Shown here in pieces: positions 1 through 64,000 of a DNA stretch of 64,000 bases (its first letter is position 1; each line of letters begins with the position of its first letter). The DNA is taken from positions 1 to 64,000 of IMG/VR virus record IMGVR_UViG_3300025671_011474; one strand, written 5' to 3'. The notes under the pieces are model-generated. The model was not told the origin of the DNA. It ran no database searches and saw nothing but the letters and a program-made list of their open reading frames with translations. A program made the translations under genes and the position numbers. This DNA comes from a virus.

Positions 1-24
1 ATGGGCAGAACTACTATAGAATGA
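1..24 (+). CDS. 3' end of an upstream gene (partial)
   Basis: The first reading frame is open from base 1 and ends at a TGA whose first two bases belong to the ATG of the next gene. The resulting ATGA overlap is the same junction type seen at 44662 and 51221, so this is probably the last few codons of a gene lying left of the window (ending ...GRTTIE). Too little is present to say anything about its function. Confidence 0.35.
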   Translation: MGRTTIE

Positions 25-455
25 ATTACTATTCCGATTGGGAAACCTCGCCCGATTTGTTGTCTGAAATCTCTGATTCGTACGAGGGAGCTCATTCCTT
101 GATTTATGATAATGATGCTGTACCTGGTCCACTTCAGATATTCTACACGCAGAAGAAAGGACTTAATCTGATCCTTGGTGATGCCAAGGTACAATTGGAT
201 ACTCAGGACGATGGTGAATTAAGAATAGTGGTTGAGATGGGTAACGATCAGATAAGGATGGAGAATAATAAAGTCATTGTTAATTGCAACAATATAGAGC
301 TTGGTGAAGCTGCAACGGAGTCTGTAATAAAGGGAAACATTTTCCAAAGTTACTTTAATTCCCATACGCATCTGGGGAACCTGGGAGCCCCTACTTCTCC
401 TCCTGTAATTCCTTCTGATCCGTCTCACCTTTCCAATGTATCCAAAACCAAATAA
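21..455 (+). CDS. Baseplate spike-tip-like protein
   Basis: A 144-aa protein whose C-terminal third carries an HTH tripeptide (about residues 115-117) followed by a Gly/Pro-rich tail (LGNLGAPTSPPVIP). HxH motifs of this kind in contractile-tail spikes (P2 gpV, phi92 gp138 type) bind an iron ion at the membrane-piercing tip. The middle of the protein is short alternating beta-strand sequence (GLNLILGDAKVQLD, GELRIVVEMG), as expected for a spike. The ATG overlaps the stop of the previous frame as ATGA, so I take this start, although the frame stays open to the window edge and a longer protein cannot be excluded. It opens the baseplate gene block. The spike call rests on motif and context; family membership is inferred. 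Confidence 0.55.
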   Translation: MNYYSDWETSPDLLSEISDSYEGAHSLIYDNDAVPGPLQIFYTQKKGLNLILGDAKVQLDTQDDGELRIVVEMGNDQIRMENNKVIVNCNNIELGEAATESVIKGNIFQSYFNSHTHLGNLGAPTSPPVIPSDPSHLSNVSKTK

Positions 456-458
456 TGA

Positions 459-3191
459 ATGGCTGTATTACCCGACAAGATATTGGAAGATGCGGAAATT
501 AACGCATTTATAGACAGGGTAAATGACACCGCTGACAGTATAGTAAGCGACAGTAAATTCAAAATACCCAATTCAAACCTATTTGGACTTGGACTTTTGA
601 TTAAGCTACAGATAAGGACTTTCGAGAGAAGCTTAGCTACAGCATTTGCTCCCATTTTTATGGGTAAAAAGATAATGAGTAGCGGAATTCGTGAGATTAG
701 AGAAACACTCTCCTCGATAAGGACCCTATTTTCTAATCCCCTCCAATTCATGCTGGATGAGGGCATAAATGAGCAGCTTAAGGAATTCCCATTCCCTATA
801 TCTTTAAATTTGGCTGACGTTGGTGGTGATATAGGAAGGTTGAAGAGTCTTATTAATTCATCATCTCCCGATAATGTAGACGACGAGCTTGATCGGTTCT
901 CATATTCCATAACATATAACATCAATCAAGCACCCTCGGATGGACAAATAACAACAACGTCTTCCGGGATAGAGAATCTAACCTCGATAAACGTTAGCGA
1001 AGTAACCGACGTCGAGGATAATAATGGATCCCTCGGATTACTTAAAAGTGGAGATGAGATAGAGGTGAGTAGTGATGGAAAATATGGGGTTTTTGAGGTT
1101 ACTTCTGTCAGAAAAATAAATTCTTCAGATCCTTATTATAGGATCGATTTAGAGATAAAATCGCTGAATGTTGAGGAGGTTCCTGGGGATGGAAGTGTAG
1201 TTATTCCTGGATTCTCCAGTGCTTCCCTTAGGTCTTCCCGAAGGCTCGCACTTCGTGACTTTACTTCAAATGGTAGGATCTCCATACCATTCTCGGTTCT
1301 TGGACTTAGTTTTCCGGGACTTTCAAGAATAAATTTAGTTCTTGGGGATTTCTCTGATGTTTCCCCAGACTCTCCAACCAGGCAATACCTAGATCAGCTC
1401 TCAAATCAGTCTGGGATTGCATATGATGAGGTTCTTTCTGGGGTTTTTGAGGGGAAGTTCCCGAAGATAGATTTTACCAAAATACAGGAAACTACACTAA
1501 GCGGATCTCCGGATTTAACCGAAAGTAGTAAAGAGGATTTGGTATCTTTTGCCAGAGTGTTACAGATAGGAGCCGAGAATCCCTTTTTCTTAATCAGAAT
1601 ACTTCTCAATTATTTAAAGCTACTCCTCTTACCTATTAAGGTGATACTGGGGGTCCTGAAAGGATTGGCTGGAAAAATAACTAATCCAATATCATTGATA
1701 AGGACTGTAATTAAAGGTCTCACTGACCCTCTCGGCCTTATATGTGATCTCATATCTGAGGCTTTCCTCCAGTTTTTAGAACCCTATATTTCACCTGCGA
1801 TTACAACTATTATGCCGTACGAGGAGGCCAAAGTTGATCCTTCTGATTCTAACCGTGGGTTAAAACCGCTGATAAGCGATATGGTCTGTGGTGCTTTTTC
1901 TAGAGGTCTTAGCTCATATCAGCCAAATGGAGATTTCTTTGATTCCATCAGAGGACAAATAAAAAATGAGGATCTAGACACTTTCCCTGTCACCTTCCCG
2001 TATAGCTTTAGTGGGGAACTTATTGTTCCTGAGGAGGGGCAAATTTCTGCTAATTCTAGAAATGTGAAGGATATTACTACGATGAGGGTTTCTTTAGTAA
2101 GTGATGACGTTAAAAATTCTCTCGGTTCCCTTATTAATGTAAATCCTGGTGACTTGATTAGGTTGAGTGTAGATTCTGACTACTCCGTCTTTAGGGTTTC
2201 CTACAGAAAGGTAGAAAACAAATACGTCGAATATGGAGTTCTGAGTGATGTCAAGGAAAGCGACTACGAGGGTCTTAGCGATATAGAGAAAATTATTAGG
2301 GGAATAAATCAGAGCGAATTTGAATCATATCTGACCGTTGATAACCCAAATAAGGTATCTCTTTATATTATAGAAAAATATCTCCCAATTAAGCTTATAG
2401 GGGTTTGGGAGTCCATAAAGGGTATAATTGCCGTCGTTGGCGGGTTAGCTGCTGAGGTTCCATCTTTATTTCCTGCTGTTGTAAGGAGTTTATTTGGTAT
2501 AGGCTCCCCTGGTGAGGGTGCGGGTTTATCAGATCTTACAGTAGAATCTATAAATGAAGTTCTAGACCTTTTAGTTACTAACAAGACAAATAGTTGGTAT
2601 TGGCAAGGGACTAAGAAGGGAACTTTTGGTTCTTATAGTTCCGATGATAGGGATCTTTGGTATTCTATCACTTATGATATCGACGGAAACTCCCCAATAG
2701 AGACTTTCTTTTATGACCTTTCGGATCAGTTGATGGATAATGGTATGAGTACTTCCGTTTATAAAAACAAGCTCCCCGAATCATCCAGTGCGACTGGTTC
2801 ATCTTTTTATAATATACCTATAGGTGATGCTGGCTATGTTTATGAACCTCTTTATCCAGTGAGATCTTCTTTTTATTGGGGGGAGAGAAAATTGACTGAG
2901 ATTGGTGATAGCGTAAAGGTGTTTCTAGCAGTTTTATACACTTTGCGCGATAATAATCTTAATGACTTATCCGTTTTGAGTTTGGAGAATGCACAGATTA
3001 ACATACCTGGTGTGGATTCGGATGGTAATAAGAATACTCTTTTTTCGGGTAGTGTAAGAACTGCTTTGAACAGATATAGGGTAATAAATTCTGAATATCC
3101 TGATTTAATTGAATCAAGTGCTTTGCGTATCCGGATTAACAGGGAATTCTATCTTATCCGATATTTAATCATGCCCTCCGTAATGGAGTAG
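459..3191 (+). CDS. Large virion (probably baseplate/tail) protein, unknown family
   Basis: A 910-aa protein I do not recognise. It follows the spike-like gene by 3 bases. A module of about 80 residues appears twice, near residues 146-225 and 506-590: a SYSITYN- or PYSFSGE-type strand, then a loop, then a GD-[EL]-I-[ER]-[VL]-S-turn followed by Y-[GS]-VF-[ER]-V. A third partial copy (WYSITYDIDG) lies near residue 735. The centre (about residues 365-440) and residues 640-685 hold long hydrophobic or amphipathic helices (LLNYLKLLLLPIKVILGVL) that could insert in or bury against a tube. Position suggests a tail or baseplate structural component; no enzymatic motif is visible. Confidence 0.75.
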   Translation: MAVLPDKILEDAEINAFIDRVNDTADSIVSDSKFKIPNSNLFGLGLLIKLQIRTFERSLATAFAPIFMGKKIMSSGIREIRETLSSIRTLFSNPLQFMLDEGINEQLKEFPFPISLNLADVGGDIGRLKSLINSSSPDNVDDELDRFSYSITYNINQAPSDGQITTTSSGIENLTSINVSEVTDVEDNNGSLGLLKSGDEIEVSSDGKYGVFEVTSVRKINSSDPYYRIDLEIKSLNVEEVPGDGSVVIPGFSSASLRSSRRLALRDFTSNGRISIPFSVLGLSFPGLSRINLVLGDFSDVSPDSPTRQYLDQLSNQSGIAYDEVLSGVFEGKFPKIDFTKIQETTLSGSPDLTESSKEDLVSFARVLQIGAENPFFLIRILLNYLKLLLLPIKVILGVLKGLAGKITNPISLIRTVIKGLTDPLGLICDLISEAFLQFLEPYISPAITTIMPYEEAKVDPSDSNRGLKPLISDMVCGAFSRGLSSYQPNGDFFDSIRGQIKNEDLDTFPVTFPYSFSGELIVPEEGQISANSRNVKDITTMRVSLVSDDVKNSLGSLINVNPGDLIRLSVDSDYSVFRVSYRKVENKYVEYGVLSDVKESDYEGLSDIEKIIRGINQSEFESYLTVDNPNKVSLYIIEKYLPIKLIGVWESIKGIIAVVGGLAAEVPSLFPAVVRSLFGIGSPGEGAGLSDLTVESINEVLDLLVTNKTNSWYWQGTKKGTFGSYSSDDRDLWYSITYDIDGNSPIETFFYDLSDQLMDNGMSTSVYKNKLPESSSATGSSFYNIPIGDAGYVYEPLYPVRSSFYWGERKLTEIGDSVKVFLAVLYTLRDNNLNDLSVLSLENAQINIPGVDSDGNKNTLFSGSVRTALNRYRVINSEYPDLIESSALRIRINREFYLIRYLIMPSVME

Positions 3192-3220
3192 GAATCGGCT
3201 TATTTAGTTTTTTTGTATTA

Positions 3221-3230
3221 GATATATAAG
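3221..3230 (+). promoter_or_regulatory. GATATATA-type box upstream of the S1-domain gene
   Basis: The GATATATAAG sequence lies in a 66-base intergenic gap, 27 bases before the ATG. It is one of about a dozen such boxes in gaps of this window and resembles the T4 late promoter core TATAAATA. The promoter role is inferred. Confidence 0.45.
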
Positions 3231-3257
3231 TGGTTATAACACTTTAATACAAAAAAA

Positions 3258-4415
3258 ATGATCGAACAAAACACTCCGATTGAGGACTTTAACTGGGACG
3301 TACCCAATGGATTTACCGTAAACCAAAAAGTGAGAACCAAGGATGGTTCCAAAGTTTATTGTCATGAGCCTTATGCGCAGGATGTTTATGATAAAATGTT
3401 TGACTTCATGGGAGATAAAGCCTATACTAAAGACCTCATAACAGGTAACTCGTATGAGTGTGAAATCCTCCGGTCCAACGACGAATACTGCATAGCCCAG
3501 ACCGATAGTGGCCAGTCCATTTACATAGATCTGGCAAAAGAGATCAAGGACGCTAAAAGACTTGGTATTTCCGGATTAGATTTTTCAGTAGGGACTAAGG
3601 TTAACACCACAGTCAGGAATGTAATGGGTACTTATTATGGTTCGGTTGTTGATGGATTTATTAATGATATGAAGATCGAATTCTTTGAACAGATTCATAA
3701 GGAAAGTCTTGCCTATGAAGCCAGAATAAAATCTGTTAATAAAGGTGGATATCTCGTGGATGTGCAAGGAATTGAATGCTTTCTCCCTGGATCTCTTGCT
3801 GCTGCTAATAAGATAACTGACTTCGACTCATACATCGGGAAGGTTATCTACGTTATGATAGATGGTTATGTACAGCATAAAGGAATATTCGTAGTTTCTT
3901 ATAAGAAGTATTTGGAGAAGATAATGGATCAGAAGATACAGGAATTGGATTTGACCAAGAAATACAAGGGTTATGTTACTGGCACTTCTAAATTCGGAGT
4001 TTTCGTGGAATGGGAGGATATCTATACTGGTCTTATACACAAGACTGAATTTGAGAATCATGTGGTTGAAGGGTTTAGAGCTGGAGACGAGATAGAATTC
4101 TATGTTAAGGAGGTTAAGGACGATAACAGGCTTACCTTGACTTTTGGAGGTCCTTTAGAAAAGACCGTTCGCGTATATGACCTTAAAAAGGACGTTGATG
4201 ATGGTACACATGAGCCAGTAAAGGCAATAATAAAGCACAAAAGAAAGAATGGAGCTTTGATAGAAATTCCAGAACTTGACTTGATGGCTATGATTCCTCA
4301 AGGACGCATGACAAGAGACCATAAAGGTCTAAAATCTGGAGATTCTGTTCTTGTTGAGATATATGAAGTTGATGCTGTAATGGGAAAAATATTTGCTAAA
4401 CCACTGGATGAGTAA
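3258..4415 (+). CDS. S1-domain RNA-binding protein
   Basis: A 385-aa protein with at least two S1/OB-fold repeats. One spans about residues 150-215 (YEARIKSVNKGGYLVDVQG, then FLPGSLA). A very clear one spans about residues 231-298 (KGYVTGTSKFGVFVEW, GLIHKTE, GDEIEFYVKEV, LTLTF). A degenerate third follows at about 315-383 (VKAIIKHKRKNGALIEI, GDSVLVEIYEV). S1 repeats bind single-stranded RNA, as in ribosomal protein S1. It sits inside virion genes behind its own putative promoter, and its last 8 bases overlap the next gene, so the two are probably translationally coupled. A role in steering translation toward phage mRNAs lacking Shine-Dalgarno sequences is speculation. The domain call is secure, the function is not. 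Confidence 0.85.
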   Translation: MIEQNTPIEDFNWDVPNGFTVNQKVRTKDGSKVYCHEPYAQDVYDKMFDFMGDKAYTKDLITGNSYECEILRSNDEYCIAQTDSGQSIYIDLAKEIKDAKRLGISGLDFSVGTKVNTTVRNVMGTYYGSVVDGFINDMKIEFFEQIHKESLAYEARIKSVNKGGYLVDVQGIECFLPGSLAAANKITDFDSYIGKVIYVMIDGYVQHKGIFVVSYKKYLEKIMDQKIQELDLTKKYKGYVTGTSKFGVFVEWEDIYTGLIHKTEFENHVVEGFRAGDEIEFYVKEVKDDNRLTLTFGGPLEKTVRVYDLKKDVDDGTHEPVKAIIKHKRKNGALIEIPELDLMAMIPQGRMTRDHKGLKSGDSVLVEIYEVDAVMGKIFAKPLDE

Positions 4416-5805
4416 GGATACCCACTTTGATAAAGCTACTGCTTTAGCCTCTTCTCTTATCGGATTTGAGTTCGAATTTTACTCGGAGATGGTTAGGGGG
4501 AGAATAGTGGATCAGTTGTCCAAACTCCTTGGTAAGAAGGTAGTCCTGAGCAATAAATATCACTCGAAGGTCCCGGTTACTTCTGATACCTTTAAGTTGG
4601 AGCCTGATTATTCCGGTGGATCTAACATGAATGAGCTTATTACTGGTCCCCTTCCATACGTGGAGGCTATACCCATTTTAATTAAGACCTTAAGGTGGAT
4701 TGATGAAAATGGATGGACAAGCGACAAGTGTGCCTTCCAATTTTCGGTCAGCTTTTCTAAAGCTAACCGGGATTTGCAAAAAATGGAAGAGCTGGATAAG
4801 CTTAAGTTCGTTCTTGGTATAGACGAAGGCTTGATTTATTCCAAGTTTGGTAATAGAACCAATAACGTTTATGCTAAATCGGTTAAGAAAATAGTTCCAA
4901 GGAATAGATTTTCTATACTCGAGAATATCTCATCCATAGATCCTAGACTTTTTAAAATACCAGAGGAGAAGTATTACGGTGCTAATTTCACGAAAGTCCC
5001 TAAGGGATACCTAGAAATAAGATACCTAGGTGGGAAGGACTATCAGAAGAAAATCTCCGCCATACGGGAAGTTGTCGATTATGTGGTATTATATCTCTAT
5101 GACATACTTTCAGGAAAGAGGGTTTATAGTCAATCCGACCTCAAGAGACTTCAGGAGATGATGAAGGAGTACACAAAGGTAGTTAGAAGTTTTTCTGACC
5201 CTGAGTCTTTCTTTATGAATTTTCCTGATTTTCATCTACTTGTCGACCTCAAGGGTTACGAGGAAAATATAAAGACTTATTTTCCGGTTATTCGCGAGAA
5301 GGTATTTGATATAATAGTTGAAGGTGGGGTTAAATATGCGTTCTTTAACTATGATACCTCTACTGGTAGATTTCAATTGAAAAACGCTAAGTGCAAAGGG
5401 TCTGGATATCTTTCTGATCTTGATCTGATAGACTGTAAAATTAGAAATTGCAAATTGGTTAACTGTAACCTATATGGTTGCGAGGTGAAGGATTCTGAAA
5501 TTTTGGAGTCACAAATTGCCAATTCTAATAAGGTTTATAACAGTAAGGTTCATAATACCAGTGCCGATTACGGGAATCTTTTAGATTCCTGCTATATCGA
5601 TTGTCCGAGGAAAATGATAAACTGTGAAGTTAACGGTGGTGTGATTAGAAAAGCTGATCTGGGTAGCAGCGCCAACGTTAGTAAGGAAACAGAGGAGGTA
5701 AAAGGATTCAGTGATATAAGACAGAGTAGATTTATAACAGACTCTAGACTTAAGAATCTGAATGATCCTATTCGCAGGATAATATTTAAAAATCAGAATT
5801 ATTGA
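4408..5805 (+). CDS. Amidoligase-like protein with C-terminal pentapeptide-like helix
   Basis: A 465-aa protein; the ATG overlaps the previous stop as ATGAGTAA and is preferred to a TTG 15 bases upstream. The N-terminal half resembles the amidoligase (COOH-NH2 ligase, glutamine-synthetase-like fold) family. FEFEF at 20-24, KLEPDYSG at 63-70 and NELITGPL at 75-82 match the usual E-F/LE.D.S/E.VS.PL series, and LEIRYLGG near residue 203 matches the EFR..GG motif. The usual HVH is absent; CAFQFSVS is in its place. Residues about 330-400 form a Cys/Asn-rich ladder (CKIRNCKLVNCNLYGCEVKD) typical of pentapeptide-repeat beta-helices. Amidoligases form amide bonds between amino or amine and carboxyl groups. 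Why one sits in a baseplate operon is unclear; it could modify a virion or cell-wall peptide. Confidence 0.6.
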   Translation: MSKDTHFDKATALASSLIGFEFEFYSEMVRGRIVDQLSKLLGKKVVLSNKYHSKVPVTSDTFKLEPDYSGGSNMNELITGPLPYVEAIPILIKTLRWIDENGWTSDKCAFQFSVSFSKANRDLQKMEELDKLKFVLGIDEGLIYSKFGNRTNNVYAKSVKKIVPRNRFSILENISSIDPRLFKIPEEKYYGANFTKVPKGYLEIRYLGGKDYQKKISAIREVVDYVVLYLYDILSGKRVYSQSDLKRLQEMMKEYTKVVRSFSDPESFFMNFPDFHLLVDLKGYEENIKTYFPVIREKVFDIIVEGGVKYAFFNYDTSTGRFQLKNAKCKGSGYLSDLDLIDCKIRNCKLVNCNLYGCEVKDSEILESQIANSNKVYNSKVHNTSADYGNLLDSCYIDCPRKMINCEVNGGVIRKADLGSSANVSKETEEVKGFSDIRQSRFITDSRLKNLNDPIRRIIFKNQNY

Positions 5806-5806
5806 G

Positions 5807-6583
5807 ATGACATTAGAGGAATTAGTACAGGAGATTAAAGATGATTTATCGGCAAGCTGCTCGCTGCCTTATAACCTAAATGATGATGAAATACACAGAA
5901 TCATTAGAAGGGCGAGGGATTATATGTACGATAACTATCAATATGCCGTAGAAGATCGGGTATTTATACTGGCTAATAATCTTTTTGCAAATCCTAGTTT
6001 TAGAAACACTAGACAAATACAGCTCCCTCCTTCTATAGTCACTGTATATGATGTGAGAGAAGTTAATGGAATGGGTATATCAGGAACCCCAGATAGAGAC
6101 TTTGGAGATTCTAAACTCCTAGGATCTGAGCTTCTATTATCACCCTTTACTGGGGATAATTTAGTTTATCGTACTGTCATGTATTCCTATTTTGATCTTG
6201 CTCAAGCTTATCTATTGCCTACTTATGCATTTAAGTGGAATAAGAACACTAAAAAACTAACCATATTGGGTAGGGACCCCAATAGATCTGGCATGTCAGG
6301 GGTTGGTACAGGGTATGACCAGAATGGAATGGACGTTGCTGTTAGATGTTTTGTCGCGATAGATGATGATGATTTATATGACGATGAGCTGTTCATAAGA
6401 TATTGCCTAGCTAAATCCAAGATAAGCCTATCCAGAGTCCTAAGTGCATTCAATTATAACCTTCCTGGTGGGGTTAGTGTTAATACTTCTGAGCTTAGAA
6501 GCGACGGTGAAAAAGAGCTTCAAGAAGTGATGGATATGATCAACGGAGAGAATACTCCTTCCTATTTCTTACAGTGGAATTAA
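5807..6583 (+). CDS. Virion-associated protein, possibly neck/connector
   Basis: A 258-aa protein of unknown family placed directly before the gp25-like gene. The N-terminus is helical with an acidic start (TLEELVQEIKDDL) and an arginine/tyrosine segment (RRARDYMYDNYQYAVEDRVF), followed by a mostly beta region with a run of acidic residues (IDDDDLYDDELF) and a helical C-terminus. The general layout of an N-terminal helix followed by a beta domain with 'LPPSIVTVYDVREV' reminds me of head-completion or neck proteins of T4-like phages. That resemblance is weak and not a family assignment. It starts one base after the preceding stop, so it belongs to the same operon. Confidence 0.7.
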   Translation: MTLEELVQEIKDDLSASCSLPYNLNDDEIHRIIRRARDYMYDNYQYAVEDRVFILANNLFANPSFRNTRQIQLPPSIVTVYDVREVNGMGISGTPDRDFGDSKLLGSELLLSPFTGDNLVYRTVMYSYFDLAQAYLLPTYAFKWNKNTKKLTILGRDPNRSGMSGVGTGYDQNGMDVAVRCFVAIDDDDLYDDELFIRYCLAKSKISLSRVLSAFNYNLPGGVSVNTSELRSDGEKELQEVMDMINGENTPSYFLQWN

Positions 6584-6587
6584 TCTC

Positions 6588-6597
6588 GATATATATT
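6588..6597 (+). promoter_or_regulatory. GATATATA-type box upstream of the gp25-like gene
   Basis: The GATATATATT sequence ends 17 bases before the ATG of the gp25-like gene and runs directly into the inverted repeat at 6595-6616. It belongs to the recurring intergenic box family; promoter function is inferred. Confidence 0.4.
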
Positions 6598-6616
6598 GGG
6601 AAAATAAATTCCCAAT
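6595..6616 (+). promoter_or_regulatory. Inverted repeat covering a start codon
   Basis: A perfect 8-base inverted repeat (ATTGGGAA / TTCCCAAT) with a 6-base loop. Its right arm includes the first two bases of the ATG of the gp25-like gene. In mRNA it would form a small hairpin hiding that start codon, so it may tune translation of this baseplate protein, or it could be an operator. There is no U-tract after it, so it is not an intrinsic terminator. Confidence 0.45.
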
Positions 6617-6986
6617 GGTCGAAATTTATAACAAGGATCCAGAAGATTTTAACTACAAGGAGAATATCCTTGAGATAACAAACCCTGCCGATATATGTGT
6701 TGGGCAACTTAAGATGATGCTCATTACGAATCGGGGAGAGGTCCTTGGTGATCCTAAATTTGGGTTAAATTTAGAGGATCTAGTTTTTTCTCTGAACCTT
6801 TCCGAAACTAGTCTGAGAGAAAGAATAAACGAACATCTTAGGATTTATGTTCCTCTTTTTTCCCAACTTAATGGGTATTTCGATCTAAAATTTTATCAGG
6901 GTACAAATAGGGATATTGCGTACCTAGATTTTTATATTCCGGGTTTAAGCAATACCTCACCAGCAATTGCTTTGAAAGTAAGTTAA
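6615..6986 (+). CDS. 25: gp25-like baseplate wedge protein
   Basis: A 123-aa protein of the T4 gp25 / GPW family, a small conserved wedge component that helps start sheath assembly in contractile injection systems. The signature is visible in the middle: RGEVLGDPKFGLNLEDLVF matches the family pattern R-G-E-...-P-x-F-G-x-x-L-...-F. An amphipathic helix (LRERINEHLRIY) and a final beta-strand pair follow. T4 gp25 is 132 aa, so the length fits. It is followed after 4 bases by the gp6-like gene, the usual pairing in contractile tail clusters. The start codon lies within a hairpin. Confidence 0.9.
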   Translation: MVEIYNKDPEDFNYKENILEITNPADICVGQLKMMLITNRGEVLGDPKFGLNLEDLVFSLNLSETSLRERINEHLRIYVPLFSQLNGYFDLKFYQGTNRDIAYLDFYIPGLSNTSPAIALKVS

Positions 6987-6990
6987 GAAG

Positions 6991-8721
6991 ATGGCACAAA
7001 ATATTTTTAAGAAAAACAACATTTTAATTGGAGGTCTTCTGAACGACTCCTATCAGTTTCTACAGAGAACTTATAACCAATCTAGAAATGTATTTACAGT
7101 TGCATCTGCTTGGGGACAGATTCTCTTCGTCTTAGAAAATCTATCCCAGATGATTCTGTACTTTATCGAGGATTCGATAACCGAATTAAACATTCAGGAA
7201 GCAACAAGGAATTATTCTATAAAGAGTTTAGCTAGAATAGCAGGCCACGATCCATCCAGAGGCATGGCAGCTCAGGGTGAAATTTCACTGGGGTGGAATC
7301 TTCGGGAATCTGATGTTGGTGGGGGTGCGGTAATTCTTAAGGGGACACCCAGAATTCAGTGTATACAAAACGGTCTTCCTTATTCAGTAATCCTTGGATC
7401 TCCTTCGGTAAAGATACCTCTTAATAGATCCGCAGTTTTTAACTTCAAGATAGTACAGGGATCTTTCGGATCCTCAACTTTTACCGGTACTGGGAGAGCT
7501 CTTCAGAGCTTTAACTTACCCTCCAAAGCTGGTGCACTGATAGATCAGTTCTATGTTGATGTATATGTGAATGGGAATAAATGGGAAAGATATGAATCCC
7601 TTTATGATATTCCGCTAAACAAAGAGGGATACCTGGTTAAGAGTGGTATACAGGAGGGAATAGATATCTACTTTGGTAATTCTAATTTCGGTAAAGTTCC
7701 TCAGCAAGGGGCTACGATAAGGGTAGAGTATTTACAAACATCTGGATTTAGCGGAAATCTCCAGAGTAGAGAGGACCAGATACTTACCTATAAATTTATG
7801 GATAGTGGGGAGGATTTATTTGGGAATACTGTTAACTTAGATGATTATGTTAGAGTGACCGGTGTACTCGATCCCTCATTTGGTTCAGATCCGGAGCCTA
7901 TTGAAGTTACCAGGTTAGTTGCTCCGAAAACTAGCCGTGCTTTTGTGTTTGCCAATGCTGAAAATTATGAGATCTACCTACAGAAATTTAATATATTCTC
8001 ACAGATACAGGCCTTTTCTACCTTTGATGATGAGTATTTGGATGATGATAATGTGGTTTACATATTTCTTGTGCCTGATGTTACTATTACTATGACTAGT
8101 AACCAGGATTATTTTGATATCCCGGAGACAAGCTTCCTTCTGACCAATTCACAAAGGCTTTCGATATTGAATCTAATAGAGGATTCTGGAAGGATGATAG
8201 CTACCACTGTTGTTAAAATCATAGAGCCTAGGATAAGAAGGTTTATCGGGAATGCTATTATCTCCATATTCGAAGGAAATGACCCTGAGATTATAAAGGA
8301 TAAGGTTAGGACATCCATTTCCGAGTATATGCTGAATAATAAAAGAAGGGACAGAATACCAAAGTCTGATATAATAGCAATACTCGAATCTATTGAGGGT
8401 ATTGATTCAGTTTCTTTCTATTTTATTGGAGAGGAAAATGAAAATTATCACAGAACTATTGATGGTCTCAAAAATGCAAGCGCTGCACAAAGGAATAGAC
8501 AGATCGGTCTTGATGATTTTGGTGATATAATAATACAGAGGGACGAATTAGTTTTGATGAGAGGGGGATGGCAGGATCGTAATGGTGTAGAGTACCAGGA
8601 GGGTATTGTCTCGGGCAAACCGTCTGCTCTTAACATCTCCATCGCTTCTGTTAATCCTAGAAATTATATGAACGAACTTAATTCAGAGGCGAAGGCAAAT
8701 CTAATAGCTTCAAATAGGTAA
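6991..8721 (+). CDS. 6: gp6-like baseplate wedge protein (GpJ-like)
   Basis: A 576-aa protein immediately after the gp25-like gene. T4 gp6 is 660 aa and builds the inner baseplate ring. The N-terminus (about residues 15-75) is helical (VFTVASAWGQILFVLENL), and the central portion is beta-rich with typical GpJ-type phrases (IRVEYLQTSGFSGNL; DDYVRVTGVLDPSFGSDPEP). The C-terminal part has VVKIIEPRIRRFIGNAIISI followed by a helical SISEYM...KSDIIAILESIEGIDSV segment. That pattern is characteristic of the wedge-dimer region of gp6/GpJ, where a helix precedes a 'gV.sv.' strand. Order and fold-level features agree, so confidence is high despite low sequence conservation. Confidence 0.85.
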   Translation: MAQNIFKKNNILIGGLLNDSYQFLQRTYNQSRNVFTVASAWGQILFVLENLSQMILYFIEDSITELNIQEATRNYSIKSLARIAGHDPSRGMAAQGEISLGWNLRESDVGGGAVILKGTPRIQCIQNGLPYSVILGSPSVKIPLNRSAVFNFKIVQGSFGSSTFTGTGRALQSFNLPSKAGALIDQFYVDVYVNGNKWERYESLYDIPLNKEGYLVKSGIQEGIDIYFGNSNFGKVPQQGATIRVEYLQTSGFSGNLQSREDQILTYKFMDSGEDLFGNTVNLDDYVRVTGVLDPSFGSDPEPIEVTRLVAPKTSRAFVFANAENYEIYLQKFNIFSQIQAFSTFDDEYLDDDNVVYIFLVPDVTITMTSNQDYFDIPETSFLLTNSQRLSILNLIEDSGRMIATTVVKIIEPRIRRFIGNAIISIFEGNDPEIIKDKVRTSISEYMLNNKRRDRIPKSDIIAILESIEGIDSVSFYFIGEENENYHRTIDGLKNASAAQRNRQIGLDDFGDIIIQRDELVLMRGGWQDRNGVEYQEGIVSGKPSALNISIASVNPRNYMNELNSEAKANLIASNR

Positions 8722-8722
8722 T

Positions 8723-9253
8723 ATGAAAAGAGATTATAGCCCATATTTGGAAAGAGAGAAGGTATATTCATTCACTACGAGTAATATAGCATTTAAAACG
8801 CAGACCCCCGTTTTTAAAACCCCCGATGACCTTTACAAAACGATATCAAGGGCACAGGAGAGATCCTATAACATTGGATGTAGTGGTTATAGAAAGGTGA
8901 CGGTTAGCTCAAAGGGTGATACCCTATATGGTCCTTGCTCTAGCAATGATACATACACAGGAATCATGAAGAAAATCCAGGGTAATAATATGCAGAGGAG
9001 GTACTACCAATTTGATCCTACGGATAATCTATTCGATATACGGGACTCTTCCTATGATAATATAAGAAGTGGCTATGATTATAAGGAGAAGATTTTCCAA
9101 AACACCATGTCTAATGTGATATTTAGAGATCCTAAGAAATCTGAGATACTCTATTATCTACAGAGGGTTGTTTTTGCTTTAGTTGAGTCCGTAAAGCAGA
9201 TAAGAAATTCTTTCAATTACACGGTACCATTTAATAATAAGAGAGTATTCTAA
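8723..9253 (+). CDS. Small baseplate-region protein, unknown
   Basis: A 176-aa protein between the gp6-like and gp7-like genes, starting one base after the former's stop. It is rich in Tyr, Arg and Ser with no recognisable domain. The N-terminus (RDYSPYLEREKVYSFTTSN) is extended, and the C-terminus has a hydrophobic helix (ILYYLQRVVFALVESVKQIRN). In T4-like clusters such small wedge-linker genes (for example gp53) occur near gp6 and gp25, so a baseplate connector role is plausible but unproven. The gene is real because it is tightly packed and long relative to the gap. Confidence 0.7.
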   Translation: MKRDYSPYLEREKVYSFTTSNIAFKTQTPVFKTPDDLYKTISRAQERSYNIGCSGYRKVTVSSKGDTLYGPCSSNDTYTGIMKKIQGNNMQRRYYQFDPTDNLFDIRDSSYDNIRSGYDYKEKIFQNTMSNVIFRDPKKSEILYYLQRVVFALVESVKQIRNSFNYTVPFNNKRVF

Positions 9254-9255
9254 AG

Positions 9256-12200
9256 ATGGCAAATCGGCACCTTAAATTTTTTGATAAAAAGGGAGAACCT
9301 TTAAATTTTGAGTATGTTGGAGCTACTGCAGCTGCACCGTTAACTTATAACTTCAACTACGAATCTAGGTCCACCGATGCTAATCCTCCCCAAGGGAGGA
9401 TATCCTTATTTGATATTTCTTCAAATGTTCTTTATATGAACAAGAAGGATATGAATGGTTATGATTTAACTGCTTGGGCTAATTCGGTTAATTCTAATGT
9501 TTCCCAAGGAGGAAAGCTAACCCTTAAGGTAACTTTTTATCCAGCTAATATTCTGCAGGGTGATATATCCTCGATTGTAATATCTGGATCCATACTTAAA
9601 ATAAATCTATCCAGGGTTATTGGGGTAACCACCATATCTAATGATAATACAGCTTATATAGAGTGTATAACCTCAGATTTGCCTGGCGGATATTTCACTG
9701 GCTCCATATTCTTTGACCCAGTTTCTGCTGGTCTTTATGAGAATGAACAGATATTCGTAGTTCAGCAATTTAAAGATAGCGTAACCGGATCTGATTTTCT
9801 AGGAGTTCCTCACACTGGCTCCACAGGTTCATCCAATGATCCTTTGTGGAGAACTAGATGGGAAAACGATACCTACGGAAATACTGACGTTACGGATGTC
9901 TTATTCACTTACAAAATAACCGAGAATGACCCTGATTTAGGCGGGGATCCATCAATAATAAATTACGAGAATATAGCAATTCCCATAATTAAGGATGTCA
10001 CAGATTCTTATAGCAATGGGTATATTGTTACACCGGAGGCGGGTACACCATCTAGAGCTATCTCAGTTAATGTTGCACTTAGTGCCCCTGATTTTGCTGC
10101 TGAAATATATGAGAGGAAGTTAATTATAGAGGACATAACCTCGGGGGGTGCAGAAAAGATTGCGGAGGTTTTATTTTATGGGCAGGTAATAGGTGAGGAC
10201 TCAAGACTCAATGTTTTGACCAATAATTTGGGTAGGGCTTTTTTCGGTAGCGACTCACCCATACTAAGAGAGCATGATCCCTCTGAACCCTTGCCTGATT
10301 ACGTTGAAATAAATGAGAAGAGGAAGGAACTCATGGTTGCCGGGGATGATATATTCCCGTACATAGGAAGCTATAAGGGACTCATAGGTGCTTTAAAATT
10401 CTTTGGCTATCAAGATCTGAGAATAAAAGAGTACTGGCTCAATCTAAGATACAACAAGCTAAATCTATCTCCTCTGGAGGAGAATAAGATGTTTCTTAAT
10501 AAGTATGGTAATACTCCAGTCCCTAATCAGTCTAATCTTATTGCTGATGTTTTTGATAATGAGAACACCGGGAAGTACAGATTGGAGCAGACCTATGGGC
10601 CGAACTCAGATGGCGAATATGTGCTAGATATTTCGTCTGAAAATACCTTGGTGCCTAGCAGAACTTACAAAAAGACATCTCTTTTTGGTCTCTATTATAA
10701 TATAAACACCACTGCACCTACTGAGGATGATTACGGATATCCAAATACACCGGAGGCCTTTGCTTTTACTCAAGAGGAAGTTCTTGTTAAATTATTTGCT
10801 CTCAAGGAGAGGCTTAAGAATTCGTATTTGCCACTTAATGCTAGAATCATTGATATTACTGGGGAGGGTGTTTATTACAATGTTTATAATACCAAGGCCT
10901 GGACGGATGTACTGGAAAGGGAGGATATAGACATTGGTAATAATATAGAATTTACCCCAAACCCAGATTTTGGGTTTATAGAGGATCTTAGAGCTTTTGG
11001 CACGAGACCAAGCAAGACTTCTGTGCAGGCTCCTATGAACTACTACGATGTGGTTGATTTGAATTTTGCTGCAACTGGTCCATCCGGGAATGCTTTCATA
11101 GTTAATGGTATTACTGGTTTTAACCCAGCCCTCTCGTTAATGAGAGGTAAAAAATATAAGCTAAACCTTACCCAGGGTTCTTATGCTTATGACTTGTACT
11201 TGACAACGGATCCAGGTCTTACCCAGATAGATCCCCTAGGTGTATCAAATAACGGAGCTACAGGGGGAACTGTAACAATAGATGTTAATCCTCAGGAATC
11301 TGACAATTTATATTACTATTCCACTACTAGTTCCTTGCTTAATGGATCAATTAACATTATTGATTCCAGTATATCGGACTTTGGTAACGATGTGAATCCT
11401 CTCTCTAATGGTCAGATATACACGCCGGAGCAAAATAGAAGGATGATCAACGCTATCTCTAATTTTTACTACATAAAGGAGAATGAGATGCTAAAAAATC
11501 TGGGTGATGACGTTAATGATCCCGTGATTGATTTAAATAGAACCACTGGTAATAAATATCTAAATCCTCTGGGAATGCCAGTAATTTTAGAGCTAGGTGT
11601 AGATAGATGGGTTTGGGATGAGATGGGAATGACATGGGATGCTTTAACCCTTCCGACATTTACATTTAGCAGTAAAGCTTTAACTTGGTCATCTATAGAT
11701 TTTTCTGCATATAATGAGATAGAGTGGGAGATAACAAAATCACCCACACAAGAGGGCAGCCCATATTATTTCTCCAGGAGAGGCTACGCTATGGATTATT
11801 ATAAGTTAGCCCACTTCTTACCTTATGTTGGAACCTATGACGTTACATGTAACCTTTACGATTCTTTTAATTTTAAGAATGTTAAAATAAAAAAATCTAC
11901 CATAGAGGTATCCCCGAGGAGCATATTGATAGATGGTTGGACCAGATATAGAGAAAATGAGAATTATCTCTGGGATCAGACTATTAGGACATGGAACTCA
12001 TATAATTCAATTTGGGAGTATCCTTCAGAAGGTAAGACTTTTGACCAGGTTGCAAAAGAAATCCCTGAGGAGATATTGGATTTTGCTGTATATGGTAATA
12101 ATGCTATAGATGGGCAAAAACTTAGCGTTAGTAAATATACTGAAGGAGTAGGTGCTTCGGGTAACTTTACCATCAACCAGGAAATTTTGGATATTAGATA

Positions 12201-13308
12201 TGTGTATTCTTTGCTAATTAGCGGGGGTCAATACGGATATGCTACTGTACATACGGTTCAACCCCATAATTTTATCGGAGGTCAAACTGTTTATATTAGT
12301 GGATCGATAGATGATCTAAATAAATCGTGGGCAATTACCTCAATTCCCGACGGCGCTACCGGATACAGTTTTACTGTTCCTTATATCCTGAGCAATCAAT
12401 CCGGAGTTGGTGCTACCTCCGGTACAGGTTCCCTTATAGGTGCTACTGCATACTATGTCTTACCTGATTCATACCCAAGTCAAAAGACTACGGGTGGGGG
12501 TCAAATAGAGGTTTATATAAACGATCGCATAATAGGTGCAACGTCTTCCGGATCTAACTTGCAATCCACCGTCAATGGAATAATAACGGAGATCAACCGA
12601 GTTTATACTCAGCCAGATTATTTTGCACAATCTTTTTATCCTGATAATATTCCTGCTACAGTAAACATAGTAGCTGATGCTGAGAGCGGAAATATTGGGA
12701 ATGGCGATAAATTACGAGTTAATCTATCTGGTTCCCTATCCCTCGTATCTAGCGATCCCAATTTGGGAGGCGGAATTACTGGAGGTACAGCTTATGTTTC
12801 CTGGGATCCTGCAAATGGAGATTTACCAGTTGAGAATCTCAAGTACTTTGGTACTAAATTTCTGAATTGGGAAACTTTTACTGATTCGTCTTGGAATGAA
12901 GCTTACGCTCACTCTTGGGCTGATTTTGGATATGAAAGCGGATGGCTAGGTGGATACGAGATTCATAGTATTAAACCTGGAGATCATATTGAATTGAGTA
13001 TGGGAGCTGATAATTATCCGCTGCCCACAGGGGTCACATTTGCTAAGGATGGTGGCACGGGTTCCACGTCATATCTTACCCTAGGTTCTGCCTCGTCCCA
13101 GCTAAATTCATCGAATGATGTAAACATAACCAATTTTTACTATAGAACAATTCCAACTGGAGCCACTGCTTATTTGACCACCTCTGGGCCAATAGATCCT
13201 GCATTTTATGATGCATCGGTCTCTGGTGGGACTGCGCCAGCTCCTGCCACAATGCCAGGTGCACCTCCTCCGTTGGTAGTTTCTTTCACCTATGCAACCG
13301 GACCTTAA
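9256..13308 (+). CDS. 7: gp7-like large baseplate wedge protein
   Basis: A 1350-aa protein following the gp6-like gene; T4 gp7 is 1032 aa. The best anchor is near residues 365-395, YIGSYKGLIGALKFFGYQDL, the 'G-[ST]-x-x-[AG]-[IL]-x-x-x-[LF]-x-x-x-G' motif shared by gp7 and phage tail protein I. The N-terminal quarter is a beta domain with repeated SxDITSG-type loops. Residues about 840-920 look like a PKD-type Ig fold (YYKLAHFLPYVGTYDVTCNL). The C-terminal third is Gly/Ser/Thr-rich beta sequence ending in an Ala/Pro tail. This suggests a wedge core with surface-exposed Ig-like decorations added. The gp7 call is from motif and synteny. Confidence 0.75.
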   Translation: MANRHLKFFDKKGEPLNFEYVGATAAAPLTYNFNYESRSTDANPPQGRISLFDISSNVLYMNKKDMNGYDLTAWANSVNSNVSQGGKLTLKVTFYPANILQGDISSIVISGSILKINLSRVIGVTTISNDNTAYIECITSDLPGGYFTGSIFFDPVSAGLYENEQIFVVQQFKDSVTGSDFLGVPHTGSTGSSNDPLWRTRWENDTYGNTDVTDVLFTYKITENDPDLGGDPSIINYENIAIPIIKDVTDSYSNGYIVTPEAGTPSRAISVNVALSAPDFAAEIYERKLIIEDITSGGAEKIAEVLFYGQVIGEDSRLNVLTNNLGRAFFGSDSPILREHDPSEPLPDYVEINEKRKELMVAGDDIFPYIGSYKGLIGALKFFGYQDLRIKEYWLNLRYNKLNLSPLEENKMFLNKYGNTPVPNQSNLIADVFDNENTGKYRLEQTYGPNSDGEYVLDISSENTLVPSRTYKKTSLFGLYYNINTTAPTEDDYGYPNTPEAFAFTQEEVLVKLFALKERLKNSYLPLNARIIDITGEGVYYNVYNTKAWTDVLEREDIDIGNNIEFTPNPDFGFIEDLRAFGTRPSKTSVQAPMNYYDVVDLNFAATGPSGNAFIVNGITGFNPALSLMRGKKYKLNLTQGSYAYDLYLTTDPGLTQIDPLGVSNNGATGGTVTIDVNPQESDNLYYYSTTSSLLNGSINIIDSSISDFGNDVNPLSNGQIYTPEQNRRMINAISNFYYIKENEMLKNLGDDVNDPVIDLNRTTGNKYLNPLGMPVILELGVDRWVWDEMGMTWDALTLPTFTFSSKALTWSSIDFSAYNEIEWEITKSPTQEGSPYYFSRRGYAMDYYKLAHFLPYVGTYDVTCNLYDSFNFKNVKIKKSTIEVSPRSILIDGWTRYRENENYLWDQTIRTWNSYNSIWEYPSEGKTFDQVAKEIPEEILDFAVYGNNAIDGQKLSVSKYTEGVGASGNFTINQEILDIRYVYSLLISGGQYGYATVHTVQPHNFIGGQTVYISGSIDDLNKSWAITSIPDGATGYSFTVPYILSNQSGVGATSGTGSLIGATAYYVLPDSYPSQKTTGGGQIEVYINDRIIGATSSGSNLQSTVNGIITEINRVYTQPDYFAQSFYPDNIPATVNIVADAESGNIGNGDKLRVNLSGSLSLVSSDPNLGGGITGGTAYVSWDPANGDLPVENLKYFGTKFLNWETFTDSSWNEAYAHSWADFGYESGWLGGYEIHSIKPGDHIELSMGADNYPLPTGVTFAKDGGTGSTSYLTLGSASSQLNSSNDVNITNFYYRTIPTGATAYLTTSGPIDPAFYDASVSGGTAPAPATMPGAPPPLVVSFTYATGP

Positions 13309-13323
13309 TAATAGAGAAGAAAT

Positions 13324-14964
13324 ATGTCTAATATAACCATTTACCAAGGACAACAGATAATCTTTACTGACACAACCTCAGGAGGAACTCCACCTTACCA
13401 GTATTCCTGGCAATTTAGTGGTGGAACCCCATCCTCTGCTACTGGAGCTACTGCTTCAGTTACCTATGCTTCAGCTGGTGATTACAACGTTAGGCTGGAT
13501 GTAACTGATAATGCTGGGGTTAATTCCTATTTATTGCAGAGTGGTTTGGTGACAGTTAACCCTGCTATAATGAACGCAAATTTCAGCAGATTGTATACCT
13601 CAAGGTTGATGTCGCAGGTGAACGAGTTTTATGATACGAGTACAGGATCTCCTAATGATCCTGTTGCGTGGGCTTGGTTCGTAGGTACTGACGTCTTTAC
13701 AACACAAAACGTGACTGGGTTTCAGTATGATGATTGGGTTGATGTACCGGGTGCTTCCCCTTTGGATCCGCCAGGAACAACAAGGACTGTTACTGTTCAG
13801 CTAACTGCCATTGCTTCCTCCCCCACTGCTTTTGATACTGTTTCTAAGACCTATACCGTATCTAAGATCGGTCCCATTGAAAATTACTATATAAATGCCA
13901 ATTATCCAATTATTCCATTGACAAGTTATACGGAAGAATCCCCAGTTTATAGCACTACATACAGAACATCCGCAATAGGACTTTCTCCTGACGAGGCTAT
14001 TATGTCTATAAAGCCTGGAGCTAGCGGATCTGGAATTCAGCCGATCAAGTTCTTTCATTCAACCCAGGAGGACGTCAAAATAAGATGTACGGGTATGGCT
14101 ACTATAGGTACCAGTATGTATAGCAAAGGATGGGGAGATATTACTGATTGTTTTACTTGTCTTAATCCCCCCTTGTATGGTGGCACTGTCCCTACTGTTG
14201 CAAGCGGAAATTACATACTAGGATATGGAAGTGTGGATACCATATTTTTCTCCGTTGGTCCATTTGTGACCAATTTAATAGATAACTATGGGTATACTGA
14301 GGATCTTGTTGCTGAGATCATCGGGAGCAGATATCCGATTATGCATTCTGCTCAGTTAGTAACGATAATCAGCAGAGGGTTCCCGGGTACTAATTTTACG
14401 TATACGGGTCTTTCTGGGAATGATCCAGTTGTATATTCTACTCTGTTTTTTACAAATAGAGGATTCTCTGGCACATCTTATGAGATAACTTTTAACTATT
14501 CGTTGGCTAGCGGATCTACCGGAAGCTTTACCGTTACCATGAATGGAAACTCTGGAATTGGTAATGCCCCAGGGACAGCGGGAGAATTCTATTCCATGCA
14601 GGATGTTGGTCCTGATTTAGGTGTTGCTTCTCAGTTGAATTCTGCCTTTGTTTCTAATTTTCCGGGGGGAACTGGGGATATCGAAGCTGTAGCACTAAGT
14701 AGATTTAATGTTGATTCTGGAGGTGATCCTTTTAATTTCTATGGGCTTAAGTTGTTGATAAAGAGCACTGATATAAATAAGTTAGAAATTGACGATAATT
14801 CCGCCGCGTTGACTGCACTTTTAAGTGGCAACCCTAAAATTTTACCTTTCGCTGGTACTGTAAGTGCAGCAGCTACTTGTAGCGGGTGTCTTAAAGTGGT
14901 CAATGACCTGGTTAGTTATCAGCTAACTGGTTCTCAAGTACAAATTGGGGGAAGTATTTTTTAA
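13324..14964 (+). CDS. PKD-domain virion protein
   Basis: A 546-aa protein. Residues about 5-83 are a classic PKD/Ig-like domain: TTSGGTPPYQYSWQFSGG, then YASAGDYNVRLDVTDNAG with the usual Gly-Asp-Tyr-x-V-x-L-x-V turn. A second, more degenerate copy follows (about 84-175: FYDTSTGSP, WAWFVGTD, RTVTVQLTAIAS). The remainder is beta-rich and contains a CFTC and a CSGC pair (near residues 276-279 and 520-523) that may bind metal or form disulfides. PKD domains mediate protein or carbohydrate contacts on surfaces. Placed after the gp7-like gene, it is probably an outer baseplate or receptor-contacting component. Confidence 0.75.
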   Translation: MSNITIYQGQQIIFTDTTSGGTPPYQYSWQFSGGTPSSATGATASVTYASAGDYNVRLDVTDNAGVNSYLLQSGLVTVNPAIMNANFSRLYTSRLMSQVNEFYDTSTGSPNDPVAWAWFVGTDVFTTQNVTGFQYDDWVDVPGASPLDPPGTTRTVTVQLTAIASSPTAFDTVSKTYTVSKIGPIENYYINANYPIIPLTSYTEESPVYSTTYRTSAIGLSPDEAIMSIKPGASGSGIQPIKFFHSTQEDVKIRCTGMATIGTSMYSKGWGDITDCFTCLNPPLYGGTVPTVASGNYILGYGSVDTIFFSVGPFVTNLIDNYGYTEDLVAEIIGSRYPIMHSAQLVTIISRGFPGTNFTYTGLSGNDPVVYSTLFFTNRGFSGTSYEITFNYSLASGSTGSFTVTMNGNSGIGNAPGTAGEFYSMQDVGPDLGVASQLNSAFVSNFPGGTGDIEAVALSRFNVDSGGDPFNFYGLKLLIKSTDINKLEIDDNSAALTALLSGNPKILPFAGTVSAAATCSGCLKVVNDLVSYQLTGSQVQIGGSIF

Positions 14965-14981
14965 GATAAATATGAATAAGA

Positions 14982-17900
14982 ATGGCTAATTTGAATCTTT
15001 ATATAAACGAGGCTTCTCTCGATTCCGATGGATCTGTTTGGGTTGTTGGTAGGGGTCTAAGCAACTATGACGGGAACCAATGGAATTATTATAATTCAAT
15101 AAACTCCGCTGTTCCCTCTAATGCTCCCTATTTCAAGGACACTAGATCAATTTCCATCGACCCACAGAATAATAAGTGGGTTGGTTCAGCTGTCACTACA
15201 GGTGTGGATCAGAATTTGGTTTTCTATATTTCTGGAGATGATGTTAATTCAGGCAATTCCTGGGATAAATCGGAATTTGGCGATATAATTTCGTCTGAAT
15301 CTTCTTGGGACGTTCCATCGATTTATGCCTGTCCCTATGGTAATGACGTATTAGCTTTTATCTCCCCTCTTAATGGTGGGGGAGGAACGGGGGCTAGCGG
15401 AGATATCGGTGTAACCGGTGGTTATCTATGGAGATATGATAAAGTTGACGAATCCTGGTCTGAGGTTGCCCCAGGCTATACCTGGCCACATATTTACGAA
15501 ATGACTGCAGTAGGTACCAAGGGTGGAGATTATGACTATTATCTATGTACTGATGATGGACTTCAAATAATACCTGATGGAAAAATAGCAACGGATGATC
15601 TGGAGGGGGGTATAATATCAATCCCCGAGATGGTGAAGAAAAACACCTCTAATTCTAATATAGGATCCGATGTTGTTTACTCCATATCATTTGACGAGAA
15701 TGGAAACTACTGGCTTGGTACCTCTGATGGATTGGTGTATTGGGATGGCGAGAAATATTATCGGTGGTCCATTGGTGCTGGTGTCGGTGTAACCAAAGTG
15801 GTGTCCAGAAAAAATGGTCATGTATTTTTTAAGATTGGATCTCCTAACATGGTGGCAGTTCCAAACACGGATGGCTTTTACCACTTTAACGGGACAACAT
15901 TTACAAATTATACGCAATCCAACTCTGATTTGATTGATGATAGGGTTATAGACCTACTCGTTATCCAAGAGAAAAGTCAATATACTAATAAAACCGCGTA
16001 TTCATCGGACCTTTGGGTTGTAGCTGGAAATTATATAACCCTCTTTGATTATACTATACCCCATGTATATGGGACCTCTAAGTACACTGGAACTACCGGG
16101 TGGAATTTTGTATCGTATACCCCAACTACCGAAGGCGGTACTACGGACACCGCAAGATTACCAAAATCTAATAAATATACTTGGGAATTTCCTACCTGGA
16201 CTAATAGAGATCTTTCGCCTTTGCTAAATAACCATCCTGGAATGGACCCAAGGAATCTATTCCTTGAGACCGACTTCAAGGATATAGCTAACAACTCCGC
16301 TGGTAATAGGAGCTATTGGAGTAATCCACCGGTTCTAAGTTATACTGATGTAGACAGAATGAAATTAATCCCTGATGAATATTCTTGGCTTGACGATATA
16401 GATAGCTTTACTATCACATCATCTTGCAGATATAAGGGTTATAATGTGGTAACTGGATATTCGAGCGAATCGTCTATAAATCTAGGAGAGCCATCAAATT
16501 TAGAATCCGCATATTCCCTTGTAAATCCAAATCCTAGCGGAGGTACTGGAGGAACTGGGGAGGTTGGATTCGTGGCTTTTTATAGTGATGCAGGGCAAAT
16601 TATGGGAGCTATACCATTTAGAGGAAAATCGACGAGGGCTCTCAGAGCTTGCCCCTCTCTGGATGACTCTACACTCTTCGTTGCTGGATCATTTAGTAAT
16701 TACATAGAGGCAGGTAAATTTGTATATGGATCTAAGTTTCCTGGTGCTTCTGAGATGAATGCCACTGGGGTTAGCGGTCCAACTGGTGCCCCTATAGGTT
16801 TTTCCAATATAGCTACTCCTGGTATTACAGCCAGCTATGACTACCCTTGGATATTAAATGGGCCCACTGGAGCTACCAGCGGTGCTTATATACCAGATGA
16901 ATCTGTCTTGGACGGCAGTTCTGGATATTTTATCGCTGAGGTTGACTATGATATAGGAAATCAGGTTAGCTACGGTGGTATAGATTTTTCCCAGCCTAAC
17001 GCTATACAATCAAGCTACTGTCTAAGTAACTTTAGGTACTTCCCAAGGGCAAGTTATTCATATGATGTCAGGCCAGGATCTCCTACGTCGAGTAATGACA
17101 CCTCGGTGGGTATTTCTGACTTATCAATATCTAAGAATTCAGTAAGACTTACCACTAATATAGAAGGTGGAATATCGACTCTCTCAAACGGGTATGGCCG
17201 AACTGAGGACATACCAAATTCTCCGTATTTTCTTTTCTCTGAATTCGAGGGAGGGAGCTATTACAGCAACGGATTTGTGATTGATATGGATTCTTACTTA
17301 GATTTGAAGAATGGATTTACATTGGGATCCACAGGATTTCATCTTAAGGAAATCCAGTCGCTGAGAGATAGTTCAACTTATGTCTTGAGTGGATCCTCTA
17401 GTTCGAGTTTTTCTTCAGGCGGGGTCAGTCTTAATCATCCTGGACCCACCGGAGTATCTAGACCCTTTTTCCTACTGAACTCTTCATCTAATCTTGGGAT
17501 TACAGGTGCTTTCGTGAGAAACTTCAATTCTGCTGATCCCCTGTATTCAGATTGGAGTTCTACTGGTCTAGTCTATCGATCTAATAGTCAATATTATTTT
17601 GATTTCCTATATAGTGGAAATGCTACTATCACACCTCCTCCAGCAGGAACTAATGGGATTGTAACTGGAACTTCGGGGGGTGTCAATCTAGGAACGATCT
17701 CGTTAAGACCCGGGGGTGGATATTCACTTGCATCTAGCTATAATTTTTTACCTTCATCTTATGGGGAACCATACAAGGTTTCCTTGACCCAATGTAGCAG
17801 GGTTGATAGCGACGGAGACTATTACGTATCCCTAAAATATCCTCAGGATCCTGCGATTGTTGGGGATTCTTATAATATTGTGAAAAGGAATGTCACTGGG

Positions 17901-18971
17901 ACATTTATAGATTCTTTCTCGACCTCCCAGAGAAGTCCGGAATCATTTAAGAGCGATCTTTTCCATATAGGGGGTGTTGATCTTCCTGGCTCAAATCAGG
18001 CTTCGGTTTATAATCTGATCCCTTTTGTAGATGTCCTCTTCATAAACTCTATACAGGAAGGAGCCGATCTAACAGATCAGTTTAATGACTTTCTTATTAG
18101 AAATGGAAGAGCCGAATGGACCGATATTGGTGGAAATTCGGGATACTATGATGACCCAGGTGTTAGCCTGGTTAGCCCGGGTGTTTATCAATTTAGTGTT
18201 CTTTCTGGTGGTGTAGTAGGGACGAAACCAGAGGATCTTATCCTTGGTGAGGTCTCATTCAAGCTTACCCCTTCAGTTGGTGAACAGAGCGATTTCACAT
18301 TTACTATATCGGGAGGGAATAATATGTTTTTAGCTGGCTCACATTCGGGTGTTACCGGTCCAGCAAATCTCCCTTATGTTTCGGGCGATGGCAATTTCAC
18401 CTCGATGTTTAAGGGATATAAGAAATCCCCTGGTAAGGCAATGGGCGATATTATTTCCAGAGTTGGTTCTGGGTCATGGTCCTGGGTAGATGTCCATAAT
18501 AGCAATTCTGACCTATACGTTCCTATGCTTTCTACCCTATTTTTGAGTAATTATGATTCCAAGATATTTGGGAAAAATAATAACAGGTGGATATTAACTA
18601 ATGCAGGAACGGGCGAGGTTTTGCTTGATGTGAAATCCGTTCCCTATTTTATCTATACCTTTGCTGAAAGTGGCTATTACTCGATTGTTAACTCGGTGGA
18701 GGATTCTGCTGGAAATGTATATGAGGTTTCCAAACCAGCTTTTGTTAAGGTTGTAAATCAGTCTATACCTCTTGCCAACGACCCGAACCCTGAATATGTT
18801 AACTCAGCTGATTACGGGTACATACCTGCTAATCTGGATAGAAATTCTAAAGCTCTTGAGCTTGGTAGAGACATGAATTTAGATCAACTTGAGATTATGC
18901 TCAACCAAAGAGTGAAATTCGGATCTGGTATAGTGATACCAAATAATCCGGATGCCACTTTCAATCAGTAA
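14982..18971 (+). CDS. Large adhesin-like virion protein with propeller repeats
   Basis: A 1329-aa protein. The first 300 residues contain two-component-regulator-propeller-type repeats: LDSDGSVWVVGRGLSNYDG near residue 14 and, very clearly, DENGNYWLGTSDGLVYWDG near residue 238. Such blades build beta-propellers in sensors common in Bacteroidota. The rest is Ser/Gly/Tyr-rich beta sequence with many GPTG/GATG loops. The final 150 residues include a PKD-like strand pattern (FAESGYYSIVNSVEDSAGNVY) and a helical tail (KALELGRDMNLDQLEIMLNQ). It is probably a tail-tip or fibre protein contacting the host surface. It ends convergently with phoH, the two coding ends overlapping by 7 bases. Confidence 0.75.
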   Translation: MANLNLYINEASLDSDGSVWVVGRGLSNYDGNQWNYYNSINSAVPSNAPYFKDTRSISIDPQNNKWVGSAVTTGVDQNLVFYISGDDVNSGNSWDKSEFGDIISSESSWDVPSIYACPYGNDVLAFISPLNGGGGTGASGDIGVTGGYLWRYDKVDESWSEVAPGYTWPHIYEMTAVGTKGGDYDYYLCTDDGLQIIPDGKIATDDLEGGIISIPEMVKKNTSNSNIGSDVVYSISFDENGNYWLGTSDGLVYWDGEKYYRWSIGAGVGVTKVVSRKNGHVFFKIGSPNMVAVPNTDGFYHFNGTTFTNYTQSNSDLIDDRVIDLLVIQEKSQYTNKTAYSSDLWVVAGNYITLFDYTIPHVYGTSKYTGTTGWNFVSYTPTTEGGTTDTARLPKSNKYTWEFPTWTNRDLSPLLNNHPGMDPRNLFLETDFKDIANNSAGNRSYWSNPPVLSYTDVDRMKLIPDEYSWLDDIDSFTITSSCRYKGYNVVTGYSSESSINLGEPSNLESAYSLVNPNPSGGTGGTGEVGFVAFYSDAGQIMGAIPFRGKSTRALRACPSLDDSTLFVAGSFSNYIEAGKFVYGSKFPGASEMNATGVSGPTGAPIGFSNIATPGITASYDYPWILNGPTGATSGAYIPDESVLDGSSGYFIAEVDYDIGNQVSYGGIDFSQPNAIQSSYCLSNFRYFPRASYSYDVRPGSPTSSNDTSVGISDLSISKNSVRLTTNIEGGISTLSNGYGRTEDIPNSPYFLFSEFEGGSYYSNGFVIDMDSYLDLKNGFTLGSTGFHLKEIQSLRDSSTYVLSGSSSSSFSSGGVSLNHPGPTGVSRPFFLLNSSSNLGITGAFVRNFNSADPLYSDWSSTGLVYRSNSQYYFDFLYSGNATITPPPAGTNGIVTGTSGGVNLGTISLRPGGGYSLASSYNFLPSSYGEPYKVSLTQCSRVDSDGDYYVSLKYPQDPAIVGDSYNIVKRNVTGTFIDSFSTSQRSPESFKSDLFHIGGVDLPGSNQASVYNLIPFVDVLFINSIQEGADLTDQFNDFLIRNGRAEWTDIGGNSGYYDDPGVSLVSPGVYQFSVLSGGVVGTKPEDLILGEVSFKLTPSVGEQSDFTFTISGGNNMFLAGSHSGVTGPANLPYVSGDGNFTSMFKGYKKSPGKAMGDIISRVGSGSWSWVDVHNSNSDLYVPMLSTLFLSNYDSKIFGKNNNRWILTNAGTGEVLLDVKSVPYFIYTFAESGYYSIVNSVEDSAGNVYEVSKPAFVKVVNQSIPLANDPNPEYVNSADYGYIPANLDRNSKALELGRDMNLDQLEIMLNQRVKFGSGIVIPNNPDATFNQ

Positions 18972-19627
18972 CTATTAGCAAGTAGCCTAAGTACCTCGTC
19001 TATTGATTCGTGTCTATGGTTGTCCTTAAGTGAAATCGTATAAACAAAGGATGAATCCTTAAGTTTGGGAACCTCATGTATTGCTGAGTCGTTATTGAAT
19101 TTAAGATCTATTTGTTGCCCGTCCCCGCACAACATCATTTTTGAGTTCTTTCCAAGTCTACCTAGTACCATCCCTAGCTGCTGTTTAGTGAGATTTTGGA
19201 ATTCGTCTACAATCACGATGCAGTCATCAAAAGTTCTGCCCCTAAAATGTGTTAGAGACACAAGCTCTATGTTCTCATCTTTTTCCATTTTTTCTAGTAT
19301 ATCCGGTTTATTGTAGACCTTTCTCATGTTGGATCTTATAGGAACTAGCCAAGGTTCCATCTTTTCCTCTAAAGAACCTGGTAAAAAACCATTATCCTCG
19401 TTAGATACCGTGGGTCTGGTGATTACTATTTTGTTTACCTCCCTTTTGAAGTATGAGTCCAGAGCTATTTGGACCGCTAACAGAGTTTTGCCACTACCTG
19501 CCTTCCCTGTTATAAAGCTAAATGGATGGTTTCTAATTTCTGCTTTTGCTAGTTTCTGCTCCTCTGATAAGGAGATTGTGAACTTTATATCCCCTTTGGG
19601 TACTCTCTTTTGGGTGTTTTCAGGCAT
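18965..19627 (-). CDS. phoH: PhoH-family ATPase
   Basis: A 220-aa P-loop NTPase of the PhoH family. Walker A is GKAGSGKT at 41-48, followed by VITRP (68-72) and the PhoH-typical FLPGSLEEKM. Walker B is IVIVDEFQN at 137-145, and LCGDGQQID near 167-174 contains the sensor/D-x-x-Q-x-D motif. PhoH is widespread in large phages and has been linked to phosphate stress and RNA metabolism, but its role in infection is not settled. It is encoded on the minus strand with a glycosyltransferase 4 bases upstream in the same transcription unit, forming a two-gene reverse island inside the tail genes. Confidence 0.95.
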   Translation of the reverse strand: MPENTQKRVPKGDIKFTISLSEEQKLAKAEIRNHPFSFITGKAGSGKTLLAVQIALDSYFKREVNKIVITRPTVSNEDNGFLPGSLEEKMEPWLVPIRSNMRKVYNKPDILEKMEKDENIELVSLTHFRGRTFDDCIVIVDEFQNLTKQQLGMVLGRLGKNSKMMLCGDGQQIDLKFNNDSAIHEVPKLKDSSFVYTISLKDNHRHESIDEVLRLLANSY

Positions 19628-19631
19628 TTTT

Positions 19632-20420
19632 TTAATTATTTTTGAGTATGCTCCATCCTAGATCTTCTATCAATTCGGCTAGCATGGTTTCTTTTTGATC
19701 TTTTACTATATCGTTCAGATTATACTTATCTGACCCGTTCTTAAATACTGTGGAACTCTTTAGTAGTTTATATCCTTTTTTATGACTTGAGAAGTATGAA
19801 AGCCAGAGATCCTCTATAAACCAGTATTTCTTTGGACATTCATAGAGACCTTTTTCCATGAATATTTCCATATCTGCTACCATACCCCCAGTTCCACAGT
19901 GGTGAACTTCTTCGTGTGGGTCAACTAGTATCCTGTTTTCTCTTCCGAAGTATCTCGTTGAATTAAATTTCCAGGACCACTGGGAAAGTATGGTCTTAGG
20001 TAGGGCCTCTTTTAAGAATTTTTCTATCGTATCTTCCTCAAACGTTTGGTCGTCATCTATGAAGATGCAATACCTGCTCAATTCTGGATTTCCATATAGG
20101 TGATTTGCAAAATAGAATCTACCAAACCCTCCTATATTAAAATCGCTTTCGAAAATCTCTGAGCTAAAGGATGCTTTTTTTGTTAATATATCTAGTATAT
20201 CCTCGGTAATATCCGAATTGTTGTTCCATATAAACAGCTTGAAGTTCTTGTTTGTCTGTTTATTTAGGGCTTCCACCACTTTATTGAACCCTTCTACCCT
20301 CATCCAGGTACATATAATGACCGGGACAAGCTTGGGTTTGTCCGAATCAATCAGTCTCAATTCGGATTTATTAAGCTTCAAATCATATACTCTCCTATGG
20401 GAGTGTTTATTTCCAAGCAT
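19632..20420 (-). CDS. GT-A family glycosyltransferase (GT2-like)
   Basis: A 262-aa protein with a GT-A fold. The N-terminal nucleotide-sugar strand is LVPVIICTWMR (31-41), then an acceptor-side helix (VVEALNKQT) and FKLFIWNNNSD. The metal-binding acidic motif is IFIDDD at 119-124, followed by a Gly-rich HHCGTGGMV segment and the catalytic-side EDLWLSYF. It probably transfers a sugar from a nucleotide donor to a surface glycan, a virion protein or DNA; the sequence does not say which. It heads the minus-strand unit with phoH, back-to-back with a tail-fibre gene. The divergent gap of 67 bases must hold both promoters. Confidence 0.85.
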   Translation of the reverse strand: MLGNKHSHRRVYDLKLNKSELRLIDSDKPKLVPVIICTWMRVEGFNKVVEALNKQTNKNFKLFIWNNNSDITEDILDILTKKASFSSEIFESDFNIGGFGRFYFANHLYGNPELSRYCIFIDDDQTFEEDTIEKFLKEALPKTILSQWSWKFNSTRYFGRENRILVDPHEEVHHCGTGGMVADMEIFMEKGLYECPKKYWFIEDLWLSYFSSHKKGYKLLKSSTVFKNGSDKYNLNDIVKDQKETMLAELIEDLGWSILKNN

Positions 20421-20444
20421 ATTTTAGAGTTTGAAAATGGATGT

Positions 20445-20455
20445 GATATATATTT
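20445..20455 (+). promoter_or_regulatory. GATATATA-type box in the divergent gap
   Basis: The GATATATATTT sequence lies between the minus-strand glycosyltransferase and the fibre gene, 32 bases before the preferred ATG at 20488. It is the same box family as elsewhere and supports starting the fibre gene downstream of it. Promoter function is inferred. Confidence 0.4.
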
Positions 20456-20487
20456 CAAAACTAAGGAAATCAAAAAATTTACATCAA

Positions 20488-21369
20488 ATGGCCACAGTAA
20501 GCACAACAACGATTCTAGGATCTGACTCGATTTCTTCCTCAAGGACAACACTTAATTCTAATTTTCTATTATTGGAGAATTGGATTAATGCATACAATAA
20601 CACCTTTGGTATAGATTCAACCAATGGTATATTGGATCTTACAAATGCATCCACTGGGAGAATATCAGCGAAGACTGGTAAATTCGATTCAATCACGATC
20701 CCAAGCGGGGGAACAGCACTAGCACAGATAACATCCACTGGAGCTGGTAGTTTCCAAAGCATTAGCACTACAACCCTGACAGGTAGCGGTACCTTCACTC
20801 TGTCGGGTAACTTAAATCAGAGCGGAACAACAACTTTCTCTGGTTCTACCAATTTAAATGGAGCTTCCTCTCTAAATTCTTCATTAACTTATGGGTATCT
20901 AACTGGTAACATCAGGAGTCAGAACACCACGGTATCCCCCGGCATCACTGCAGGAACTGCATTCCCTAATTCTGCCACTGGTGGGGGTGGAATAACGACT
21001 ACCTCAGGAACACCATATGCTATTACGGGACTAGAAGATGTAATTTATGCTAGTTGTAGCTCTGGCCTTTATTTAAGCGTAGGTACGACAGGTGGAACTG
21101 CATCCAATCTCCCTGCTGGTTTAAGAGTAACCATAGTGAACACTGATAATACATCGGGAAGTATTAAAACTGGTGTACAAAGTTCAGCATATACCGGATT
21201 TAACACGGTTAGCAGTTACGGGGAATTCCCGTCTACCGGAATTACCGTAGATGGTGGCAAACCTTATCAATCATCAATTCAGCTCCAGTGGGAGCCTAGA
21301 ATTGGTAAAGGCACCGGAAATCAGGAAGGATCGTGGGTAGTACTCGGATCTACTAATATGACCTGGTAA
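20488..21369 (+). CDS. Short tail-fibre-like protein
   Basis: A 293-aa protein. I choose the ATG giving MATVSTTTILGSDSI rather than a TTG or ATG about 50 bases upstream, because the upstream in-frame segment is basic, unlike a fibre N-terminus, and overlaps the putative promoter box. The N-terminal 35 residues (SSSRTTLNSNFLLLENWI) resemble the trimer-start region of the two later fibre proteins, where an NFxxLxxW/I segment follows a short loop. Residues 60-150 form a Ser/Thr/Gly strand ladder (TLTGSGTFTLSGNLNQSG) typical of beta-helical fibres. The C-terminus (IQLQWEPRIG...GSWVVLGST) looks like a compact head domain. Confidence 0.75.
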   Translation: MATVSTTTILGSDSISSSRTTLNSNFLLLENWINAYNNTFGIDSTNGILDLTNASTGRISAKTGKFDSITIPSGGTALAQITSTGAGSFQSISTTTLTGSGTFTLSGNLNQSGTTTFSGSTNLNGASSLNSSLTYGYLTGNIRSQNTTVSPGITAGTAFPNSATGGGGITTTSGTPYAITGLEDVIYASCSSGLYLSVGTTGGTASNLPAGLRVTIVNTDNTSGSIKTGVQSSAYTGFNTVSSYGEFPSTGITVDGGKPYQSSIQLQWEPRIGKGTGNQEGSWVVLGSTNMTW

Positions 21370-21389
21370 TAATAAAAAAGCAAAGATAG

Positions 21390-23600
21390 ATGGCAAAAAC
21401 ACCTTTTATAAGGCCTCTACAAGTACAGGGCGGAACGTTTTACGCCTTCTCTTCTGCTGCGGAGGATTTATCCTTTACGTTTAATAATTCGGTAAACAAA
21501 TTTAAGTTTTCTAAATTTGCTCTACTCGATATACCGCAAATAAATTCCGGAGATCCCCTCGGAAACTCCATTAAACTGAACGCACCTGATGGTGCTTTCT
21601 TGGACAAGGCTACTAGCGCTGGTAAAATTATTACAGGTAATGCTAATATCGACTTTTCGCAGAGCTTTCAAAGCTACTGTTTAAATTTGGAGACCACCAT
21701 CCTTAGTTCTGATGTATATGACTCGGATTTAAAGCAGAATGTTTCTGAGAGAGTATTCTTTAAGTGGCTAAAAGAACTCGGGGCTATTAGATTCCAGCCT
21801 GCTTCTAGCGATCAGGTGGTTTCAGCACTAGACCAAAATACGGTCACTGTAGTTGATTCCCTCCCGGTTACACAAAAGAGGTACGTTGAGGGGGACCCTT
21901 CTGGTGGGACTGGATCTTATGGTTTAACTGGATCCACTTATAATAGAGTTGTTCAATACATAGGGAATCTTGATATAGTTAACTCGGTTAAAAATAACAA
22001 TAACACATATTCGGAAGTATATGTGCATGTACCTACCAAGGACGGTAACACTCCAACTGTTCTATTTAAGAATGTGGTTGATAGTAATTATTATCCTGAT
22101 TACCAGTGGACCAACAGTCCCTCGGATCCCTTAGATACCGAGTATCTGACTGGTAGAGCATATGACGAATTAAATCCAAGCGGACTTACCAACTTAGCCA
22201 TTTTTGATGATGATGTCTTGGGATCACCCACGGTAACCTTTGAGGATACCTCAGATGGGGCTACTGGTGATGGAAATTGGTATAGCCCAAGAGATACCGC
22301 TAATACTTATTTTAGTGATTCCTCATTTACCGATACTACTTCCCAGATACTTTCCAAATCATATAGTGGAGCTACTGGAGGTGCGGGATTCCAGAAATAT
22401 GTTAGAACCAGATTAGATTCCATTGGTATAGACTTCGACCCTGACTCGTATAAGCAGGTCGTGGATGACGCTTCCATAAGCACCATAGAGGAGTTTAATT
22501 CCACCTCCATATCTGAGGATTTCGATTTTAATTGTGTCTTGATTTATTATGATGTTTATGATCCTGCAGTACCTTCGGATTCCGCTACTAATTTATATGG
22601 GGTATTATTTTTGGATGATGTCCAGTCTGTCGGTTCTGACATATACAGTATACCAGCATTTAAGAAATTTAAACCAAATGTTGTATCCAAACTCAATGGA
22701 AATTCCTATGGTTTAAAACTTAATATCAAGTTCGATGTAGATATTGACCAGACCGGGGTAGAACAGGCTATAAACGATTATTCACCTTTTTCCTTGACCA
22801 TGTTCATGGATGCCATGAACGTTCTTCAGGATGCTTCCTCTACCCTGAACAACAGTGCTTCCACTTACACCCAACTGGAGAACAGAGTTTCTAATCTAGA
22901 GAATCTCACTCTTTCTACCGATACAACTGCCAATCTAGATAGGAGAATAGCTTCCCTGGAAAGCTCCTATGCTTCCAATCAGGCCCTTTTTAACAATACT
23001 CAAGCTGTTATGTCTCTAATAAATCAGAACTACGAGCTTATAAGAGCCATAGTTAATAATGAGACCTCAGTTGAGATTTCATATAATCTTGATGGCATAA
23101 AACAGGGATCTGGTGTTATCGTAGATAGAAGTGTTCCGGATCAGGTCACTATATCCAATAACAATCAGGATTTTAATATCGGATCTAATCTTGGCACAGT
23201 AACTTTACAAAACTCCTCCCCGAATGTGGTTACGCTGGTTAATTACACAAACTACTTGAAACACGTTAATGACGGGGTTCCTATTACTCTCTCATCAGAT
23301 CTTGTTATACAGGTGAGTGATCTTACCTCTAGATGGCAAAGGGGTCAGGTTATGAGATTTAGCTTCGGCGATCAGATTATACCCGGGGATTTCAACATAA
23401 CCTTCCTTACTGACGCTGCCGGTAGATATCCACTGTCGAACCCTAGCGGGGTTAGCTACTCGTCGTTGATAATTTCTCTAGTTGATTCGGATGTTAGCAC
23501 CTATGACTATCTGCCTGTGATAGACATTGTTTGTGTCGATCCAGACAACTTGGTTTTTCAAGCCGACATAATAGGAAAAAGTTTAACTAACAATGGGTAA
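21390..23600 (+). CDS. Virion structural protein with central coiled coil
   Basis: A 736-aa protein with no family I recognise. It starts MAKTPFIRPLQVQGGTFYAFS with beta sequence for about 350 residues, including GGTGSYGLTGST and GATGGAG loops. Around residues 470-560 there is a heptad-like helical region (YTQLENRVSNLENLTL, ANLDRRIASLESSY) expected to trimerise. A beta C-terminal domain ends in IDIVCVDPDNLVFQADIIG. The architecture of globular head, coiled coil and beta tip fits a tail-fibre or baseplate-fibre connector. It is part of a co-directional series of fibre genes. Confidence 0.7.
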   Translation: MAKTPFIRPLQVQGGTFYAFSSAAEDLSFTFNNSVNKFKFSKFALLDIPQINSGDPLGNSIKLNAPDGAFLDKATSAGKIITGNANIDFSQSFQSYCLNLETTILSSDVYDSDLKQNVSERVFFKWLKELGAIRFQPASSDQVVSALDQNTVTVVDSLPVTQKRYVEGDPSGGTGSYGLTGSTYNRVVQYIGNLDIVNSVKNNNNTYSEVYVHVPTKDGNTPTVLFKNVVDSNYYPDYQWTNSPSDPLDTEYLTGRAYDELNPSGLTNLAIFDDDVLGSPTVTFEDTSDGATGDGNWYSPRDTANTYFSDSSFTDTTSQILSKSYSGATGGAGFQKYVRTRLDSIGIDFDPDSYKQVVDDASISTIEEFNSTSISEDFDFNCVLIYYDVYDPAVPSDSATNLYGVLFLDDVQSVGSDIYSIPAFKKFKPNVVSKLNGNSYGLKLNIKFDVDIDQTGVEQAINDYSPFSLTMFMDAMNVLQDASSTLNNSASTYTQLENRVSNLENLTLSTDTTANLDRRIASLESSYASNQALFNNTQAVMSLINQNYELIRAIVNNETSVEISYNLDGIKQGSGVIVDRSVPDQVTISNNNQDFNIGSNLGTVTLQNSSPNVVTLVNYTNYLKHVNDGVPITLSSDLVIQVSDLTSRWQRGQVMRFSFGDQIIPGDFNITFLTDAAGRYPLSNPSGVSYSSLIISLVDSDVSTYDYLPVIDIVCVDPDNLVFQADIIGKSLTNNG

Positions 23601-23616
23601 AATTTTAAAGTAAAAA

Positions 23617-26600
23617 ATGGCATCTACACAAAATTCAATTAGCTCTTTAGTAGCTCAGTTTTTAAGACTTCAGAAGAATTCCATAGAAATAATAAATGGA
23701 CTAAACGAGGTAGCAACATCGACCAGCGATAGTGTGCAGATAGAGGTTTTGGACGAGGATGGATTACCCTCTTTTGCCAATCTGCCAGGCTATGGATATC
23801 TCAGATCTCAAATACAAAGATTAGATTCCAATATACAATCTTTGGCTGGATTAGGTGATAACTTTGCTACTGTTAGAAACCCTGATGGCACATATTCCCA
23901 GGTTTATAAATCCCAGCCGGTGAAGGATCCTACACCTCTCCAAAACTTGCAGGTTCCTAGCACTTTTGATACTAGGGACAACTGGTTCTTTGAGAGTTTT
24001 CTAACTCCTCTTCTGTACATAACTGTAGATGTTACTGGTCAGATCGAGGATGATGCAGATCGGGTAAGAGTAAAGAGGATCATAGCAAACACCGATACTG
24101 AGGAGAAGAAAAATTACTTTGATCAGTCTTTAAGCGGACGAAACGATCTAACCGAGGAGGCATTTATAGAAGCCCTGGATGATGCTGGAATATTATATTT
24201 TATCGATGAGGATAATATAGATCTTCCACTTAGGACCATCAGGAACAAGGGTAATTTCGGCGTGATATCATTTTATGATGATGTTGTGACCCTTACTGAT
24301 GCTAATGGCAGATCCACTGAGGAAACAAGGAGAAATTATAAGCTTACCACGGTAAATTACACGGATACATCCACTAATGTAACCGACGGTAAGACATTGA
24401 GAGTCGGTGATACCCTCCTAACCGCTGATGGTTCTAGATACCGTATAACGAGTGTAAATATAGAGGAAACTTCTGTACAGTTAAAAAGGACTTCTGGCTA
24501 TCAGCCTATAGAAATAGGAAGTGACACTCTGACTCTCCTTTCCACTCAATTTAGTGAGAGAACTATACAGGTTAATATTGGATTTGACGAGAGACAGGGA
24601 ATATTCTTTAAAAAGATCGACGACAACTATAATATAGTCGGATCTACCTGGTCTACTGGTATAATTTTCTTTAGTAATAATCTCAATATAAATACACAAT
24701 CTGGGGTTAGAACTCTAGAGCAGTTTTACCTAAGTAACGTGGCTGATATAGGACAAATTTTCCTAGGAATGGCTAAGGAGAAAAAAATAGCAGCTATTAA
24801 TGCTGAGCTTCCCAACCCACCGGTTTTATCTGCGAGCAACTTCAAGGTAGTACAGATAAACAAGCAGTTAACTCAGGGAACGGATGTTCAAACTTTGAAT
24901 GAAAAGGTTGCCCTAAAGTCTACACTCCAGAGCGAAATATCCCAGATAGATAATTCCATCTCGAGAGTGAGATCTTCAATCAACAGTGCTTCTAATTCTG
25001 CCGTTCTTGGGTCTTCTAATGCGATTTCGCGTGCTAACTCCTCTAGAACAACAGGTAATTCTAATCAATCGCAACAAGCTAGTTTAATCTCCCTTACCGA
25101 ACAAAGGGTGCAGAAACAGCAATTGCTGACTTCCGTTGTTTCTGATATAACAACTTTATCCGAATCCACCCCTCAAATTTCAGTGGCTCCGAAATATAGG
25201 GCCAGGGGGTTTTGGGCAATGCCTGCAGCTAAGGATAGCCCTCTAACTGGTCCTCAGAATGTTATACAATTCCTGATACAATACAGGTATCTTAGCGATT
25301 CTGGGGCTTCCCCAGCAGTGGATCAGATTAACTATGTTGATGAAAACGGACAGGAGAAAACCGGGGCTTTTTCCAATTGGAATGAGATAAAGAGTGAGAT
25401 CAGACAAAAAGTATATGACCCCAATACTGGAACATACGTATGGGTCGAGGAGCAGCCAGATAATGCTGATAATATAAATATAAATCAGCTTGATATTCCC
25501 ATAACTAAGGGAGAGAGGGTGGAGGTCAGAATAAGATCCATCTCTGAAGCAGGGTGGCCAGATAATCCTGCAATGTCTGATTTTAGTGAATCTGTAATTA
25601 TAGCTTTTCCTGAGGATGCGAGTACACAAAGTACTGCTGCTAATATGAATAACAACCTTAAGGATGCTGCAGTTTTACAGGTTCAACAGGATCTTTCCTC
25701 AAAAGGAATCGATGGCCTTCTTTCTCAACAGTTCACAACGGGTGATAAGGTTTATTATCTCGGATCCGACTCGATTGCGAGTGGATTCTATGATAGCTCA
25801 GGGAGTCCGGTTGATCTACTCAGAAAGATAACAGAGTTACAGGACCAAATTAACTCATTGAGTGCAAGACTCACCAGTGCAGCAGGAATTCTGGAGGTCT
25901 CAATTGTTGACTCGTCGGGTAATTCTCAGATTGTGGAGAATGGATCGACTATCAAGATTAGTGGAGGTTTCTATAATCAGATATATGAAACACCAACTAC
26001 AGCTGGTGGGGACGCTGGTAAAATAGCTTCCTCTATCTATGAGATCCGGATCAGTAATTCTTCTGCGGGTGTGCTGGAACTTTCCTCCATTTTGCCCGGT
26101 GGATTAAGTGTTTTGGCAGGAACTGATAGTACTTATCCTCTTCCTTCCGGATACAGCACAAATTTAAGATATGGTGAGGTTCCTATATCCATCACATCAC
26201 TCAATCCGTCGGACATTGTTGTTCCAGGTTCATCCCTGGCTACTGATACCTCTTTTCAATTATTCAGGCAGGCACCACCGTATGCTTCGGGTAATTCGAG
26301 TAGCCAGTATTTATATCCCAGATGGAGGAGTGTAGGTCTAGACAACGACCTCTATATCCAGCCATCCGCTTTTAATTCTTCATATGCATATACTGGGGAC
26401 ACGGACGGTTTACCTAGGAATGGAAGCCAGCTTTTGCCCTTCGATCCCGTGGTTGCTTCAGTCCCCACAGCTTCTGGTACGAATGCTAACGTTTGGAATG
26501 GAACATATAGCGGAAGTACCGGATCATACACCCCAGCTGGCAATGGAACACTTTCGGAGTTCTGTATACATAAGAATCACCCTATTCTAAATACCGGCTC

Positions 26601-27177
26601 TGGAATAGATTTTGAAAATCTAGTTAAACCAGATTTTAGTAACGATGTGGTAGTTTACCCGTATTTCAGGCAATCTGATTATTTCTATGTCGACACAACT
26701 CTACCAAGTAACTTTATGCAGCTAGGGTATCAGGAAGTCTCTGAAGATTTTGTGACTGGCCCAACAGCTTCAGTTAGAGATGATGGTATGTACCCACAGA
26801 AATTAGGATTTACTGAGGATGATTTATATCTAATCGGGAGATACACTTGTGGTGCTTACCTCTTTCTTGGACCACCAACTGCATCTCTTATCCAGGTCGA
26901 GGGGTCAACACAACTAGCTACCAAGAATATAGCGGATTCTTCCGGTTCCATAAATGTACCTCTCATATTTCAATTTAGAGCTACGGATGCTCTTGGTAAT
27001 ATAGGAGGATTTAGAGCTGATGGTAACCCAACTAATATTACATACACTAAAAAAGCGGGGATAGATATACAGGTTAAAAACCAGAGTCCATTCTCATTTG
27101 ACGTTGAAGTTACCGGAAAATATAAAAATGATACCCTTTCTTCTCCAAACTTTACTTCCTCACGGATTATTGGATAA
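23617..27177 (+). CDS. Large virion protein with coiled coils and FN3-like domain
   Basis: An 1186-aa protein of unknown family. The N-terminus is helical (SISSLVAQFLRLQKNSIEIINGLNEV). Two coiled-coil regions are apparent, about residues 420-460 (LKSTLQSEISQIDNSISRVRSS) and 735-755 (LLRKITELQDQINSLSARLTS). Between them (about 540-670) is a fibronectin-III-like segment (IQFLIQYRYLSDSG, then ERVEVRIRSISEAGWPDNPAMSDFSE). The C-terminal 300 residues are beta-rich, end in SFDVEVTGKYKND and probably form an exposed module. Fibre or baseplate attachment is likely from neighbours; no enzymatic motif is visible. Confidence 0.7.
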   Translation: MASTQNSISSLVAQFLRLQKNSIEIINGLNEVATSTSDSVQIEVLDEDGLPSFANLPGYGYLRSQIQRLDSNIQSLAGLGDNFATVRNPDGTYSQVYKSQPVKDPTPLQNLQVPSTFDTRDNWFFESFLTPLLYITVDVTGQIEDDADRVRVKRIIANTDTEEKKNYFDQSLSGRNDLTEEAFIEALDDAGILYFIDEDNIDLPLRTIRNKGNFGVISFYDDVVTLTDANGRSTEETRRNYKLTTVNYTDTSTNVTDGKTLRVGDTLLTADGSRYRITSVNIEETSVQLKRTSGYQPIEIGSDTLTLLSTQFSERTIQVNIGFDERQGIFFKKIDDNYNIVGSTWSTGIIFFSNNLNINTQSGVRTLEQFYLSNVADIGQIFLGMAKEKKIAAINAELPNPPVLSASNFKVVQINKQLTQGTDVQTLNEKVALKSTLQSEISQIDNSISRVRSSINSASNSAVLGSSNAISRANSSRTTGNSNQSQQASLISLTEQRVQKQQLLTSVVSDITTLSESTPQISVAPKYRARGFWAMPAAKDSPLTGPQNVIQFLIQYRYLSDSGASPAVDQINYVDENGQEKTGAFSNWNEIKSEIRQKVYDPNTGTYVWVEEQPDNADNININQLDIPITKGERVEVRIRSISEAGWPDNPAMSDFSESVIIAFPEDASTQSTAANMNNNLKDAAVLQVQQDLSSKGIDGLLSQQFTTGDKVYYLGSDSIASGFYDSSGSPVDLLRKITELQDQINSLSARLTSAAGILEVSIVDSSGNSQIVENGSTIKISGGFYNQIYETPTTAGGDAGKIASSIYEIRISNSSAGVLELSSILPGGLSVLAGTDSTYPLPSGYSTNLRYGEVPISITSLNPSDIVVPGSSLATDTSFQLFRQAPPYASGNSSSQYLYPRWRSVGLDNDLYIQPSAFNSSYAYTGDTDGLPRNGSQLLPFDPVVASVPTASGTNANVWNGTYSGSTGSYTPAGNGTLSEFCIHKNHPILNTGSGIDFENLVKPDFSNDVVVYPYFRQSDYFYVDTTLPSNFMQLGYQEVSEDFVTGPTASVRDDGMYPQKLGFTEDDLYLIGRYTCGAYLFLGPPTASLIQVEGSTQLATKNIADSSGSINVPLIFQFRATDALGNIGGFRADGNPTNITYTKKAGIDIQVKNQSPFSFDVEVTGKYKNDTLSSPNFTSSRIIG

Positions 27178-27197
27178 GATAGGATAAAGGGAAAAAT

Positions 27198-30100
27198 ATG
27201 TCTTCACCAAAACTCTTTGACTATAATACATCCTTCGGGGTTCTTAGAACCAATCCTCTCCTGACTGGGAATCTCAAGATCACTTTAGATTCCACCGGGG
27301 GAGTGTGGTTAAATTCATTTAATGCTAACCCGACCCTTAGCTCCCAAAGGTTTAAGAAATATCAGGTAACTGGTAATCTTCCATACGCTAAGGATGTTTA
27401 TAATTTTTTCGAGGAAGGGGCGGTTCCTAATGATATAATCTTTGAAGTTGGTAAGTTTACTGACGGTGAGAATAAAGCGGTAGATAACTTTGATCTGCAG
27501 TATGATTTCTTTTATGGATCGGGTGCTTCCACTTTAATAGATAGGAATTATACCGAGAATTTTAGATATTTCCAGCCCCTTTGGTTAAGGAAGGAGCTTC
27601 CGGAATTCTTTGTTGTCTTCAAGGTTCCTGAACCCCTCTCATATCCATACAGCACTAACCAGGAGACAATAGTTGTAGGAAAGGAATACAAGCTTGTGCA
27701 GGACCCGGATTCCCCACAGACTTTTTCCATATCATACTCGATCGATAACTTCGGTGATCCTATATCTTATGTAGCTGATGACATGTTTACTGGTGTTGAT
27801 AACTACCCCACGTACTCCGTTCTTTCTGGGACTGGAAAGGTAGTTGAAATGACAGAGCTAAAATATCAGCCTGATGTTGATAATGTGGAGGAATTTTTTA
27901 ACAGCAAGATTTTGCCAAATTGCTCTGTAGTAGCCACCTTTGACTTAAGGGAGGATACACTTATAGGAAGCTATATCCGTGGTATAGTGAATGATCCAGG
28001 ATTTAAGTACAACCCCATAGATTTTTCCCTTGAGAATAATACGTATACCTATTATAATGGGGTATCGATTAAAGATGGAGTTTATACCAGGTCTGGTGAG
28101 TTTTACTATGATTATCTCTCCTCTCCTAATTCTATGATTCAGTCGGATTTTGAAGATTATGTAACCTCTGGGTTTTCTAGAAATGGGATCATATCACCAT
28201 CACTCCTAAATTTGGAGTTTCTTTTCAATGACCAGGATTCCGATCTCTATACTATAAATAGGTATTTTGGATTTTATGTTTCCCGTAATGACCTGGGTGA
28301 ATTTAGGCTGAATGGTGATTATTTTTATAGGTTCAAAGACGCTAACAATAACCTGAATCTTCCTAAGCCTTCTAGAAATAATACGGGTTACTACTATAAT
28401 AATAAGCCACAGTTCCAGAGCAGTACCGGTGGGGTTAGATTATATTATGAAGGCGCCAGTGGATGGATACCGGGTTCCTATGATGTTAACGTAAATGATC
28501 CTCAGAAGTTATACTATATCACGGACAAAAGAGATAAATTTTATTCTCTAAAAAGGACAGAGAACTATATTTCTTCTAATAAAACATGGAGTAATAACAC
28601 TCCCGAATATGCCAAATATGGTCCCTATTACAATGGGGATTTTGGGATAACGGGTAATACTGGTGCAAGTACTGGTAGCTTGGTTGTTTTTGATAAATCT
28701 GTGAATTTGTCTAACTTTACTGGGGCGGACGAGCTTATAGGAAATTATGCAGGAATTTTACCCAGGACTAGGGGTAAAGCTAATTCCTATGTGGAATTTC
28801 TAAAAAAACTTGATTTACCCTCCGAGGTTGTTTTTAAGATATTTTGGCCCAACGGCACATATTCAGAAGATAGCGGGAGGTATGATCTAATACGAAGCGG
28901 GAACTTTTCTGGTAGCGTTCTCGGATGGGGTAAAGGGAAGGCTTATAACTCTGGAGATTACCATTACTTCAATTGGATGGACGGGAAAAAAACCGACTTT
29001 GCAGACTCTTTTGCTGAATGTGTAAAGTCGATAGATACCTCTGTCTGGGATTGTGCAACCTCAGATAATTCGGTTGTGATTGCCTCTAAATCTTCCGGAT
29101 ATTCCCTAAATAGGAATTTTTCTATAGTTCTGTACGAGGACTATGATTCATTTAATAGCTCCTATGCTGGTGTTTGGAATGGGACATCCGCTTTCTCTCT
29201 AGGTGACATAGTTTTCTATGCAGGAAAATATTATGAGGTTACGGAATCTACCGGTATACCATCAGCTACATCATCATCTCCTAATAATCCCCCTAATGTA
29301 GATTCCAACGATTGGTCTCCATATTCGACTTTCAGTAGTGAGGGATACGTCAAAATAGGAGGCGTAGATGCTTCCGAAACTAATGGAGTTGTTTATTTCT
29401 CAGGTGGAACTGATTATCCATTATGTCGTGTGGCCTTTAGTATAGACGACTCAGATAAGGTTAAAAAAGACTACTGGATAGAGGTAGACGAGGGAACTGG
29501 AGTTACTGGAGGAATAGGTATGATTGAGTCAATATCAAGATACGTTGAAGATCCCATTACATCCTCGGGAACTGTAACTGGTTTTGGTGGATTCCAGGAC
29601 CTATTGGTTGCTAATCTTAGTAATCAGAAGATCAAGATAGATCTGGGTAGTGATTCTAGATTTAAGGTTTTTGATGTAGCTAAATCTTATAGCGGTGTAT
29701 TTTCATTCTTTGATCTTAAGACTCTTGATTTCGATCTTTGGAGTTCTTCCTATGGACAAACACCTACCGGGGAATACCACAGATATTTTGACCTTATTCC
29801 GGGAGTCTCCGGACAGATAGTGGAGAATGCCAAATATTTGGTGATGAAAGGATCTGTTAGGGTTGATCGGGGACTGCCGTCCGAAAGGGTTTTAGGCTCA
29901 GGATCTGCTTTTATAGGTTCATCTGTTAGTATCTTTTACGACGAGGGGATAGCTATAGACGGGACTCCTTCGGTTGTAGTTCCTGCCATTTTTACCCAGG
30001 TCTTCTGGGATAATCCTAGTACTATTTATGATGTTGGCTCCATTAAATTTGAGGAAAATCTAGATGCTTTTGATGGATTTTATGGTATTCAATCTATAGA

Positions 30101-32723
30101 TTCGGATGAACAAGTTCCATCTGATGAAAATAAGGGCGCTCTATTTGAATATGGAAAACTAGAGAGTGAGTATGAATACCTGAGAGAGAATTACACGCAG
30201 AGGAGGGCTAATAGATCTAAAATAGTCCCGTATATCAATAAATGGGGGTATTTTGGTGGAACCGACGCTAGAGGAAATTCTTACAGATTGAACGTATCTC
30301 CAGCTTTTAGCCCCACTAATTTTTCTCCGAGTTTCGAGAGGGAAATCCCGGATCCTAAGTATCTTACCCACGAATGGATGCTACTTGAAGGTATACCTCC
30401 TGGGTATCCCGTAGATAAAATAAATGACCAGAGGAATTATCTACCTGGTGCTGTCGATCTGGATTTAATTCAGAGTGCGGACCCAAGCGATTATCTTTAT
30501 TTCTCGTCTTTCTTCACTGTGGATAGTCTTGATTATCCATCACCCTACAATTCTGGAGATAACTTCACAAAGGAGCTTTTCACACCTTTTTTCTATAATC
30601 AGGCCACAGGATATTACGATACTGTGTTTAGAGGGGTAAAGATGTCTTTAAAAAGGAAGAGTAATGTAGCTAATCCAACTACTGATTCTGAGAAATTTAT
30701 CTCCAATTACAGGGGTTTTGAGGATTATAAATTTTCTGCAGTCCTGAGAGTAGTCGACGAGACGCCTGATACTATACAGTCTCCGGTCAGTTATGAATTC
30801 ATAGAAAATACCCAGCAGAAGTCGATACTCTTTATATGCAATATTGTCGTAAATGACTATAGAGCATTTAATTTAAATGATCCCGGACCTACTGGTGCTT
30901 TTGTTGACTATACATTATTATACAGTATGGTTGATAAAAAGAAGGATTTGCAGATAGGCGTAACCGCAGGAGTCGCCGGCGGGCTTCAACTTTATGGACT
31001 AAGTGATGTAAAACTAAGTTCAGCCTTGGATCTCTCCGTGGTATCTCCGAGCTCCGTGACGGAAACGACAAATCCCGGGTTTATCTACATAATACCAAAT
31101 CAATCTTACGATACCGATCTAAGAGAGGAGATAAACCTTATCTACCCTGTGGGAGGAACTGGATCTCTTGGTTTAACCGGCCCTGGAAGTTTCGACGTTC
31201 CAGCTATTTCCAGTAAGTATCCTTGGCCGATAGGGAGATCTAAAAATCTTGTGTCTTTTGGTCCTATAGGCACCAATTATGAATTTGATATCCCTTTTGC
31301 TTTTAGCAGTCCTGCTACGGTTCCGATTGGTTCTCAAAGTACTTATCGAGGCAACCCAGTTTTCCAGATTGGTGGGGGGGTCAATAATATGGCTTATATA
31401 ATGAGAAGAATCTCCCTTTCCCAAATATCGGAGAGAGTAAATTCTGAAAGTCAATACATCTCATACACAACATACTACTGGGACGAGGATACATTATCAA
31501 CAAAGTCAAGATCCAATAACTTTCTTATGCGTCTCGAAAAGCCCACTTCTTTTTTAAGGAACTCCGGGCTTGCCCCGATAAAGTCCTATGCAGGTCCACA
31601 AACTTTAGGACAAACTGAACCAACTGGATATCGTATATCTGACGGAGGCCGATCATATGCATCCGATATATTAAGATATGCTGGCTCCTATGAGCCGCTA
31701 TTTGATAAAGTGATCAGGTATAAGGGAGACAAGGGTGATACGGTTACCGGATATACAGCTGCTGATCTATCTTATAGAAACTGCACATTTGCCCCAGAGA
31801 AAAAAGATTTCGGACTATTAAAGAATCTTAATTATAGCAAGGTAGATAGAGGAAGTAACATTCTGAGTGCATCTGAAGAACTCCCTAGCGGTCCTGTTTA
31901 TCCCCTAATTGGACAAACCCCCATAGATAGGAAAAACTTCTCCATATTTCTGTCCTCTTGGGACCCTGGATATTATAACCTTTATTCCAATTCCACAACT
32001 CAGACACCAGTTGCTGGCACCAGATCTATGAGGGAAAATAAATCTTTCCTTGGATCGAAAATGATGCAGACCCCTTACTTAATAACATCTTACACCTTCA
32101 TTACTTTGGAAATATCTAGGATCTCGGGATCTACTGATATACAACTCATAAATGATAATGCCAGAGCTTCGGTTTCCCAGATACAGAATATCGGTCCTTC
32201 CAATTCCAATAAAGGCGTAGGTCAGTTGGGAACTGCTTTTAGTAGTGTGGATTTACAATCTGTGGATGAAGGAATATACCCGGATGTTGAGGTTTTCTGG
32301 CAGAAGGATGATCTTAATAATAAGCTCGTGGGATCTATTAGATTGGATAGAATACTCAGAAGGTATTTGCTCAATGCGGGTATAGATAAAGTTTTCGTTG
32401 ATAATATCATTTCCGAGTATGGCGTGGGTGATCCTAACAGTATCGAGGATGATATTAATGCTTACATCGATAACAATATAGCCCCGATATATCAGGGGAT
32501 AACATTCGATATGTATGTTAAAAAAACAGGTACTGATTTATCCTCCACTGAGATACTATTAAGGGGTGATTTGATAAATCCGGATAGGGTAAGGTATCGC
32601 TATTATCTAAACGATAATTACCGTTTAACCAGGAGGAATTCGCTCTCGTACACATTTGAGTTACCCCTGGAGGCTGGCAGCAATTATTCAACAACATTTA
32701 CATTCCAGATTGAGAAAATTTGA
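27198..32723 (+). CDS. Giant virion protein (1841 aa), probable tail fibre or tail-tip component
   Basis: The longest gene in the window, of unknown family. The protein is Tyr-, Gly- and Ser-rich and almost entirely beta by eye, with no coiled coil or collagen repeat. It begins SSPKLFDYNTSFGVLRTNPLLTG; phrases such as FRYFQPLWLRKELPEFFVVFKVPEP near residue 120 look like a structured platform domain. Loops GITGNTGASTGS and GGTGSLGLTGPG match loops in other large virion genes nearby. The C-terminus (NSLSYTFELPLEAGSNYSTTF) is a strand pair. Its size and place in the fibre block suggest a long tail-fibre shaft or a baseplate-peripheral protein; that is inference. Confidence 0.7.
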   Translation: MSSPKLFDYNTSFGVLRTNPLLTGNLKITLDSTGGVWLNSFNANPTLSSQRFKKYQVTGNLPYAKDVYNFFEEGAVPNDIIFEVGKFTDGENKAVDNFDLQYDFFYGSGASTLIDRNYTENFRYFQPLWLRKELPEFFVVFKVPEPLSYPYSTNQETIVVGKEYKLVQDPDSPQTFSISYSIDNFGDPISYVADDMFTGVDNYPTYSVLSGTGKVVEMTELKYQPDVDNVEEFFNSKILPNCSVVATFDLREDTLIGSYIRGIVNDPGFKYNPIDFSLENNTYTYYNGVSIKDGVYTRSGEFYYDYLSSPNSMIQSDFEDYVTSGFSRNGIISPSLLNLEFLFNDQDSDLYTINRYFGFYVSRNDLGEFRLNGDYFYRFKDANNNLNLPKPSRNNTGYYYNNKPQFQSSTGGVRLYYEGASGWIPGSYDVNVNDPQKLYYITDKRDKFYSLKRTENYISSNKTWSNNTPEYAKYGPYYNGDFGITGNTGASTGSLVVFDKSVNLSNFTGADELIGNYAGILPRTRGKANSYVEFLKKLDLPSEVVFKIFWPNGTYSEDSGRYDLIRSGNFSGSVLGWGKGKAYNSGDYHYFNWMDGKKTDFADSFAECVKSIDTSVWDCATSDNSVVIASKSSGYSLNRNFSIVLYEDYDSFNSSYAGVWNGTSAFSLGDIVFYAGKYYEVTESTGIPSATSSSPNNPPNVDSNDWSPYSTFSSEGYVKIGGVDASETNGVVYFSGGTDYPLCRVAFSIDDSDKVKKDYWIEVDEGTGVTGGIGMIESISRYVEDPITSSGTVTGFGGFQDLLVANLSNQKIKIDLGSDSRFKVFDVAKSYSGVFSFFDLKTLDFDLWSSSYGQTPTGEYHRYFDLIPGVSGQIVENAKYLVMKGSVRVDRGLPSERVLGSGSAFIGSSVSIFYDEGIAIDGTPSVVVPAIFTQVFWDNPSTIYDVGSIKFEENLDAFDGFYGIQSIDSDEQVPSDENKGALFEYGKLESEYEYLRENYTQRRANRSKIVPYINKWGYFGGTDARGNSYRLNVSPAFSPTNFSPSFEREIPDPKYLTHEWMLLEGIPPGYPVDKINDQRNYLPGAVDLDLIQSADPSDYLYFSSFFTVDSLDYPSPYNSGDNFTKELFTPFFYNQATGYYDTVFRGVKMSLKRKSNVANPTTDSEKFISNYRGFEDYKFSAVLRVVDETPDTIQSPVSYEFIENTQQKSILFICNIVVNDYRAFNLNDPGPTGAFVDYTLLYSMVDKKKDLQIGVTAGVAGGLQLYGLSDVKLSSALDLSVVSPSSVTETTNPGFIYIIPNQSYDTDLREEINLIYPVGGTGSLGLTGPGSFDVPAISSKYPWPIGRSKNLVSFGPIGTNYEFDIPFAFSSPATVPIGSQSTYRGNPVFQIGGGVNNMAYIMRRISLSQISERVNSESQYISYTTYYWDEDTLSTKSRSNNFLMRLEKPTSFLRNSGLAPIKSYAGPQTLGQTEPTGYRISDGGRSYASDILRYAGSYEPLFDKVIRYKGDKGDTVTGYTAADLSYRNCTFAPEKKDFGLLKNLNYSKVDRGSNILSASEELPSGPVYPLIGQTPIDRKNFSIFLSSWDPGYYNLYSNSTTQTPVAGTRSMRENKSFLGSKMMQTPYLITSYTFITLEISRISGSTDIQLINDNARASVSQIQNIGPSNSNKGVGQLGTAFSSVDLQSVDEGIYPDVEVFWQKDDLNNKLVGSIRLDRILRRYLLNAGIDKVFVDNIISEYGVGDPNSIEDDINAYIDNNIAPIYQGITFDMYVKKTGTDLSSTEILLRGDLINPDRVRYRYYLNDNYRLTRRNSLSYTFELPLEAGSNYSTTFTFQIEKI

Positions 32724-32738
32724 TGACAGTTAAATTTG

Positions 32739-32750
32739 GAATATATAAAC
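32739..32750 (+). promoter_or_regulatory. GATATATA-type box upstream of collagen-like fibre gene
   Basis: GAATATATAAAC, a one-base variant of the recurring box, ends 17 bases before the ATG in a 44-base gap. Promoter function is inferred from recurrence and position. Confidence 0.4.
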
Positions 32751-32767
32751 AAAGATAAGATTTCAAC

Positions 32768-34291
32768 ATGCCGAATTTGAATATATCGAACCTTAACCAG
32801 GGAGATTCACAGGAAGATATAATTAGGAAGGTTAATAACAACTTCGATTCCATAGTCTCCAATGGAGGTGGACCTCAAGGTATCAGAGGTAAAACTGGTC
32901 CTCAGGGTCCTGTGGGTGCTGCTGGTCCTAAGGGAGATCCTGGGCAACAAGGAACTAGGGGAACGAAATGGTTTATTCAAAGTACTGAGCCTCTTGGTGG
33001 AGTATCAGACCCTATAATTGTCGGCGACTATTGGGCGGATCCTCTACAGGATAATAAGATTTTCCAATATAGTAGTTCTGGCTGGGTTGATACGGGGGAA
33101 ACCCTAAAGGCTCAGGAATCATTTAAGCTAGTAGAGGGTATATCAGGACCAACTGGAAATAAAGATGCGATAGTTTTTAGTACGCCATTCCCCGATAAAA
33201 CTACGATGGTTCTGAGCGATTCCATATCCACAACTACCACTGCAAATCCTACTTATTCTAAGCTTCTTATTTCGACAAACGGTGCTAATGATTATCCTCT
33301 GGTTGAATTTGCTAAAACCAATGCATCCGGTATCGGAACCCCAGCAGATTATAATCGACATCCGCAATTTAGATGGTTAACACCAGTAGGAACAACATAT
33401 GATTTATTATTCACGGTTCCTCAAGATTCCCTTACCCTCCAGTCAGGAGGATCCCTGGATCTCTTGAGTACCAATGGAGATCTAAACATCACGTCCGCTG
33501 GTTCCACAACTTTCACTTCGGGATCGATTATGAAGTTTCAATCCACTAATGGTAGTATCTTCGGTGAGGCGAGCGTGTTTACTGTTAATTCCAGTAACCT
33601 CTACATAGGACTTGGTAATCTTGTAACTAATTGTCCAGTAACGGTTAATGCACCTTCTAATAATTATGTTATGGAGATAATTAACACCAGCACGGGCACC
33701 GTTGGCGGTGGCTTATTTGTTGATGTCTATACCACTTCTACCACCTCTTACTTATTGGATCTTAAGGTTTCAGGAACAAGATACTTCGGAGTAAGAGCGG
33801 ATGGAAGAATAGAGGGGAGTAAAATGATACAGGGAACATCCACATTTACTGGAAATTCTGGTAATGCTTATGGTAGTGCCGGAGGAGGAGGAACAAATAA
33901 CCAGTGGCTCATAGGTTATACCAGAGCAAACAATGGTAACTTCTTGCAGGTTGACCTCAACCCTGGTACTGGGTCTGTTGCATATCTGGTTTTTAATGCC
34001 GCCGGACTCACTGACTCTTGGGGTGATTATCTTAATCCCGATACAGCCATGCAGCTTAGAATTGTATATCCAGGTACAGGTGCTCAGAAAATAAACGGCC
34101 TTTATGTAGTTAAATCTGGGTCTGTGTCAGGGCAAAACCCAGGGGCAAGTGGTATTAATTTTGATAGCGTGGCTTTCAGCTCAGGAGCGGTCTATGTTGA
34201 TCTGGTTCTTTATAGAGGTACCACTTCTTCTGATCTGTCCATATTCTATAATAACGACCAGGGGGACGCTGGAATTATCTCTGTAACATAA
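32768..34291 (+). CDS. Tail fibre with collagen-like repeat (paralogue 1)
   Basis: A 507-aa protein. The N-terminus (LNISNLNQGDSQEDIIRKVNNNFDSI) is a short helical attachment segment. Residues about 36-60 are a collagen-like Gly-X-Y run (GKTGPQGPVGAAGPKGDPG). A conserved GDYWADP..KIFQYSSSGWVDTGE block follows, then beta repeats (SGGSLDLLSTNGDLNITSAGS) typical of triple beta-helices, and a C-terminal globular domain. It is clearly paralogous to the next gene over the first 200 residues, while the C-terminal thirds differ. That is the expected pattern for receptor-binding tips with a shared stem. Confidence 0.85.
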   Translation: MPNLNISNLNQGDSQEDIIRKVNNNFDSIVSNGGGPQGIRGKTGPQGPVGAAGPKGDPGQQGTRGTKWFIQSTEPLGGVSDPIIVGDYWADPLQDNKIFQYSSSGWVDTGETLKAQESFKLVEGISGPTGNKDAIVFSTPFPDKTTMVLSDSISTTTTANPTYSKLLISTNGANDYPLVEFAKTNASGIGTPADYNRHPQFRWLTPVGTTYDLLFTVPQDSLTLQSGGSLDLLSTNGDLNITSAGSTTFTSGSIMKFQSTNGSIFGEASVFTVNSSNLYIGLGNLVTNCPVTVNAPSNNYVMEIINTSTGTVGGGLFVDVYTTSTTSYLLDLKVSGTRYFGVRADGRIEGSKMIQGTSTFTGNSGNAYGSAGGGGTNNQWLIGYTRANNGNFLQVDLNPGTGSVAYLVFNAAGLTDSWGDYLNPDTAMQLRIVYPGTGAQKINGLYVVKSGSVSGQNPGASGINFDSVAFSSGAVYVDLVLYRGTTSSDLSIFYNNDQGDAGIISVT

Positions 34292-34309
34292 TACCTAAAA
34301 AGAAATCTG

Positions 34310-35998
34310 ATGTCTCAATTTAATACGAAATATATCTTACCTGGAGATTCTAAAGACGTTTTGTTGTCCAAGCTAAACCAGAATTTCAATCAAGTTTATT
34401 TCAATGGAGTAGGTGAAATGGGACCAGATGGAGCCATAGGTGCTACTGGTATTATAGGTCAAGCCGGTGAAGATGGATCCCAAGGTTCTACCGGGGATAG
34501 AGCAGCAAATTGGTACTTCTCGCCAGATCAACCATCTGCTGTCATATCACAGGCTGGTGATATCTGGATAAACCTGGGAATTACGGGAGGACAGAAGGTT
34601 TACCAATATACAACTGATTGGGTTTACACCGGAGAAACTATACAAACCACGGGTATTTTTGGTACCTTGACTGAAATATCTGGTCCCGCTGGATCTGTGG
34701 AAGATAATGCGGTAGTCATAAATTCATCTCCGGGAGACAAATACATGGTTATTTCCGATTCGGAGGGTACCACCGGGGATATTAATCCTAATTTTGCTAA
34801 ACTTCTTATTTCTACTGCTAATTCTTCATCCCCAATCTTCGGTATGGATAAGCCATTTGCTGATAGAAGTAATATAGCGGGTTTTTACTGGGCGTCATCG
34901 TCTAGTTCTGACTATTCCCTGGTATGGAAGAATCCGAATCTTAGTAGATATGCAGGTAGCTCGGTGTCCATTGGATCAACTGGGTCTAATGTGACCGCCC
35001 AGAGCAACAATTTGCTAAATGTAAAATCTTCTGGCTCTATTGAACTTGGTGCTACTGGAACTAACTTACAGCTCTATGCATTCTCAGGAAATGTAAACAT
35101 TGAATCGTCAAATCTAAGAACAAATTCTGCAGAGTTTTCTCTGAGCTTTAGCGGAAACTCCGGACTTACTCCTGATATTGCTTTTAGTAACAGAAATCTG
35201 ATACCTTTTTACGGCTCAATCTATCAAGCCTTTAGAGGATACAATACCAACCACAGTAAGGGTATAAGTGTTAATTTATCAGGAACCCCATATAATGCTG
35301 TTGCTGACTTGACGCAAGCTTACCTTGCTGGGACCACTGGAGGTAGAGGTATAGCAGTAGGCGGTGATGGTACCATTCCGCAGGTTGGCCATAGCAGGGA
35401 GCAGTCTTTCATGGTAAGATCCATGGGAGACGCTTTTCAGATTGGATCCCGAACTGGAGCTTCTGGTATTACTGGTGGAACCCTAACTAGATATACCCAG
35501 CTTGTTACGAGCCCCTTCACTCAGACATTTACCCTTTCCGGTCAGTCTTACCATTATGTTTCGGTGGCTGCTAATGAAGATGTGGTAGTCATAGAACCAG
35601 CAGCAATAGCCACTTCTCCTTCTTTGATATTTGCGGATGGGAGGAAAGGTAGGTTTTACCTCAGTATAGGTAGCAGCTACTCCTGGATTAATTACACGAC
35701 TGGAAAATACAGGACCATTGAATATCTGGTAAATGATGCCAATAGATCATTTGGTGGTATAAGGGCAATATCAGCAGGAACTCTGAATAAGGCTTATATT
35801 TCAATCCCGGACAACTACGCTGATGGAATTAATCCGCTGAAGAAAGGCTGTAAAAGGATAAGATTGACTTTCATATCAGGAAATAATTCTTGTTTTTACG
35901 AAGCTTGGGCTGATTCCGAGAATGTCGCTGCCGGATGGCTTCAGATTAGTGGTGCTGAGATATTTGTTCCTGGCGGCGGCGGTGGAGTGGCTATTTAA
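34310..35998 (+). CDS. Tail fibre with collagen-like repeat (paralogue 2)
   Basis: A 562-aa paralogue of the preceding fibre. Shared features are the N-terminal GDSKDVLLSKLNQNFNQV helix, a Gly-X-Y run at about 38-62 (GPDGAIGATGIIGQAGEDG), a GDIWINL...KVYQYTTDWVYTGE block, TEISGPAGS and FAKLLISTANSS. The beta-repeat stem (SGSIELGATGTNLQLYAFSGNVNIES) is also similar, but the tip (from about residue 290) is unrelated to paralogue 1. The protein ends in a Gly-rich tail (FVPGGGGGVAI). Tandem duplication with divergent tips suggests two receptor specificities or a hetero-trimeric fibre. Confidence 0.85.
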   Translation: MSQFNTKYILPGDSKDVLLSKLNQNFNQVYFNGVGEMGPDGAIGATGIIGQAGEDGSQGSTGDRAANWYFSPDQPSAVISQAGDIWINLGITGGQKVYQYTTDWVYTGETIQTTGIFGTLTEISGPAGSVEDNAVVINSSPGDKYMVISDSEGTTGDINPNFAKLLISTANSSSPIFGMDKPFADRSNIAGFYWASSSSSDYSLVWKNPNLSRYAGSSVSIGSTGSNVTAQSNNLLNVKSSGSIELGATGTNLQLYAFSGNVNIESSNLRTNSAEFSLSFSGNSGLTPDIAFSNRNLIPFYGSIYQAFRGYNTNHSKGISVNLSGTPYNAVADLTQAYLAGTTGGRGIAVGGDGTIPQVGHSREQSFMVRSMGDAFQIGSRTGASGITGGTLTRYTQLVTSPFTQTFTLSGQSYHYVSVAANEDVVVIEPAAIATSPSLIFADGRKGRFYLSIGSSYSWINYTTGKYRTIEYLVNDANRSFGGIRAISAGTLNKAYISIPDNYADGINPLKKGCKRIRLTFISGNNSCFYEAWADSENVAAGWLQISGAEIFVPGGGGGVAI

Positions 35999-36029
35999 AT
36001 TGTCGAATGTTTTTAAATTTTGGATAAAT

Positions 36030-36275
36030 ATGATAAAAAAATTAACTAAAGTGGAGCTTAAAAAGGCACAGTCGATTAAATCTGAATTTTCGAGGGTTAG
36101 AACGGAGATAGATGTAGTCCGGGAAAGAATGGATGAACTAAACTTAAAAGCCGGAACGCTAGTTAGAGAATTGGAAGATCTGAGAGAGTCTGAAAAAGAT
36201 TTTATTGAGTCACTAAATAAAAAATATGGGGATGGGAATTTAAATCCATTTGAGATGACGTATGAAACTTTATAA
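36030..36275 (+). CDS. Small coiled-coil protein
   Basis: An 81-aa, highly charged, almost fully helical protein (KLTKVELKKAQSIKSEFSRV; MDELNLKAGTLVRELEDLRE), so a coiled coil. The frame stays open upstream to 35922 inside the fibre gene, but the ATG after the fibre stop gives a sensible soluble start and avoids overlap; a TTG at 36000 is an alternative. It overlaps the next gene by 14 bases, so the two are co-translated. Function is unknown. Pairing with a membrane-anchored coiled-coil protein suggests the two interact. Confidence 0.65.
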   Translation: MIKKLTKVELKKAQSIKSEFSRVRTEIDVVRERMDELNLKAGTLVRELEDLRESEKDFIESLNKKYGDGNLNPFEMTYETL

Positions 36276-37053
36276 TGACATAATATCTTTTCTGAGTGGT
36301 AGGGTTTTCCCGATTGCACTATCAATTGTGCTGATATTTCTACTGTTTAGACAATGTGGAATTGCAGAGAATGCAAAGAAAGAGGCTAACCGCAATTTAG
36401 GTAACTTTCTTGCTGAGCAGGATTCTGTTAAACACTTGGAATCCAGATTAAACTCAGTAGTGGCTGAGAGAGCTGCCTTCCAGCTGAAGTATAAAGAGCT
36501 TTCACTTGAGCAAGAGAATTTGGTGGGGAGATTGGAATTAGAAAGGAAAAAGAAACCCGGTGTAATAATTAGAACTGAGATAGTCTATAGAGATACCACA
36601 ATACTGGTTGCTTCTACAAACCACAACAGAGGAGATTCTTCTTATATAGAATTTGAGTATAATCCGGATTTACCTGGTACAAACCGTCTCTTGATAGGTG
36701 GGACTATTCCATATAGATTTGATACTGATAGCACAATTTTTCCAGGTAAGGTCTCCCTTGACATAAGTCAGAGAATAGATCTTGTTACTGGTTTATATAG
36801 TAATCCCTCTGATGGCTTATTATACATAAGGGCCTCTACTGATTTTCCAGGTATAAAGTTCAGAGAATTACAAGCTCTTAACATGATAGACGATCCTGAG
36901 ACCAGGAGGGCTTTAAAATCTGCAAGGAAACCTTTTGGTGTTGGAATATCAGCGGGTTACGGGATTGGCTTAAATAACGGTGGATATACGGTTGGACCTT
37001 TCGTAGGAATTGGACTAAGTTATTCTCCCAAATGGCTCCAATTTGGAAAATAA
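36262..37053 (+). CDS. Membrane-anchored coiled-coil protein, spanin-like
   Basis: A 263-aa protein with one N-terminal membrane segment (about residues 15-31, VFPIALSIVLIFLLF), then a long charged coiled coil (about 34-105), a short VIIRTEIVYRDT strand and a beta-rich C-terminus (VGISAGYGIGLNNGGYTVGPFVGIGLSY) resembling an outer-membrane-facing hairpin. Inner-membrane anchor plus coiled coil plus periplasmic end is the layout of an inner-membrane spanin (Rz-like), and similar proteins occur in phages of Bacteroidota. The endolysin lies elsewhere (57979-58812). Spanin function is a topology-based inference; a membrane-linked assembly factor is an alternative. Confidence 0.6.
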   Translation: MKLYNDIISFLSGRVFPIALSIVLIFLLFRQCGIAENAKKEANRNLGNFLAEQDSVKHLESRLNSVVAERAAFQLKYKELSLEQENLVGRLELERKKKPGVIIRTEIVYRDTTILVASTNHNRGDSSYIEFEYNPDLPGTNRLLIGGTIPYRFDTDSTIFPGKVSLDISQRIDLVTGLYSNPSDGLLYIRASTDFPGIKFRELQALNMIDDPETRRALKSARKPFGVGISAGYGIGLNNGGYTVGPFVGIGLSYSPKWLQFGK

Positions 37054-37065
37054 TAAATAGATAGA

Positions 37066-39522
37066 ATGGCTTTTACAACGACATCTAAATACGTACAACT
37101 CTCTCCATATCTGGTTATGGAGTATATGTATGCAAGTCCTCCAAATCCTGAGGATTACTTTGTCAATGTCGGTAGTCCTACAGTGGGTTATAATAGACTT
37201 GTGAATGGGATTCTCAAGGACTCCGATGGACAGGTTTCTAATGATGTTCAGATTTTTAATCTGGATGAAAATGCATCAATAACACAGAATACCTCTAATA
37301 ATAGCGTTGTACAGACCAATCTTACCACCTTCGTAACCCTTAATCCGAACCTGATAGTACCTTACAATGATTTTAAATCTGAGCTGACTGATACGGCAAA
37401 CCTACCTATATCGTTCTCATCAAATCTTAATGTTGTTTATGACTCCGTGAGATATCATATACTCGCCGGATATAACCTGGACAATCTGGACGGACTAATC
37501 CTTAATGTCAAGTACCCGGATGTTGATGGTTCTTATGTGACTTTTTCCCAGATAAAGCTTTCGAAGGGTAATTCACAGCAATACACACTAAACCCTAATC
37601 CTTTAACCATAGGGGCTAACATATATGATAAGTATTTTGAGGTGAAGATACCTTCTCTCTCAGATATGATCAATAAGTATAACGCAGCTAGTCCATCAAA
37701 CAAGCCTCTCACGCTTGCTGCTAAAACCTCTAAGAGCGGAAGAGGATTTTTAGCTGCCCAACCTCTAAGGGTAAATGCATATTCGATCACAGATACCTCC
37801 GTAGTTAGCGGATATGAAACATACGGGACTCAGCTTTTGGCAGCATTATCTCTGGAACCCACTGATCCGTTCAATAACATAGGTGCCTATATCTCCCCAG
37901 CTGATACCGGAGATTTCTTTGAATATTTTGGTACGGATGATGGCGGGTTTATTGAGGATTTTATACTGTTTCAGAATTCAATAGGCAATAGCTATTACAT
38001 AGAAAATAGGATAGAGGTTCTTGAGCAGGTTGGTGCTGCTTGGCTGGAAACCTCTAACTTTACAAGCATCCAGACATCTGCATATGACGTTCCGAATCTT
38101 TTTAGACCAATAGTTAGATATTCCAATGTGGCTACAAGCTTCTCATTGAGATATACTATGACCCTTATAAATAGCAAGGATCAGACCAGAATTATGAGGG
38201 TAGCTACATATACATCGACAGATCCGGGTAAGTATGGTTCTACAATTACCCCGCTTCAACTTTCAGTTTTGCCGCAACAGCAAAAGATATACAATAAACT
38301 AGCCGGAAAAACAGATATATCCGTTCCTTTTAATCAAATGTCACCTAGAGAAATTACCAAGTTTGCTAATGTATTCGTTGATAGAAATTTGGTGAATACA
38401 TCATTGACTAATCTAGATGTTAATGGAACTAATATTACGGAGAGAAGCAATTCGAGTGCCCCTTCTATTTCTTACGGGATAGGGAAGGCATATATTAGGG
38501 TCAGTCCTTTTGATAACTATTATAAGTTTTCATTCTTTAGAAAGGGACCAGATGGTACAACACAGGAGATAGATCTTAGCTCCTCTGGTACCTACAATAT
38601 GGTATTCATAAATAATATGGATAAGAAGGTATATGCCCCTTCTATTGCTGATGCCAATATAGCAAAACCTTCTAAGGGTGAATTAGCTTTTAAAGTGGAT
38701 GAGTCCATATCTAACCAGATACTTCAGTTTACAAACAGAAAGTTCTATATCACCAATAAACCACCAGATCCTGATGGGGACAATACTGATACCCGGGGGA
38801 TTTCAAAGGTTAATAAAACTAAGTCCCTATTAGCAAAGAGAGCTGTTAGTCTAAGAGATTCTTCTAGAAATATTATACTTGCTTCCAAGAAAGACTCCAA
38901 TACTAGCAGAGCAGTAAATACAGCTAAAATAGGGGGTAATTCTTTCTCTACTCTATACTGGGGAAACTGGTTAAAAGATGATGAGCAAATTCCGGTACAG
39001 GCCAAAGTAGAAGCTGACGTTAAGGTTCTCCCGACTTCTCCTGTATTTAAAGCTCCACCGAACAAGCCTGGAAAAAGTTCCTGGCAGGTCTCGGGTATTC
39101 AGAGCGGAAACTTGGGAACGAGTGGTAATGGAAAGGTTAGCAAGGGTGGAAGCAACAGTAGTCAGCAAAAACTAAGTCAAGCCCAGCTGAAATCTGCCAT
39201 CTCCTCCGACGTACAAGGAAAGGTAGCTACTGGGTGGTCTACGCCTGAGATAATTTCTTACTTCCTGGATCCTAGTTCTACTGGGTATAAGCTCTATGTT
39301 GGAATTACAAAAGAGTTGTTCATACAGGCGGTTCAGGGTATATTCGGAAGTGGAGATATGTCCTTAGTGTTTGCTTATGGCAACACCGGTGCAGGCAGAA
39401 CCACTGGTGGATCTGCTAGTTCCAATGGGGGTACTGCGAATCAATCGGGGAGTGATAACGGGTCTTCACTGCCTAACCCAAAGGATGTGATTATCGATCC
39501 AGATCCGGGCGGAAGAAGCTAA
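37066..39522 (+). CDS. Virion structural protein with Gly/Ser-rich tail
   Basis: An 818-aa protein of unknown family. The first 550 residues are beta-rich (KYVQLSPYLVMEYMYASPP; FSLRYTMTLINSKDQTRIM). A basic linker follows around residues 585-625 (KVNKTKSLLAKRAVSLRDSS). The C-terminus is low-complexity Gly/Ser/Asn (residues about 680-708 and 773-818) and ends DVIIDPDPGGRS. A short structured island (WSTPEIISYFLDPSSTGYKL) lies between the low-complexity parts. It is probably a tail or head-decoration protein by context. Confidence 0.65.
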   Translation: MAFTTTSKYVQLSPYLVMEYMYASPPNPEDYFVNVGSPTVGYNRLVNGILKDSDGQVSNDVQIFNLDENASITQNTSNNSVVQTNLTTFVTLNPNLIVPYNDFKSELTDTANLPISFSSNLNVVYDSVRYHILAGYNLDNLDGLILNVKYPDVDGSYVTFSQIKLSKGNSQQYTLNPNPLTIGANIYDKYFEVKIPSLSDMINKYNAASPSNKPLTLAAKTSKSGRGFLAAQPLRVNAYSITDTSVVSGYETYGTQLLAALSLEPTDPFNNIGAYISPADTGDFFEYFGTDDGGFIEDFILFQNSIGNSYYIENRIEVLEQVGAAWLETSNFTSIQTSAYDVPNLFRPIVRYSNVATSFSLRYTMTLINSKDQTRIMRVATYTSTDPGKYGSTITPLQLSVLPQQQKIYNKLAGKTDISVPFNQMSPREITKFANVFVDRNLVNTSLTNLDVNGTNITERSNSSAPSISYGIGKAYIRVSPFDNYYKFSFFRKGPDGTTQEIDLSSSGTYNMVFINNMDKKVYAPSIADANIAKPSKGELAFKVDESISNQILQFTNRKFYITNKPPDPDGDNTDTRGISKVNKTKSLLAKRAVSLRDSSRNIILASKKDSNTSRAVNTAKIGGNSFSTLYWGNWLKDDEQIPVQAKVEADVKVLPTSPVFKAPPNKPGKSSWQVSGIQSGNLGTSGNGKVSKGGSNSSQQKLSQAQLKSAISSDVQGKVATGWSTPEIISYFLDPSSTGYKLYVGITKELFIQAVQGIFGSGDMSLVFAYGNTGAGRTTGGSASSNGGTANQSGSDNGSSLPNPKDVIIDPDPGGRS

Positions 39523-39534
39523 TTCTAGTTAATA

Positions 39535-40068
39535 TTGGAATACAGTAGAGGAAATTTTACATACGATGGAATTTTTAAGAAACCGACTAGGGATCTTTTC
39601 GATGACTGGATTTCCTCCTGGCTGGATCATAACGGAACACCTACTGTCGACTTGTACCTTTGTGGTGCATTTTGCTCTAATTACTTTCTAGGAACCGAGA
39701 TAAGTACCACCGACATAGATGTCGTGCTCTCAGGTAATATGTTCAGATACACCGAATTAAAGAAGCTTCTGGATTCCGGGGTTTCTATGGGAATGGATAG
39801 AGGTATCTTGGTTGACATTATATGGAGGGAAGACCCTAAATCATATGCTGCCAGAAATACGAAGATATTGAATTATAGAAAAGTCGAGTTCTTTGATCGA
39901 GATAACAGGACTGAATATATAGTAGAAGGAGACTGTAAGGAATTAATTCCTGGGCTTTACCTGTACTCTAATTTTGATACAAGTAAAGCTATAGCTAAAT
40001 CCGAGCAGAATAACTATAAAATAAACCATATAAAGATAAATTATGAGCATGTTAAACGCAAGGGCTAA
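39535..40068 (+). CDS. Nucleotidyltransferase-fold protein (minimal)
   Basis: A 177-aa protein with the polymerase-beta nucleotidyltransferase fold. The GAFCSNYFLG loop (44-53) corresponds to the G-[SG] helix start. TDIDVVL supplies the paired acidic residues D60 and D62, and ILVDIIW supplies the third, D94. Such proteins transfer NMPs to RNA, proteins or small molecules. There is no accessory domain, so the target cannot be read from the sequence. The only plausible start is TTG: a stop lies three codons upstream and the first in-frame ATG is after the catalytic motif. It overlaps the tail-tube-like gene by 26 bases. Confidence 0.65.
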   Translation: MEYSRGNFTYDGIFKKPTRDLFDDWISSWLDHNGTPTVDLYLCGAFCSNYFLGTEISTTDIDVVLSGNMFRYTELKKLLDSGVSMGMDRGILVDIIWREDPKSYAARNTKILNYRKVEFFDRDNRTEYIVEGDCKELIPGLYLYSNFDTSKAIAKSEQNNYKINHIKINYEHVKRKG

Positions 40069-40603
40069 TAGCTTTTATTTTGTTTTTCCTAGAGGATTTT
40101 TCCCAGATGTTGTCCAAGAGAAGTATCTTGATTATATCAAGAGGCAGCCTACCCCCTACGATACAATAACCTCGTTCATGAATAGTTCTATACAGTCGGT
40201 AGGATTTCCAGGATTACAGATGGACCTGGTGGAGCAGACGAGGAATCTTGGCAAAAGGATAAACTACCAGAGTGCAACACCTGTTCAGGATCTATTCAGC
40301 AGGGAATTTGATGTTTCTTTCCGTATATCCGAGGGTTTCATAAACTACTTCATTATGTTGGAAACTGTACTGGACAAGTTAAACTTTAAAAATCCACAAG
40401 TTTTCATTCAGAATCTCCCGCTAAGAATATTGGACAATGACGGGAATATAGTTACCACTGTTACCTTTAAGGAGGTGACATTGACTTCGATGAATAATCT
40501 AAATCTCAATTATACCCAGAATGCTCCCTCGGTTTATACATTCTCTGTAGGGTTTAAATGTAATTATTTGGACATATCTCTAGAAATTGGTAGGGAGAAG
40601 TAA
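40043..40603 (+). CDS. Tail tube-like protein (gp19/gp54-like fold)
   Basis: A 186-aa protein with the features of contractile-tail tube folds: an early SIQSVGFPGLQMDLVEQTRN segment (the '[IV]xxVxxPG' strand), an REFDVSFRISEGFINYFIML strand-helix, and a final beta-sheet (VTFKEVTLTSMNNL, then VYTFSVGFKCNYLDI). T4 gp19 is 163 aa and gp54 is larger. Either the tube itself or a tube-initiator or terminator is possible. The start could be the ATG at 40043 or the one two codons later. Confidence 0.6.
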   Translation: MSMLNARANSFYFVFPRGFFPDVVQEKYLDYIKRQPTPYDTITSFMNSSIQSVGFPGLQMDLVEQTRNLGKRINYQSATPVQDLFSREFDVSFRISEGFINYFIMLETVLDKLNFKNPQVFIQNLPLRILDNDGNIVTTVTFKEVTLTSMNNLNLNYTQNAPSVYTFSVGFKCNYLDISLEIGREK

Positions 40604-40615
40604 GATATATAAAAC
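40604..40615 (+). promoter_or_regulatory. GATATATA-type box upstream of the 82-aa gene
   Basis: GATATATAAAAC begins immediately after the tube-like gene's stop codon and ends 17 bases before the next ATG. It is a close match to the consensus of this recurring intergenic box. Confidence 0.45.
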
Positions 40616-40632
40616 AGAAAAAAGCAAAGAAA

Positions 40633-40881
40633 ATGAAAAAATTCTCTGAACTAACTCAGTTAAATGAAATGAAATATGGTCAGCCCATGTATGGGGAGGA
40701 TGACCTAAAACAGCATATGAAGGATCTATTAGTAGCTGCTTCAGGTAACGATCAAAGGGTATTGAACGACCTGGTGGATTGCTTAAGTGACGACCAGATG
40801 AAAAAATGCTACGACAAGCTTGTTAATGTTTATAACTACACGGGCAAGAAGGGCAACGTGGTAAAACCATCTCTAGATTAA
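40633..40881 (+). CDS. Small protein, unknown
   Basis: An 82-aa helical, acidic protein (DDLKQHMKDLLVAASGNDQR; DCLSDDQMKKCYDKLVNVY) of unknown family. The N-terminus KKFSELTQLNEM is loosely similar to the aromatic tags seen on several other proteins in this window. It has a clean A-rich leader and its own putative promoter box, and is followed after 2 bases by the next small gene. Together these two genes form a short unit closed by the terminator at 41272-41297. Confidence 0.65.
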   Translation: MKKFSELTQLNEMKYGQPMYGEDDLKQHMKDLLVAASGNDQRVLNDLVDCLSDDQMKKCYDKLVNVYNYTGKKGNVVKPSLD

Positions 40882-40883
40882 TT

Positions 40884-41249
40884 ATGGAATCCCTCTTAAC
40901 TTACGAATCTTTTAAAGATCGAGGAAATTCCTCTATACAGATCAACGAGAAACTGGAGGTCAAGAAAAACAGCAAGGGAAACATCGTTTTGAATGGTGAG
41001 GAGTATCAGCTGGAGGCTAATTTTAATCCCGGGAATTATCTAAATCCATTTGGTAAAAAATGGAACAGGGTTCAGATTGTTGAATTAAACCCGTCGGGGG
41101 AAAATCTGAAGGTAAAAATCACGGAGCCTACAGAGCTTGAAAGCTCCATAGATAAGGAAATAGTAGGCAAGATAGAACAAGCTGTTGGTAAAGGGGAGAA
41201 AGAAATTGAGATCCCAGGACTAGTCACTAAGAGATTAGTAAAGGTCTAA
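40884..41249 (+). CDS. Small protein with possible capsid-targeting-like N-terminus
   Basis: A 121-aa protein of unknown family. The start ESLLTYESFKDRG, with IQINE|K some residues later, resembles the aromatic N-terminal tag found on other proteins here. The rest is a small beta domain (VLNGEEYQLEANFNPGNYLN; WNRVQIVELNPSGENLKVKI) with a charged C-terminus. Last gene of its unit, directly before an intrinsic terminator. Confidence 0.65.
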   Translation: MESLLTYESFKDRGNSSIQINEKLEVKKNSKGNIVLNGEEYQLEANFNPGNYLNPFGKKWNRVQIVELNPSGENLKVKITEPTELESSIDKEIVGKIEQAVGKGEKEIEIPGLVTKRLVKV

Positions 41250-41271
41250 TCACCAAAAAACCTAATTATCT

Positions 41272-41297
41272 AAAACCCCGGAATCCCGGGGTTTTTT
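41272..41297 (+). terminator. Intrinsic terminator
   Basis: A perfect 10-bp stem (AAAACCCCGG / CCGGGGTTTT) with a 4-base loop, running into six T residues on the + strand. It separates the small-gene unit from the RuBisCO-like operon. Confidence 0.9.
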
Positions 41298-41302
41298 GTG
41301 GT

Positions 41303-41315
41303 GATATATAGAGTG
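41303..41315 (+). promoter_or_regulatory. GATATATA-type box heading the RuBisCO-like operon
   Basis: GATATATAGAGTG lies between the terminator and the TTG start of the first gene of the six-gene operon, about 20 bases before it. It is the only candidate promoter I see for the overlapping genes that follow. Confidence 0.45.
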
Positions 41316-41335
41316 AACTTTTAAATAAAACTATT

Positions 41336-42004
41336 TTGAGAACCCTTATAGGAATAGATTTCTCATTGAATTCCCCAGCATTTTGTTCGTTTAGAGATAA
41401 TCATTTTAGATGGGGATCACTTACAAGGAGTGACAGATCTGAGGAATCCTTGAAAAAGTCTAAAAATAAGCCATTTGCTTTCTTTTCGGATATTGATGAA
41501 TTTGATCTTGTGTTCATGGGCAAGGAGAAAATGCCTGATGAATACACTGAAAGAGAGAGGATAAAAATTGATTATTTTTCGGATCTGGTGGAAAAATTCT
41601 GGGACTCTGTTAAGAACCACATTGAGCCTGGAGATGATGTGTTTATAGCTATAGAGGGCTTAAGCTTTGCTTCTAATGGCAATGCACTTATAGACATATC
41701 AATGGCAACTGCCTTGCTCCGGAAAAAGATAGTAGATTTCGTAGGAAGCTCAAATTTTTTCGTTTTCTCCCCAACCTCTGTTAAAAAATTTGCGATTAAG
41801 GGGAATGCCAAAAAGGATCAATTGTATGAGGCACTGATTAATACCGAAATCGTTGAAACCAACCTGAGCTATTTCACTAATATACTAAATGATAATAAGG
41901 GTGAATGGATAACCCCCAGTGGGAACGTGAATAAGCCATTGGATGATATTATTGATGCCACCTGGATATGTCTGTTTTTAGATGAGAGACTCAAAGAAGA
42001 TTAA
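41336..42004 (+). CDS. RuvC-like Holliday-junction resolvase
   Basis: A 222-aa RNase H-fold nuclease. Acidic residues occur in the RuvC pattern: GIDFSLNSP (D8), IAIEGLS (E107), and DDIIDATW with D204 and D207 (D-x-x-D). The ATALLRKKI helix and the SPTSVKKFAIKGNAKKDQL segment (about 145-163) match the 'P..vKk...G.g.A.K' stretch that contacts DNA in RuvC-type enzymes. It would cut branched recombination or packaging intermediates, a role T4 fills with gp49. The start is TTG. The last 23 bases overlap the nucleotidyltransferase gene, so it is co-transcribed with a sugar-type cassette, perhaps only as a passenger. Confidence 0.8.
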   Translation: MRTLIGIDFSLNSPAFCSFRDNHFRWGSLTRSDRSEESLKKSKNKPFAFFSDIDEFDLVFMGKEKMPDEYTERERIKIDYFSDLVEKFWDSVKNHIEPGDDVFIAIEGLSFASNGNALIDISMATALLRKKIVDFVGSSNFFVFSPTSVKKFAIKGNAKKDQLYEALINTEIVETNLSYFTNILNDNKGEWITPSGNVNKPLDDIIDATWICLFLDERLKED

Positions 42005-42728
42005 CATATTGATACCTCTGGGGGGAATGGGAAGAAGGTTTTCTGATGCTGGATACAGTGAGATAAAACCCTACATCAAAGTTATAGATGATTCCATGAT
42101 AAGGACAGTAATCGATAACCTCAGAGACGGGTCTTCACACTTCATATTTGTCATCAATGAGGAGCATATTTCTATCGATGAATTCAGGGAACATATAGGT
42201 GATACTGGAATCTCTTTTGATGTCGTTTCTACTCCAGCATTAACTGAGGGCCCAGCTTGTACCGCACTCCTTGCGAAAGACCTTATTAACACTAAAAATC
42301 CACTTATTATAGCGAATTGTGACCAGGTAATACTGGATTTTAATCTGGGTATTTTAGCCAAGTTCGCTTCTAATACCAATTGTGATGGATTTATAGGATG
42401 CTTCCTTTCCTCGTCTAAAAAAAATAGCTATGTCAAGCTTGACCCTAATGGAGAAGTTTGTGATGTCAAGGAAAAGATAGTTATTTCGAATATAGCCACT
42501 AACGGGCTACATTACTGGGAGAGGGGTTCAGATTTTGTTGAATCTGCCCTTGAGATGATCGACAATAATGATCGATATAACAATGAGTTTTATGTTGCCC
42601 CAACATACAACTATCTTATAAAAAGGGGTAAGAAAATATTGCCATATTTTTTTAACCTTCATTTCCCGATAGGGACGCCGGAGGATTTGGAGATATACAA
42701 AAATAAAGTAAGATATGGAAGTATCTAG
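41982..42728 (+). CDS. Sugar-phosphate nucleotidyltransferase
   Basis: A 248-aa GT-A-like nucleotidyltransferase that joins a sugar- (or polyol-) phosphate to an NTP. Motifs: GGMGRRF at 14-20 with KP at 29-30 (the G-x-G-x-R...KP signature), TEGPAC at 88-93, and ANCDQV with catalytic Asp114. The C-terminal EFYVAPTYN and FPIGTPEDLEIY are family hallmarks ('...P.YN.li', 'i.tpeD...'). No hexapeptide C-terminal domain, so a short form. It overlaps the genes before (23 bases) and after (14 bases), implying coupled translation with the cupin and RuBisCO-like protein. Substrate is unknown. Confidence 0.85.
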   Translation: MRDSKKINILIPLGGMGRRFSDAGYSEIKPYIKVIDDSMIRTVIDNLRDGSSHFIFVINEEHISIDEFREHIGDTGISFDVVSTPALTEGPACTALLAKDLINTKNPLIIANCDQVILDFNLGILAKFASNTNCDGFIGCFLSSSKKNSYVKLDPNGEVCDVKEKIVISNIATNGLHYWERGSDFVESALEMIDNNDRYNNEFYVAPTYNYLIKRGKKILPYFFNLHFPIGTPEDLEIYKNKVRYGSI

Positions 42729-43035
42729 AATAGAAGAATATAAGGGAGGTTGGTTTGTTGGTGATTTCTTACCTTCATCTTATGAAACCGATAAATTTGA
42801 GGTCTGCTTTAAGGAACATAAAAAGGGAGAGGAATGGACAGCACATTACCATAAGGAAGCGGACGAAATAAATTACTTACATAAGGGTAGAATGATTATA
42901 CAGGATAGAGTCCTCGAATCTGGTGACGTTTTTGTCATACGGAGATATGAGATAGCTAATCCAGTTTTCCTCGAGGATTGCGAGGTTTTTATAGTTAAGA
43001 CACCCTCTAAACCGGGAGATAAATATGAAATCTGA
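42715..43035 (+). CDS. Small cupin
   Basis: A 106-aa single-domain cupin. Motif 1 is visible as H44-x-H46...E51...G58 (HYHKEADEINYLHKG), giving the usual His/His/Glu metal ligands. Motif 2 is partial (SGDVFVIRRYEIANP), the usual His being replaced by Tyr78. Small cupins of this kind act as sugar-phosphate isomerases or epimerases, or as substrate-binding partners. It lies between the nucleotidyltransferase and the RuBisCO-like gene and overlaps both (14 and 11 bases), so it probably works in the same pathway. Confidence 0.8.
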   Translation: MEVSRIEEYKGGWFVGDFLPSSYETDKFEVCFKEHKKGEEWTAHYHKEADEINYLHKGRMIIQDRVLESGDVFVIRRYEIANPVFLEDCEVFIVKTPSKPGDKYEI

Positions 43036-44218
43036 TTTATTTAAATTAAAGGAACAAATAGATAGCGAGAATTATTTCTTTGCTAAATACTATGTTGAAT
43101 GTTCCAAAAATCTGGCATCTGCTGCTTGGAATATAGCGATAGGACAGAGTGTAGGTAACCCGTCTTCCAGGAGCGTATGGGAAACTGAGGAGCTGTTTCG
43201 GGATCACTCCTGTATCATAGTAGGAGATATGGAAAGCATGCTGGATAGCACCTCTGGGGAGGTTATAATTGCATTCCCTGTTGTAAATATAGATTTTAGA
43301 ACAGATGGTGTATCTCACCTCTTGGTAAATGTGATGGGTGGACAGATGGATATTGAAGAGATCAAATCTTGCAAATTATTGGATATTGAATTCCCTGATT
43401 GTGTTTCGGAATGTTTTCTAGGGCCCAAGTACGGAATAAATGGTATCCGCGAATACACTGGGGTATATGATAAACCTTTACTCGGCGGTATATTAAAACC
43501 TAAGACCGGAGTTTCCCCTAGGATAATGCTTGAGATGGTAAAAGAGATGGTTGAAGGTGGTGTGAATTTTATCAAAGAGGATGAAATACTATCAAGCCCC
43601 TCTTTTTGCAGGATAGAGGATAGGGTTCCTCTTATAATGGATTACCTGAAAGATAAAAGGGTTGTCTATTGTGTTTCCATACATTCGGATCCAGCTTATA
43701 TACTGGAAAGGGTAAAGCAGGTTCATGAATTAGGTGGCAATGGGGTGCATGTCAATTTTTGGTGTGGTCTCGGGTCTTATAAAAATATCAGGGAATTGGA
43801 TCTTCCCATATTCATGCACTTCCAAAAGAGCGGGGATCGGGTTATAACGAACCCGGATCACAATTTTAGTATATCCTGGCCCTTCATGTGTAAACTGGCA
43901 GGAATGATGGGTGTTGATTTTATACACTCTGGTATGATTGGCGGATATTATCCTGCTGATGAGGAAGAAGTTTTAAAAGCGATGGAGGAGTCAAGAAAAC
44001 AAGGAACCCTTCCTGCTCTAAGCTGCGGATTTCATCCTGGTCTAGTTAACAATATAAACGAGCAGGTTGGCGTAGATTATCTAGCTAATGTAGGTGGGGC
44101 TATGCACGGTCACCCTAGTGGGACTAAAAGTGGAGCCATAGCAATGAGGCAGGCAATAGATGGAATTGTTGGTAAAGAATTCAGGGAAGCTGTTGGTAAG
44201 TTTGGAAATCCTAAATAA
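43025..44218 (+). CDS. RuBisCO-like protein (form IV-type)
   Basis: A 397-aa homologue of the RuBisCO large subunit: N-terminal domain to about residue 140, then the TIM barrel. Clear equivalents are N102 (RuBisCO N123), LKPKTG with K158/K160 (K175/K177), IKEDE with K184, D186 and E187 (carbamate Lys201 and metal ligands Asp203/Glu204), H265 (His294), IHSG with H301 (His327), S333 (Ser379) and a GG at 357-358 (phosphate loop). The loop-6 catalytic Lys334 is replaced by Tyr308, and the N-terminal Glu60 region reads AIGQSVGN. The metal centre is therefore intact but CO2 fixation is not expected. Form IV proteins are enolases, isomerases or decarboxylases acting on phosphorylated keto-compounds. 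The substrate here is unknown. Flanking sugar-type genes suggest a sugar or polyol phosphate. Confidence 0.92.
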   Translation: MKSDLFKLKEQIDSENYFFAKYYVECSKNLASAAWNIAIGQSVGNPSSRSVWETEELFRDHSCIIVGDMESMLDSTSGEVIIAFPVVNIDFRTDGVSHLLVNVMGGQMDIEEIKSCKLLDIEFPDCVSECFLGPKYGINGIREYTGVYDKPLLGGILKPKTGVSPRIMLEMVKEMVEGGVNFIKEDEILSSPSFCRIEDRVPLIMDYLKDKRVVYCVSIHSDPAYILERVKQVHELGGNGVHVNFWCGLGSYKNIRELDLPIFMHFQKSGDRVITNPDHNFSISWPFMCKLAGMMGVDFIHSGMIGGYYPADEEEVLKAMEESRKQGTLPALSCGFHPGLVNNINEQVGVDYLANVGGAMHGHPSGTKSGAIAMRQAIDGIVGKEFREAVGKFGNPK

Positions 44219-44221
44219 TTG

Positions 44222-44665
44222 ATGATACTTATATCTCACCGGGGTAATGTAAACGGGTCATCTCCTGAGAGGGAAAACTCGACTGATTATATTTTGAAAG
44301 CAATGGAAAAATATGACGTTGAGATAGATTTATGGTTTGTTGATGGGCTTTTTAAACTTGGCCATGATAGACCGCAGTATGACACACAGTACTCCTTCTT
44401 GGTTGAACACTCCGAAAAGCTTTGGATACACTGCAAGAATATCCCTTCCTTCAGGGAACTTTCCGTTATGGATCCTAAGGGGAACGTGCTGAACTATTTT
44501 ATGCATGATTCTGATGATGTTGTCTTTACTAGCAAAGGATATAGATGGGCTCTTGTTGGTAACCAACCTATAGAAGGAAGCATAGCTGTTATGCCCGAGA
44601 TCCACGGGGAGGATATCTCCCTGTGTATGGGTGTCTGTAGTGACTATATAGAAAGGTATCAATGA
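44222..44665 (+). CDS. Glycerophosphodiesterase-like (GDPD-fold) protein
   Basis: A 147-aa protein. ISHRGNVNG at 4-12 with E17/E19, DVEIDLW with E34 and D36, and LGHD with H48 reproduce the GDPD/PI-PLC catalytic series (HRG...E.N, E-x-D, H-D). A further WIHCKN (69-74) suits the phosphate-binding Lys strand. It is shorter than ordinary GDPDs (about 240 aa), yet ends cleanly in a short SIAVMPE segment, so it looks like a compact subfamily rather than a truncation. It may hydrolyse or transfer a phosphodiester. I use the ATG 3 bases after a TTG alternative; it overlaps the next gene by ATGA. Confidence 0.7.
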   Translation: MILISHRGNVNGSSPERENSTDYILKAMEKYDVEIDLWFVDGLFKLGHDRPQYDTQYSFLVEHSEKLWIHCKNIPSFRELSVMDPKGNVLNYFMHDSDDVVFTSKGYRWALVGNQPIEGSIAVMPEIHGEDISLCMGVCSDYIERYQ

Positions 44666-45447
44666 GGGTTGCTTTACTTCTTTCTGGTCAATTTAGAGAG
44701 GGCCTTGAATGTTATCCATATATAAAGAGCAGAATACTCGATGTGTATTCACCCGATGTTTTTATCTCGTGCTGGAATCCTTCGGATCATATAAATTCTA
44801 CAGTACAAGCAGATACGTCTAATCTTAGTGATAGTCTCTCGGTTGGTGATATTATCTCCATGTATAAGCCCAAACTGATGCTATCCGAGGATTTTGATTC
44901 TGATTCCATAACAAGAATCCTCGAAAGATCAAACTTATATGATGAGTATTCTCCGATGAATGGTGAAATGAACCCGCAGTCGGTATTCTGTATGTGGTAT
45001 AAAATAGACTCCTCATATTCCCTCATGGAAAAATACGAGAGCTCCGTGGGAAAGAAATATGACTATGTTATAAAAGGTAGATTCGATATAAAGATCCATA
45101 ACGATCTTTTTTTCGACCCTGACAAGTCAGTAATAAATATTCCGCATGGGTTTGATTGGAGGGGTGGAATTAACGATGTAATAGCATATGGGGGTAGAAA
45201 TCCTATGTCTCACTACTGTGGATTGTATAGAAGCATAGAAAACTATCTTTCTAGAGATTCTGTTTTTTTCCACCCTGAAACCCTATTAAGAAACCATTTG
45301 CTTATATCCGGATATAAAATAATAAGGAGTGATCTACAAGTTTCTCTCCGAGGGAATATGCTATCTCACAAGGAGGTAAATAGGAGTAACAATATGAAAA
45401 AAAGTTCGGGATATATACAATCTAGGGGAAACTTTTGGGACACTTAG
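44662..45447 (+). CDS. Glycosyltransferase-like protein
   Basis: A 261-aa protein beginning MRVALLLSGQFREG, a start typical of a family of putative surface-glycan glycosyltransferases ('ALxLSGQ.R'). The mid-protein YDYVIKGRFDIKI matches their 'YD.vIr.RfD' acidic motif, the probable metal/nucleotide-sugar site. A later HPETLLRNHLL helix is also family-like. It ends the six-gene operon. The simplest reading is that it transfers the moiety activated by the nucleotidyltransferase to a glycan, but this is inferred from context. The start overlaps the previous stop as ATGA. Confidence 0.65.
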   Translation: MRVALLLSGQFREGLECYPYIKSRILDVYSPDVFISCWNPSDHINSTVQADTSNLSDSLSVGDIISMYKPKLMLSEDFDSDSITRILERSNLYDEYSPMNGEMNPQSVFCMWYKIDSSYSLMEKYESSVGKKYDYVIKGRFDIKIHNDLFFDPDKSVINIPHGFDWRGGINDVIAYGGRNPMSHYCGLYRSIENYLSRDSVFFHPETLLRNHLLISGYKIIRSDLQVSLRGNMLSHKEVNRSNNMKKSSGYIQSRGNFWDT

Positions 45448-45488
45448 AGATTAAATAAAGGATTTTAAAAAACAAAATTAAAGGAACA

Positions 45489-46436
45489 ATGAGTAATTTA
45501 GACATCTTCAACTTAGACGTTGAAAACTTCGTAACGAAGACCAAGAAAGAGGATTCGAGGGATTTAGAGTTTTACAAGCCATACCCGGAAAATGGAAAAG
45601 ACGGGGTTTATAAATCTTTGATTAGATTTTTGCCAAACCACGTAGATCCGTCTAAATCCAAAATTCAAAAGTACTACGTGTATTTAAACGATCCTGCAAC
45701 TGGAGAAGGGTTTCCAGTAGATTGCCCTTCTACCGTAGGTAAAAAATCAGTGCTTAAGGACATTTTTTGGAAGCTTAAGAATTCCAATTCCGCTGCCGAT
45801 CAGGATCTGGCAAGGAATTTCTCAAGAAAGGAAGACTACTATTCGCTGATTCAGATTGTTCAGGATAAGAATAATCCGGAACTAGAGGGAAAGATCATGA
45901 CTTTCAAATTTGGAAGGAAGATCAATGATATGCTTGAGTCTCAGCTTAAGCCCGAGTATGGAGATCCATGTAACCCGTACGATCTCTTTGAAGGTAAGCT
46001 ATTCTCAATTCATTCTAGAAAGGTGGGGGAATGGAATAACTATGATCTATGTCAGTTTGTAGGAAACAATGCTCCGATAGAAATTGATGGCAAGAAGATG
46101 GATAAGAATAAGGAGGATATGAATACCATTCTGGAATATCTGAAGACAGGTCCGGATAATCTTGCTAATTTTGAATACAAAGATTGGGACGATAATACTA
46201 CCGAGAGGGTGATGAACATTATCAAGAATACCGTCCCCGACGGTAGAATGGTTAATGAAGTGATGTCTGGAGCTAACGTTACGACCTCTTCATCGACCCC
46301 GACTACCAAAACATCGGATGATATCTACAATGAGGTATCTTCCACTAAGGTAGGATCAGTCAAAGAAGAGCCTTTGAAGCAGCCTTCAAGCCCCGAAACT
46401 GCTTCCTCTCTGGACGATCTTTACTCTGACCTATAA
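45489..46436 (+). CDS. 32: Single-stranded DNA-binding protein (gp32-like)
   Basis: A 315-aa gp32 homologue (T4: 301 aa) that coats ssDNA during replication, recombination and repair. Recognisable are the N-terminal region, YKSLIRFLP (matching T4 AIIRFLP), the core EDYYSLIQIVQDKNNPELEGK and FKFGRKI (matching [24 protein letters not shown]), and an acidic tail ending in SLDDLYSDL, the protein-interaction tail. The T4 zinc-binding His/Cys cluster is missing: only one cysteine remains (FPVDCPST). A tailored zinc-free fold is likely. It precedes the primase gene, separated by a strong terminator, so it probably has its own abundant transcript. Confidence 0.92.
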   Translation: MSNLDIFNLDVENFVTKTKKEDSRDLEFYKPYPENGKDGVYKSLIRFLPNHVDPSKSKIQKYYVYLNDPATGEGFPVDCPSTVGKKSVLKDIFWKLKNSNSAADQDLARNFSRKEDYYSLIQIVQDKNNPELEGKIMTFKFGRKINDMLESQLKPEYGDPCNPYDLFEGKLFSIHSRKVGEWNNYDLCQFVGNNAPIEIDGKKMDKNKEDMNTILEYLKTGPDNLANFEYKDWDDNTTERVMNIIKNTVPDGRMVNEVMSGANVTTSSSTPTTKTSDDIYNEVSSTKVGSVKEEPLKQPSSPETASSLDDLYSDL

Positions 46437-46449
46437 GGTTATAACACTT

Positions 46450-46488
46450 AAAGAGGAACAGCCACAAAGGAGCTGTTCCTCTTTTTTT
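46450..46488 (+). terminator. Intrinsic terminator after gp32-like gene
   Basis: A 13-bp stem (AAAGAGGAACAGC / GCTGTTCCTCTTT) with a 9-base loop followed by a T-rich tract, on the + strand. It sits directly after the ssDNA-binding protein gene, as expected for a highly expressed single gene. Confidence 0.9.
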
Positions 46489-46505
46489 CAAAGAGATTTT
46501 TTTAA

Positions 46506-47567
46506 ATGGATTTAGGGAGAATTGAAGAGCTTATTGGCGGGGTATTAATTAAGGGATTTCCTAACGATCCCAACCGCAGGAAAATATACAAGGCTGGAAA
46601 TAGGCTCAATTTTTCCTGTCCTTATTGTGGGGATAGTAATAATTACCGAAAGAAAAGGGGTAACTTCTATTTGGATACATTAACCTATAAGTGTTACAAC
46701 GGAGGATGCGGGATCTTTAAGGACGCATTCTCATTATTTAGGGATTTTGGTGAGGTATCGAGACTTGAAAAAAAAGAGAAAGCTGATATACTTGATATCA
46801 TACAAAATGGGAAGGAAAAGAGAAGAAAGATATACGGGGATGTGGATATCTCCCTTTTCTTTGACACTGATTTTAGCAAGGTGGTTATTCCTAGAGCCAT
46901 TTTCATGGAGAAGATGGGATTGTTGGAGGTTGCTGGTAGCAAGATGGAGAGATATCTTAGAAGAAGAAACCAAATACCAGATCAAAAGTTTGCATGGAGC
47001 GAAGAGGACCAGAAGCTATATCTTTTTAACCTGACAAGGAATAATGAGATACTGGGTCTTCAGTTTAGGAATATGTCTTCAAACTATGGTTCAAAATACT
47101 ATACATATAAACTCAGCGGGATATGGGAAAAAATGTTGGGTGTTACCGACAATGAATTTCTTGAAGAAGCCAGGAAGATAGATCCTGTATCCAGCGTTTT
47201 TAATGTGGGGACTGTTTCTTTCGATCACACAATAACGATATTCGAGGGACCGATGGATTCCTGGTTGTGGAAAAATTCGGTTGCTTTGTGTTCAGTCGAG
47301 AATAAATTTCCCTTCGAGATGGAGAATATAAGGTATTGGTATGACTGGGATCGTGCGGGAAGAGCTAAAAATTCTGAGCTCCTTTCCAAGGGATTTAGTG
47401 TTTTTAATTGGAAGAAATTTCTGACTGATCACGATCTTCCGATAAATAAGAAATGGGACCTGAACGATATAGTAAATTATCTAAGGGCCAAGAAAATAAA
47501 AATAAGAAGATTCGATAATTATTTCACTGGCGAGGTTCTCGACCTAATAGATTTTATCGATGCTTAA
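46506..47567 (+). CDS. 61: DNA primase (gp61-like)
   Basis: A 353-aa bacterial-type primase of the T4 gp61 kind (342 aa in T4). The zinc-binding domain has CPYC at 38-41 and CYNGGC at 63-68 (a four-Cys finger). The Toprim core has IFEGPMDSW near 243-252 (Glu and MDS) and YDWDRAG near 278-284 (the DxD). It makes RNA primers for lagging-strand synthesis together with the replicative helicase, which is not in this window. It ends overlapping the next small gene by 8 bases. Confidence 0.9.
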   Translation: MDLGRIEELIGGVLIKGFPNDPNRRKIYKAGNRLNFSCPYCGDSNNYRKKRGNFYLDTLTYKCYNGGCGIFKDAFSLFRDFGEVSRLEKKEKADILDIIQNGKEKRRKIYGDVDISLFFDTDFSKVVIPRAIFMEKMGLLEVAGSKMERYLRRRNQIPDQKFAWSEEDQKLYLFNLTRNNEILGLQFRNMSSNYGSKYYTYKLSGIWEKMLGVTDNEFLEEARKIDPVSSVFNVGTVSFDHTITIFEGPMDSWLWKNSVALCSVENKFPFEMENIRYWYDWDRAGRAKNSELLSKGFSVFNWKKFLTDHDLPINKKWDLNDIVNYLRAKKIKIRRFDNYFTGEVLDLIDFIDA

Positions 47568-47802
47568 TTTTGAAATGCCAACAATAGACAGAACTGAAGA
47601 ATGGGAGGAATCGCTTGACGGAAGCAAGACTGGTAGCTTAAAATTTCCGATCTCTATACTAGATAGGGAGTCCATATCGGATATCGGTGAGGTTAAAGGA
47701 TCTCTAAGTATTTCTAAACCAAGGATGGTAAATTCGAAGGTTAGAGAAATTAAACTTGGTAAATCCCATATAAATAGGAACAAAGGAAATAAACTTTTTT
47801 AG
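47560..47802 (+). CDS. Small protein between primase and UvsY-like genes
   Basis: An 80-aa protein of unknown family, basic at its end (SKVREIKLGKSHINRNKGNK). It begins within the primase stop region; the ATG five codons later (PTIDRTEEWEES) is an alternative start. The following gene begins one base after its TAG. It could be a replication or recombination accessory, since every neighbour acts in that process, but nothing in the sequence proves this. Confidence 0.6.
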   Translation: MLNFEMPTIDRTEEWEESLDGSKTGSLKFPISILDRESISDIGEVKGSLSISKPRMVNSKVREIKLGKSHINRNKGNKLF

Positions 47803-47803
47803 G

Positions 47804-48256
47804 ATGTCGGAACAACAGACGGATAAGGTTGATTATGCTAAGCTATTCGAGAAGGAAAGGTTCGAATGGAGGGAAAAGATTCAGATTATATCGCTGAATC
47901 TTAAAAACATTAAGACTGTAGCGGAGGCTCAGGTCGAGCTGTTTTCCACACGGCAAATTCTATTAGAATACAGCTTCAAGCTAGCTCAAATAGTTAGTAA
48001 GTTGAGCTCGAGGGAAAGACAAACAAGAGCAGCTAAGCTTAAGGACTACAACCAAAACAGCGATGTTAGGTATGGATCCAATGAGACCAAAGTCCTGATA
48101 GAGGGAGACGTGGCTGAGATCGTTGGTAAAATTGAAATGGTGGAAGGACATAGGAAGTTTATAGACCAGACTATCCAAACTGTGGACCATATGCTATATG
48201 GGATAAAATCCAGGATAGCTCTGGAAGATTACCTCAGGGGTAGCACTATAAAATAA
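47804..48256 (+). CDS. uvsY: UvsY-like recombination mediator
   Basis: A 150-aa helical protein placed just before UvsW, the T4 gene neighbourhood. T4 UvsY is 137 aa and loads the UvsX recombinase onto gp32-coated ssDNA. Matching layout: an N-terminal helix, then a basic middle helix (SSRERQTRAAKLKDYNQN, compare T4 IEAQKKVALKARLDYYSG), then ETKVLIEGDVAEI and a long C-terminal helix (TVDHMLYGIKSRIALEDYLR, compare T4 ALDAIKSRGFAIKHIQDM). Similarity is by pattern rather than strong identity, so the assignment leans on context. Confidence 0.65.
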   Translation: MSEQQTDKVDYAKLFEKERFEWREKIQIISLNLKNIKTVAEAQVELFSTRQILLEYSFKLAQIVSKLSSRERQTRAAKLKDYNQNSDVRYGSNETKVLIEGDVAEIVGKIEMVEGHRKFIDQTIQTVDHMLYGIKSRIALEDYLRGSTIK

Positions 48257-48265
48257 AATAAATGC

Positions 48266-49789
48266 ATGCTAAAATTCAACGTCTCTGAAGACAGACAATG
48301 GCTTATTTTAGTTCATTCACCAGACGAGGTGGAAAAAAGACAGATAGAGCTTTCATTAACCAAAAAAATACACAACTGGTACTTTCACCCTCTGGTTAAG
48401 AAAAAAATATGGGATGGGAGTATATGCTTCGTTGAGAAAAAAGGTGCTTTTTGGAAAATCCCGATAGGACTTTGGAGAGAGGTTCTTGAGATTGGTAAGG
48501 AGTTTAATATAGAGATGGAGATAGAAGGATTATCTGATCTCTTGTTGAGCGATTTAAGTCTAGAGGATTTCCAGTCGTGGGTGGATGATTTTTTTAAGGA
48601 TAAGGAGATCGAACCCAGGGACTACCAGGTGGAAGCTGCTTGGAAAATAGTAAAATATAGATATTCAGTTTCCGAAATTGCTACATCCTCGGGTAAGACC
48701 CTTATATCGTTCATGATATTCGCTTATTTGAAGCAGATGGGACTGATCAGGAAGTTTATGGTAATAGTACCAAATACCAACCTGGTTTTCCAAGGAAATG
48801 ACGACTTCATAGATTATGGAATTGATGACCTGGGAGTAAAAATACAGCAGATCGGTGGAGGAAGCAAGATGAGAGAAGGGTGTGATCTCATAATAGGAAC
48901 CTTCCAGTCCCTGGTAAAGAAGGATAAGGAATTCTTTGAGGAGATTGATGGTGTCTTTGTAGATGAGGCTCATCACACCAATTCCATGTCGATTAAAAAG
49001 ATAGTGTCAAAATGTATGCACTGTGGATGGAGATTTGGACTTACTGGTACCCTTACTAAACGTGGATCTGCTGATCATCTTACTATACAGCAATTTTTAG
49101 GACCTGTAATAGTGGAGATTTCTCCGGATTTTCTGTTTAAAAACAAGCATGCTACCCCGGTGGAGATAAAGGTCGTTATGCTGGATTGGCTTGATAAATC
49201 GATCAAAGAAAAATTGGCCAATTTAAAGTCTAATTCACAGAACCTGGAGGGTAACGAACTTTATAATATCGAGAGAAAACTCGTAATAGAGAGCGAGAAG
49301 AGGTTAAAGTATATCGTGGACTTTATAGGGAGGACTTCAAAAAATTCCCTGGTCTTATTCCAGTCAGTTAAGGATGAATATGGGAAGCAGATATGGAATA
49401 GACTTAGAGATATTACTAACAATAAGGAGGTATTTTATGTGGATGGAGATACCGACGAATCCCTGAGGGAGGAGTACAAAAACCGGATGTCCTCTGGAGA
49501 GAATAAGGTTCTAGTTGCTACGTATGGAACCTTTTCTACTGGTATTTCCATTAATAATCTTCACAATATATTCCTGGTTGAATCCTATAAAAGCGAGGTA
49601 CTGATAAAGCAAAGCTTGGGCAGGGGGATGAGAAAAATGGAAGGGAAGGAAAAGGTTAATGTGATTGATTTCGTGGATGATTTCAGCACAGCTAAATACA
49701 ATAACTACCTCATGAAGCACGGGGAGGCTCGAATCCAGATCTACAAGAACGAGAATTTCAGGTATAAGATATTCAAGGTAAAGCTTTAA
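48266..49789 (+). CDS. uvsW: UvsW-like DNA/RNA helicase
   Basis: A 507-aa SF2 helicase (T4 UvsW: 503 aa) that unwinds branched DNA and R-loops and promotes replication-fork regression. Motifs: an N-terminal small domain with the WYFHP..KKIWDG pattern, RDYQ before the nucleotide site, Walker A ATSSGKT at 139-145, DEAH at 233-236, LTGTL (motif III region), VATYGTFSTGISINNL (motif V) and QSLGRGMRK (motif VI). It follows the UvsY-like gene by 9 bases. Confidence 0.93.
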   Translation: MLKFNVSEDRQWLILVHSPDEVEKRQIELSLTKKIHNWYFHPLVKKKIWDGSICFVEKKGAFWKIPIGLWREVLEIGKEFNIEMEIEGLSDLLLSDLSLEDFQSWVDDFFKDKEIEPRDYQVEAAWKIVKYRYSVSEIATSSGKTLISFMIFAYLKQMGLIRKFMVIVPNTNLVFQGNDDFIDYGIDDLGVKIQQIGGGSKMREGCDLIIGTFQSLVKKDKEFFEEIDGVFVDEAHHTNSMSIKKIVSKCMHCGWRFGLTGTLTKRGSADHLTIQQFLGPVIVEISPDFLFKNKHATPVEIKVVMLDWLDKSIKEKLANLKSNSQNLEGNELYNIERKLVIESEKRLKYIVDFIGRTSKNSLVLFQSVKDEYGKQIWNRLRDITNNKEVFYVDGDTDESLREEYKNRMSSGENKVLVATYGTFSTGISINNLHNIFLVESYKSEVLIKQSLGRGMRKMEGKEKVNVIDFVDDFSTAKYNNYLMKHGEARIQIYKNENFRYKIFKVKL

Positions 49790-49800
49790 CCTTATCGTGG

Positions 49801-49813
49801 GATATATAGTGTA
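49801..49813 (+). promoter_or_regulatory. GATATATA-type box upstream of the 160-aa gene
   Basis: GATATATAGTGTA in the 40-base gap after uvsW, 16 bases before the ATG. It marks a new unit of mostly unknown proteins. Confidence 0.45.
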
Positions 49814-49829
49814 CAAAAAATGCGCTATC

Positions 49830-50312
49830 ATGAATAACTTGAAGAGCTTTTATTCATTCCTGAACGAGGATGATTACTCATATTCACCTCTCTCCGCTGA
49901 AGATAGAATCAGAGCAATCAGAAAGAGGATTGAGGCCCAAACCCCGGAGGAAAAGGTATACCAAACTGTTTACGACGAGGGCGGAGCAGCAGGGAGGTTA
50001 CTTTCCAGGACTATAAATGCTATCACTGGAGTTAGCAGGGGTATTGCTGATGTTTTCAAAAAGGAGGATATCTCCAAAATGGATGACGGATCGCTGGAAA
50101 AAAATAGAGACGAGATACTCTCTAAATGGGGTGATGGAATTAGGACTTCTGGTAGAAACAAGCAAAAAGATTACGAAGAATTTTACACCGATGCGGTAAT
50201 AAAAGGAAAGAAAACCTTCGGCGGTAAATATGATATTAATAACCCAAAAAATAGGGAGGAGAGAATATATTCCGACTATATCTCTGGAGCTGAAAAATAT
50301 TTTGACGTATAA
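49830..50312 (+). CDS. Protein with capsid-targeting-like N-terminus, unknown
   Basis: A 160-aa protein. I use the ATG (MNNLKSFYSFLNEDD) rather than an upstream in-frame GTG that lies before the putative promoter box. The first 12 residues match the style of the T4 internal-protein tag (MKTYQEFIAE...), with FLNE as a possible prohead-protease site (consensus L/I-x-E). The remainder is charged and helical, with a hydrophobic patch (AGRLLSRTINAITGVSRGIADVF) about 55-78. It is possibly packaged in the capsid. Confidence 0.6.
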   Translation: MNNLKSFYSFLNEDDYSYSPLSAEDRIRAIRKRIEAQTPEEKVYQTVYDEGGAAGRLLSRTINAITGVSRGIADVFKKEDISKMDDGSLEKNRDEILSKWGDGIRTSGRNKQKDYEEFYTDAVIKGKKTFGGKYDINNPKNREERIYSDYISGAEKYFDV

Positions 50313-51224
50313 ATGGACAGAATATATTCTTATAAAAAATTCATAGCACTATTCGAAGGCGGAGCAGCCATAAAGTTCTCCCGGAGAATAAAAGAGAGGG
50401 AGGTACCTGGTACTCTTGAATCTATAAAGGAGGTACTTTTCCCCCTTATTGGTGATGGTGAGATTGGTAAGGATTATCTGGTTATAGGAAGTGTTGGTAA
50501 AAAAAAAGGTGGTGATGAAACTTCTGGTGATATAGACCTCGGGATAGATAAGAGTTTTATAGCTAGAAAGTACAGCACAAACGCGGACGGTGTACTAGAA
50601 TTTATTTACAATAAGCTTCTGGATGAGCTTCCGGACAAATTGGGCTTTGTTCCTGATATGAAGCTCATGAAGGGTATAAATGTTATTTCGATAGGGTGGC
50701 CTATAGAGGGAGATCCTAATTTGGGCATAGTACAGCTAGATCTTATTCCTCTATCTGATATGGATTGGGCCAAGTTTATTTTCTATTCTCCTGACTATAG
50801 GAAAAATGAGAGTAAATATAAGTCTGCACACCGTAACTGGCTTTTTCAAGCGATATTATCTTCGTTGAAGGAGGTAATCTCGGAAGATTCCGATGGTGAG
50901 ATTGAGGATTATTATTCATACGCACTCCGTCTCAGTGATGGGATATTTAAGAACAAGAAGAGTTTTAAAGGAGCGACCAAGAGGCTCAAAAACCCCAAAA
51001 CTGTGAGCGGGAGCACAGAGTTCATAACAAGGGATCCACAGGAGTTTATAGAAATGATACTCGGTGAAGGTTTTAACGAGAATGACGTAAAAACATTCGA
51101 GGATGTATGGTCTATAGTTTCTTCCCCTGATTTTATACACTCTGACAAGATGGAATCAATAAAGGAGGACCTCATTCGATATCTAAAGAATGGTGGTTAT
51201 GAAATCCCGATGGAAGTTAGATGA
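50313..51224 (+). CDS. Nucleotidyltransferase-fold protein with capsid-targeting-like tag
   Basis: A 303-aa protein. The N-terminus DRIYSYKKFIALFE|GGAA matches the T4 capsid-targeting pattern, ending in L-F-E|G, a perfect prohead-protease consensus. After it come IGSVGKKKGGD (59-69) and SGDIDLGID, with metal ligands D73 and D75, and VQLDLIP, with D143: a polymerase-beta-type nucleotidyltransferase. The helical C-terminal half is probably substrate-binding. An enzyme tagged for the capsid would be injected with the genome and could modify host tRNA or proteins at once; this is hypothesis. The start codon directly follows the preceding stop. Confidence 0.65.
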   Translation: MDRIYSYKKFIALFEGGAAIKFSRRIKEREVPGTLESIKEVLFPLIGDGEIGKDYLVIGSVGKKKGGDETSGDIDLGIDKSFIARKYSTNADGVLEFIYNKLLDELPDKLGFVPDMKLMKGINVISIGWPIEGDPNLGIVQLDLIPLSDMDWAKFIFYSPDYRKNESKYKSAHRNWLFQAILSSLKEVISEDSDGEIEDYYSYALRLSDGIFKNKKSFKGATKRLKNPKTVSGSTEFITRDPQEFIEMILGEGFNENDVKTFEDVWSIVSSPDFIHSDKMESIKEDLIRYLKNGGYEIPMEVR

Positions 51225-51673
51225 TGAATTTTACTAGCAAACATAACGATTTGATGTACGGAGCTCTTGAGGTGTTCCTGGAAAAAGATTCACCTTTACT
51301 AGTGGGAAGAGACGGGGATACGATAGAATTCTCTACCATATTGGGTAACCATGGAGTTTTGTCGGAGAACAGCGATGGCGAATGGGATATTTTATTAGAG
51401 GATGAGATTGTTTATACCATGGAGAGGGAGATATTTGATCTCATAGCGAGTGAAAGGGAAGACACCGATCCGGATTTGGACAAGCTTCTCCTAGAGCTAT
51501 CAGATTTGTATAAGAAAGACCTCAGAAATAAATCGAAAATTCTTTTGGAAACTCTCATACAAGGTATAGGTTATCTAATAGTAATTGGGAAGGCCAAATC
51601 CGAGATGGATTTGCAGTTTGGTCCTCACTTTGTTAAATCTAGCTCTGATAGCCCGGATATAAACTATAATTAA
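51221..51673 (+). CDS. Acidic protein, unknown
   Basis: A 150-aa acidic protein of unknown family, starting in an ATGA overlap with the nucleotidyltransferase (the second ATG is equally possible). It has an N-terminal beta part (SPLLVGRDGDTIEFSTILG) and a helical C-terminal part (LDKLLLELSDLYKKDL, ETLIQGIGYLIVI). Tight coupling to the upstream enzyme suggests a partner or inhibitor; nothing more can be said. Confidence 0.6.
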   Translation: MMNFTSKHNDLMYGALEVFLEKDSPLLVGRDGDTIEFSTILGNHGVLSENSDGEWDILLEDEIVYTMEREIFDLIASEREDTDPDLDKLLLELSDLYKKDLRNKSKILLETLIQGIGYLIVIGKAKSEMDLQFGPHFVKSSSDSPDINYN

Positions 51674-51678
51674 TAAGA

Positions 51679-53592
51679 ATGGCAGGGATTAATCATCTAT
51701 ATGACATGTACAATAAGAAGGGATCTGATTTTATAAATCAACTCTTCAACCAGTTTGTGACTATTAACGAGAAGATGGACGGGTCTGCATTTTCTTTCGA
51801 AAGGGATAGGGAAAGCGGGAAGTTCAGGTTTTATAGAAGGGACCAGAGAAATCCAATAACCTTAGTGGATAGGACCCTCATGAAGTATTATGAGAAGCCT
51901 ATACAATACATAGAGTCCCTCCCTCCCCATATCCTAGAGAGAATACCAAGAGGATGGAGATTTGGTCTTGAATACTTTGCCAATAAATCCCCAGTGGAAA
52001 TTGTGTATGATCGTATACCAAAGAACAATCTGATACTTTCCTACGTACACCAGATGGGTGACGGGGGTAAAATCAAGAAAACCGTACAAGATAAGGACGA
52101 ATTAAACAATTGGGCGGATCTCCTGGGTGTTGAAAAACCTCCGATTATATTCCAGGGAAGACTTGACGAAGAGCAAAAGTCGGAACTGATGGAATTCATG
52201 GAAACCCCGTTCAAGGAGTTGGTCGAGAAATTCCGTACAAATAGTTTTGTCCGATTTATAATAAAGACTCTAAATCCAGGTCTTACTAAGACAGCTCTGA
52301 ATGATGATCTTGATAAGGATGTTGAGGGAATAGTTTTTAGATTTGGAGAACCTGATAAGGAAAATGACACTGTACTAGCCAAGATGGTGGATCCGGTTTT
52401 TACTGAACTGGCTAAGCAGAAAGCCCAGGAGAGGAGATCGAAGAAACCTAGCGATTTTTTGGGAATCACTATCATGGATGTGATGAATTTTATTCTCGAG
52501 GAGGGTATAGATTCATTTGAGGTTGAGGGTGAAACTGACGATGAGAGGTATATTTCATTCATGTCCGAGGTCTTTGTGAGGTTTTTGGATCTGTATTCTA
52601 AGAAATATAGTGGTACTGATTTTGAGGAACCAGATTATCTTAAAAGAGATGAATTTAGATTGAATCTTGATATGATTAAAGATAGCAGGGTTCTTAAGCT
52701 GGTTAAGAAGGATGATTCTTTTGAAGCCCTATTTAAGCTAATGCTCAATTCATTCAGAAAAATTAAGACCAGAGCAGGAGGTATCATTACCCCAGGGATG
52801 AAGGATCAACTCAATTCTCTCATCAATCAGATAAAGGAACACATCAAAAAACCAAAAAAGAAGGTTAACGAGTCTCAATTTTTCTCTTTTAATGAGTTTA
52901 GAAAGGAGTTTATAGCACCGGTTAATTATTTAAAGGAGGAAGACGATTTATCCGATAGTGACGAGGACCACTTCCATTCTTATGATGAATTTATAAGTGC
53001 CTTGGAAACTATCGATACTAGTTCACCTAAGGAGGTGGGAATTTCTGAGGTGAGAGAGGATAATGAGGATGTGTCGAGAAAGATCAATGTTATTATGGGG
53101 AGATTCCAGCCATTCCATTCGGGACATCTAAAGATGGCTAGATATATGATGGATAAGAACGGTAGCCCTTCTTATCTTTTGGTGGTTCATCCAGGACATA
53201 ATAAATCTGGCAAATCTCCATTCGACCCTGCCACGGTTAAAAGATATATGGATTCCGTTGTTCAGAATAACGAGGAGATCGCTGGATATGAGATGATTAC
53301 CAGAGGACTTTTGGGATCTGGAATTGCAAAACTTATCTCTATGGGATATGATCCTCAATTGATTGGTGCTGGGGAGGATAGAATTGACGATTATTCAAAG
53401 CAGCTCGATTACATAAAGGTATCCGATATAAAGGACAAACTAGGTCCGGGCTTTTCTTTAGAGGAGACTCCTAGAGGAACATCAGGGACTAAGGTTAGAC
53501 AAACCCTAGCAGATAGGGATTTTTCTAAATTTAAAAAGCTAGTCCCGAGAGAGATTTCCAACCTTTATAACGATCTGATAAAGGATGTATGA
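51679..53592 (+). CDS. RNA ligase-like / NMN adenylyltransferase fusion
   Basis: A 637-aa two-enzyme fusion. Residues about 20-250 are a nucleotidyltransferase-type ligase: motif I EKMDG (K32, D34, G35), motif III WRFGLEYF (93-100), motif IV VEGIVFRF (215-222), and a final Lys in VLAKMVDP. Residues about 468-637 are an adenylyltransferase of the NMNAT/NadR type: NVIMGRFQPFHSGH at 470-483 (the HxGH motif) and TSGTKVR at 601-607 (the ISGT.hR motif). The linker (about 395-460) has SFNEFRKEF and SYDEFI, echoing the N-terminal tags nearby. NMNAT makes NAD from NMN; the ligase would seal RNA or DNA. Fusing NAD synthesis to a ligase hints at RNA or NAD-capping chemistry. Confidence 0.8.
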   Translation: MAGINHLYDMYNKKGSDFINQLFNQFVTINEKMDGSAFSFERDRESGKFRFYRRDQRNPITLVDRTLMKYYEKPIQYIESLPPHILERIPRGWRFGLEYFANKSPVEIVYDRIPKNNLILSYVHQMGDGGKIKKTVQDKDELNNWADLLGVEKPPIIFQGRLDEEQKSELMEFMETPFKELVEKFRTNSFVRFIIKTLNPGLTKTALNDDLDKDVEGIVFRFGEPDKENDTVLAKMVDPVFTELAKQKAQERRSKKPSDFLGITIMDVMNFILEEGIDSFEVEGETDDERYISFMSEVFVRFLDLYSKKYSGTDFEEPDYLKRDEFRLNLDMIKDSRVLKLVKKDDSFEALFKLMLNSFRKIKTRAGGIITPGMKDQLNSLINQIKEHIKKPKKKVNESQFFSFNEFRKEFIAPVNYLKEEDDLSDSDEDHFHSYDEFISALETIDTSSPKEVGISEVREDNEDVSRKINVIMGRFQPFHSGHLKMARYMMDKNGSPSYLLVVHPGHNKSGKSPFDPATVKRYMDSVVQNNEEIAGYEMITRGLLGSGIAKLISMGYDPQLIGAGEDRIDDYSKQLDYIKVSDIKDKLGPGFSLEETPRGTSGTKVRQTLADRDFSKFKKLVPREISNLYNDLIKDV

Positions 53593-53604
53593 GATATATA
53601 AAAA
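53593..53604 (+). promoter_or_regulatory. GATATATA-type box upstream of the 178-aa tagged protein
   Basis: GATATATAAAAA lies immediately after the fusion gene's stop codon and ends 14 bases before the GTG start of the next gene. Confidence 0.45.
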
Positions 53605-53618
53605 AATAACTATTCAAA

Positions 53619-54155
53619 GTGGAAAAAAGAATTAGAAACTTCGCGGATTTCGTAGGAAGCAGAATAGACGAGGGAGATGGTTTTGGAACATTGCCATTCC
53701 TGCAAAAGAGAGATGGTGATCTATTTTATTATTTCTTCCAGCTGGAGCTAGAGAATGGTGGTCAGAAGGGAATTATGTTCATGATAGGCAAATACTCCCA
53801 ATATGAAACCATGGAGGGTCCTAAAAACTCATATGCTGTTTTAAACGTAAATGAGATTGCTCCTGAAATAATAGAGGATATTGCGATGGGTAAAGCGGAA
53901 ATCCCTGAGATGAGTGACGGTAAATTCAGATTGAGAGATAACGATATGTCCAGATATTTCGAACAAATTTCTAAAGCTATCCTGAGTTACCTTGAGAAGA
54001 ATCCTAAGGTCATAAGAATATTTGATGAAATGCAGGATCATCTGGAAGTGGAAAATTACGGGGAGAATATGAAGTCCATATTGTTATCCTTTATTGGTCC
54101 GGAGTGGTCAATACAAGAAGGATCTCACGAAGGAACTTTCATAATTAGCAGATAA
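53619..54155 (+). CDS. Protein with capsid-targeting-like N-terminus, unknown
   Basis: A 178-aa protein with a GTG start. The N-terminus EKRIRNFADFVGSRIDE|GDG has an aromatic tag followed by I-D-E|G, matching the T4 prohead-protease consensus (I/L-x-E|G/A). The rest is a mixed alpha/beta domain (YYFFQLELENGGQKGIMFM; IIEDIAMGKAEIPEM; AILSYLEKNPKVIRIFDEM) of unknown family. It may be an internal capsid protein. Confidence 0.6.
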   Translation: MEKRIRNFADFVGSRIDEGDGFGTLPFLQKRDGDLFYYFFQLELENGGQKGIMFMIGKYSQYETMEGPKNSYAVLNVNEIAPEIIEDIAMGKAEIPEMSDGKFRLRDNDMSRYFEQISKAILSYLEKNPKVIRIFDEMQDHLEVENYGENMKSILLSFIGPEWSIQEGSHEGTFIISR

Positions 54156-54178
54156 GGTCGAAACAAAAATAACGACAT

Positions 54179-54191
54179 CGATATAAATTTT
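54179..54191 (+). promoter_or_regulatory. Variant promoter-like box upstream of the histone-like gene
   Basis: CGATATAAATTTT, a weaker relative of the recurring box and close to the T4 late promoter core TATAAATA, lies 20 bases before the ATG of the histone H1-like gene. Confidence 0.35.
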
Positions 54192-54211
54192 AAATCTTAA
54201 TAAAAAGGAAG

Positions 54212-54388
54212 ATGGAAACATTTGATCAAATTAAAGCAGTTCTAGAATCTGCTGAAGCTGACGTTGCTAAGTTTACTGAAAAAGGAAACAAGGCAGCAGG
54301 AACGAGAATTAGACAAGCAATGCAGGAAGTTAAAAAACTTGCGCAGCAGGTTAGACTCGATGTACAGGAGATGAAGAATAATTCTTGA
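54212..54388 (+). CDS. Histone H1-like DNA-binding protein (Hc1-type)
   Basis: A 58-aa helical protein too short for routine gene calling but unmistakable. The sequence has ...EADVAKFTEKGNKAAGTRIR, then QAMQEVKKLAQQVRLDVQEM. The KGNKAAGTR[IV]R...MQE[VL]KKLAQ...[RV]...[VI]QE pattern is that of the bacterial histone H1-like Hc1 family, which I associate with Bacteroidota and Chlamydiae and which binds and condenses DNA. The leader has GGAAG five bases before ATG, and the gene is closed by its own intrinsic terminator and flanked by its own promoter-like box, so it is a monocistron. Possible roles are genome packing in the capsid, chromatin-like control of host or phage DNA, or nuclease protection. 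Confidence 0.85.
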   Translation: METFDQIKAVLESAEADVAKFTEKGNKAAGTRIRQAMQEVKKLAQQVRLDVQEMKNNS

Positions 54389-54410
54389 TCCCCTTGAGGA
54401 AAAGAAGGAG

Positions 54411-54436
54411 AGGCAACCCAAGTGGTTGCCTTTCTT
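54411..54436 (+). terminator. Intrinsic terminator after the histone-like gene
   Basis: An 8-bp stem (AGGCAACC / GGTTGCCT) with a 5-base loop, followed by a TTCTT tract on the + strand. It ends the histone-like transcript. Confidence 0.8.
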
Positions 54437-54446
54437 GTATTAGAAG

Positions 54447-54457
54447 GATATATAAAC
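54447..54457 (+). promoter_or_regulatory. GATATATA-type box upstream of the DUF4494-like gene
   Basis: GATATATAAAC, 16 bases before the ATG and just downstream of the terminator. It is the most consensus-like copy of the box. Confidence 0.45.
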
Positions 54458-54473
54458 TGTAAAATATTAGAAA

Positions 54474-54680
54474 ATGGGATATTACGTTGCAAAAGTAAGT
54501 TTTGAGTCAACCGAGACCAAAAGAAATGGTGATCCGGTAATTCACAAATCTGAATTTTTAGTTGCTGCAGAGTCTGTGCTTGAGGTAGAGACAAAAGTAG
54601 CTGGGTTCCTAGAGGGAACTACTGGATTTTTTGAGACCACACAAATCTCAAAATCCAAAATAGAAGCTGTAATAGAATAA
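54474..54680 (+). CDS. DUF4494-like small protein
   Basis: A 68-aa protein resembling the DUF4494 family: an aromatic start (GYYVAKVSFESTE), EFLVAAESVLEVETKVAGFL (the '[EY].VdA.s..EAE..' core) and a final strand IEAVIE. Function unknown. The family is, to my knowledge, mostly from Bacteroidota. The TAA stop shares a base with the ATG of the next gene, so the two are coupled. Confidence 0.6.
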   Translation: MGYYVAKVSFESTETKRNGDPVIHKSEFLVAAESVLEVETKVAGFLEGTTGFFETTQISKSKIEAVIE

Positions 54681-55216
54681 TGGCAGAAACAGGAAGCTAT
54701 ATACCACCCCAATCCCCCATCGCCATACAACCAGGTGACAAGGGCTTTGAAATAGTTGGTAAGGGATACAATAGATGGCTCTGGATGTATCCGGAATGGA
54801 AGAAAAGCAAGAAGAAGATCATCGATCCCAATGCTAACTGGGGCCTGAATGCTAAGCCGATGAGTCCTGCAGAAATTAAAAAAAAGATGAAGGGCCTTTA
54901 TCTACAGGAAGATTCTGACGAGAAGATTGAAGGTGGGATCTCATCGGGTAAGAACTTGAGGGATATCGCTATCTTGCACACATACGATGATTCGATGGAC
55001 CATGTTGATAGGGATGCCATAGAAAAGATGCTTTTACACTTAGAGAGACAGCTTCAGATTGGCATTGAGGTAGAAATGGAACATACCGAGGACGAGGAGA
55101 TAGCTTCTGAGATAGCTAGGGACCATCTGGCAGAAGATCCCAACTATTACACTAAACTTAAAAAAGTCGAAGAGGGTATGAAAATTATTATCCCATTCGA
55201 AAAATATAGAATTTGA
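54680..55216 (+). CDS. DUF5661-like protein
   Basis: A 178-aa protein. The C-terminal half (about 120-172) has IGIEVEMEHTEDEEIASEIA followed by DHLAEDPNYYTKLKKVE, the core pattern of the DUF5661 family (a GxEVExEH...A..HL.E.PdYY..L..[ME] motif), common in phages. The N-terminus is Trp-rich (YNRWLWMYPEWKKSKKK), and a Gly/Ser linker follows. No activity is known. Coupled to its upstream neighbour. Confidence 0.65.
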   Translation: MAETGSYIPPQSPIAIQPGDKGFEIVGKGYNRWLWMYPEWKKSKKKIIDPNANWGLNAKPMSPAEIKKKMKGLYLQEDSDEKIEGGISSGKNLRDIAILHTYDDSMDHVDRDAIEKMLLHLERQLQIGIEVEMEHTEDEEIASEIARDHLAEDPNYYTKLKKVEEGMKIIIPFEKYRI

Positions 55217-55217
55217 G

Positions 55218-55652
55218 ATGCCATCAGTAAGTAAAGCACAACAAGCAATTATGGGTCAAGCTTGGGCTCTAAGACAAAACGAGTTAAAGCTAAAGGAAAT
55301 CGATCCTAGATACCGAGAGGAAATTGAAAAGATTGCTTTTGGATACAAAGATAAGGACGGTAAGTTTATTGCCCCTATGACTGACAAGGAACTTAAAAAG
55401 TTTGCAAAAACAAAATCTAAGGATCTACCTGAGAATGTAAAGGACGGTAAACCACTAAATGAGGAGGGTAATTCTCTCGGTGTTATTGATTCTAAGGATA
55501 TTCCTTCCTTTACACCTAAGATGAATTTTGGTGATGGTATAAACCCGATTATCCCTTATTTAAGGCCAGATGCTAAAAAGAAAAAGCCTGGTGGAAAGAA
55601 TCTTGCTAACTTGAAAGATTATCGGGATTGGATAAAATCTAGTAAGGGGTAA
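55218..55652 (+). CDS. DUF3008-like protein
   Basis: A 144-aa basic protein. The start SKAQQAIMGQAWALRQNEL and the later ELKKFAKTKSKDLPE correspond to the two halves of the DUF3008 pattern (KSKAQQ..MG...A...G.L and ...FAKTKHKGLPE), with a short insertion between them. The C-terminus is Lys/Gly rich (DAKKKKPGGKNLANL). A role in DNA or capsid binding is possible because of the charge, but unproven. Part of the same overlapping run. Confidence 0.65.
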   Translation: MPSVSKAQQAIMGQAWALRQNELKLKEIDPRYREEIEKIAFGYKDKDGKFIAPMTDKELKKFAKTKSKDLPENVKDGKPLNEEGNSLGVIDSKDIPSFTPKMNFGDGINPIIPYLRPDAKKKKPGGKNLANLKDYRDWIKSSKG

Positions 55653-56071
55653 TGTCTCAGATAAAATCATATAAAGATTACGAACCTAGGGAGGAATACC
55701 TGGAGGATAATAGGAGAGATATAGATCTGGATAAAATTAGGAAGGGAATTGAGTACCTTGATATACTAGACCTCGGGTTTGATGATATAACCTCTCATCA
55801 GCAGGAGCTTAATAATACCTTGAAATTTCAGAGAAAATCACAACCTGACGTAGATGGATACGGGGACGTCTTTTATACAATACACCCTACTGGTGTGGTT
55901 AGAAGGTATAACCCGGTTGAAGTTAGAGGTAACGAAGAAACCCCCGAGGGTCAAGGTAATCCTATCCGTACATATCCCGGTCCATTTAGGAATTCAACCG
56001 AATATAAGAAGGGACTTAGATATCTCTTCAATTATTTAAGAAGGAAAGAATTAAGGGGAAATTACAGATAA
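55652..56071 (+). CDS. Small phage protein, unknown
   Basis: A 139-aa protein. The N-terminus SQIKSYKDYEPREEYLED again resembles the aromatic tag of nearby proteins, though without a clean L/I-x-E cleavage site. The rest is charged (GIEYLDILDLGFDDITSHQQ; GDVFYTIHPTGVVRRYNPVEVR) and ends in a basic helix. It starts on the last base of the previous stop. Confidence 0.55.
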   Translation: MSQIKSYKDYEPREEYLEDNRRDIDLDKIRKGIEYLDILDLGFDDITSHQQELNNTLKFQRKSQPDVDGYGDVFYTIHPTGVVRRYNPVEVRGNEETPEGQGNPIRTYPGPFRNSTEYKKGLRYLFNYLRRKELRGNYR

Positions 56072-56099
56072 ATAGAAAGTAACTAGAAATATTTAAAAC

Positions 56100-56333
56100 A
56101 TGGGATGTGGTTGTAATAAAAAAAGAAATCTATCTTCTGCTAAACCTAGCTTGTCTGCGGAAAAAAGCGGTAGCGATCTAACCGGGAGCTGGGTGATTGA
56201 TAATAAGGATAGGAAGCTTTTGGTGATCTCTCCGATATACGACTCTTATAATGATATAATAGGGTATATCACCAAAGACGAATCCCAGAACACTGTTAGA
56301 ATATTTTCTAAAAACATAAAAACAACATTATAA
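56100..56333 (+). CDS. Small Cys-rich-start protein, unknown
   Basis: A 77-aa protein beginning MGCGCNKKR. The CGC start followed by lysines is a recurring feature of short phage proteins, possibly a metal-binding tip. No hydrophobic stretch follows it, so it is not a lipoprotein signal. The C-terminal half is a small beta domain (SWVIDNKDRKLLVISPIYDS). Function unknown. Confidence 0.55.
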   Translation: MGCGCNKKRNLSSAKPSLSAEKSGSDLTGSWVIDNKDRKLLVISPIYDSYNDIIGYITKDESQNTVRIFSKNIKTTL

Positions 56334-56338
56334 TCGAT

Positions 56339-56836
56339 ATGGAAAATCTATATTATCCCACAGGACAATCCCCAGCAGGTAGAACATTAGTTTGTCTCTG
56401 TTGTGAAGATGATACCCCTGTTATGGAGTCTGGATGTTCACCCGAGATGGTAGAATCCGCATATAAATCATGGCTAGATGAAAATGACTATTGTGTAGAA
56501 AAATGGCAGATTGAGGAAGAGATTCTGGAAAAATGTGACTGCGATTCCTATTCTCTCAAGGAAATGGACGGTGGAGCTCCTGCGGGAGATATGGGTGGCG
56601 GATCCTTTGCTACGCTTAATACTGTCTCCGGTATGGGCCCGGTGGAAGCACCAGGAGCTGGAGGGACTAACGCTGATTTCTACAACGGACCAGTTGGATC
56701 GGGGGATAAATTCGATACCTTAACCGTTGGCACCCCTGCGGCAAGGAAGGGATTAAAGAAAAAGAAGAGAGATCGTGTAGTGAAGGACTTTGGAACCTTT
56801 GTGGAAGCCATGAAGAAGCTACAGCTCAAGAAATAA
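56339..56836 (+). CDS. Cys-rich small virion-associated-like protein
   Basis: A 165-aa protein. Seven cysteines lie in the first 78 residues (LVCLCCEDD, ESGCSPE, DYCVE, KCDCD), suggesting a metal-binding head. A Gly/Pro/Ala-rich linker follows, then a Lys-rich C-terminus (KKKKRDRVVKDFGTFVEAMKK). The FGTFVEA stretch echoes the aromatic tags on other proteins here, but at the C-terminus. It closes this gene run; a terminator lies 25 bases downstream. Confidence 0.6.
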   Translation: MENLYYPTGQSPAGRTLVCLCCEDDTPVMESGCSPEMVESAYKSWLDENDYCVEKWQIEEEILEKCDCDSYSLKEMDGGAPAGDMGGGSFATLNTVSGMGPVEAPGAGGTNADFYNGPVGSGDKFDTLTVGTPAARKGLKKKKRDRVVKDFGTFVEAMKKLQLKK

Positions 56837-56861
56837 AGACAAAATTTCATACTCACATTAG

Positions 56862-56889
56862 AAAAGGTGACACAAAGTCACCTTTTTTT
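56862..56889 (+). terminator. Intrinsic terminator
   Basis: A perfect 10-bp stem (AAAAGGTGAC / GTCACCTTTT) with a 5-base loop and a run of T on the + strand. It ends the small-gene run. Confidence 0.9.
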
Positions 56890-56942
56890 GTGTTCTTATT
56901 CATTGGAACATTTTTCGAAATAGTAGTGAATAAAAAACAAAA

Positions 56943-57299
56943 ATGATAAGTACAACTATTTATTCACCTTTAGAGATGATGGAGAGAATCCTAGAAAATC
57001 GAAACGGACTTGTTAATAGCAAGGAATATTTCATTCGGGAGGAAGATAAATCATATCTTATAGAAATTCCAGTTCCTGGATACAAGAACGATGACATCGA
57101 TGTGGAGCTTGATGGTAGCACATTGGTTATAGAGGGAAGAGGCAATGATTCCCACTGGACCGGAGATTTCACCAAGAGGTTTAGAATACCCAATGAGGTG
57201 AATTCTGATAAAATTAAGGCTGTTATCACGGAGGGAGTACTAACGATTTCTTTGGATAAGAAAAAAGAATCGCTACCTAGGAGAATTAAGATCTCATAA
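56943..57299 (+). CDS. Small heat-shock protein (Hsp20 / alpha-crystallin)
   Basis: A 118-aa sHSP. The core KSYLIEIPVPGYKNDDIDVEL has the family strand-turn with the P-G-[FY]-x-x-[DE]-I-x-V motif, followed by LVIEGRG. The later DFTKRFRIPNEVNSDKIKA and GVLTISL match the 'F...F.LP..vd...i.A...nGvL.I.l' consensus. The C-terminal RRIKIS supplies the I-x-I tail that locks oligomers. It holds unfolded proteins, perhaps capsid or fibre intermediates. It is flanked by terminators on both sides, so it is a monocistron. Confidence 0.92.
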   Translation: MISTTIYSPLEMMERILENRNGLVNSKEYFIREEDKSYLIEIPVPGYKNDDIDVELDGSTLVIEGRGNDSHWTGDFTKRFRIPNEVNSDKIKAVITEGVLTISLDKKKESLPRRIKIS

Positions 57300-57327
57300 A
57301 GACGAAATTTTTCAACCACCTACTAAT

Positions 57328-57356
57328 AAAAAGCTCGCCCGAAGGCGGGCTTTTTT
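57328..57356 (+). terminator. Intrinsic terminator after hsp20 gene
   Basis: A stem of about 12 bp (AAAAAGCTCGCC paired with GGCGGGCTTTTT, one G-U pair) with a CGAA tetraloop and a T-run on the + strand. Confidence 0.9.
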
Positions 57357-57378
57357 GTTAAATGTGAATTATTTTTAG

Positions 57379-57597
57379 ATGTCAAGAGAAATTGAAATGT
57401 TACAAAGGATAGCCAAGGAACATGCCTCGGAGCTAGAAGAAAAAATGAAGAACCCTCAGTATAAAATGATGATAGATCGGGATTCCTGTATAAGGAAGCT
57501 TTCGATAATACTGGGCACCAACTATCTGAAGACCACTGCACTCTTTGATAAGGAGGTAAAGAAATATCAGGATATTCTTAGGAGAAATAATTTCTAG
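57379..57597 (+). CDS. Small helical protein, unknown
   Basis: A 72-aa, mainly helical, charged protein (MLQRIAKEHASELEEKMKNP; LFDKEVKKYQDILRRNNF) of unknown family. It lies one base ahead of the DNA glycosylase gene in the same unit. A DNA-repair accessory role would fit the partner but is not evident from sequence. Confidence 0.6.
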   Translation: MSREIEMLQRIAKEHASELEEKMKNPQYKMMIDRDSCIRKLSIILGTNYLKTTALFDKEVKKYQDILRRNNF

Positions 57598-57598
57598 G

Positions 57599-57982
57599 TT
57601 GGAGAGGTTAATTCAAGAGGATTATGTAGATAAGCCATGGGAAATGGTCGTAATCTGCATACTCCTTAATCAAACGACCAATTTGCAGGTCCGGAGAATA
57701 CTGCCGGAGTTATTTAATCTGATTAAGGATCCTGTTACCTGTTCCAAGATGGATCCTGACTTGATCGCAAAGGTGATAAGGCCCACCGGATTTTATAACA
57801 TTAAGGCAAGGAGGATAGTTGATATGTCAGGTGTGTGGATTTCCGGTTTTAAAGACCCCTCAGACTTGCCTGGCGTTGGTAAATATGCTATTGAATCCTG
57901 GGAGATCTTTGTCAATGGAAATTTTTCAATATCACCCAGTGATAAGAAGCTAAGGGGATATCTGGAGAGTATGAACCACTAG
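57599..57982 (+). CDS. MBD4-like DNA glycosylase (HhH-GPD)
   Basis: A 127-aa HhH-GPD glycosylase whose pattern resembles the MBD4 catalytic domain. Signals are CILLNQTT (20-27), GFYNIKARRI (64-73), the helix-hairpin-helix LPGVGKYA (90-97) and SPSDKKLRGYL with catalytic Asp115 (compare MBD4 PEDHKLNKY). Such enzymes remove thymine or uracil mispaired with G after cytosine or methylcytosine deamination. It is very compact and has no iron-sulfur cluster cysteines. The start is TTG, one base after the previous stop. Its TAG stop shares the bases CTAG with the endolysin's stop on the other strand. Confidence 0.8.
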   Translation: MERLIQEDYVDKPWEMVVICILLNQTTNLQVRRILPELFNLIKDPVTCSKMDPDLIAKVIRPTGFYNIKARRIVDMSGVWISGFKDPSDLPGVGKYAIESWEIFVNGNFSISPSDKKLRGYLESMNH

Positions 57983-58812
57983 AGAGATCTTAACATCTGT
58001 ATCATTTGTTGTGAAGGGTAGCAGTCTCTGATATCTGCCCTTACGTTGGAATGTGACCACAGTCCCTGAAATCCCTGTAAAGCTTGTGGTGAGAGATCAA
58101 ATGGATTACTATTGAGATAATCGATTGCTTGCAAATATCTGGTATCCTCTTCGCTATTTTCGATTAGCTTTTTCCCTTTGCTATCGGTTATTCCGTTCTT
58201 GTTCATCCATTTCTTCTGATCCCTTACTGATAAACCCTCGGGCATTTGGATTTCGCTCCTCCCGATCTCCTTTAATAATCCCCTCTTTAGATCTATATCA
58301 TGTTTTTTCGCTAGTAGCAATATTAGGTACCGGAGTGACTCTATTTGATGATCCGAATATGAATGGAAATACCTTTCCCCTTTGAATGGATCCTTTAATA
58401 TTTCCACCTGTCCTTTGGGTATCTTTATATTGCCCTTGGTAAAGAATTCTCCATCCGTGCTCTTAGTAAGCTCCCCGTAATTACAGATCTCGATAGCTAT
58501 ACTTTTTTGGTTGAGAAAGGTATTGCTTTTGTTTTTTATGAAGAGGTGATGTGACCAATGTTCTGAGTTGAATGCCTCTAGTATCTTACCGTCGTGTTTT
58601 TTATTCTTTGCGTTAATTGGATCGGGACCACCTATTACGTAAGAAGCTCCGGATCTTATTTTATTTGTTGATTCCTTTCGGTCTCTGCCCCAGCTATCTA
58701 TTGTCCAGTCTGGTCTATGGTGTCCTCCTGTGTGATGTATGAATATCGAATCTTTAAAGTTGGGATCCGAATAATAAGATCCCTCATTGATGGGATGTTT
58801 GATTATTTCCAC
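57979..58812 (-). CDS. N-acetylmuramoyl-L-alanine amidase (endolysin)
   Basis: A 277-aa Amidase_2/PGRP-type enzyme that cuts the amide bond between MurNAc and the peptide stem to lyse the cell. Zinc ligands are suggested by IFIHHTGGHH (H26/H27) and, near the C-terminus, LWSHSNVRADIRDCYP (H254, D263/C264). There is no signal peptide, so it needs a holin; none is evident nearby. The start is GTG with AGGAG 9 bases upstream on the minus strand, one of the few Shine-Dalgarno-like sites here. It ends convergently with the glycosylase gene and follows a small gene by 12 bases in one minus-strand unit. Confidence 0.85.
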   Translation of the reverse strand: MEIIKHPINEGSYYSDPNFKDSIFIHHTGGHHRPDWTIDSWGRDRKESTNKIRSGASYVIGGPDPINAKNKKHDGKILEAFNSEHWSHHLFIKNKSNTFLNQKSIAIEICNYGELTKSTDGEFFTKGNIKIPKGQVEILKDPFKGERYFHSYSDHQIESLRYLILLLAKKHDIDLKRGLLKEIGRSEIQMPEGLSVRDQKKWMNKNGITDSKGKKLIENSEEDTRYLQAIDYLNSNPFDLSPQALQGFQGLWSHSNVRADIRDCYPSQQMIQMLRSL

Positions 58813-58824
58813 TTTACCAGCTCC

Positions 58825-59148
58825 TTATTTTTCCCCCTTCTGCTGAGGTAGAAGCTCCTCGTTTATTCGTCTCTTAAGATATTTAATTATTTTCTTCGGT
58901 TCTCCGTTATTCTCTTTGACTATCCTATTAAACTCTTCCTCCTCGGAAAGGGTATCCAGATAGTTGTATAGGTCGGTTGTTTGGAACATTGAGTCCACTA
59001 CTTGGGGCATTTGAGTATATGCTGGGCGGTAGTTCCTGGAATTAACGCTGTCCTTGTACCATTCACCCGGTACTACAACGCTACCTGGAGCTTCCGAAAC
59101 GTAATATTCTAATAAGAAATCTTCGAAACTTTTGATGTTAGCTTTCAT
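58825..59148 (-). CDS. Small protein with capsid-targeting-like N-terminus, unknown
   Basis: A 107-aa protein whose N-terminus KANIKSFEDFLLE is the clearest aromatic tag of the set (compare T4 MKTYQEFIAE), with LLE|Y and VSE|A as possible cleavage sites. The remainder is helical and charged (FNRIVKENNGEPKKIIKYLK). It is the first gene of the minus-strand endolysin unit and starts only a few bases after a GATATATA-type box. Confidence 0.6.
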   Translation of the reverse strand: MKANIKSFEDFLLEYYVSEAPGSVVVPGEWYKDSVNSRNYRPAYTQMPQVVDSMFQTTDLYNYLDTLSEEEEFNRIVKENNGEPKKIIKYLKRRINEELLPQQKGEK

Positions 59149-59151
59149 ATA

Positions 59152-59163
59152 CTTCTATATATC
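59152..59163 (-). promoter_or_regulatory. GATATATA-type box on the minus strand
   Basis: On the minus strand this reads GATATATAGAAG and ends 3 bases before the ATG of the 107-aa gene, so the leader, if the box is a promoter, is very short. It points away from the polymerase gene. Confidence 0.4.
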
Positions 59164-59183
59164 CTCCAACCTGATCTGGTTAG

Positions 59184-59196
59184 GATATAATAAATC
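59184..59196 (+). promoter_or_regulatory. Variant promoter-like box upstream of the polymerase half
   Basis: GATATAATAAATC, a variant of the recurring box, ends 10 bases before the ATG of the polymerase gene. Confidence 0.3.
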
Positions 59197-59206
59197 TAAA
59201 TATTTG

Positions 59207-60619
59207 ATGATAGTTGATATTGAGAATAAAGGAACCTACTTGAAGGTATCAAGTTTTTCTGAGGACGGTGATTTAATATTTATTAATGTTCCGGTCCCTG
59301 ATAAGGAGAGATTCATATGGGAAAAATGCTCACCATCAGATAGTAGAAGGGAGAAGGAATGGGAGAGCTGGGACGGGTTCCCAGTTAGAAAAGCAAAAAC
59401 CCAGAAATATGACAAGTATCGGATGATACAGATCTTGGAAGAGGCTGATCCGGAGTTAACTAAGCCCCTTTTTGAATTCCAGACTCCCAAAAAATATTTT
59501 GTCGATATAGAGGTAGAGATGACCGACGAGATGAGGGATTCACTCGATACAGCATCGGCAAAGAATAAGGTTCTTTCAATAGGTATAGCCACTGACCGAT
59601 GTAAGGCGATTATGCTTGGTCTAGACCCACTTACCCCTGAAGAGCAAGCCGATATCCATAGAAGGACTAACGAGTATCTGTCTCCAATGGGCGATGAGTG
59701 GAGTTTTAAGTATCATAAATTCGAGAGTGAATATGATATGCTTTATACTTTCTTCAAGAACCTAGCACCCAAAATGTCCCTGATTACTGGATGGAACTGG
59801 TTTGGATATGACTGGCCGTATTTGGTTAACAGAGCTAAGAGGTTGGGCATAGATCCTAAGATAATATCTCCTTCCAATTGGCTCATTGGAAAGAACAACC
59901 TCCCCATGCACTTGCTCATGGTCGATTATCTGGAGATATACCGGAAGTGGGACCGAGTAATAAAAATTAAAGAAAGTAATAGACTTGATTACGTAGCGGA
60001 AAAGGCCACGGGACTTAAAAAGATAGTCTATAATGGATCCCTAAGGGACCTGTATCAGTCCGATTTTCCAAAATTTATACTGTATAATGTTATTGACTGC
60101 GCTCTTGTTCACTATATAGACGTAAAGCTTCAAACAATGCTTACTTATCTCAAAATTGCCAATTTAAATGGCGTTGAGATAAGTAGGGCTCTTTCTCCTG
60201 TTTGGTCAACGGAAGTGCTGATGCTCCGCAAATTCTTAGAGAGGGGACAGGTTTTTGTTAACGAGAGGAAAGAGGAAAGCCACGTTAAATTTATAGGTGG
60301 ATATGTGAAAGAGCCCATCAAAGGTCTACATGAATGGGTGGCTTGTTACGACTTTGCCTCTCTGTATCCTAATACGATTGTTCAATGGGGAATATCCCCT
60401 GAGGTTTATAAAGGAAAGGAGGGAATAAACTTATCCGAAGTTAAGGAAGGATGGGTGAGAACTTCATCTAAGGCCGTTTTTGGAGGTGACTCGGAAAATC
60501 CAATACTTAAGACAATAATTAAAGATCTTTATGCCAAGCGTAAAGCAACTAAAGATCGAATGTTAAAACTCCAGATTGAAATTGATCAGATGGAGAAACA
60601 ATTAAAAAAAATGGGGTAG
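59207..60619 (+). CDS. 43A: Family B DNA polymerase, N-terminal exonuclease half (split gp43)
   Basis: A 470-aa N-terminal portion of a PolB replicase (T4 gp43: 898 aa). Exo I YFVDIEVE (D100, E102), Exo II GWNWFGYDWPYL (D202) and Exo III YNVID (Y293, D297) give the 3'-5' proofreading domain. Motif A is YDFASLYPNTI (D382). The protein stops in a charged helix (AKRKATKDRMLKLQIEIDQM), where T4 gp43 enters the fingers helices. Motif B (KxxxNSxYG) and motif C (DTDS) are missing and do not occur in the following bases. The rest must be a second gene outside this window, or lost. I use the ATG giving MIVDIENKG; an upstream hydrophobic in-frame extension is rejected. Confidence 0.9.
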   Translation: MIVDIENKGTYLKVSSFSEDGDLIFINVPVPDKERFIWEKCSPSDSRREKEWESWDGFPVRKAKTQKYDKYRMIQILEEADPELTKPLFEFQTPKKYFVDIEVEMTDEMRDSLDTASAKNKVLSIGIATDRCKAIMLGLDPLTPEEQADIHRRTNEYLSPMGDEWSFKYHKFESEYDMLYTFFKNLAPKMSLITGWNWFGYDWPYLVNRAKRLGIDPKIISPSNWLIGKNNLPMHLLMVDYLEIYRKWDRVIKIKESNRLDYVAEKATGLKKIVYNGSLRDLYQSDFPKFILYNVIDCALVHYIDVKLQTMLTYLKIANLNGVEISRALSPVWSTEVLMLRKFLERGQVFVNERKEESHVKFIGGYVKEPIKGLHEWVACYDFASLYPNTIVQWGISPEVYKGKEGINLSEVKEGWVRTSSKAVFGGDSENPILKTIIKDLYAKRKATKDRMLKLQIEIDQMEKQLKKMG

Positions 60620-60655
60620 AAAATCCTAAAAATACTCGACCTCTATAGACCACTT

Positions 60656-60670
60656 GATATATAAAAAACC
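60656..60670 (+). promoter_or_regulatory. GATATATA-type box inside an imperfect dyad
   Basis: GATATATAAAAAACC lies in the gap after the polymerase half, about 39 bases before the dUTPase ATG. It is flanked by an imperfect inverted repeat (CCTCTATAGACCAC at 60640-60653 and GTGTCTAGAGG at 60673-60683). The box would drive dut, nrdB and nrdA; the dyad could be an operator. Confidence 0.45.
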
Positions 60671-60709
60671 TAGTGTCTAGAGGATTAAAAATAGATCAAA
60701 CAAAAAAAT

Positions 60710-61177
60710 ATGGCAAACACTGATAATACTTGTGCAGAACTAGAAATTAAGGATCTGTATTCTGAATCTTCCGATACACTAGGTGAAATTCTTGAACTTC
60801 AAGCAGACACTCAGAAGAACGTTTACGGCTACAATTTTCAGGACATGACTCTCAGGGATCTAATGGATTTCTGGCATATGAATAACCATGCTATGATTGA
60901 CGAGATCCACGAAGCTACTGATGCCTTGGGTGGTATTAAGCAAGGCGGGGGAAACGCAATCTGGAAAAGATGGAAGCAAGCGTATAATAGTTACACGGAG
61001 ATCCGATTTAGTGATTTATCTGAATCAGACCAGCTTGAGTGCAAGTTCGAAATAGTTGACATGCTTCATTTTTTTATGAATTATGCTGCCTCCATAGGAA
61101 TGACTTCCCAGGAAATGTACAATATGTACATGAGTAAGAATGAGGAGAATAGGAGGAGACAGGAGAATAACTATTAA
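60710..61177 (+). CDS. dut: dUTPase (all-alpha dimeric type)
   Basis: A 155-aa all-alpha NTP pyrophosphatase of the dimeric dUTPase family. Metal-binding acidic residues are visible in DEIHEA (65-69) and FEIVDMLHFFMNY (E114, D117), with a C-terminal signature MYMSKNEENRRRQENNY (K...N..R). It hydrolyses dUTP to dUMP, lowering uracil in DNA and feeding dTMP synthesis. It sits before the ribonucleotide reductase genes, so it is part of a nucleotide-supply operon, consistent with a uracil/thymine glycosylase elsewhere in the window. Confidence 0.85.
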   Translation: MANTDNTCAELEIKDLYSESSDTLGEILELQADTQKNVYGYNFQDMTLRDLMDFWHMNNHAMIDEIHEATDALGGIKQGGGNAIWKRWKQAYNSYTEIRFSDLSESDQLECKFEIVDMLHFFMNYAASIGMTSQEMYNMYMSKNEENRRRQENNY

Positions 61178-61218
61178 GAACAAAGATCGATTAAAAATTA
61201 ACCAAAAAATTAATACCT

Positions 61219-62199
61219 ATGGAAGGATATTCGTTACCTGAACCGATATTAAATGAAAATCCAAATCGCTTTGTGATTTTCCCAATAGAACACCAGGAGA
61301 TCTGGGAGATGTATAAAAAACAGCAAGCATGTATTTGGACTGCTGAGGAAATTGATTTATCCAGTGATATTGATGATTGGAGAAATAAGCTCAATGATAA
61401 TGAAAGGCATTTTATTAAGCATGTCTTAGCTTTTTTTGCTGCCTCTGATGGTATAGTTAACGAGAATCTTGCTGAGAATTTTGTTAGTGAGGTACAATAT
61501 ACGGAGGCTAAATTTTTCTACGGATTCCAGATTATGATGGAGAATATACATTCCGAGACTTACTCCCTCCTGATCGATACTTATATCTCAGACCCTGAGG
61601 AGAAGTCCAATCTTTTTAATGCAATTGATACTATCCCAGCTGTTAAAAGGAAAGCTGAATGGGCTCTTAAATGGGTGGAATCAGATCACTTCCAGGAAAG
61701 ACTTATTGCTTTTGCCGCGGTGGAGGGCATATTCTTTTCCGGATCTTTTTGTTCCATTTTTTGGCTTAAGAAAAGGGGTCTAATGCCGGGTCTTAGTTTT
61801 TCTAACGAGCTTATCTCCAGAGACGAAGGGATGCATTGCGATTTTGCTGTTATGCTCCACAATAGATTTGTAAATAATAAGGTATCTGAAGAAAGAATAA
61901 GGGAGATCATATTAAGTGCTCTTGAGATAGAGAAAGAATTCATCACCGAGTCCCTTCCAGTTAAATTGATTGGTATGAATTCAGATCTGATGAAGCAATA
62001 TTTGGAGTTTGTTGCTGATAGACTTTTGGTTGATCTTGAATGCTCTAAAGTTTTCAATGTGGAGAATCCGTTTGATTTTATGACCAATATATCACTTCAG
62101 GGAAAAACCAACTTCTTCGAAAAAAGAGTTGGGGAATATCAGAAAGCGGGAGTTATGAACTCCTCAGAGAACACGTTCGATATGGACGTGGATTTTTAA
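61219..62199 (+). CDS. nrdB: Ribonucleotide reductase, class Ia small (beta) subunit
   Basis: A 326-aa radical-generating subunit. The di-iron and tyrosyl-radical residues fall at the same spacings as in E. coli NrdB: D77, E108, H111 and Y115 (EnIHSETY), then E169, E203 and H206 (SRDEGMH). It ends with [10 protein letters not shown], a typical C-terminal tail that docks on the alpha subunit. It forms the holoenzyme with the following nrdA, reducing ribonucleotides for DNA synthesis. Confidence 0.95.
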
Positions 62200-62218
62200 A
62201 AATAACCAAAAAAGAACA

Positions 62219-64000
62219 ATGTACGTAACTAAGAGAGACGGATCTAGCGAAGCGGTAAGATTTGATAAAATATCTAACCGCGTGAGGAAAATGACTTATG
62301 GATTGAACACAGATTTTGTGGATTCAATGGGTATATCACAAAAGGTGATCGCCGGAATTTATGACGGTATCACCACAGGTGAACTTGACAATTTAGCAGC
62401 CGAAACCGCTGCTTCACTTATACCCATTCACCCGGACCACTCAATTCTGGCTTCAAGAATAGCGGTCTCGAGGTTACATAAAACAACTAAGAAGAAATTC
62501 TCGGATACCATAGAGGACCTATATTCCTATATCGATCCGGAAACGGACAAGCCTGCAGGTCTTATCAGTGATGAGACGTACGAGGTTGTTAGAAAAAATA
62601 AGAACAAGTTGGATTCCTCGATTATACATGATCGTGATTTCAATTTTGAGTATTTTGGTTTCAAAACATTGGAGAAGAGTTATCTTCTAAAAATGCATGG
62701 GAATCCTTCAGAAACCCCTCAGCACATGTACATGAGGGTTGCGGTAGGAATATGGGGAAGCGACATAAAGAATGCCATTAAGACGTATGAGCTTTTGTCA
62801 ACTCATATGATGACTCACGCTACTCCTACCCTATTTAATGCGGGTACTAGAAAACCCCAATTATCGTCCTGCTTTCTTCTCACGATGAGTGATGATTCAA
62901 TTCCGGGTATCTATAAGACCCTATCCGATGTTGCTTTGATCTCTCAAAATGCGGGAGGTATTGGACTAGCCATACATAATGTGAGATCTACTGGTTCCTA
63001 TATACGAGGAACAAATGGTAAGTCGAATGGGATTGTTCCGATGTTGAAGGTCTATAACGAGACCGCCAGATATGTTGATCAGGGTGGTGGAAAGAGAAAG
63101 GGATCTTTCGCCATTTACCTTGAACCATGGCACGCAGATGTGGAGGATTTTCTAGAGCTAAGAAAAAATACGGGTAAGGAGGAGAGGAGAGCAAGAGATT
63201 TATTTTTGGCTCTCTGGGTTCCGGACCTGTTTATGGAGAGAGTAGAAAAGGATGAGGACTGGTCATTAATATCTCCTTCTGAAGTTCCTGGTTTACACGA
63301 GGTTTATGGAGAAGAATTCAATAAGAAATACATAGCTGCTGAGAGAGAAGGGAAAGTCAGGAAAAAAGTTAGAGCTCGCGAACTATGGGGAAAAATAATA
63401 GAATCCCAGATAGAGACTGGTACACCATATATCCTATATAAAGATGCTGCAAATAGGAAATCAAATCAGCAAAACCTCGGTACTATAAAATCTTCTAATC
63501 TGTGTACCGAGATAATCGAGTATACTGATAAAGATGAACAAGCAGTTTGTAATCTTGCTTCGATAGCGGTAAATAACTTCTTGAAATCTACTGATGCTAG
63601 AACCTCCAAAATACTGAGAGGAAAGTGTGAAGTCGATCACGATCTTCTGTATGAGGTGGCCTATCAAACCGCTATTAATCTTAATAAGGTTATAGATGTT
63701 AATTTTTATCCTACTCCAGAAACTAGAAAATCCAACATGAGGCATAGACCCATAGGGATAGGAATACAGGGTCTGGCTGATCTTTATGCTATTATGGGAA
63801 TACCATTCTCATCGGATGAGGCTAGGAAAATAAACTCAGATATATTTGAAACGATATATTTTGCTTCTATGTCCGCCTCAGTTTCTTTAGCCAAAAAACT
63901 TGGAGCATATGAGACCTTTGATGGATCTCCTCTGAGCCAGGGCAAATTCCAATTCAATCTATGGAATTTCACCGACGAGGAATTATCTGGTAGGTGGGAC
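62219..64000 (+). CDS. nrdA: Ribonucleotide reductase, class Ia large (alpha) subunit, partial
   Basis: The first 594 codons; the gene runs off the right edge. An N-terminal ATP-cone (YVTKRDGSSEAVRFDKISNR) is the allosteric activity site. SSCFLL carries the substrate-reducing cysteine C218. SSNLCTE supplies N427, C429 and E431, equivalent to E. coli Asn437, Cys439 and Glu441, the radical centre. AGGIGLAIHNVRSTGS and KRKGSFAIYLEPWH are family blocks. The stop lies beyond the window, so the C-terminal redox cysteines cannot be checked. It follows nrdB after 19 bases in the same operon. Confidence 0.95.
   Translation, partial: MYVTKRDGSSEAVRFDKISNRVRKMTYGLNTDFVDSMGISQKVIAGIYDGITTGELDNLAAETAASLIPIHPDHSILASRIAVSRLHKTTKKKFSDTIEDLYSYIDPETDKPAGLISDETYEVVRKNKNKLDSSIIHDRDFNFEYFGFKTLEKSYLLKMHGNPSETPQHMYMRVAVGIWGSDIKNAIKTYELLSTHMMTHATPTLFNAGTRKPQLSSCFLLTMSDDSIPGIYKTLSDVALISQNAGGIGLAIHNVRSTGSYIRGTNGKSNGIVPMLKVYNETARYVDQGGGKRKGSFAIYLEPWHADVEDFLELRKNTGKEERRARDLFLALWVPDLFMERVEKDEDWSLISPSEVPGLHEVYGEEFNKKYIAAEREGKVRKKVRARELWGKIIESQIETGTPYILYKDAANRKSNQQNLGTIKSSNLCTEIIEYTDKDEQAVCNLASIAVNNFLKSTDARTSKILRGKCEVDHDLLYEVAYQTAINLNKVIDVNFYPTPETRKSNMRHRPIGIGIQGLADLYAIMGIPFSSDEARKINSDIFETIYFASMSASVSLAKKLGAYETFDGSPLSQGKFQFNLWNFTDEELSGRWD

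Follow-up and report, generated by a model that had tools for sequence, protein, structure and literature searches.

The locus described here raises the question of what a homologue of RuBisCO does in a phage genome, and whether carbon fixation can be expected of it. The window, which is the whole stretch of DNA analysed (64,000 nucleotides), covers positions 1 to 64,000 of the virus record IMGVR_UViG_3300025671_011474 (89,923 bases in length) and also encodes baseplate, primase, DNA polymerase, gp32 and RNR genes. An earlier sequence-only reading had assigned the open reading frame at 43025-44218 to a RuBisCO-like protein (RLP) of form IV encoded by a phage. The gene and its surroundings are as follows:

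41336..42004, + strand: RuvC-like Holliday junction resolvase, flank outside the cassette (phrog_159, E 8.2e-15)
41982..42728, + strand: sugar-1-phosphate nucleotidyltransferase-like protein (NTPT), 248 aa, first cassette gene (PF00483, E 9.5e-10; phrog_3980, E 1.3e-54)
42715..43035, + strand: small single-domain cupin, 106 aa (phrog_24762, E 1.2e-28; Cupin_2, E 0.0048, below cut-off)
43025..44218, + strand: RLP, 397 aa (Pfam, alignment, tree, AlphaFold2/Foldseek)
44219..44665, + strand: short GDPD-derived protein, 148 aa (phrog_34507, E 1.6e-25; motifs HRG....E..D...GHD)
44662..45447, + strand: probable glycan-related protein (glycosyltransferase-like), 261 aa (phrog_13607, E 2e-15)
45489..46436, + strand: gp32-type single-stranded DNA-binding protein, flank outside the cassette (PF08804, E 4.1e-12; phrog_224, E 3e-35)

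The RuBisCO-like protein and its phage setting

The open reading frame is real, and its product is a RuBisCO homologue by Pfam, PDB search and fold. The protein matches PF00016 over residues 137-382 (E 2.5e-34, over the cut-off) and PF02788 weakly (E 0.0025, just below the cut-off), and the PDB sequence search places 8dht at the top (E 1.8e-38). The NCBIfam models for form III, MtnW and OiaX all match, each far below its cut-off (138 bits against a cut-off of 700 and E 3.5e-40 for the OiaX model NF042437). The AlphaFold2 model (pLDDT 85, pTM 0.87), which is of low confidence at loop residues 268-276 and 308-310, has as its top PDB structure match in Foldseek the type III RuBisCO 3a12 (TM 0.83, E 3e-34), while the viral structure library returned generic barrels only and no RuBisCO-like match. 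The features of the RuBisCO superfamily, namely the PF00016 fold with the catalytic (beta/alpha)8 barrel and the RuBisCO N-terminal domain, are thus found in this protein. As judged by dN/dS values of 0.04-0.11 between pairs of non-saturated relatives, the gene is under purifying selection.

The RLP and its neighbour genes are identical at the protein level (100%) to those of a second viral contig (L003). Host contamination as the source of the gene, a possibility which the sequence-only reading had itself named, is ruled out by the phage genes on both sides and the recurrence of the gene in many viral contigs.

Phylogenetic position and active site

A scan of viral contigs with the family alignment identified at least 198 stretches carrying this RLP clade, 80 of which were kept for locus analysis. 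The description as one phage RLP is therefore right in placing the protein on a phage and too narrow in its extent. In the maximum-likelihood tree the viral clade has 100/100 support and a stem of 2.4 changes per site, and stands apart from MtnW, the OiaX/acid-sugar RLPs, IV-Photo and forms I-III; its sister position to forms I-III is weak (84/80). Among 84,980 species genomes scanned, one cellular copy of the clade was found, in a Patescibacteria genome bin, in a scan which could miss distant cellular copies because one of two exact 7-residue words was required. A profile search of 380 Patescibacteria genomes likewise gave one protein scoring within the clade (639 bits; runner-up 193), and this protein is nested inside the viral clade in the tree. 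No cultured phage relative was found by tblastn in 50,697 phage records (INPHARED).

Membership of forms I-III is ruled out by the separate 100/100 clade, and the phylogeny thereby bears out the placement outside the carboxylases. MtnW/YkrW membership is likewise ruled out (separate clade, Gly instead of Lys at position 123), as are membership of the OiaX/acid-sugar RLPs (tree, NF042437 below cut-off, and acid sugar kinase not among the frequent companions identified) and of IV-Photo, the group represented by the C. tepidum RLP and R. palustris RLP2, the last by tree and residues. On the sequence comparisons, the clade is a virus-held, distinct branch of the RuBisCO-like proteins.

The active sites were aligned for 81 clade members together with 19 sequences from forms I-III, 4 MtnW-type, 10 acid-sugar/OiaX, 2 IV-Photo and 2 transketolase-associated RLPs. 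The two transketolase-associated proteins, from plasmids of Shinella and Ponticoccus (L137 and L138), adjoin transketolase genes, have His at the E204 position and represent a distinct RLP group. The codons of the main residues in the window are:

43574-43576, + strand: K184 (carbamate site)
43580-43585, + strand: D186 and E187
43823-43825, + strand: Q267 (H294 position)
43925-43927, + strand: H301
43946-43948, + strand: Y308 (loop-6 K334 position)

All 81 clade members retain K158, K160, K184, D186, E187 and H301 (equivalent to K175, K177, K201, D203, E204 and H327 of RuBisCO), as well as S333, G335, G357 and G358 (S379, G381, G403 and G404). The equivalents of the lysines, metal ligands, H301 and glycine pair named in the sequence-only reading (K158, K160, K184, D186, E187, H301, G357/G358) were also all invariant among 13 aligned members. 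Its H265 does not hold as the catalytic histidine, as an ungapped alignment block pairs this residue with the non-catalytic H292, two residues off, and puts Q267 at the position of the catalytic H294. The Tyr308 it had put in place of the loop-6 lysine falls exactly on spinach K334 in the alignment with bona fide RuBisCOs, inside loop 6, where the model is of low confidence (308-310); the clade has GGYY, GGYL or GGYM here, versus VGKM or VGKL in RuBisCOs.

Eight replacements are invariant in the 81 members, namely E60 to G, T65 to N, W66 to P, N123 to G (G106), H294 to Q267, R295 to K268, K334 to Y308 and G380 to C334, while H298 is replaced by D in 80 of them (D271 in the window RLP). The full carboxylation set of forms I-III (loop-6 K334, N123 and H294) is thus absent, with Y308, G106 and Q267 at its positions throughout. 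From the retained metal-site residues and the invariant replacements, read against known RuBisCO chemistry, the enolisation centre should be largely kept and the addition of CO2 lost in this clade.

The protein is a form IV RLP in the broad sense, with the RuBisCO fold and metal site kept and essential carboxylase residues replaced, as had been proposed. The fold, the carbamate-Lys/Asp/Glu metal site and the loss of carboxylase residues are common to the phage RLP and to MtnW/YkrW, IV-Photo and the OiaX/acid-sugar RLPs. It differs from them in its own long-stem clade carried by viruses, and in a combination of residues absent from all the groups compared: K177 is kept, H294 is replaced by Gln, R295 by Lys, K334 by Tyr and G380 by Cys.

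The cassette and its RpiB alternative

In the window, the four cassette genes (NTPT, cupin, RLP and GDPD-like) overlap or abut, with the cupin gene overlapping both the NTPT and the RLP genes, and mostly overlapping or abutting genes are also found across the other loci. The NTPT has a profile match to the nucleoside-diphosphate-sugar pyrophosphorylase 4evw (E 9.8e-33). The cupin contains the motif HxH(x4)E, where H44, H46 and E51 are invariant. The GDPD-like gene, whose real start is likely the ATG at 44222, encodes a protein truncated relative to GDPD, which matches the GDPD 3i10 by profile over the first 57 positions only (E 2.9e-5), retains invariant H7, R8, G9, E35, D37 and H49, and gives a confident AlphaFold2 model (pLDDT 96) without a whole-barrel match.

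Among the 80 loci kept out of at least 198 stretches, the RLP is accompanied by the NTPT in 74, the GDPD-like gene in 69 and the cupin in 62. The poorly conserved phrog_13607 family is a frequent, not constant, companion (38/80). The reverse search from the cupin gave 80 loci; 70 of them contain an RLP, which lies no more than 74 nt away from the cupin in 64 cases. The order NTPT-cupin-RLP-GDPD-like is thus a conserved operon, and it is embedded among glycan genes. The surroundings vary and include NAD-dependent epimerase, FkbM and other methyltransferases and, as read from sequence, glycosyltransferase-like and aminotransferase-like proteins. The contig from the Patescibacteria bin (L018, 8449-11167) carries all four cassette genes, the NTPT on the opposite strand, among glycosyltransferase-like genes. 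Neither a kinase nor a mutase recurs constantly in the cassette loci, and the RLP neighbours identified include no small subunit and no phosphoribulokinase. In five loci (L257, L277, L278, L280 and L294) a 3,4-dihydroxy-2-butanone 4-phosphate (DHBP) synthase lies upstream of the RLP, plus a second nucleotidyltransferase; the upstream region of L257 also has an APH-like kinase, a small HAD-like protein and a weak transaldolase match. This gene content is probably that of a nucleotide-sugar cassette making an unusual activated sugar.

Elsewhere in the window, the product of an open reading frame at 18965-19627 (- strand) shares 34-37% identity with genes downstream of the RLP in L004, L009 and L016, by which parts of the RLP-downstream gene set are scattered in this phage. 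A 637-aa open reading frame at 51679-53592 matches, in its C-terminal part, the phage cytidyltransferase families phrog_3041 and phrog_395.

Cultured cyanophages without RLP keep the NTPT and GDPD-like genes, and sometimes the cupin gene. The NTPT of Synechococcus phage Bellamy and that of SynMITS9220M01 carry a fused RpiB domain (PF02502, E ~1e-32; TIGR00689 above cut-off), and the RpiB motif residues are invariant in four fusion members. A scan with four such fusions gave 80 loci, with the cupin in 78, the GDPD-like gene in 67, both mostly downstream of the fusion, and the RLP in none. Within the NTPT-cupin-GDPD-like cassette, the RpiB/LacAB isomerases of these cyanophages hold the position that the RLP has elsewhere. 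They are unrelated to the RLP in fold and form one polypeptide with the NTPT; the RLP has a gene of its own, in most cases behind the cupin gene. The fusion (about 385 aa; L143 5838-6995 in Bellamy, L307-L386) is common in viral contigs and is labelled just 'phosphatase' in the annotation of Bellamy and SynMITS9220M01.

Since all NTPT-RpiB fusions fall into a single clade of the NTPT tree, the mutual exclusion may be one historical event instead of repeated replacement; the cupin tree, built on few columns, suggests several exchanges, as its starred branches call for four changes or more. HAD-NTPT fusions, which exist also without RLP, were rejected as an equal alternative, as they sometimes co-occur with it, and thus only RpiB looks exclusive. 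S-SKS1 carries a fusion of a related NTPT with DHBP synthase (L146, 5001-6428; PF00926, E 5e-65), outside any riboflavin context seen, and in S-SM2 a class II aldolase lies near a related NTPT. RpiB, DHBP synthase and aldolase-type partners act on ketose phosphates. A 103-aa open reading frame of S-SM2 annotated as 'phosphoheptose isomerase' (L144, 5693-6004) matches a HAD/PNKP phosphatase profile and is likely misannotated.

Proposed function and competing explanations

The presence of an RpiB-type isomerase in the cassette place of the RLP suggests what the RLP does. With moderate confidence, the RLP is proposed to be a metal- and carbamate-dependent enolising sugar-phosphate isomerase, which works in a nucleotide-sugar cassette and stands in for RpiB, its activity and substrate being predicted. 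Carbamylated Lys184 with Mg2+ would abstract a proton from the carbon adjacent to the carbonyl group of a ketose monophosphate; the best candidate for this substrate is a pentulose phosphate, for example ribulose 5-phosphate. As Lys334 is missing, CO2 would not be added, and the enediolate would be reprotonated at another carbon to yield an isomer. The cupin may act on the same or the next intermediate, the NTPT would activate the product, and glycosyltransferases would transfer the sugar to a glycan determined by the phage, on the virion, the DNA or the host surface. Against a shared role, RpiB and RLP might produce different sugars that enter common downstream steps. The earlier guess of a sugar-phosphate substrate gains support from the cassette and from the alternation with RpiB. 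A wider proposal, more tentative than the first, is that of a mobile cassette of phages and Patescibacteria in which a virus-specific RuBisCO-fold isomerase and RpiB alternate; the isomerase would serve to make a nucleotide-activated (keto)sugar, so far undescribed, that goes into phage glycans. We know of no prior description of RuBisCO-fold isomerisation of plain sugar phosphates.

A heptulose phosphate instead of a pentulose phosphate, epimerised or isomerised for an activated heptose, is an unlikely substrate: a D-glycero-D-manno-heptose-7-P kinase-like gene is present in some NTPT-RpiB cyanophage loci (L142, 7516-8562; 6/80) and L257 has the weak transaldolase match, but in RLP loci the heptose kinase is rare (2 weak matches), and RpiB-family enzymes, though of broad specificity, act mainly on C4-C6 phosphates. 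Similarly unlikely is decarboxylation or C-C bond cleavage of a keto-sugar-acid phosphate, which would supply the NTPT with a shorter or branched sugar. OiaX shows the RuBisCO fold to be capable of such chemistry and its model matches the RLP, far below cut-off; the acid-sugar RLPs, however, are a separate clade, keep Lys at 334 and H294-R295, lack K177, and in the plasmid loci examined adjoin a four-carbon acid sugar kinase that is not among the frequent RLP companions identified, and it is an isomerase that fills the RLP position elsewhere. Still less probable is a 5-methylthioribulose-1-phosphate enolase/isomerase of methionine salvage (MtnW) or of the R. rubrum route, in which an RLP reportedly works with a cupin in methylthio metabolism. 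MtnW, which represents this chemistry in the comparison, has the common fold and metal site, but it is a separate clade with K at 123, M/V/C at 177, L/I at 327 and S at 334, and the frequent companions of the phage RLP are glycan genes and not Mtn genes.

An active divergent RuBisCO, serving as an auxiliary gene for phage carbon fixation, is the least credible reading. The retained K175, K177, K201, D203, E204 and H327 and the weak sister position to forms I-III agree with it, and carboxylation is described for a soil-virus rbcL, of this or of another clade, co-expressed with rbcS (PMC12615777). It is rejected on invariant residue losses, as every member has Tyr for K334, Gln for H294, Gly for N123 and Asn-Pro for T65-W66; the lack of a small subunit or phosphoribulokinase among the neighbours identified and the nucleotide-sugar type of the cassette also argue against it.

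The literature search found no paper describing this clade or its cassette. The sequence-only reading knew of no characterised phage RLP, which needs qualifying because viral rbcL or 'RbcL-like' genes are listed as carbon-fixation auxiliary metabolic genes (AMGs) in surveys of landfill (PMC12607003) and soils (PMC12615777), without the present context. According to the landfill study, its gene clusters with 'RbcL-like' proteins, and the function is also met with in random IMG/VR viruses (PMC12607003). Like the phage RLP, these are RuBisCO homologues on viral contigs; whether of this clade or of another, they are given there, unlike the present RLP, as carbon fixation genes, without cassette or active-site analysis as far as the descriptions go. 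The Global Ocean Sampling (GOS) survey of 2007 reported 65 marine sequences that group with none of the known RuBisCOs, in groups that, as described, carry no virus assignment (PMC1821046), and it is plausible from the description that some of these belong to the viral clade.

The RLP clade hereby gains a genomic context predictive of function and a tie to viruses, and metagenomic counts of viral 'rbcL' may not reflect carbon fixation. The alternation with RpiB narrows a previously unknown RLP to one direct question, namely whether it isomerises a sugar phosphate.
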